This document shows, piece by piece, positions 1 through 25,629 of a stretch of DNA of 25,629 nucleotides. Numbering within the stretch: the first letter of the stretch is position 1; the number at the start of each line of letters is the position of its first letter. The position numbers were made by a program, and so were the translations under genes. Source of the DNA: a virus; IMG/VR virus record IMGVR_UViG_3300042898_005872, positions 1 to 25,629 of that record, one strand, 5' to 3'. Below the pieces are notes generated by a model. It did no database searches, was not told where the DNA came from, and saw nothing but the letters and a program-made list of their open reading frames with translations.

Positions 1-2
1 AA

Positions 3-242
3 TATCTAGAAATATTCTACCCTACAGAATATAATAGTACTGATTATAGTAATATAGATTGGGCTGCTTATTCATTGAGGGATTGTATATTCTTTATAGA
101 AAATACTCAGGATTTAAAAAAAGGGTTATGTTATTTCTATCGAAATTTGGAAAAGGTAGAAATAAATGAAGAACTTAATGGAAATAAAATAGATTATTTT
201 ATAGATAGATCATCATTTTCTCATGGATTTTTTATTTCTTAA
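3..242 (+). CDS. 3' end of an unrecognised protein (5' end outside window)
   Basis: An open frame runs from the left edge to a TAA at 240-242 and gives the last 79 residues of a protein. It is rich in aromatic and acidic residues (for example NIDWAAYSLRDCIFF near the start and IDYFIDRSSFSHGFFIS at the end). The other two forward frames hit stops within about 35 bases. I recognise no domain. It lies directly upstream of the tmRNA promoter on the same strand, and its base composition matches the neighbouring phage genes. Its role is unknown; it could be phage accessory or, less likely, host. Confidence 0.55.
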   Translation, partial: YLEIFYPTEYNSTDYSNIDWAAYSLRDCIFFIENTQDLKKGLCYFYRNLEKVEINEELNGNKIDYFIDRSSFSHGFFIS

Positions 243-259
243 ATTATTTTAATAAATAA

Positions 260-290
260 TTTGAACTTTTCAAAATAATTTACTATATTG
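260..290 (+). promoter_or_regulatory. Candidate Bacteroidetes-type promoter for the tmRNA
   Basis: TTTG at 260-263 is followed after 20 bases by TATATTG at 284-290. This approximates the Bacteroidetes consensus TTTG-N19-21-TAnnTTTG, with the -7 element one T short. The predicted start is within a few bases of the tmRNA 5' end at 300. The -33 element sits in a short inverted repeat, TTTGAA-CTT-TTCAAA (260-274). Confidence 0.45.
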
Positions 291-347
291 ATAATAAATG
301 GGGGTGTCATTGGTTTCGATTAGCTTTTGACGCATCAAGAAGCAACC

Positions 348-387
348 CGTGCTGATACTCGGTGGAGCACGATAATACAACTGAGTA
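348..387 (+). other. tmRNA pseudoknot PK1
   Basis: This is an H-type pseudoknot. Stem 1 is CGTGCT (348-353) with AGCACG (366-371). Stem 2 is TACTC (356-360) with GAGTA (383-387). All pairs are Watson-Crick. Its position immediately upstream of the resume codon is that of PK1, which in known tmRNAs helps set the resume frame. Confidence 0.8.
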
Positions 388-397
388 ATTTATAAAT

Positions 398-472
398 GGC
401 AAAAACACACATATTTTCAATCATTATCCAATGGTTGAAGTATCTCAGAACCAATACGCAATAGCGGCTTGA
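398..472 (+). other. tmRNA tag-peptide reading frame, 24 residues plus TGA
   Basis: The resume codon is GGC at 398, with an A at position -4 (394) as in characterised tmRNAs. The frame starts GKNTHIFNHY, continues through PMVEV, and ends NQYAIAA followed by TGA at 470-472. The terminal YAIAA corresponds to the YALAA-type degron of bacterial tags, with Ile replacing Leu. At 24 residues it is longer than the 8-15 residues usual for tags. Later resume codons in the same frame are possible, but the PK1 spacing favours 398. Confidence 0.75.
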
Positions 473-476
473 TTCC

Positions 477-529
477 GAGTGATATAATTTGCGGTCGTTC
501 TCATTATATCACTCGTCGCTTATAACGAC
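477..529 (+). other. tmRNA helix 5 / pseudoknot PK2
   Basis: A perfect 12-bp stem pairs GAGTGATATAAT (477-488) with ATTATATCACTC (503-514). Loop bases GTCGTT (494-499) can pair with AACGAC (524-529), making a second H-type pseudoknot just after the tag stop codon. This is where tmRNAs carry H5 and PK2. A further GCTTTC/GAAAGC pairing at about 543-575 may be part of PK3. Confidence 0.7.
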
Positions 530-719
530 ATATATCATAAGAAGCTTTCGTTTTATGAAGAACTTTAGAAAGCACAGTTGCTATCGGCTGCTCTTTGCCT
601 AAATAGATAACTTATTATAAAAGAGATATGGTTGTAGTGTTCTAATAACTTGGAAGTTAAGACAGGGGTTCGATTCCCCTCACCTCCACAAATTTATTTT
701 TTATTATCATTTTATTTAT

Positions 720-727
720 TATATTTG
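720..727 (+). promoter_or_regulatory. Candidate Bacteroidetes -7 element before the M28 gene
   Basis: TATATTTG matches TAnnTTTG exactly and lies 27 bases before the ATG at 755. I see no clear TTTG at the -33 position, only T-rich sequence. An AAAGG at about 743-747 provides a weak Shine-Dalgarno-like site for the gene. Confidence 0.4.
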
Positions 728-754
728 TATTAACATAATTTTAAAGGTAATAAA

Positions 755-1558
755 ATGAATAATTGGAAAACAAAAAGCTCATATGATATTCTTGAAGAAT
801 TTTCAAAGATATTATCTCATTCATCTTTTGATAAACACGCTCCTACATGGAATCCAAGACTTAATAAAATAACCAGAATTCTTGTTGAGTCTAATATTCC
901 ATATGAAACTATCCATTATAATGTTCCATTTTATAAAAGGGATTTTACAAATATTTATATTTCTTTTTCAAAGGATTTAAATATTCCAGGGCTTATGTTT
1001 TTAGCACATCATGATATTGTAAATGAAGATTCTGAAAATTGTCAGGATAATACTGCATCTATAAGTCATTTGTTAAAATTGGCATTAGACTTAAATGATA
1101 ATCCTCCTCCTATACCTATACATATTGCAATAGTTGATTCAGAAGAACATGTAAATCCATATTGTTGTGGAAGTCAAGTTCTTTCTGAAGATATTAAATG
1201 TGGTAAGTTTGGAGATATATCCGCTTGTATAAACTTGGAACTAACAGGACTAGGAAAACATATATGGGTAAGTTCGTTTGAAAAATTTGAGGATATATGT
1301 GATCCTTATATACAATTACTTAATGCAAAAAAAGTCCAAACTCCATATAATGATGCCTTTGTTCTTTCTTTACATGGAATACCTGCAATGTGTATAGGAA
1401 TTCTTGATGATTATGATATAGATGTTGCCTTAAATGGCTATGGTTATCCAAATATTTGGAATTTGTGTCATAGAATGGAAGATACATTTGATAAAATATC
1501 TAAAGAAGATATGGATGAATTTTATTTTAAACTTTTGAGCATTTGCAATTATGAATGA
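755..1558 (+). CDS. M28-family zinc aminopeptidase-like protein
   Basis: It resembles M28 metallopeptidases, which use two zinc ions to remove N-terminal residues from peptides. All expected metal and catalytic positions can be read in order: AHHD (H85, D87), DNTAS (D98), SEE (E130, E131), NLELTG (E162) and CHRMEDTFDKI (H239). The family's GS pair follows the EE motif (CCGS, 137-140), and the YNDAF..LHGIPA stretch (198-211) matches the usual region before the last His. At 267 residues it is a minimal catalytic domain, without signal peptide or extra domains, so it should act in the cytoplasm. An AAAGG site precedes the ATG. It sits 66 bases after the tmRNA and overlaps the next gene by 8 bases. 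Substrate is unknown; an amidohydrolase-like activity on another amide substrate is also possible. Confidence 0.72.
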   Translation: MNNWKTKSSYDILEEFSKILSHSSFDKHAPTWNPRLNKITRILVESNIPYETIHYNVPFYKRDFTNIYISFSKDLNIPGLMFLAHHDIVNEDSENCQDNTASISHLLKLALDLNDNPPPIPIHIAIVDSEEHVNPYCCGSQVLSEDIKCGKFGDISACINLELTGLGKHIWVSSFEKFEDICDPYIQLLNAKKVQTPYNDAFVLSLHGIPAMCIGILDDYDIDVALNGYGYPNIWNLCHRMEDTFDKISKEDMDEFYFKLLSICNYE

Positions 1559-1742
1559 AGAATATGGAAGAAGAAATTTATCATATAGAAATTTAAAACA
1601 ACAAAAGATAGAATTAGATGAATCAAAAATAAATCCAATACTAAAAAAATTAATTCAACGAATGAATCAAGAACATTTCATGGAAGAAGAACCTAATGTT
1701 CTTATTAGATTGGAAGAATATAAAAAAAGGTTTTCTGATTAA
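1551..1742 (+). CDS. Small charged hypothetical protein
   Basis: A 63-residue protein whose ATG lies inside the last codons of the aminopeptidase-like gene (8-base overlap), which suggests translational coupling. It is highly charged, Glu/Lys/Arg-rich and predicted helical, with no Cys, signal or membrane segment. No domain is recognised. The overlap is the main support that it is real. Confidence 0.55.
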   Translation: MNEEYGRRNLSYRNLKQQKIELDESKINPILKKLIQRMNQEHFMEEEPNVLIRLEEYKKRFSD

Positions 1743-1759
1743 AATTTATTTTTAAAAAT

Positions 1760-1770
1760 GATATATAAAT
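1760..1770 (+). promoter_or_regulatory. Candidate phage late promoter (GATATATAAAT)
   Basis: GATATATAAAT lies in the gap 26 bases before the ATG at 1796. It contains TATAAAT, close to the T4 late -10 TATAAATA, and is one of six GATATATA(A/G) copies found in gaps before + strand genes. Confidence 0.35.
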
Positions 1771-1795
1771 TTCACTTAAAAATAAAGTAAGATAT

Positions 1796-2137
1796 ATGAC
1801 AATTTTTTTAATAAGCTTTTCTTTAATAATTTTAGTTTCTGCATATTTTTTTATTTCTGATTATTTATTTCTTTTTCAAAAACCTTCTAGTGATTCAGAA
1901 AAAGAATCTGTTGAAACTTCAAATGAAAAGCAAAATGTTGAATTATATCCAATTCCAGAAGATGTAGAAAGTATTAATTCTACTCATAAAAAAGTTAAAA
2001 AGAATAGAAAAGTCAAAGACAAAGATACTGTTAAAATAAAAAAGAATGAAGTGTTAACGACAGGTACAGATTTCATTCAGAAATCTCAGGAACCCCAAAC
2101 GGGTAAATCGAGAAGAGGAAGGAAGAAAAAAAGTTAA
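1796..2137 (+). CDS. Membrane-anchored, Lys-rich hypothetical protein
   Basis: The 113-residue product begins with one hydrophobic segment (about residues 2-27: ILVSAYFFISDYLFLF and flanks). A polar tail follows, acidic around 30-60 and then strongly basic, ending RRGRKKKS. This suggests a single N-terminal membrane anchor or uncleaved signal with a cytoplasmic basic tail. No lipobox Cys is present. A strong intrinsic terminator starts four bases after the stop. No family is recognised. A basic tail could bind nucleic acid or phospholipid head groups, but that is inference. Confidence 0.6.
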   Translation: MTIFLISFSLIILVSAYFFISDYLFLFQKPSSDSEKESVETSNEKQNVELYPIPEDVESINSTHKKVKKNRKVKDKDTVKIKKNEVLTTGTDFIQKSQEPQTGKSRRGRKKKS

Positions 2138-2140
2138 ATT

Positions 2141-2165
2141 AAGCCCTGAAATCAGGGCTTTTTAT
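2141..2165 (+). terminator. Rho-independent terminator
   Basis: An 8-bp perfect GC-containing stem pairs AAGCCCTG (2141-2148) with CAGGGCTT (2153-2160) around an AAAT loop. A T-rich tract follows. It ends the unit that contains the membrane-anchored protein. Confidence 0.85.
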
Positions 2166-2192
2166 TTTTATTTCTAAATTGAATGAACAAAT

Positions 2193-2216
2193 ATATTATT
2201 TTGCATAAAATAATAT
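2193..2216. promoter_or_regulatory. Perfect 10-bp inverted repeat, possible operator
   Basis: ATATTATTTT (2193-2202) and AAAATAATAT (2207-2216) are perfect inverted arms around GCAT. It lies 25 bases before the start of an HTH-like gene and after the terminator, which is where that gene's promoter and operator should be. Being all A/T it could also arise by chance. Confidence 0.4.
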
Positions 2217-2241
2217 GCACGATCATATTGGTTAAATTACA

Positions 2242-2463
2242 ATGATTACAATTGATGATTTAGAGCGATTAAGTGAAATCGTTAAAATAAAAAAGTTATG
2301 TGAAGAGTGTAATATTAATTATTCCACTATTATGGCTAAAATAAATAGAAAAACTGAACTTTCTATTAAAGAGAGTGAGTTAATATATACATTTTTACTT
2401 GGTAATGGGTTAAAATTTCAAGATGTTTCTCACATTAGTATAGAAGAATTAAAAAAATCATAG
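2242..2463 (+). CDS. Small HTH-like DNA-binding protein
   Basis: A 73-residue protein. Residues about 14-55 (IKKLCEECNINYSTIMAKINR, split here as KKLCEECNIN and YSTIMAKINR, then TELSIKESELI) have the pattern of a helix-turn-helix of the Cro/XRE kind: an alanine-type first helix, a turn at NINYS, a recognition helix and an Ls..es helix. Such proteins act as small transcription regulators. A perfect inverted repeat just upstream could be its own operator. The next gene starts two bases after its stop, so they are probably co-transcribed. Assignment rests on pattern only. Confidence 0.5.
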   Translation: MITIDDLERLSEIVKIKKLCEECNINYSTIMAKINRKTELSIKESELIYTFLLGNGLKFQDVSHISIEELKKS

Positions 2464-2465
2464 CT

Positions 2466-2705
2466 ATGAAAATTAGTGAGTTAAGAAAATTTGTAAATGC
2501 TATCCCAAAAGAAATGGATGATTTTCAAATAATATATAGAAGATTTGAAGATGAAGATGATAATGTATTATTTTTAGATTATCCTCTTATTAGCATATAT
2601 GTGGATGAAGAAAATCAAGAATCTATATTTCTAGATGAAGATGGATGGCACTATTTTAAAACAAATTTATTAATAACTGATGATGAAGAAACTGATGAAG
2701 AATAA
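2466..2705 (+). CDS. Small acidic hypothetical protein
   Basis: A 79-residue, very acidic protein (runs such as EDEDD and a C-terminal DDEETDEE). It starts MKISELRKFVNAIPKEMDDF, resembling many small phage proteins that begin with KI.EL...I..LP.D, but I cannot name a function. It starts two bases after the HTH-like gene and overlaps the following tiny membrane-protein gene by 11 bases. A DNA-mimic role would fit the charge but is speculation. Confidence 0.6.
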   Translation: MKISELRKFVNAIPKEMDDFQIIYRRFEDEDDNVLFLDYPLISIYVDEENQESIFLDEDGWHYFKTNLLITDDEETDEE

Positions 2706-2796
2706 AATATTTCCAGAATATCATTGTACTGAAGATAATATAATGTTTATATCTATTTCAATTTGTATCATTTTTTTAGTAGGTTCTTTTTTATGA
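2695..2796 (+). CDS. 33-residue membrane microprotein
   Basis: A short frame, ATG at 2695 to TGA at 2794-2796. The N-terminus is polar (MKNKIFPEYHCTED) and is followed by one hydrophobic segment of about 17 residues (IMFISISICIIFLVGSF). It overlaps the acidic-protein gene by 11 bases. Its TGA overlaps the next ATG as ATGA at 2793-2796, a classic coupled arrangement. That fit on both sides argues it is translated. Function is unknown. Two adjacent tiny membrane proteins could suggest a holin- or spanin-like lysis role or a membrane toxin, but no motif decides. Confidence 0.5.
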   Translation: MKNKIFPEYHCTEDNIMFISISICIIFLVGSFL

Positions 2797-2972
2797 AAGA
2801 AATATTTTTTTTAATTATTATTATACTCAATCTCATTTCAATTTATTTTATTTCTAACACATTATGTTCTTATTGGAAATTTTTATTGCCTAAAAGAAAA
2901 TATACGTATGTATCACTTCTACTTTTTTTATTATTATTTTTATTTCTTTTTGTTTTATATGTAAAAAAATAG
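2793..2972 (+). CDS. Small two-helix membrane protein
   Basis: The start is placed at ATG 2793 rather than the upstream TTG at 2763, because this ATG overlaps the previous stop (ATGA). The 59-residue product has two hydrophobic segments (about 4-24 and 38-56) separated by a basic hairpin around LPKRKYTY. Two short helices with a basic turn are seen in class II holins, among other small membrane proteins. No endolysin gene is next to it, so this stays a suggestion. Confidence 0.5.
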   Translation: MKEIFFLIIIILNLISIYFISNTLCSYWKFLLPKRKYTYVSLLLFLLLFLFLFVLYVKK

Positions 2973-2981
2973 TTTAACTTA

Positions 2982-2990
2982 GATATATAG
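2982..2990 (+). promoter_or_regulatory. GATATATAG element before 3074 gene
   Basis: One copy of the recurring GATATATA(A/G) element, in the 101-base gap between genes. It is 84 bases ahead of the next start codon, farther than the other copies. Confidence 0.25.
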
Positions 2991-3037
2991 ATTTCTATAT
3001 ACTAAAGATTTAAGATATTTAGAATGTTTTAATACTT

Positions 3038-3045
3038 TATAAATA
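3038..3045 (+). promoter_or_regulatory. T4-late-like TATAAATA element
   Basis: An exact TATAAATA, the T4 late promoter -10 consensus, 28 bases ahead of the ATG at 3074. No -35 element is needed in that class. The AT-rich context makes chance matches common. Confidence 0.35.
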
Positions 3046-3073
3046 ATAACTATTTTTAAAATTACTATTTCTT

Positions 3074-3451
3074 ATGGTTGCATTAGCAGCTTCTGAATTC
3101 TATGAAGATAGAACAAATGTAGATGAAATGATTCGAGTCATATCAGATTCCACAGAAAGGATTGAGATAATTAGAACTAACTTTGAAACTTTATTAAATG
3201 ATATGTATGATAATATGATTGAAAAAGATCAAAACTTTGTCTACATACTTTCTCAGAAGTTTAAAAAACAAATAGAAAACCTACCTGATTATAGAGATTT
3301 ATATACAATTTTAGTTGAAATAGATCTTAATACTTCCAAGCTTAAAACAACTCAAGATTCTTTTACCTTAATAGAAATATGTCAAGAGCATAAAGTTATT
3401 TTTGAAGAATACATAGACCTTCAGAAAATTTTTATCAATTTATACAACTAA
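3074..3451 (+). CDS. Helical hypothetical protein at head of structural block
   Basis: A 125-residue protein, predicted almost entirely alpha-helical, without Gly or Trp and with only one Pro. The start MVALAASEFYEDRTNVDEM is plausible at an ATG that follows a T-rich leader. No family is recognised. It is the first gene of the + strand virion block and precedes the gp13-like neck gene, so a virion or assembly role is possible by position only. Confidence 0.5.
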   Translation: MVALAASEFYEDRTNVDEMIRVISDSTERIEIIRTNFETLLNDMYDNMIEKDQNFVYILSQKFKKQIENLPDYRDLYTILVEIDLNTSKLKTTQDSFTLIEICQEHKVIFEEYIDLQKIFINLYN

Positions 3452-3505
3452 CCTCTCTTCTTAACACTGTTATAGCTATTTATTTTTCTAAAATTAAAAC
3501 TTTTA

Positions 3506-3515
3506 GATATATAAA
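3506..3515 (+). promoter_or_regulatory. Candidate late promoter (GATATATAAA) before neck gene
   Basis: GATATATAAA lies 24 bases ahead of the ATG at 3539, in an otherwise featureless A/T-rich gap. It is the same element as at 1760, 4285 and 8735. Confidence 0.4.
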
Positions 3516-3538
3516 GTAATAAATAAATTTCAACTGCT

Positions 3539-4270
3539 ATGACACTTGATGAACTCGTTGAACTAACTCAAGATGAACTTACTGTTTCGAGTGGTTTACC
3601 AAACTCAATATCCCCTAGAGAAATTGAACGTATTATAAAAAATGCTGAACGCTGGTTTTTTATAAATTATAAAAACGCAGTAGAAAGTGACTTTTATATT
3701 ATTCCACATTCTTATTTTGAATCTCAAGAATTTAAAAATAGAAGATTTGTACAGTTACCTGATTGTGTAATGACAATTTCTGATTTTAGGGAAATTAGAG
3801 GAGGTTCTCGTATTGGTATTGTGGATCGTGATATTACTGAAAATAAGATTATAGCATCTGAATTATTTTTATCACCTGTTACTGGCACTGATTTGGTTAT
3901 GAGAACTGCTCAATATGCATATTGGGATATTACAAAAGCATACTTCTTGGATACTATAGCTTATTCGTTTAACCAAAATTCCAAAAGAATTAAAGTTACT
4001 GGTAGAAATCCTAGAACGAGTTCAGTTGTTAAATGTTATTCAAAGATATCTCAAGAATCTCTTTATAATGATGATTTATTTATAAGATGGGTTTTTGCTA
4101 AAAGTAAAATTCAATTAGGATTTATGTATACTCTTTATACATTTCAATTACCATCGGGAGTCACATTAAATGGTAATATATTAAAAGATGCAGGCGAAAA
4201 AGAGTTACAAGAAGTTAAAGAACAAATTGATAAAGAAGCACCACCAAGTTGGTTTATACAATTTAATTGA
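3539..4270 (+). CDS. T4 gp13-like neck (head completion) protein
   Basis: gp13 and gp14 form the neck of T4, closing the filled head and providing the tail docking site. The C-terminal half of this 243-residue protein follows the gp13 pattern. There is a YWDITKAYFLDTIAYSFN helix, then FNQNSKRIKVTG, a strand region ending in KCYSKIS, and a helix with W183 of RWVFAKSKIQLG. The family's most telling segment comes next, LPSGVTLNGNIL (about 205-216), followed by an E/K-rich helix. The N-terminal SPREIERIIKNAERWFF corresponds to the helix that begins these proteins. Length is somewhat below T4 gp13. A late-promoter-like element precedes it, and other virion genes follow on the same strand. Confidence 0.7.
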   Translation: MTLDELVELTQDELTVSSGLPNSISPREIERIIKNAERWFFINYKNAVESDFYIIPHSYFESQEFKNRRFVQLPDCVMTISDFREIRGGSRIGIVDRDITENKIIASELFLSPVTGTDLVMRTAQYAYWDITKAYFLDTIAYSFNQNSKRIKVTGRNPRTSSVVKCYSKISQESLYNDDLFIRWVFAKSKIQLGFMYTLYTFQLPSGVTLNGNILKDAGEKELQEVKEQIDKEAPPSWFIQFN

Positions 4271-4284
4271 TTGTATTATAACAA

Positions 4285-4294
4285 GATATATAAA
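4285..4294 (+). promoter_or_regulatory. Candidate late promoter (GATATATAAA)
   Basis: GATATATAAAATAAATATT begins 23 bases before the ATG at 4308. It is a member of the recurring gap element and contains TATAAA(A)T. Confidence 0.4.
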
Positions 4295-4307
4295 ATAAAT
4301 ATTAGAT

Positions 4308-4856
4308 ATGCCTGCTAAATCAATTGCACAATTAAGACTTATGAGAATGGCTTATGCTTATAAATTAGGAAAATTAAAATCTGAACCTTCTCAAGAAGTA
4401 AAAGATATTGCTGATTCAATGACAGTAAGAGAGCTTACACATTATATAAAAACATCTGAAAAAAATCTTCCTATGCATGTAGACGAAGAGTTTGCAACAC
4501 TAGCTAGTACTCCAGGTATGGGTTCAGTTACAGCACCAACTGCTACTACAACAGGAAGTGGGGATTCTTTTAATTCTTATGGTTTGTATACTCAAAATTT
4601 TTTAGATAAAACAAAAAAAGATAGGAAATCAAAGAAAAATGATCCTATGAAACATTATCATCCAGAAAAAGGAATTGTGAAATTTCAACCACATGGTAGT
4701 ATCTTACATTTTGAAGATTTTATAAAAAATTTACAAATTAAAAATAAAGAAGAGTTTAACGATTATAATGACGAAAAAGATACAGAAGGTGATATAACGG
4801 CTAAAGATGGTTTTAGTGGTCGAGAACTAAATAATGATGGTGCTTTTGAAGAATAA
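4308..4856 (+). CDS. DUF3008-like protein with polar tail
   Basis: The first about 55 residues (MPAKSIAQLRLMRMAYAYKLGK, split as MPAKSIAQLRLM and RMAYAYKLGK, then EVKDIADSMTVRELTHY) follow the MPAKSKAQ..FM..V.A...GK pattern of the small DUF3008 family. That family is common in T4-like and other large phages and has no settled function. The KNLP in the helix after it corresponds to the usual KGLP ending. The remaining about 125 residues are low-complexity, Ser/Thr/Gly-rich and then acidic. It sits between the neck gene and the large repeat protein. Confidence 0.55.
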   Translation: MPAKSIAQLRLMRMAYAYKLGKLKSEPSQEVKDIADSMTVRELTHYIKTSEKNLPMHVDEEFATLASTPGMGSVTAPTATTTGSGDSFNSYGLYTQNFLDKTKKDRKSKKNDPMKHYHPEKGIVKFQPHGSILHFEDFIKNLQIKNKEEFNDYNDEKDTEGDITAKDGFSGRELNNDGAFEE

Positions 4857-4880
4857 AAACAAAGTTTAATTTTTAAAATT

Positions 4881-7800
4881 ATGATGTATGCAGCCGATCA
4901 GTTTTTACGTAAGTTTTTAGGTATCTCTAGTATAGTGGATCCTGGAATAGTAAATAATTATAATCATGAAGACCCTACATATCCTATATTTCATATTAAG
5001 TTTGCTTTTAACCCACCAGAAGCAAAGCACCCAGATTATGTTACAAATAGATTACTAAGTGACCTCAAAGATGAAACGTCTCAGGTAGCTCCAGAATCAG
5101 CTATAAAATTTCTGTATAATGTAGGGGAGCCTGAAAGAGCAATTATGCTAAGAAAATTCAACTTAGCTTTAAAGTCAATTAGTGAACAAACCCCATGGTA
5201 TTTTCAAGGTATAAATGGAATAGAAGGTTTATTTAAACATGCATATCCATCTGAAGGTAGAGGTGAAGCAGGACTTACGGATGCAGTTATTGACATATCT
5301 ACATTGGATAGTATTGACTTTAGGATTACGGCTTTAAAGGATCTTTATAGAAAAGCAGCATATGATAGGAAGTATAGAAGATGGGTTTTACCTGTCAATA
5401 TGAGAAGATTTCGAATGACTATTATGGTCGGAGATGCAAGACAATTAGCTATAACAGAAGATAATTACTCTATAAATGGTAAACAAGCGTTACAAGCATT
5501 AAGAGATATAGATATTTTTAATGCTAGTAATATAGGTGGAAAACTTCTAGGTAAAGTTCGTGATGGATCTTTATCTTTTGTTAAAAGACTTCAATGGTGG
5601 GATAATCATTTTTCATGTTTAGTATTTGACTGTCAAGATTGTGAATTTGATATGAATAGTTTTAGTGGAATAAATAGCTTAAGTCACCCAAGACTTAAAG
5701 ATACTACTCTTGCTCAGAGTCTAAAAATAAAAATAGGAAGAGTTATAGAAAGTAATACATATAGTCTTTTGGAATATTCATTAAGTGATAATTTAATTGA
5801 AAATTTTTTAAAGTCTGAAAATAAATCAGATGTAATAAAACTTTCTCAAACTTTAAATGCGGCTTTTAAACCTAAGGTTCCTTATTGGAATAATTATCAA
5901 AATCTAGAAAGAGATAAAGGGGATAATAAAAGAATTATTACTGAAGATGGTGGATTTGGAAGTGCTATATCTCAAGGTGCAAATGCTGCTGCTGCTGCTT
6001 TAGGCATAGATGGTATCACGCAAGGTACAAATCTTGGTGGTGGAGGTGGAATTTTAGGTTCTTTAGGCTCTATTGTTGATTTTGCTGGAGATACTGCATC
6101 AGAAATAGCTCAAGAAGCTTTAGGTTTGGCAACTGAACAAATCACAAAGAATGTATTTGGTAATGATCTTTATCGTTCAGCAGCAGGTATAGGGCTTGGT
6201 ATTTTAAATGGAGATTTAAATCAAGTAGCTCAAAACTTTGTAAATCCTGCTATCGCAGGTGCTTTAGGTATTAACATAGAATCTTCAGGAAGACCAATAC
6301 AACCAAATCTCAGGGATGGTATTCCAACTAAATTAGAATTAGTAGCACCAAATGTACAAAAGTCTTTAAGCGACATTCAAGCAAATCTTTCAGGTCAAGG
6401 TGCAGATCCAAGATTTCAATCAATTGGAAGACCTGGGGGAAGTTTATTTAATAATCCTAATCCAACTGAAAAACTTTTTGATCAAAAAAATATTGATCTA
6501 CAAGCTTCAAGAGTTGAAAAAGAAATGCCTCAAAATATTGAGTTCCAAACTGTTAGAAAAGAAACTAAAATTAATCCTAAAAAAGAAGTTTTAACTGGAG
6601 CAACTAAAAAAACTACATTTGATGAATCTTTAATAAACTTGGAAGGAGCAGGTAAAAAATTAGATTTAACTCCAAGTAGTGCAAATCTAAGTGGTGCTCA
6701 ACCTCTAAAAGATTTAACCCCTAATAATGCAGATTTAGTAGGTGCTCAACCTCTTAAAGACTTAGTACCTGATAATGCAGATTTAGTAGGTGCTCAACCT
6801 CTAAAAGACTTGATTCCTGATAATGCAGATTTAGTAGGTGCTCAACCTCTTAAAGACTTGATTCCTAATAATGCAGATTTAGTAGGTGCAGAACCTCTTA
6901 AAGACTTGATTCCTGATAATGCAGATTTAGTAGGTGCACAACCTCTTAAAGACTTAGTACCTAATAATGCAGATTTAGTAGGTGCAGAACCTCTTAAAGA
7001 GTTAGTACCTGTAAATGCAAATTTAATTGGGGCTGAATCTTTAAAAGACTTAGTACCTACAAGTGCAGAACTAACAGGAGCTGAAGCACTAAAGAAAATT
7101 GATCCTGCAAAAGTTATATTAGAAGGTCAAGATCCATTATTGAGTTTTGATCAAAAATCTATAACTTTAACAGGTACAACTCCTCTTACAAAATTCGCTT
7201 CTGCAAATGAAACTTTAGTGGGTGCAAAAGTGCTCACAGATTTAGCTCAAAGTAAAATTAATTTAGAGGGTACAGAGCCTTTAAATAGTTTAAGTTCTAC
7301 AAATGTAGATTTAGCTGGAAAAACACCATTGAGTAAATTTGAAGAATCTAAAATAGATCTTACAGAATCAAAAGTATTAAGGGATCTTCCTAATTTAAAA
7401 GAAGAATTGATTTCTCCCACTAAGCAAACAAGTTTTAATGAAACTACAGCTGATTTAGATGGAATAAAACCTCAAACTAAGTTTGCTGAAGACAATGTAA
7501 ATTTAGAAGGAAGTGCAATTAAGTCAAGTTCAATTAAAAATGCTAATTTAATAGGAACACTACCAATTTCTAAATTGAATGAAAGTAATGTTGAATTAAC
7601 TGGAAATAATAAAAATACTGTAAAAGAACTTGGAGTTGCAGAACTAAATGGAAAAACACCAGCGGATAAACTTTCTGAGAGTAATGTTGGAAATATGGAA
7701 TATAATGAAAGCTTAACATCTACTTCATTAGGAAAAGAAACGTTACTTGGCAAAGAGCCTGTCACAGCTTTTTCTGAAAATAATATAGGTAATATGAAAA

Positions 7801-8714
7801 ATGAAGTTCCGAATACTTTATCTTCATTAGGAACAGAAACATTGCTTGGAACAAAACCTCTTACGAATTTATCTGAAACTAATGTTAATCTTGTAGGAGC
7901 TACAGTACAAAATAAAATTTCTGAAAAAATTGAATTAAACAGTGCAAGTATAACTACAAAAATGGATAAAAATGTTCGTTTAGAAGGTACAGCTCCATTA
8001 AATCATATGAATGATAATGTAGAATTGAAAGGTGCTATAAATATAAATACAACATTTCCATCTACAAATATTAATCTAGAAGGTAAAGAGGGTGCTACTT
8101 TACTACCTAATCAAAATGTAGAATTAGAAGGTAAGCAGCCTCAGAGTAATACCATAAGTAATGCTTTTGAAGGTCAACGTACTCTAGGTATAAATAAAAA
8201 TAAAAAAACTTCCCAAGGAAATGTTGAACTAGAAATTTCGAAACCTCTACAGGTTCTACCAACAAAAAATGTTGATACAGAAACAAGAAGTTCTTCATAT
8301 ACAATAGGTCAAAATGTATTTCAGGAAAATAAAGGTATAGGGATAAAAAGTAATAATCAAACACTGCCACAAAGTCGTATAGAGTTTGAAACATCTTCTG
8401 TTATGGGAAATACAACTTCTGAAAATGTAGGTTTTGAAACTCCCTTTACTAGAGAGAATACAACTTCTGAAAATGTAGGTTTTAAAACTCCTTTTACTAA
8501 AGAGAATACAACTTCTGAAAATGTAGGTTTAGAAGCACCTTCTATTCAAGAAAATACAAATTATAAAAATGTAGGTTTAGAAGCACCTTCTGTTCAAGAG
8601 AATACAGGTTACAAAAATGTACAATTAGGAGTACCTTCAGTTAATACACCAATAAGAGAAGTTTCTGGAGAACTGTCTGTTGTAAAAAATCCTAAAGATT
8701 CAAACTCACAATAA
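4881..8714 (+). CDS. Giant 16-residue-repeat tail/baseplate protein
   Basis: 1277 residues in four parts. (1) A globular N-terminal domain of about 345 residues, including RRWVLPVNMRRFRMTIMV and WWDNHFSCLVFDCQDCEFDM, a strand-rich pattern reminiscent of tail-tube or tube-cap proteins. (2) A Gly/Ala-rich stretch, about 355-475. (3) From about 600 to 1100, many units of about 16 residues with the form NADLVGAQPLKDLIPD, near-identical at 600-743 and diverged after. (4) Five further 16-residue units (NTTSENVGFETPFTRE type) at 1177-1256. It lies between neck/DUF3008 genes and the central spike, so a tail or baseplate role is likely. A tape measure is an alternative, but its repeats are not coiled-coil. 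The start is ATGATG; either codon could serve. Function of the repeats is unknown. Confidence 0.6.
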   Translation: MMYAADQFLRKFLGISSIVDPGIVNNYNHEDPTYPIFHIKFAFNPPEAKHPDYVTNRLLSDLKDETSQVAPESAIKFLYNVGEPERAIMLRKFNLALKSISEQTPWYFQGINGIEGLFKHAYPSEGRGEAGLTDAVIDISTLDSIDFRITALKDLYRKAAYDRKYRRWVLPVNMRRFRMTIMVGDARQLAITEDNYSINGKQALQALRDIDIFNASNIGGKLLGKVRDGSLSFVKRLQWWDNHFSCLVFDCQDCEFDMNSFSGINSLSHPRLKDTTLAQSLKIKIGRVIESNTYSLLEYSLSDNLIENFLKSENKSDVIKLSQTLNAAFKPKVPYWNNYQNLERDKGDNKRIITEDGGFGSAISQGANAAAAALGIDGITQGTNLGGGGGILGSLGSIVDFAGDTASEIAQEALGLATEQITKNVFGNDLYRSAAGIGLGILNGDLNQVAQNFVNPAIAGALGINIESSGRPIQPNLRDGIPTKLELVAPNVQKSLSDIQANLSGQGADPRFQSIGRPGGSLFNNPNPTEKLFDQKNIDLQASRVEKEMPQNIEFQTVRKETKINPKKEVLTGATKKTTFDESLINLEGAGKKLDLTPSSANLSGAQPLKDLTPNNADLVGAQPLKDLVPDNADLVGAQPLKDLIPDNADLVGAQPLKDLIPNNADLVGAEPLKDLIPDNADLVGAQPLKDLVPNNADLVGAEPLKELVPVNANLIGAESLKDLVPTSAELTGAEALKKIDPAKVILEGQDPLLSFDQKSITLTGTTPLTKFASANETLVGAKVLTDLAQSKINLEGTEPLNSLSSTNVDLAGKTPLSKFEESKIDLTESKVLRDLPNLKEELISPTKQTSFNETTADLDGIKPQTKFAEDNVNLEGSAIKSSSIKNANLIGTLPISKLNESNVELTGNNKNTVKELGVAELNGKTPADKLSESNVGNMEYNESLTSTSLGKETLLGKEPVTAFSENNIGNMKNEVPNTLSSLGTETLLGTKPLTNLSETNVNLVGATVQNKISEKIELNSASITTKMDKNVRLEGTAPLNHMNDNVELKGAININTTFPSTNINLEGKEGATLLPNQNVELEGKQPQSNTISNAFEGQRTLGINKNKKTSQGNVELEISKPLQVLPTKNVDTETRSSSYTIGQNVFQENKGIGIKSNNQTLPQSRIEFETSSVMGNTTSENVGFETPFTRENTTSENVGFKTPFTKENTTSENVGLEAPSIQENTNYKNVGLEAPSVQENTGYKNVQLGVPSVNTPIREVSGELSVVKNPKDSNSQ
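6678..7109 (+). repeat. Nine tandem 48-bp units inside the repeat gene
   Basis: Units begin at 6678, 6726, 6774, 6822, 6870, 6918, 6966, 7014 and 7062, exactly 48 bases apart and in frame. The units starting between 6726 and 6966 are nearly identical at DNA level; the outer units have diverged. Each encodes one 16-residue repeat such as NADLVGAQPLKDLVPD. Confidence 0.92.
8409..8648 (+). repeat. Five tandem 48-bp units, second family
   Basis: In-frame units start at 8409, 8457, 8505, 8553 and 8601. The first three share the sequence for NTTSENVGF/L; the last two have diverged (NTNYKNVGL, NTGYKNVQL). The period is the same as in the upstream array. Confidence 0.88.
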
Positions 8715-8734
8715 TTTTATGTTTTTATTTTTTT

Positions 8735-8745
8735 GATATATAAAT
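8735..8745 (+). promoter_or_regulatory. Candidate late promoter with exact TATAAATA
   Basis: GATATATAAATA holds the full T4-late consensus TATAAATA (8738-8745), only 3 bases before the ATG at 8749. If used as in T4, the transcript would begin at or just after the ATG. Either the gene is leaderless, the element serves a downstream start, or it is a chance match. Confidence 0.35.
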
Positions 8746-8748
8746 ACT

Positions 8749-9498
8749 ATGGAAAGAAATAATACATATTTTGGAAAAGTAGTAATCAATGATGATCCTG
8801 AAAGAATCGGTAGATGTAAAGTAAAAGTTCTTGGGGTCTTCGATGAATTACAAGACAACGATCTACCTTGGGCGTTTCCTGCTTATAATATGTCATTTGC
8901 AGGAGGAGAATCAAAAGGTTATGGATCTATAAGTGTTCCAAAATTGGATACTATAGTACGAATACGATTTGAAAATGGAGACACATATTTTCCTGTATAT
9001 TGGAGTATTCCAATTGCAAATGAAACTATGAAGTCTGAATTGAATGATTCATATTTAAATTCTCATGTAATTACTTACGATGAAGATGAAAATATGAAAA
9101 TTCTATATAGTCCTTCAATTGGTTTAAAATACCATTTTAATGGATCTCATGTAACGATAAATCCTGATAAATCTATAACTATTGAACATGATGCAACTCA
9201 GTCAGTTATAGAATTAAATGGATCAAATATAACTATTGTAGCTAATAATAAAATTGAAGCAACAGCTCCAACTAAAATAGAAATAAATAGTTCAAATGTA
9301 CATGTTAATGGTGTGAAAACAGAATTAGGAGCAGCTCCAGTATTTTCAAATATATGTGCGGAGCCCCTTTGGGTTTTTTTAAAAGCATTAGCAGCAGCAG
9401 CAGATGCAAAATGGCCTCCATCACCAGGAGTACTTTCAGCACTTGCTGCAACTGCTGAAGTAGCAAGTACATCAAAAACTGTAAAAACTTCATTATAA
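8749..9498 (+). CDS. Baseplate central spike protein, gp5/VgrG-like, no lysozyme
   Basis: The spike sits at the tip of the tail tube and pierces the envelope. The N-terminal OB-fold is clear (about residues 7-90): FGKV, RIGRCKVKVLGVFD, DLPWAFP, then G...VPKLDTIVRIRFENGD..FPVYW, matching the gp5 N-terminal/VgrG pattern. From about 125 to 190 short alternating strands (SITIEHD, SVIELNG, NITIVANN, KIEINSS, VHVNG) form the repeat of a trimeric beta-helix. The C-terminal 60 residues are Ala-rich. T4 gp5 carries a lysozyme domain between these parts; here it is absent, as in gpV- or VgrG-like spikes. The next gene's ATG follows the stop by one base. Confidence 0.8.
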   Translation: MERNNTYFGKVVINDDPERIGRCKVKVLGVFDELQDNDLPWAFPAYNMSFAGGESKGYGSISVPKLDTIVRIRFENGDTYFPVYWSIPIANETMKSELNDSYLNSHVITYDEDENMKILYSPSIGLKYHFNGSHVTINPDKSITIEHDATQSVIELNGSNITIVANNKIEATAPTKIEINSSNVHVNGVKTELGAAPVFSNICAEPLWVFLKALAAAADAKWPPSPGVLSALAATAEVASTSKTVKTSL

Positions 9499-9499
9499 A

Positions 9500-12400
9500 A
9501 TGGCTAAATCACTACTTCAAATAACGCCTTATGCCTTGGTAGAATTAGATTACGACACTACAGTAATATCTACCAATACGCAGTCTTTTTTGTTTTTCAA
9601 TTCTTCATATACAAATGAAAGACAATTACTGAATGTTACAAAAGGAAATAATCCAACATCTAATATTTTAGATAGATCTGCTGTACGTTTGACTGATTCT
9701 AGAACTTGGGCACATTTAGATCAAGATAGAGCTATCCCTTATAATAGTTATGATTCTGCAAATCTTTCTCAAAGTTTATTAAGTGATTATACTAGTACAC
9801 AATGGCCAGTTGAATATGAAACTTTAAAATTACATTTACTATCAGGATATAATCTAGAAGATTTAGATGGTTTACTTCTTAGTGTTGAATACCCTGAAGT
9901 TTCTGGAAAGAATTGTACAGTTGCTCAAATAGCTTATTTAAAAGGCGATGAGTTTATTAAATTCAATGCTAGACCAATTGTAATTTCAGGACGAAGTTAT
10001 GATAGATATATTGAAGTGTTAATACCCTCTCTTTTTAGTCTTAACGATGAATTTTATGCTAACCCTACATCTGGAGCTTTAGCTTATTGGTTAAGTTCTA
10101 ATAACAAAGGTTTTTTGAGAAGCGGTTTAATTTCTATTACATTAAGAGAAATTACTACATCATCAGATAATGGAACAGTTCTTTCATTAACGGCAGGTAA
10201 TGTTACAAATATAACATATAAACAACAGGATGCATATAGTTTATTAAGTGCTGTTATCATTGAAAATGATGAAGAAGATTGTTTTGAATATTACCCTTCA
10301 TGGCAAGGTGGATTTGTAGAAGATTTAGTTTCTAGTTTAAATTCAGTTGGTGGAGATTATTATGTTTTTCATGAACTATATATTTATGAGCAATTAGGGT
10401 TTAGTCAAGTACAAAGCGATTATTTTGTTTCTATACAAGAAGGTAATTTTAATGAGCCTAAAAAATTTAGGCCTATTTTAAAAAATGCAGATTCCGCATA
10501 TTCCTTTAGTATAGATTATGTAATGAGACTTACAGACAAAGATACTGGAAATCAAATTGTAAGGACAGCCTCTATCACTTCATTTGAGCCTAAAAGACAT
10601 GGAAGAAAAATAGAAAAAGTTAATTTAGAGGGTTCAGTAAGATCCTTTAAAATTTACAACAAAATTATAGAAGAAACTAAACTTCAAGTTAATAGAAAAG
10701 TAGTAGATAAAAGAGTAGAAAAATTATATACTCCTACATTTTTTGATTTTAATGAAGTAGCTGTAAATACATCTAATGTAATCTTAAAAACTGATGGAAC
10801 ATTTACTACTGAATCTGTTTGGAATTGGGATGTTATTTTTGGACAAGGCGAAGCTATTATGCTTATACATCCTTATGAGAACTATGTTAAATTTAAAATG
10901 CATAGATATTTAGAAAATAATGTTACGACTTCTTTAGATTTACGTTATGATGTTGATTTATTTTTAGTAATAGAATACGCTGGAAAAAGAGTAAGGTTTT
11001 CTAAATTAGAAGGATTTTATTCGACAAATTTAGCTGAAGGTGAAATAGTATTTAAGATACCTGCGAAAGATTCTTCTGCTATTTATTCTAATGAAGGTGG
11101 CATATTTTATATCACATCAAAAGTTCCATCCTTTATAAAAGTTAAAGTTATGGACAATTTTGTTGGAGGAATTGCTAATAAAGAAATTAATATTATTTCT
11201 AAAGAATTTTATTCTAAGGGAGACACAGATTTATTTGAATTGATATATGATGGGGTTACTTATTTTGTTCCTAAAAATATGCTTCAAGTTATTCAAGTTA
11301 TTCCTACAGGATCAGGAGTTAGTGAAACTACTTTATATACAGGTAAATGGAGAAGAATGCAAGATGCAGATACTGTAAAAGATGATATTGAAAAAATAAG
11401 AAGAAATGAACTTGAAAGGGTTTTAAATAATATTAGAACTTCTCAACTATCTTTGAATACTCGTCAATCTGAATTAAGTCAAAAATCATCTGAACTTGCA
11501 GCGTTAGAAGCTAAATTAAATGCGCAATCCTCCTCACAAAATGCACAAGCAGATTTACTTAATTCTCTACAAAGAGATGTTGCAAGTAAAGATAAAATAA
11601 ATAATCAAAGAGAATTAGATTTAAGAGAACAAGCTAGGAAGGCAGCAGAAAAAGAAAATCAAAATATAGCTGCATTTCAAGACCAATTAAATAAGATTTT
11701 AAAATCTATTGAGGACCTTGAAAATGTAAGTGGTGAAGGTGCTGGTGGAGGTGAAGGTAACCAAGGTGGAGGTAATCAAGGTGGAGGTAACCAAGGTGGT
11801 GAAGGTGGAGGAAACCAAGGTGGAGGTAACCAAGGTGGTGAAGGTGGAGGAAACCAAGGTGGAGGTAACCAAGGTGAGGGTTTGGGTAATCAAGGTGGAG
11901 GTACACAAGGATACCAAGGTGGAGATAATCCAGGTGGGGGAGGGATAGTCAAAACAGTGGTAACGCAAAATGATGTAATTAATCCTACGCTTGGATTAGA
12001 TAGATTTAATCCAAATGCAAATATTACTGGTGTAGCTAAAACTATAAATTATGTTGATTTTCTAGGAAGATCTGGCAGTGATTTGGGTGTTTTACCTTCA
12101 GTTGGATTTTCACCTCTAACTATAGATGCAGGTTTAAATTTTTCTAACAAAGGACCTTTAGTTGGTGGTGGATTTGGAACAGGTGTCCCAATAGTTAATA
12201 ATAATTCAGGTGTTAATGCTATTTTAGGTACATCTGGTAGCTCAGTAGCTAACAAAAGATCATTTATTTCTGATTCTTTAGGAACAAGAAATGGTGCTGG
12301 ATCTAATAGTGGTGTAACAGTTCTACCTCCTGCTGGAAATACTGAAAAAATTGTAAAAGGAAAAGTTAAAACTTGGAGTGATATTTTAGGTGATACGCAT

Positions 12401-12946
12401 ACTGCTTGGCAACAATATTTTTCTTTATTTTCGAAATCTACAACTAATATTCGTACTTATGAATCGTGGGATTTCTTTAATTATGATAGAAGGTTAGCTA
12501 AATCTGAAATAGATAAATATAACTATAGAGCTTTTGATTATATCCGTGCGAGAAACAAAGGAGAGATAATTGAATTACAAGTAGAATCTATTTATTATTT
12601 ATCAGTAGGTGATTTATTAGTAAGTAAAGATGAACATGTGAAAATTGAGATTACTTATTTATCATCACCAGGTAGAGTTCGTGGTATTTATATTGATACT
12701 AACGTTGCATATAGTTTGGGAAGAATTGGAGTTGTTTTAGGTAGAAATGTTAATTTTCCAGGAGCTCTTACGAAATATGGCAAATATACAAAAGGATGGG
12801 TATTAAAGACTATACTTTATGAAGAAGAAAACATTGATTGGACTATTATCAAAAAGAATAGTGGTGGTAATAGAGGTGGAGGTAATGGAGATGGTGGTGG
12901 TGGAGGTGGAGGTGGAGAAGGTACTGGTGTTAAACAACCTCTTTAA
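9500..12946 (+). CDS. Large structural protein with coiled coil and Gly-rich linkers
   Basis: 1148 residues. About 1-620 is strand-rich and probably folded into several beta domains. About 627-740 is a long coiled coil (Glu/Gln/Lys/Leu heptads, for example SQKSSELAALEAKLNAQ). About 744-815 is a GGGNQGG-type linker. Then comes a globular C-terminal domain with an aromatic segment (YESWDFFNYDRR), and a second Gly-rich tail (about 1121-1143). It begins one base after the spike gene and is co-transcribed with it. Context points to a baseplate or tail component. A large C-terminal domain on a flexible linker would suit a fibre or adhesin mount. I do not recognise a named family. Confidence 0.55.
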   Translation: MAKSLLQITPYALVELDYDTTVISTNTQSFLFFNSSYTNERQLLNVTKGNNPTSNILDRSAVRLTDSRTWAHLDQDRAIPYNSYDSANLSQSLLSDYTSTQWPVEYETLKLHLLSGYNLEDLDGLLLSVEYPEVSGKNCTVAQIAYLKGDEFIKFNARPIVISGRSYDRYIEVLIPSLFSLNDEFYANPTSGALAYWLSSNNKGFLRSGLISITLREITTSSDNGTVLSLTAGNVTNITYKQQDAYSLLSAVIIENDEEDCFEYYPSWQGGFVEDLVSSLNSVGGDYYVFHELYIYEQLGFSQVQSDYFVSIQEGNFNEPKKFRPILKNADSAYSFSIDYVMRLTDKDTGNQIVRTASITSFEPKRHGRKIEKVNLEGSVRSFKIYNKIIEETKLQVNRKVVDKRVEKLYTPTFFDFNEVAVNTSNVILKTDGTFTTESVWNWDVIFGQGEAIMLIHPYENYVKFKMHRYLENNVTTSLDLRYDVDLFLVIEYAGKRVRFSKLEGFYSTNLAEGEIVFKIPAKDSSAIYSNEGGIFYITSKVPSFIKVKVMDNFVGGIANKEINIISKEFYSKGDTDLFELIYDGVTYFVPKNMLQVIQVIPTGSGVSETTLYTGKWRRMQDADTVKDDIEKIRRNELERVLNNIRTSQLSLNTRQSELSQKSSELAALEAKLNAQSSSQNAQADLLNSLQRDVASKDKINNQRELDLREQARKAAEKENQNIAAFQDQLNKILKSIEDLENVSGEGAGGGEGNQGGGNQGGGNQGGEGGGNQGGGNQGGEGGGNQGGGNQGEGLGNQGGGTQGYQGGDNPGGGGIVKTVVTQNDVINPTLGLDRFNPNANITGVAKTINYVDFLGRSGSDLGVLPSVGFSPLTIDAGLNFSNKGPLVGGGFGTGVPIVNNNSGVNAILGTSGSSVANKRSFISDSLGTRNGAGSNSGVTVLPPAGNTEKIVKGKVKTWSDILGDTHTAWQQYFSLFSKSTTNIRTYESWDFFNYDRRLAKSEIDKYNYRAFDYIRARNKGEIIELQVESIYYLSVGDLLVSKDEHVKIEITYLSSPGRVRGIYIDTNVAYSLGRIGVVLGRNVNFPGALTKYGKYTKGWVLKTILYEEENIDWTIIKKNSGGNRGGGNGDGGGGGGGGEGTGVKQPL
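11740..11945 (+). repeat. Gly-rich coding repeat (GGTGGAGGTAACCAA type)
   Basis: Short repeats encode GGGNQ/GGEGGGNQ. A 39-base unit beginning GGTGGTGAAGG is duplicated exactly at 11795 and 11834. Shorter GGTGGAGGTAA(C/T)CAA copies flank it. Opposite-strand open frames here are by-products of the repeat. Confidence 0.85.
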
Positions 12947-12967
12947 TAAAAATCTTTTATATTTTTT

Positions 12968-13513
12968 ATGATACTAAATGCAAGACAAAATTTATTTGAT
13001 TTTAGATTTCCTAAAGGATTCTTCTTTCCTCAGATTGAAGAAAAATATAGGTCATATATTAGAGCATTGCCTTTACCTATAGATAATGTAGCAGATTTTT
13101 TGAATCATACAATTCAATCTTTTACTTTACCTAGCATTTCAGTTCCTTCTGCTGAACAAACATTAGGTGCCAGAAAAACTTTTTGGAGAGGGCATTTACC
13201 ACAACATTTATTAACTAATCAAAAATTTACAGTTGCATTTAAATTAACTGAAGGTTATATAAATTATTTTGTGTTGTATGATCAATTACGATTGTTTTTA
13301 GAATTTGATAATGAAATAGAATTTTTACCTACCTGTAGATTACGTCTTTTAGATTATGGAGGTAAAGAGTTTGTTGCAATAAAACTTCAACAAATTACCA
13401 TGACAAATTTAAGTACTTTAGAACTAAGTTACACTTCTGCTTTGCCTGAACAAAAAACATTTACATGTGAATTTACCTTTAATATTTTTGAATTATTAAA
13501 AGAAAAGAGTTAA
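12968..13513 (+). CDS. Tail-tube-fold protein (tube or tube-initiator)
   Basis: A 181-residue protein with the layout of contractile-tail tube proteins. It has FLNHTIQSFTLPSISVPS near residue 45-60, a TFWRGHLPQ turn, a paired-strand core (KFTVAFKLTEG, YINYFVLYDQLRLF), then RLRLLDYGGKEFVAIKLQ, LSTLELSYTSA and a final strand ...TFTCEFTFNIFELL. The FxTCxFxFxxF end and the LxYTSA strand are typical of the fold. It could be the main tube (gp19-like) or a gp48/gp54-like junction protein; only one copy is in this window. The gap to the previous gene is 21 bases, without promoter. Confidence 0.6.
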   Translation: MILNARQNLFDFRFPKGFFFPQIEEKYRSYIRALPLPIDNVADFLNHTIQSFTLPSISVPSAEQTLGARKTFWRGHLPQHLLTNQKFTVAFKLTEGYINYFVLYDQLRLFLEFDNEIEFLPTCRLRLLDYGGKEFVAIKLQQITMTNLSTLELSYTSALPEQKTFTCEFTFNIFELLKEKS

Positions 13514-13521
13514 TTTATTAC

Positions 13522-13529
13522 TATATTTG
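13522..13529 (+). promoter_or_regulatory. Candidate Bacteroidetes -7 element before the exonuclease
   Basis: TATATTTG matches TAnnTTTG exactly, 28 bases before the ATG at 13558, the same spacing as the copy before the gene at 755. No -33 TTTG is seen. It would give the exonuclease early, host-type transcription separate from the late genes upstream. Confidence 0.4.
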
Positions 13530-13557
13530 TACATATTTTTAAATTAATTGTAATAAC

Positions 13558-14271
13558 ATGTATACTTTAAATTTTATTCAAAAGTGTTTATTTTTTGATA
13601 TTGAAACTACGTCTCGTTTTAAAACCTTTGAGGAATTCAGAATTAATGAATATGAAATTTCTAAGATCTGGACAGACAAATGTTTAGAACATGCTAAATA
13701 TAAAGATAATCCAGAAAAAAGCTATGAAGAATCTGCATCTTTATATCCTGAATATGGAAAAGTTGTTTGTATTTCTTATGGTTATTTTTGTACAACAGAT
13801 AACAAGTGGAAAGTAGAATCTTTAAGTGATAATAATTCGAATGAATGTAACTTGTTAAAGTCTTTTGCTAAAATAATAAATACAAGATTTTATCATCATA
13901 TTTTAGCAGGATTCAACATTAAAAAATTCGATGTACCTTTTTTGTACAGAAGAATGTTAGTTCATAAAATTTTGCCCCCCACACAGTTTGATACATGGGA
14001 TAAAAAACCTTGGGATATTATTTCATTAGACTTGTATAGAGTTTGGAGTGAACTTTATACAATTAACAGTATGTGTAGTTTTGATTTGATTTGTCATTTA
14101 ATGGGTGTTGAATCTCCAAAAAATGGGAACGTAAGAGGATCTAATGTTGGTGAATTTTATTTTAATGGTAATATAGATGATATCGTTAAATATTGTAGAA
14201 AAGATGTACAAGCTTCAATAAAATTGGCTATGAATTTAGCTCATGAGAAGCTTGATGAAATTGTTAACTGA
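13558..14271 (+). CDS. Stand-alone 3'-5' exonuclease, PolB proofreading type
   Basis: A DEDDy exonuclease of the RNase H fold, related to the proofreading domain of family B polymerases. Exo I is LFFDIETTS (D14, E16), Exo II is AGFNIKKFDVPFL (N120, D125) and Exo III is YCRKDV (Y212, D216). All four acidic ligands and the Tyr are present, so it should be active. At 237 residues it is just the exonuclease, with no polymerase motifs. The replication operon on the other strand encodes a polymerase fragment without this domain, so this protein probably supplies proofreading in trans. A repair nuclease is the alternative. It converges with the next gene with an 8-base overlap of the 3' ends. Confidence 0.82.
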   Translation: MYTLNFIQKCLFFDIETTSRFKTFEEFRINEYEISKIWTDKCLEHAKYKDNPEKSYEESASLYPEYGKVVCISYGYFCTTDNKWKVESLSDNNSNECNLLKSFAKIINTRFYHHILAGFNIKKFDVPFLYRRMLVHKILPPTQFDTWDKKPWDIISLDLYRVWSELYTINSMCSFDLICHLMGVESPKNGNVRGSNVGEFYFNGNIDDIVKYCRKDVQASIKLAMNLAHEKLDEIVN

Positions 14272-15052
14272 TTTCATCGAATAAGTCTTTAAACGTTGGT
14301 ATTTCTTCATATCCAGCAAAACTCCATAAATGATTTAGTAAATTTAGTTTACTTGTCTTTAATACTTTATTTGAAGGAAATACTGAAGATGACCTTTCAA
14401 TATATGAATTATTTTTTCTTTTCCAACTTAAGTAATTAAGCAATTCATATTCGGTTTGATTATCTTTAGGAATAATATGATACGTTGAAGAATTAAATTC
14501 TTTATAATTATTTATCAATCCTTCTATTATACTATTTAATGCTTTATTTGTAATATAACTATGTTTATTATCAATTGAACCATAGTATACTTTCTCATCT
14601 AATAATGATTGTTCTAAAAATTTATCATCAAACAAATCATATCGTAATAACCAGGCTCTAGCTCCTTCAATTTCTCCACTTGAACGAGTTTTAGCATATA
14701 GTGTTTTGGGATTATGAGAATCTATTTCAGTCTTGTCCCAATTAGTTTCGCCAAACACTACACCAGATGAAGTAAATATAAATTTTTGATTTGTATATTT
14801 ATTATAAATATAATGAGGCAAATATGAATTAAATATTATCATATCTTCAGCATTATTATTATTTAATTCTAAATCATAGATTACCCATTCTATGCTAGCA
14901 TTCTCTTGAAGGATTTTTTCTATAAATCCATCTATATGATTAACAATATTTAACCCATGTATATTATCTGTAAGAGTAATACATAAACGAATAGAATTTT
15001 TAATAACTCTTTTAGTTTCATTAGAAATAACAAGTATAGAGTTTTCAGTCAT
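14264..15052 (-). CDS. Degenerate SDR / sugar epimerase-like protein
   Basis: It looks like an RmlD/GalE-type extended SDR. WVIYDLELNNNNAEDMIIFN corresponds to the strand and helix after the cofactor site. KFIFTSSGVVFGE (about 90-102) carries the TSS..VF strand. Then a P...YAKTRSSGE segment (114-127) matches the usual P...YG.TKL.GE, followed by RAWLLRYDLF. The catalytic YxxxK is changed to YAKTR (Y119, R123), and no GxxGxxG nucleotide motif is visible at the N-terminus. It may be a non-enzymatic relative, or an enzyme using a different cofactor mode. Relatives modify sugars such as rhamnose or surface glycans. At 262 residues it is slightly short. Confidence 0.55.
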   Translation of the reverse strand: MTENSILVISNETKRVIKNSIRLCITLTDNIHGLNIVNHIDGFIEKILQENASIEWVIYDLELNNNNAEDMIIFNSYLPHYIYNKYTNQKFIFTSSGVVFGETNWDKTEIDSHNPKTLYAKTRSSGEIEGARAWLLRYDLFDDKFLEQSLLDEKVYYGSIDNKHSYITNKALNSIIEGLINNYKEFNSSTYHIIPKDNQTEYELLNYLSWKRKNNSYIERSSSVFPSNKVLKTSKLNLLNHLWSFAGYEEIPTFKDLFDEIS

Positions 15053-15119
15053 GGTATATTTAAATCTTAAGTGAAGAAATTTTGTATTAAAAACTTTTTA
15101 TAATTATTGTAAGGGTATT

Positions 15120-15127
15120 CAAATGTA
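15120..15127 (-). promoter_or_regulatory. Candidate Bacteroidetes -7 element before the SDR-like gene
   Basis: CAAATGTA on the + strand reads TACATTTG on the minus strand, an exact TAnnTTTG. It lies 67 bases upstream of the ATG at 15052, in the gap after the preceding minus-strand gene. No -33 match is seen. Confidence 0.33.
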
Positions 15128-15137
15128 TAAGATAACT

Positions 15138-15803
15138 CTATAAATTTTTAGGCATTATAATATCTATTTTATCTTCGGATTCTAATTTTATTTCTTCTTC
15201 TGCTTCAAAAGTTTTCGTACTTTCTTCAAGTTCAGAAGCATTTTTTATAGCCATTAATAGATTTCTAGTACCACGAAATTTTAAAGAGTTAGGATTAACT
15301 CCTTCAGTATCTTCCATAGGCAGTTTTTTCTGTTCAAATAATTCGCTTTTTAATTCTTTATAGTTTTTTTCCAAAACCATAACAGTTTGTAAAAGTTCCT
15401 TTGGCATATTATCTTTTGAACCCAGTAAGGATGCTAAAGCATTATACATTTTAAAATCATCATCTCCAGAATCAATTCTTTCCATTATTTGTATTAAAGC
15501 TACATCACTTATTGCTTTTTTCCATAATATTTCTGATAAAGCAATTGTATCAATATTAAGCCTTTGTTGAACTTTAGGATCTAACATATTTTCAGTTGAA
15601 ACATAAGATTCACAAAATGCTTCTACAATAGGCCTAACAGTATGATTTGTTTCATCTAGTAATTTTCTAAAATCTGTAAAACCTGTTTTTGGTTTAGTTA
15701 CAGTTTGTATTATTTTAGGATCACTTTGTATTTTACCTTGAATATCTTGATTTACTCTTTCAAGTTCTCTTAGAATGTCTAGGTCTTGGTTATTTGAACT
15801 CAT
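15138..15803 (-). CDS. Helical protein, possible small terminase-like subunit
   Basis: A 221-residue, mostly helical protein. The middle (about 85-155: IALSEILWKKAISD, MERIDSGDDDFKMYNALASL, LLQTVMVLEKNYKELKSELF) has the outline of T4 gp16-type small terminases: a helical N-terminal part, a segment in which a residue run is tested against A..L...I, and a long helix ending with K..L. The C-terminus is acidic and unstructured. Small terminases recognise DNA and stimulate the large terminase during packaging. No large terminase is in the window. The similarity is weak and the gene could be another virion or scaffold component. Confidence 0.35.
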   Translation of the reverse strand: MSSNNQDLDILRELERVNQDIQGKIQSDPKIIQTVTKPKTGFTDFRKLLDETNHTVRPIVEAFCESYVSTENMLDPKVQQRLNIDTIALSEILWKKAISDVALIQIMERIDSGDDDFKMYNALASLLGSKDNMPKELLQTVMVLEKNYKELKSELFEQKKLPMEDTEGVNPNSLKFRGTRNLLMAIKNASELEESTKTFEAEEEIKLESEDKIDIIMPKNL

Positions 15804-15839
15804 ATGTATTCCTATTATCTATAATAGAGTTATAGTAAA

Positions 15840-17813
15840 TTATAACAATTTGTTTGGATGACCACCAACGTATGGTAATTTTATTCTTGGTATTGCATTA
15901 TCAATAATAATAGATTGATCTGAATCTGAAACTATTGATTCATTTAAAAACTTAACCATTTTTTCTGGTTCTATAGTTGTTGACATTAGTCTTAAATTTG
16001 TCATCTTTAAATAACTAGCCATGACTTTATATTTAAATGAATGAGATACATCATTAATATCTATATTATTATAAATATATTCATACATAACATCCATATC
16101 TGTAGTACTTGGTGTATTGGTATTTTGATTCCACTTTCTCTTTAATATAGTAAGTGACAGTTGCTTATACTGAGCTGAATAATTAAATACTAAACAATAC
16201 CAAGTATCAAGAGATAAACCTTCAGGAAGTATAAAATTATAAACGTCAGTTCCTACAGTAGCTTTAAAGAATTTATTATCATGACATTCTAATCTAAACC
16301 CTTTATCATTATAAAGACCATCTATAAATATCTTAGGATAATTTTTTCTTACTTTTAAACCAGCATAATTACAATTCCAATCTGGATATGTATTATTTAA
16401 ATAATTTTGAATATCTGTTGATATTTCTACTTTTATTACTAATGATGATACTTTTTCAGTAACTGTTCCATAAAATGTTAATGTCGAATTTGTTTTTGTA
16501 AATGTAACAGTGTCACCAACTTTAGCTCCTGTATCAGCATTCGTTGTAATTGTATATTCTGTACCATATTCTTGTAAAACTGTTACTGAACGAATTAGAG
16601 TAGTTGGATTTCTCAATAAAAACCAACATGTTAACGCTCGTTCGGCTGTTGTATTCCAAGCCACAGGTACTAAGTAATCTATCATAGTTCTTACAATTCC
16701 TTCCGAATCTACTGGAGAAGCACTCAAATCATATCTATAATGTGATATTAAAGTATGATAGTTTATTAAGTCTCTTTCTTCAATTATAAGATTAGGATCT
16801 ATATAATCTCTAACTTTATCTGTTCTTTTTGTAGATACTGTAAACTGCTGAATATTATTTATCTTTTTTAATTCCTGATTCACTTTATCATCAAATAATT
16901 CAGAAGTGCTATTACTTAATTCATCAAGTTCTGCTAAAATCGCTTCATCTTTTAATACATTTGCTTTATCTGCATATTTAATTAAAGAAACTTTATAATA
17001 TAAATCTTTATACATAAAATCTCTATGCTGTGTAGATGAAGCAACTTCATATAAACGATTTGAGATAGGAAGATAGATTATATCTCTTTTTTGTGGTCCT
17101 ACACCTTTCCCGAAGAATGATTCAAAGTATCGTTTATCTATATGGACTTCAAATGGTTCTTCATAATCAATATTAAATGGATTGAAGGCTAACTTCGAAT
17201 CTGGAAATTGATTATTTGGTACTAATATCTTTATACATTTATAATCCTTGGATGATTCATAAATTCCATATTCCTTTAGAATTACATCCAAAGATCGCAT
17301 CTGAGGAGTTACTCGAATATAAGCTGCTTTATGTCCAAAAATTTTATTTACATTATATGATAATTTTCTTTGTAGTTCAACTCCTAAATTTACTGCATAT
17401 GGATCAAAATAAAAATCATTAAGAAATGCGGATCCCCTATGATTTCCTGAAGTATACGCATTAATAGGAGGTTGCAATACGTTATCATCTGTATTTTCTG
17501 GATGTGTAACTATCAATGGACTTATTACATTTATAGTTAGAGGATCCCCTGAAACTAAGGTGTATCTTATTTGAAAATAAATGACTAACTGACTATCTAA
17601 AGATATATTTTCGATATTTGTTGTATTAAGTTCTATCCATGAAGAATATGTTTCTTGATCAAAACTCCAGCGAACTTCTTTTTCTACAATAGTTTCATCT
17701 ACATTGTCATAATCTACATTTTCTTCAAATTGATATAAATCAATTCTTGGTAAATTTGAAATAGTTTGACTGATTATAGTATAATCACCAGGTAATGATA
17801 AATAAGAACTCAT
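15840..17813 (-). CDS. Structural protein with gp14-like neck domain and lectin-like C-terminus
   Basis: 657 residues. About 145-290 follows the T4 gp14 neck pattern: KIFGHKAAYIRVTP..., an extended loop, YFESFFGKGVGPQKRDIIYLP, then NRLYEVAS, a DFMYKDLYYKVSLIKYAD strand pair. This resembles the FG...RP.EGDLIYFP...LFEI..V....PFYQLG..Y..K form of gp14. About 420-450 (AKVGDTVTFTK) is a small barrel-like insert. About 480-640 has LamG/concanavalin-like strands (GFRLECHDNKFFKATVG, LDTWYCLVFNYS, KQLSLTILKRKW). T4 gp14 is about 256 residues, so this is much enlarged. The lectin-like part may decorate the neck or bind glycans. It is transcribed opposite to the gp13-like gene. Confidence 0.5.
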   Translation of the reverse strand: MSSYLSLPGDYTIISQTISNLPRIDLYQFEENVDYDNVDETIVEKEVRWSFDQETYSSWIELNTTNIENISLDSQLVIYFQIRYTLVSGDPLTINVISPLIVTHPENTDDNVLQPPINAYTSGNHRGSAFLNDFYFDPYAVNLGVELQRKLSYNVNKIFGHKAAYIRVTPQMRSLDVILKEYGIYESSKDYKCIKILVPNNQFPDSKLAFNPFNIDYEEPFEVHIDKRYFESFFGKGVGPQKRDIIYLPISNRLYEVASSTQHRDFMYKDLYYKVSLIKYADKANVLKDEAILAELDELSNSTSELFDDKVNQELKKINNIQQFTVSTKRTDKVRDYIDPNLIIEERDLINYHTLISHYRYDLSASPVDSEGIVRTMIDYLVPVAWNTTAERALTCWFLLRNPTTLIRSVTVLQEYGTEYTITTNADTGAKVGDTVTFTKTNSTLTFYGTVTEKVSSLVIKVEISTDIQNYLNNTYPDWNCNYAGLKVRKNYPKIFIDGLYNDKGFRLECHDNKFFKATVGTDVYNFILPEGLSLDTWYCLVFNYSAQYKQLSLTILKRKWNQNTNTPSTTDMDVMYEYIYNNIDINDVSHSFKYKVMASYLKMTNLRLMSTTIEPEKMVKFLNESIVSDSDQSIIIDNAIPRIKLPYVGGHPNKLL

Positions 17814-17895
17814 GTACTAATTGTTAAATATTAAATTATATATATTCTTGTTTTTATTGAAGATATACATATTATATTTTTATTATGAATTATAA

Positions 17896-18354
17896 TTAAA
17901 ATAACCTACCAATTTTTTTGGTTTTAAAAATATCAAATTCTACATTTAATTCATTTAGTAGCTCTTCTTTAAATTTAATTGGAATTGCATTAAAAAATTG
18001 TGATAAATTAATTTTTAATATTTCAGCAGTTTTATCTATTAATTCTACTCTAGACCATTCCATTGTATTTGTATTTGTATGAACTATAATATAAAGTTCA
18101 GATATATTATTTTTTGGAAATTTTCTTTGTTCTATTAAAAAATGTGCAAATTCTGATTGTTCTATAATAGAAACTATATGGTTTTCCAACCTTGATTTTC
18201 TATCATATTCATGTGGATTTTTACAATGATCTAAATATTGATCTATAAAAATTTCATCGATAGTATTATTTTGTGTAGCTATAAATTCAATGTTATTTTG
18301 ATTATAGTCATTATCTAAAATTTTATCGCCTCTTTTGTAACGAGAATTACTCAT
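17896..18354 (-). CDS. Hypothetical protein after the helicase gene
   Basis: A 152-residue mixed alpha/beta protein. The start is polar (MSNSRYKRGDKILDNDYNQN), the middle has a strand ELYIIVHTNTNTMEW, and the end is basic (KTKKIGRLF). It lies 15 bases downstream of the helicase stop, so it is probably the last gene of the replication transcript. No motif is recognised. By position a replication accessory role (loader, primase partner or ssDNA-binding partner) is possible, without sequence support. Confidence 0.5.
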   Translation of the reverse strand: MSNSRYKRGDKILDNDYNQNNIEFIATQNNTIDEIFIDQYLDHCKNPHEYDRKSRLENHIVSIIEQSEFAHFLIEQRKFPKNNISELYIIVHTNTNTMEWSRVELIDKTAEILKINLSQFFNAIPIKFKEELLNELNVEFDIFKTKKIGRLF

Positions 18355-18369
18355 ATTTTTTTGTTTTTT

Positions 18370-19689
18370 TTATTCGATATCTTGTGTTATTGGTGAATCT
18401 TGATCTTCATCAATTTTCATATAATTGTACTTTACATTAAATTTCTTTCGATAATTTTTTGCTTGTGCATGTCTTGTCAAAAGTGCTTTAATAATATAGC
18501 TATTTTCACTATACATAAGTGGATCTTGAATAATTGCACCCATAAAATCCACAGTATGTGCTAATGATGAACCTTCTGCAATATTTGTAATATTAATATT
18601 ACTTGAAGCAAAGGCTCCTCTATTTACCTGCATTGCTGTAACAATGCACCATTTTTGTTTCTGTCCCATAGCTCTTAAATCTTCTGATACATGCTTAATT
18701 TTCATATATGTATTTTCAGAATTTGGAATTCTCCAATTCTTGACGATACCTATGTAGTCGATAATTACAACATCAAATTTAATTCCATGTACCTCTTGTT
18801 CCTTTTTTAAATATGACTCGAAATCGGGAACAGATGCTGTAGACATCGGAAACTCTTTAACGAATAATTGTCCAGGAACTATAAATTCAGTTGTAGAATT
18901 TTCATATTTAAAGTCTTTAAGTTTTGTCTTCATTTCAATAGGATCTTCAGCTGATACAGAATATTGATCCATTGAAAGATTAAGAAGATTAGCACCACAT
19001 CTTTGTGTAATCTCAAAATCTTGTAATTCTAAAGTTATATAGCAAACATTATGACCATTTCTAACTGCATTACAAGCTAGATTCACAAGCCAAACGCTTT
19101 TACCCACCTTAGGCTCTCCAAGTAGTACTACGAGGTTACCATACCCATACCCACCACCTAAAACAGCATCCAAGAAAGGATAACCAGTAGTAAAACGTTC
19201 AATCCTTTTAGATTTATGAGATTCAGCATTGTAAAAGTCCAAACCTCCATTAAAATCTAAACTCATAGATTCGTTTTCTAACAAAAGCTTTTTTATCGTG
19301 TAAACAAAATCGTTTACATTTTCAGTATTTACTTCTGTCGTTTGAGCATATTCAACACCACTTTCTAAAGCAATCATAATGTTCCTATATTCTAGGAATG
19401 TATGAAAGTTATTTTTTAACCATTCTTGATCATATTCATTTATATCTACATCAAAAATAGAATCAACTGCTTCTGTACTTACTTTATCTGTTAGTTTCTT
19501 TTCAACTAATAAATGCTCAAATTGTTTTTTACTAGGAATTTTATTAAATCTTTCAAAAAACTTTTTTACAATAGAGAATATTCTTTGATACTCTTTAATT
19601 CTAAAAAAATCTACTTTAATCTTATGTAGATAATCAGGATTTTCTAATGTATATTTAAGATACAAACGCTCAAATTGAGTTGATTCCAT
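18370..19689 (-). CDS. Replicative DnaB/gp41-like helicase
   Basis: A hexameric RecA-fold helicase that unwinds DNA at the fork. At 439 residues it is close to T4 gp41. The N-terminal helical domain is about 1-145. The ATPase has Walker A GEPKVGKS (191-198), a TLELQ segment (about 219-223, the E of H1a), Walker B VVIIDY (307-312, D311) and TAMQVNR (351-357, the Q/R of the H4 region). RHAQAKNYRKK (about 411-421) is the Arg-rich end typical of DnaB helicases. It is in the same operon as clamp, polymerase and UvsX. No primase is visible nearby. Confidence 0.88.
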   Translation of the reverse strand: MESTQFERLYLKYTLENPDYLHKIKVDFFRIKEYQRIFSIVKKFFERFNKIPSKKQFEHLLVEKKLTDKVSTEAVDSIFDVDINEYDQEWLKNNFHTFLEYRNIMIALESGVEYAQTTEVNTENVNDFVYTIKKLLLENESMSLDFNGGLDFYNAESHKSKRIERFTTGYPFLDAVLGGGYGYGNLVVLLGEPKVGKSVWLVNLACNAVRNGHNVCYITLELQDFEITQRCGANLLNLSMDQYSVSAEDPIEMKTKLKDFKYENSTTEFIVPGQLFVKEFPMSTASVPDFESYLKKEQEVHGIKFDVVIIDYIGIVKNWRIPNSENTYMKIKHVSEDLRAMGQKQKWCIVTAMQVNRGAFASSNINITNIAEGSSLAHTVDFMGAIIQDPLMYSENSYIIKALLTRHAQAKNYRKKFNVKYNYMKIDEDQDSPITQDIE

Positions 19690-19697
19690 TTTTATTT

Positions 19698-19976
19698 TTA
19701 TTCCCAGCCATGTTTGAGCAAAATAAATGTTGTTTCATTTTCTTGCTGTAAAAATTGTTTTTTTAATAATTCATTTAATATTAATTGTAATTTTTCTTCA
19801 TCTTGCAAAACTATTTCTAATAGTTTTGATTTAGAAATTTTATTTTTTTCTTTGTACTCTAGATAACGAGCTATTTCATATAGAACGTCCTCTGAGCATG
19901 GCCAAGAATCCATTTTTTTATAGACTTTAAGTTCATACTTTAATTTAAGCTTTTTTGGGTCTATATTGATTCCCAT
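19698..19976 (-). CDS. Small winged-helix-like protein between uvsX and helicase genes
   Basis: A 92-residue protein. Residues about 25-80 (SEDVLYEIARYLEYKE, ISKSKLLEIVLQDEEKL, LILNELLKKQFLQQE, TTFILLKHG) have the helix-helix-helix-strand-strand order of a winged helix. It starts two bases after the uvsX stop and ends 8 bases before the helicase start, tightly inside the operon. A DNA-binding helicase loader or regulator is an attractive guess, but nothing in the sequence proves it; it does not resemble T4 gp59. Confidence 0.5.
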   Translation of the reverse strand: MGINIDPKKLKLKYELKVYKKMDSWPCSEDVLYEIARYLEYKEKNKISKSKLLEIVLQDEEKLQLILNELLKKQFLQQENETTFILLKHGWE

Positions 19977-19978
19977 AA

Positions 19979-21265
19979 TTACTCTTTATCCTCATCACTT
20001 CCTGATGGTAAATCCATTCCTTCAAGATCCTCATCTAAAACTGTAAACTCATCATCATTTAAAGATTCTGGTAATAAAAATAGTTTACCCATTTTTTCAT
20101 TGAGAGCATTTAACACTTCAGGAGTAAATACTTCTTTTGTTAGTAGTTCTTTCGCTGAACGTATATTTTTACCTAAATGTCTAACCGCATATGTTTTTGC
20201 TGCATCATCAGCTACAAATTCTATTTCATTAGTTTCTATTTCATCAAACTTTGGTTTACCTCTATAGATTACTTGAGTCCCACTTTCATCCAATACAGGT
20301 TTTTTTTCTATCTTTTTAGTAAGTGTACCTCTTTGTATACCACAGGTTTCCCAATCTACAAAATTCTCAAGGTAAATATATCTATTCATACCTGAAAAAA
20401 AGTTAATATGAAATTTAATAGGTATAGGTCTTGTAAAACGTGACTTCTCTAATTTAGAAGTTACGATGATACCACTTTGACTCATATTAGCGTCTTTAGA
20501 CTGTTTTGTTTCTTCTTTTAATTTAGCCTTTGTCAAAATAATATTTACTGATGGATTATATTGTACTCCACTTCCTCCTGCTATTTTATCAGTTGGTACA
20601 TAAGCGGTTGTATCTGTATATGTGTGGTTAACAAATAAAATTGGAACATTTAACTTTCCAGAGGGAACTGTAATGGTTCTAAAAAGAGATTTGATTTCTG
20701 AAGGTCTAGTCATATCCCTTTTATGATCTCCAGTTTTAGAATCATTATCTTCTTTGGCTGTCTTTAAATTACCTATAGAATCTATAATAATCAAAAATTT
20801 GCCTGGATCTTTTTTTTCTTTAATAGCATCTTTCATTGCTTCAAAAATTTCTACAATTTGATGCTTAACATTATGTATTACATCTTCTGGAATTAAAGTA
20901 AATTCTTTTGTATTTACTCCAAATTTAGAAACATGATTTTCATCTATAGCAAATTCAGTATCAAAATATAAAATATGGTAACCAATTTTTTGAGCTTCTC
21001 TTGCCATATTTAGAGCTAAATAAGTTTTTCCTGTTCCTGATGGTCCGCTGATACCTATAATCCTATTTGAAGGTATACCTCTAAAAAGGGATCCTGAAAT
21101 TTGACAATTAAAAGCATAATTTCCTGTTGGTATCCATTCTTTTATTTCTCCAAATGCAGATTCACAAATTAAAGCTGCATCTGGATTTACTTTTTTTAGT
21201 CTAGATAATATTGACCCTTTTGCAGATTTTGCTAAATCTTGATTCTTATCGTTTTGCTTTGCCAT
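19979..21265 (-). CDS. uvsX: UvsX/RecA-like recombinase
   Basis: It forms filaments on ssDNA and drives strand exchange for recombination-dependent replication and repair. Walker A GPSGTGKT (about 74-81), FDTE with the catalytic Glu (about 104), Walker B LIIIDS (about 158-163) and the VNHTYTDT switch strand (about 213-220) fit RecA/UvsX. A very acidic C-terminal tail (DLEGMDLPSGSDEDKE and before) is typical of UvsX and RecA. The start is set at ATG 21265 instead of the upstream TTG at 21277, which overlaps the polymerase stop. The ATG follows an A-rich leader and leaves an 8-base gap. Length of 428 is slightly above T4 UvsX. Confidence 0.9.
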   Translation of the reverse strand: MAKQNDKNQDLAKSAKGSILSRLKKVNPDAALICESAFGEIKEWIPTGNYAFNCQISGSLFRGIPSNRIIGISGPSGTGKTYLALNMAREAQKIGYHILYFDTEFAIDENHVSKFGVNTKEFTLIPEDVIHNVKHQIVEIFEAMKDAIKEKKDPGKFLIIIDSIGNLKTAKEDNDSKTGDHKRDMTRPSEIKSLFRTITVPSGKLNVPILFVNHTYTDTTAYVPTDKIAGGSGVQYNPSVNIILTKAKLKEETKQSKDANMSQSGIIVTSKLEKSRFTRPIPIKFHINFFSGMNRYIYLENFVDWETCGIQRGTLTKKIEKKPVLDESGTQVIYRGKPKFDEIETNEIEFVADDAAKTYAVRHLGKNIRSAKELLTKEVFTPEVLNALNEKMGKLFLLPESLNDDEFTVLDEDLEGMDLPSGSDEDKE

Positions 21266-21273
21266 GTTTTTCT

Positions 21274-22521
21274 TCAAAATAGTGAATTATTTACAATTAA
21301 TGTTTCAGGTATAGACTTAATATTCATAGCTTCAAGAAGTCTATTTGTAGGCTCTATTACTTTTTTTGAGAATTGTTTATCATAATCAATCAAAGGTGCA
21401 AATTCTTTAGGATGATTTAAAGGTAAATAACAAAAAACATCGTCTTTTTTGAAAAGAGTTTTTGTGTAGTATACTTTTACTTTATCACTTGATTTAATTC
21501 TATGATATTTCATATTGTATTTTGAACGAGATAATAAATGATTATAAATAGCAGAACCTCTAATATGCATAGGACAAGCTTTTTTTACTGCAACTTCAGT
21601 CCCATCATTTATTACCCATTTACCATAATCTGATATTCTTTTTGTTTCACATATTTCATCTAAATCTTTCATTTCCATTTCTTTACGCCACTTTTTAAGA
21701 ATATTTAAAATCACATCAAATTTAATTGTCCCTTCTTTTTTCTGTGAGTTTAAAATTAGCATTAACATTTCTTTTAACTTTATTCTACACCAAGATGGGT
21801 GAGATGGTTTAACTGCTTCTAATCCAGTAACAGAAAGAACGCCTTCGGATTTTTCTGAATATTTTATACCTTCTACAAAAACTTCTTCATTTTTAACTTT
21901 AATAGATGTCGCTTTCCATGCTAACTCTATAGCATAATTTTTCTTAGCTATAAATATTCCAATACGTATTAATTTTTCAAATTCAAAATCCATAAGATTA
22001 ATAGTATTTCTTTTTTTTGCATAAAGATCATATGCATGTGTAATATAGTTATGTAGTCTATACTTATAAATATTTATTATAAAATCTACAGGATCATCTT
22101 CTTTATAGTTTGCTGATTTTAAAACTCTATCAAATCTAAAATAAGCAGAATCAGTATCACCTTGTATCAATAAAGATTCTTCGCCTAAATGTTCTATTGG
22201 ATTTGTTAAATTTAACAATTTATGCAATTTATTATCTTTGTGCCAATGATTTGTAAAATAATTATCAAATATTTTTTTTGCATGTAAAGAAATATCGACG
22301 CTTTGTTGAGTAATTGCCTCTGCTACATTTACATTAAAACATATAAAATGTGTATTTCCAAAAGCACCATAAACAGAGTTAATAAAGATTTTAATACCTT
22401 GCTCTTCGTTAAAAAGATCATGTCTTAGTTTATTTAATCTTTCTATTTCAGCCTTTATTTCTTCATATGTAGCAGTTTCAAGATCAATGCTGACATATTT
22501 TATATTATTATTTTGAATCAT
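21274..22521 (-). CDS. DNA polymerase, family B, C-terminal piece only (T4 gp43-like)
   Basis: It holds the second half of a T4-type polymerase. A fingers-like helix is followed by motif B KIFINSVYGAFGN (about 44-56), motif C QGDTDS (120-125), KKNYA (193-197, the KxY position) and thumb CPMHIRGS (316-323). It ends in NNSLF, like the clamp-binding tail of gp43. Exonuclease motifs and motif A (DxxSLYPS) are absent, and the frame closes 24 bases above the ATG, so this is not an annotation error within the window. The start is placed at ATG 22521 (TTG at 22536 possible), overlapping the clamp gene by 14 bases. Activity requires a partner carrying motif A, expected outside this window. A decaying pseudogene is unlikely given its place in the operon. 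Confidence 0.88.
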   Translation of the reverse strand: MIQNNNIKYVSIDLETATYEEIKAEIERLNKLRHDLFNEEQGIKIFINSVYGAFGNTHFICFNVNVAEAITQQSVDISLHAKKIFDNYFTNHWHKDNKLHKLLNLTNPIEHLGEESLLIQGDTDSAYFRFDRVLKSANYKEDDPVDFIINIYKYRLHNYITHAYDLYAKKRNTINLMDFEFEKLIRIGIFIAKKNYAIELAWKATSIKVKNEEVFVEGIKYSEKSEGVLSVTGLEAVKPSHPSWCRIKLKEMLMLILNSQKKEGTIKFDVILNILKKWRKEMEMKDLDEICETKRISDYGKWVINDGTEVAVKKACPMHIRGSAIYNHLLSRSKYNMKYHRIKSSDKVKVYYTKTLFKKDDVFCYLPLNHPKEFAPLIDYDKQFSKKVIEPTNRLLEAMNIKSIPETLIVNNSLF

Positions 22522-23296
22522 TTCTTCCAACGACAAGGATAGTTTTTGAATCCAAAGACATAAAAATTAATTTTGTATGACCAACTTTTACATTATATGA
22601 CTCATGATCTAGCATATTTAAATAGTTTTTAGGAAAACTAGCAGAAATATCTGCATTTCCTTTATTCTTTTGTGATGCTAATTTATACTCAAAGTTTTTA
22701 TTTCCGAAAGTTACTGAATTTTCATGATATTTAGCATAAATATCATTATTAATTTTATCAATATTTGAAAATTTCTTGATTTTTGTTAAATCTTCTAACG
22801 ATAAGTCAAATTCAAATATGGGTTCAGGAATATTAGATATCTCATTGAAAAACTTTTCATTTGTAATAATTCCGTAAATTGATAAAGAACCATTGTCAAA
22901 AGAAAATTGCAAATCTTTATTATTATTTAATGTTGTTTTCATTGCTACATATTCTTCTTCTATATCCAATCCTGCAAGTTTTAAGTATGTGATTTTCATA
23001 GAAACATGATCAGAAGACTCTAAAAATTTAAGTGCTTGTTGATAATGTTTAACATTAATAATACCAACCTTTAGATTATCAGGAACATATTCTTCATTTA
23101 CTTGTAAAATTTCTTCTAAATTTAAAGCAGAATATTTAATAGCACTTCTATCTGGGGTATATGTTCTAGAATAAAACTCATCAGGAGTAATTTCTAAAAG
23201 GAGATTTTCATCAAATTGTGAAAATCTATCAAGAAATGTATGGAATTTATTAACATTAATATTAATATAATTAAGAGTTTCATTTTTTTCTTTCAT
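22508..23296 (-). CDS. Sliding clamp (gp45-like)
   Basis: A processivity clamp that rings DNA and tethers the polymerase. The 262-residue protein has the tandem strand-helix layout of PCNA/gp45: an N-terminal FDENLLLEITPDEF region, a central IIN..HYQQALKFLE helix, DLQFSFDNGSLSIYG strands, a second FDLSLEDLTKIKKFS repeat and the final YNVKVGHTKLIFMSLD / TILVVGRND strands. It is first in the replication operon and overlaps the polymerase gene. The start is set at ATG 23296; an in-frame TTG at 23308 is less likely. No clamp-loader genes (44/62) are in the window. Sequence identity is low, so the call leans on pattern and context. Confidence 0.72.
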   Translation of the reverse strand: MKEKNETLNYININVNKFHTFLDRFSQFDENLLLEITPDEFYSRTYTPDRSAIKYSALNLEEILQVNEEYVPDNLKVGIINVKHYQQALKFLESSDHVSMKITYLKLAGLDIEEEYVAMKTTLNNNKDLQFSFDNGSLSIYGIITNEKFFNEISNIPEPIFEFDLSLEDLTKIKKFSNIDKINNDIYAKYHENSVTFGNKNFEYKLASQKNKGNADISASFPKNYLNMLDHESYNVKVGHTKLIFMSLDSKTILVVGRNDSK

Positions 23297-23327
23297 TCTG
23301 TTTTCCAAATTAAAGTTAATTGTTCTT

Positions 23328-23333
23328 ATTATA
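23328..23333 (-). promoter_or_regulatory. Candidate promoter of the replication operon (TATAAT)
   Basis: The minus strand reads GGTATAATAAG, a sigma70-like TATAAT 31 bases upstream of the clamp ATG. No good -35 or TTTG is seen at the right distance. The 139-base divergent gap 23297-23435 also contains TTTGAA-N5-TTCAAA, which resembles the inverted repeat at 260-274. Confidence 0.3.
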
Positions 23334-23385
23334 CCTTTTATTTGACATTTGAAAAAAGTTCAAAAAAAGCATTTTATTTTTTTTT

Positions 23386-23394
23386 GATATATAG
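23386..23394 (+). promoter_or_regulatory. Candidate late promoter (GATATATAG)
   Basis: GATATATAG follows a T-run and lies 41 bases before the ATG at 23436. It is one of the six GATATATA(A/G) copies in gaps ahead of + strand genes. Confidence 0.38.
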
Positions 23395-23435
23395 ATAGAC
23401 AATAAATTGTAATAATAAATCAATAACACAAAACA

Positions 23436-25629
23436 ATGAATTCTGCTGATAATAGTTTACACGATGTCGTTCAAGAATTAATGCGAACTCACGCTAATTC
23501 TTTAGAAATTTTATCTAAATTTTCAGAAGCTTTTACTTCTACAGCCGAAAGCGTTTCAGTTAATATTGTAAACTCTGATGGTATATCTACATCATATCAA
23601 GTCCCTTCATTAGGATATTTAAGATCTGAATTAAAGAGATTAGAGGAAAATGTAAAGGGACTATCTGGAGTTGATTCTGGAAGTGCTACTATACGTTTAG
23701 AAGATGGTACATATAAACGTATCATGGCTTCGGGAAATAATAAAGAACCAAATAGAATAGGTACATTAAATGTTCCATCTAGATTTACAAGAAGAAATAA
23801 TTGGTTTTTTGATAATTTTATTAATCCGATGCTTGTTGTTACATTTGATGTTACTAGTTATGTAAATTCAGATGTTAGAAGTGTATGGTATAGACGAGTT
23901 ATCGTAAATACTGATACTGATGATAAGAGGGCAATTTTCGATCAAAATATTAAAGGAAGAAATGATATAGAATATGAAACCTTGATGCTATTTCTAAATG
24001 GAAGAGGAATAAACCATTTTGTTGATGAAGATGAGTATAGATTTCCACCTTCTATTAGTCAGTATACAGGTACTTTTGATGTAATTTCTATTTTAAATTC
24101 TGATACTACAGGTTCTGGTAATTCCAAAGTTTATAGATTTAATAAATTAACATATACCAATAACTTAAACCAAACAGTAGATACTGAAACTTTAAAGATT
24201 GGAGATATTTTATCTACAAAAGGAGCAGCAAGATACAGAGTAGATGAAGTAAATAAAACAGATAATAGTATAAGACTTACTCTTACAAGTGGATTTGAAT
24301 TAATTCCTGTAGGTATTGATGTATTATACATTATGTCTGAAGTTTTAACATTAAGACAAGTTGAAGTTTCATTAGGTCATGATGAAAGACAAGTTATTTT
24401 CTTTAGACCTGTTAATAATACAACATCTATAGCTTCGACTAAATGGTCACCTGGCGTAAGTGTTTATTCTAATGACTTAAGGATAAGAACTTCAGATACT
24501 GATATGTCATTAGATGAATACTACAAAAAATACTGTATTGATTTTGGTGCTCAACTATTAGACGTAGCTAAGAATAAGCCAGTTCCTACTACTCAGGGAT
24601 TAAAACCTGATGCACCTCTTTTAAAATCAGAATACTTTAAAGTTGTAATTGCAAATGAGCATAAACTACAATCTCAAGATACAGAAGTGTTAAGACGAAA
24701 GTTTGCTGAAAAAAATAGACTTCAATCTGAGATACAACAATTGGAAAGTTCTATTGCAAAGACAAAAGAAGAATTTCAAACTACTAACTTTAGAACACCT
24801 TCTGATCAAAGAATAATTTCTACTAAACTTAGTAATCTTATTGATCAGAAGAATAATTTATCTACTCTTTATTCTACTATAGTTAGAGAGATGGGTTCTA
24901 TGAATGTTTCAGAGACATCATTAGAAAACCCAAAATATAGAATCCGAGGATTTTTTCCTATACCTAGTCCAAAAACAAATGTAAAAAGTGGACAACAAAA
25001 TATCATACAATTTATAATACAATATAGATATTTACGATTAGATGGTACTGCAAGTGGTCCAAAAACATTTGAATTTAATGATTCTTCAGGTAATAACTCA
25101 AAAGGGTATTATGCAGAATGGACTGAAGTTATAACTCCTGTTAGAAAACAAGTGTATGATTCTGCTAATCAGAAATACGTGTGGGCAAATGAAGATGTTA
25201 ATGATCCTGATATCGTTAATATTAATCAAGTAGATATACCTATTACTCCTAATGAAAAAGTGGAAATTCGTATAGCATCTGTAAGTGAAGCAGGATTTCC
25301 ATATAACCCTTTAAAATCAGATTATTCTACTAGTGTGACAGTAGATTTTCCTACAGAACTTATTAGAACAAATGAAACAAATCTTTTACAACAAGCCCAA
25401 TTAGAACTGAATAAAGTTGATGTTCTTGCTACACTTAATGCACAAGGTCTAGAAGTTATATTAGCAAGTGCGTTTACACAAGGAGATCAGGTATTTGTTT
25501 CGAAGGGCGATGATGTCGCTTCAGGATTTGTTACAGATTCTGGAACTGCTCTTTCAGTATATGCTAAATTTAAAGAAATGGAGAATAGATTATCAGGAGT
25601 TATGGAAATTATTAATACTGCTAAACCTA
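23436..25629 (+). CDS. Large virion (probably baseplate/tail) protein, 3' end outside window
   Basis: An uninterrupted frame from ATG 23436 to the window end, 731 codons, incomplete. The start MNSADNSLHDVVQELMRTH is helical. Then come SVNIVNSDG..TSYQVPSLGYLRSELKRLEENVKGL (65-76 region helical) and FTRRNNWFFDNFINPMLVV, a pattern seen in large structural proteins of contractile phages. A coiled coil lies at about 415-450 (LQSEIQQLESSIAKTKEEF). After it come fibronectin-like strands (FIIQYRYLRLDG, EKVEIRIASVSEAG) with YNP..SDYS. It is divergent from the replication operon and preceded by a late-promoter-like element. I cannot assign a T4 gene number; a baseplate wedge component is the best guess. 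Confidence 0.6.
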   Translation, partial: MNSADNSLHDVVQELMRTHANSLEILSKFSEAFTSTAESVSVNIVNSDGISTSYQVPSLGYLRSELKRLEENVKGLSGVDSGSATIRLEDGTYKRIMASGNNKEPNRIGTLNVPSRFTRRNNWFFDNFINPMLVVTFDVTSYVNSDVRSVWYRRVIVNTDTDDKRAIFDQNIKGRNDIEYETLMLFLNGRGINHFVDEDEYRFPPSISQYTGTFDVISILNSDTTGSGNSKVYRFNKLTYTNNLNQTVDTETLKIGDILSTKGAARYRVDEVNKTDNSIRLTLTSGFELIPVGIDVLYIMSEVLTLRQVEVSLGHDERQVIFFRPVNNTTSIASTKWSPGVSVYSNDLRIRTSDTDMSLDEYYKKYCIDFGAQLLDVAKNKPVPTTQGLKPDAPLLKSEYFKVVIANEHKLQSQDTEVLRRKFAEKNRLQSEIQQLESSIAKTKEEFQTTNFRTPSDQRIISTKLSNLIDQKNNLSTLYSTIVREMGSMNVSETSLENPKYRIRGFFPIPSPKTNVKSGQQNIIQFIIQYRYLRLDGTASGPKTFEFNDSSGNNSKGYYAEWTEVITPVRKQVYDSANQKYVWANEDVNDPDIVNINQVDIPITPNEKVEIRIASVSEAGFPYNPLKSDYSTSVTVDFPTELIRTNETNLLQQAQLELNKVDVLATLNAQGLEVILASAFTQGDQVFVSKGDDVASGFVTDSGTALSVYAKFKEMENRLSGVMEIINTAKP

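What the first reader, a model, noticed from the sequence alone, without database searches (positions are those of the whole stretch)
21274..22521. T4-like DNA polymerase split between motif A and motif B
The gene begins in the fingers, about 40 residues before motif B, and lacks exonuclease and motif A. A palm split between its catalytic Asp residues means two proteins must join to make one active site. Splits of gene 43 are known in some T4-like Aeromonas phages, and I recall that Rhodothermus phage RM378 has separate exonuclease and polymerase genes.
Basis: partly seen in the sequence, partly recalled or inferred. Interest (0 to 1): 0.78.

Follow-up and report, generated by a model that had tools for sequence, protein, structure and literature searches.

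The report
DNA polymerase split across its fingers
This phage gene encodes only the back half of its DNA-copying enzyme, and in dozens of related giant phages the front half is a separate gene thousands of bases away, so two proteins almost certainly join to form one active site, an arrangement known from two Aeromonas phages and here found to run through a whole lineage of giant phages.

Summary
Confirmed. Window 22521-21274 (-) encodes a 415-aa C-terminal half of a T4-type family B DNA polymerase. It starts at the tip of the fingers, 47 residues before NSxYG, and holds motif B, motif C and the thumb. It has no exonuclease and no motif A. Five contigs from different metagenomes share this start, with dN/dS about 0.09-0.15, so it is a live gene. 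The missing N-half is not in the 25.6 kb window or in the four sister contigs (up to 79.6 kb).

Relatives show what it is. In 43 phage records (Lak and 460-735 kb huge phages among them) polB is two genes: an N-half with exonuclease and motif A, and a C-half like this one. They break at the same point, equivalent to RB69 residues 505-514, and lie 4.5-40 kb apart, or 100-280 kb in several megaphages. The models meet there: the N-half ends in one long fingers helix and the C-half begins with the other.

The break coincides with the split of Aeromonas phage 44RR gp43A/gp43B; a published split gp43 is active. New here: an ancestral, lineage-wide, dispersed split without an intein or intron at the break. 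This clade's own N-half remains unlocated.

The parts
21274..22521 (-). C-terminal half of a split T4-type family B DNA polymerase (415 aa): second fingers helix, motif B (K44, NSVYG 48-52), motif C (D122, D124), thumb, C-terminus NSLF
   Evidence: ORF; PHROG_262 489-840/856 E=6e-57 and PHROG_1918 full length; Pfam PF00136; AF2 model pLDDT 86, RB69 gp43 Z up to 23.5; invariant catalytic residues over 45 homologues
22508..23296 (-). Upstream gene (262 aa) overlapping the polymerase start by 14 bases; candidate sliding clamp. It precedes the C-half in the window, G002, G004 and G005, and precedes the fused polB in G006
   Evidence: clamp identity is only a guess: no Pfam, PHROG or PDB match, one weak collinear hhalign match to 44RR gp45 (P=0.015)
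19979..21265 (-). UvsX/RecA-like recombinase directly downstream of the polymerase half
   Evidence: PF00154 E=8e-16, PHROG_97 E=7e-59; same order in L003, L005, L020
18370..19689 (-). DnaB-like replicative helicase of the same gene run
   Evidence: PF03796 E=5e-16, PHROG_19 E=5e-64
13558..14271 (+). Separate 237-aa DnaQ-like 3'-5' exonuclease (DNA_pol_B_exo2). Not the missing N-half: no motif A or palm, and the N-halves of relatives carry their own exonuclease domain
   Evidence: PF10108 E=1e-17, PHROG_25228 E=2e-33; RB69-equivalent span 98-357 only

Best explanation
The gene encodes the C-terminal subunit of a two-subunit family B replicative DNA polymerase. A separately encoded N-terminal subunit (about 460-515 aa in relatives) brings the N-terminal domain, the 3'-5' exonuclease, the first palm segment with motif A Asp (RB69 D411) and the first fingers helix with Arg/Lys equivalent to R482/K486. 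This C-subunit brings the second fingers helix with the motif B Lys/Asn (K560/N564), the motif C Asp pair (D621/D623) and the thumb. The two long antiparallel fingers helices pack against each other and the palm sheet is completed only when both proteins meet, giving one metal-binding site built from two chains. No protein splicing joins them at this break. Shown: the gene anatomy, the break position, selection on the gene, and the presence of both halves in 43 relatives. Inferred: that this phage carries an N-half elsewhere in its genome, and that the halves form an active complex.
For: Complementary halves in 43 records, all breaking at the same point. In 42 genomes with both halves, the N-half ends 83-94 residues after motif A Asp and the C-half starts 29-52 residues before motif B. 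N and C genetic distances correlate strongly across these 42 genomes (Mantel r=0.96, 0 of 2000 permutations). Nine N-only contigs lack a C-half: seven are under 80 kb, and in the two longer ones the N-half lies 3.5 or 21.6 kb from the downstream contig end. Catalytic residues are invariant in 45 C-halves (K44, N48, D122, D124) and 33 N-halves (D99, E101, D198, D292, D379, R440, K444). dN/dS is 0.09-0.15. The N-half model ends in helix 428-462 and maps to RB69 4-505; the C-half model begins with helix 19-54 and maps to RB69 from about 514-522. The stretch before and at motif A is low-confidence in the isolated N-half (pLDDT under 50 at 352-383). One relative, G006, has the two halves as a single 877-aa protein. 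Precedent: split gp43A/gp43B co-purify and are active (review PMC2988022, citing Petrov 2010).
Against: The N-half of this phage or its four closest sisters was not found: the records are fragments (25.6-79.6 kb), and N-half scans returned none from the sister contigs' samples. No complex was modelled (no multimer tool). Assembly and activity are untested for this lineage.
Confidence: 0.88

Rival explanations
1. Remnant: the genome has another full-length polymerase and this C-half is a decaying or inactive leftover.
For: The rest of the genome is unseen; no N-half within 25.6 kb, nor within up to 79.6 kb of the sister contigs.
Against: Strong purifying selection (dN/dS 0.09-0.15, similar to the neighbouring candidate clamp gene), intact catalytic residues, and the same arrangement in every long relative, where no full-length polB appears beside the halves.
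Confidence: 0.04
2. The halves are joined after translation by a split intein or by RNA trans-splicing at the fingers, giving one chain.
For: Split inteins occur in this very protein in relatives, but at motif C (Lak-A2, LR756500, G036). Split inteins in PolB of Aeromonas phages are known (PMC11923092).
Against: The window C-half starts directly with fingers sequence and matches only DNA_pol_B in Pfam. The N-halves end in the fingers helix without intein sequence. Rfam finds no intron in the window, and the genes lie on opposite strands in some genomes.
Confidence: 0.04
3. The C-half has taken on a non-catalytic role (for example a clamp-binding or structural factor) and a different polymerase replicates the genome.
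For: The N-half is not found here; the gene overlaps a candidate clamp gene and ends in a conserved LF tail.
Against: All polymerase catalytic residues and the replication-operon context are kept.
Confidence: 0.03

Closest known systems
Split gene 43 (43A/43B) of Aeromonas phages 44RR2.8t and 25
   Same: Two cistrons; break at the fingers tip (RB69 512/514), the same point as here; no intein at the break. The review PMC2988022 says the split products co-purify and have polymerase activity.
   Different: There the two cistrons are adjacent (50 nt apart in 44RR; a homing endonuclease between them in phage 25). Here the halves are 4.5-280 kb apart in relatives and the split is ancestral to a broad clade. 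44RR groups with RB69, outside this clade, so the two splits are independent.
Split PolB of Methanothermobacter (Kelman 1999) and Nanoarchaeum equitans, as discussed in PMC4104785
   Same: Family B polymerase encoded by two genes; in N. equitans the genes are non-adjacent.
   Different: Archaeal PolB3; thought to derive from intein excision, or joined by a split intein. No intein is seen at the break here.
Rhodothermus phage RM378 polymerase and exonuclease
   Same: Two genes cover what T4 gp43 does in one.
   Different: RM378 splits between exonuclease and polymerase; motifs A, B and C stay in one 522-aa chain.
Lak megaphages and 460-735 kb uncultured huge phages (MK250019, MK250021, MK250029, LR756500-LR756504, LR745206)
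   Same: polB split at the same point, with N-half and C-half as separate genes.
   Different: Lak, LR756500 and G036 have a further break in the C-half at motif C with split-intein halves; the window C-half is uninterrupted. The papers on these phages that I could search do not report the split PolB (PMC6784885, PMC8346664, PMC7162821, PMC7824862).
Pseudomonas phage MIJ3 split polB with intein; Jug phage polB fragments (PMC6892783, PMC12363816)
   Same: polB in pieces in huge phages.
   Different: Those breaks are described as split by an intein or by endonuclease sequences between neighbouring fragments.

Membership tests
T4-type family B DNA polymerase (gp43) | Motif B (KxxxNSxYG) and motif C (DTDS) with T4-type sequence and fold | tested here: met
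T4-type family B DNA polymerase (gp43) | Exonuclease domain and motif A in the same polypeptide | tested here: not met
   415 aa starting at the fingers tip: it is a subunit, not a whole gp43
44RR-type split gp43A/gp43B | Break at the fingers tip, between motif A and motif B | tested here: met
   RB69 505-514 in relatives versus 512/514 in 44RR
44RR-type split gp43A/gp43B | N-half cistron adjacent to the C-half | tested here: not met
   Upstream gene is unrelated; N-half absent from the window and 4.5-280 kb away in relatives
44RR-type split gp43A/gp43B | Matching N-half in the same genome | tested here: inconclusive
   Window and sisters are fragments; met in 43 relatives
44RR-type split gp43A/gp43B | Subunits co-purify and polymerise DNA | not testable with these tools
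   needs protein biochemistry
RM378-type exonuclease/polymerase separation | Polymerase chain retains motifs A, B and C | tested here: not met
   motif A absent here, present in RM378
Split-intein PolB | Intein splicing half at the break | tested here: not met
   no intein domain in the window protein; relatives carry one only at motif C
Intron or homing-endonuclease split gene | Group I intron or HEG at the break | tested here: not met
   Rfam finds only a tmRNA in the window; neighbours are the candidate clamp and UvsX

The most novel reading that the evidence does not exclude
A whole lineage of giant phages, Lak included, inherited from a common ancestor a replicative polymerase whose active site is divided between two proteins encoded tens to hundreds of kilobases apart. 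Some members then cut the C-half again at motif C with a split intein, so the enzyme comes from three genes: two pieces spliced, then paired non-covalently with the third. One member (G006) appears to have fused the halves again.
Probability: 0.72. Interest if true: 0.68.

Novelty: new variant of a known kind. Interest (0 to 1): 0.6.

Why it matters
Replicative polymerases are usually thought of as single catalytic chains. A stable, old, lineage-wide split through the active site, with the genes unlinked, shows that the fingers hairpin is a natural seam and that a replicase can persist for long periods as an obligate heterodimer. It gives a defined seam for engineered or conditional split polymerases. 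It also explains why polB markers in these phages look truncated, and warns that marker trees or completeness checks may count halves as whole genes. The three-gene form in Lak would join two kinds of protein fragmentation in one enzyme.

Tried and rejected
Searched for this clade's own N-half with N-half alignments (A3, A5, A6) and codon-biased DNA patterns for DFASLYP and GWNFxxFDW. Hundreds of N-halves were found, none from the samples of the sister contigs. One orphan N-half (G080, 110 kb contig, no C-half found there by protein or profile search) is a possible partner but nothing ties it to this clade. The wide C-half scan showed that the window clade is only the window plus four contigs in that collection; next relatives are about 41-43% identical. 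Considered the 237-aa exonuclease at 13558-14271 as the partner and rejected it: no palm or motif A. Considered RM378 as the model and rejected it: different break. Considered an assembly error and rejected it: five contigs from different metagenomes agree. The G004 match starting at profile 439 runs through out-of-frame upstream sequence with ten stops and was treated as alignment overrun. An alignment for folding the fused G006 protein came out badly and was dropped. The candidate clamp could not be confirmed by profile searches.

Full report
OBSERVATION. The window has an ORF of 415 aa at 22521-21274 on the minus strand. It matches DNA polymerase PHROG_262 only from position 489 to 840 of 856 (E=6e-57) and the short family PHROG_1918 end to end. 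Pfam DNA_pol_B begins at model position 133. The best PDB relatives are T4 and RB69 gp43. The protein starts at the fingers: motif B Lys is residue 44, NSVYG 48-52, motif C DTDS 122-125. There is no exonuclease and no motif A. The upstream gene (22511-23296) is unrelated and overlaps the start, so the gene is complete rather than cut off.

IT IS A LIVE GENE. Four IMG/VR contigs from other metagenomes carry the same protein at 73-84% identity, with the same start and neighbours. dN/dS against them is 0.09-0.15, like the neighbouring candidate clamp gene. Lys44, Asn48, Asp122 and Asp124 are invariant in 45 C-halves.

THE OTHER HALF IN RELATIVES. The window and the sister contigs of 26.7, 43.6, 31.1 and 79.6 kb hold no N-half. 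A wider scan gave contigs with 41-43% identical C-halves. In the 173.5 kb contig G005 the same profile finds two pieces: 94-496 at 124671-125864 and 498-839 at 136831-137916. LR756504 (636 kb) and Lak-A2 (541 kb) show the same. A profile of N-halves then found about 500 relatives. Of 49 records searched with PHROG_262, 40 hold both pieces, nine hold only an N-piece, and none shows one match spanning both. Seven of the nine are contigs under 80 kb; in the other two (G017, G051) the N-half lies 3.5 and 21.6 kb from the downstream end. Over 43 records with both halves, 37 have them on one strand, N upstream in 36 of these, with 4.5-39.6 kb between (median 16 kb). Six megaphages have them on opposite strands, 100-280 kb apart in five; LR756501 is 618 kb apart as deposited, about 116 kb if circular.

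THE BREAK. In 42 genomes the N-half ends 83-94 residues after motif A Asp and the C-half starts 29-52 residues before motif B. On RB69 numbering, G005 N ends at 505 and C starts at 514. Aeromonas 44RR gp43A ends at 512 and gp43B starts at 514. RM378 is different: its 522-aa polymerase has all three motifs and only the exonuclease is apart. The predicted N-half of G005 (pLDDT 86) ends in helix 428-462 and aligns with RB69 4-505 (Z 28). The window C-half (pLDDT 86) begins with helix 19-54 and aligns with RB69 from about 514-522 to 893 (Z 21-23.5). These are the two antiparallel helices of the fingers (established for RB69 gp43), cut at the tip. In the isolated N-half the stretch just before and at motif A is predicted with low confidence (352-383), as expected if the palm needs both chains; this last point is inference.

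EVOLUTION. N-half and C-half distances correlate strongly (Mantel r=0.96, n=42, 0 of 2000 permutations), so the halves travel together. 44RR groups with RB69, outside the clade, so the same seam was used at least twice. A single 877-aa polymerase in G006 nests inside the split clade (99% support with G005 in the N tree; 73% with the window group in the C tree), which suggests re-fusion; independent splits are not excluded. Deep nodes of both trees are weak.

MECHANISM. Most likely an obligate heterodimer with one active site built from both chains. In the split Aeromonas gp43 the two products co-purify and are active (PMC2988022, citing Petrov et al. 2010, which I could not read). No intein domain is seen in the window protein and no intron in the window, so joining by splicing at this break is unlikely.

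A SECOND BREAK ELSEWHERE. In G040, G019 and G063 the C-half carries a mini-intein at motif C. In Lak-A2, LR756500 and G036 that intein is itself split between two ORFs; in LR756500 and G036 a large ORF that looks like a homing endonuclease lies between them. Those phages thus encode polB in three genes. The window C-half has no such insert.

NOVELTY. Two-chain family B polymerases are known (44RR/25, Methanothermobacter, N. equitans; PMC2988022, PMC4104785), and polB broken by inteins or endonucleases is known in other huge phages (PMC6892783, PMC12363816). I found no report of the lineage-wide dispersed split: the Lak, huge-phage and jumbo-phage papers searched do not mention it. The moraphage paper lists two polymerase families per genome without comment (PMC12619734), which could be the two halves; not tested. 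Subscription papers are not in the library, so this is not proof of novelty.

LIMITS. This clade's own N-half has not been seen. No complex was modelled. The clamp label for the upstream gene is a guess.

Noticed in passing
window 300-691 (+): A phage-borne tmRNA gene (Rfam RF00023, 125 bits; tag GKNTHIFNHYPMVEVSQNQYAIAA), also present in sister contigs G002, G003 and G004.
   Followed up: partly
L418 467-1285 and 1629-2615 (Lak-A2, code 15); L417 2917-3699 and 287-1237 (LR756500); L420 504-1232 and 2377-3360 (G036): The polymerase C-half is split again at motif C into two ORFs carrying the two halves of an intein (PF14890); in L417 and L420 a large ORF lies between them. With the separate N-half this makes polB a three-gene enzyme.
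   Followed up: partly
L415 454-2142 (G040), L416 224-1960 (G019), L419 468-2525 (G063): C-half with an uninterrupted mini-intein inserted at the DTDS motif.
   Followed up: partly
L030 1303-3936 (G006): Single-chain 877-aa polymerase directly after the candidate clamp gene, nested within the split clade: a likely re-fusion of the halves.
   Followed up: partly
L434 3715-5235 (G080, 110 kb contig): Divergent orphan N-half with motif A DFTSMYPS and no C-half found in the contig; a possible but unproven partner type for this clade.
   Followed up: partly
window 4881-8714 (+): 1277-aa protein with many tandem repeats of the form LKDLIPNNADLVGAQP; no Pfam or PHROG match.
   Followed up: no
window 9500-12946 (+): 1148-aa protein with a glycine-rich GGGNQGG repeat tract near a baseplate-type gene; its relative in G002 (L003) has NQGTG repeats instead.
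   Followed up: no
window 755-1558 (+): Peptidase family M28-like protein next to the tmRNA.
   Followed up: no
window 23436-25628 (+): Large protein running off the window, matching PHROG_29329 of unknown function at E=5e-108.
   Followed up: no
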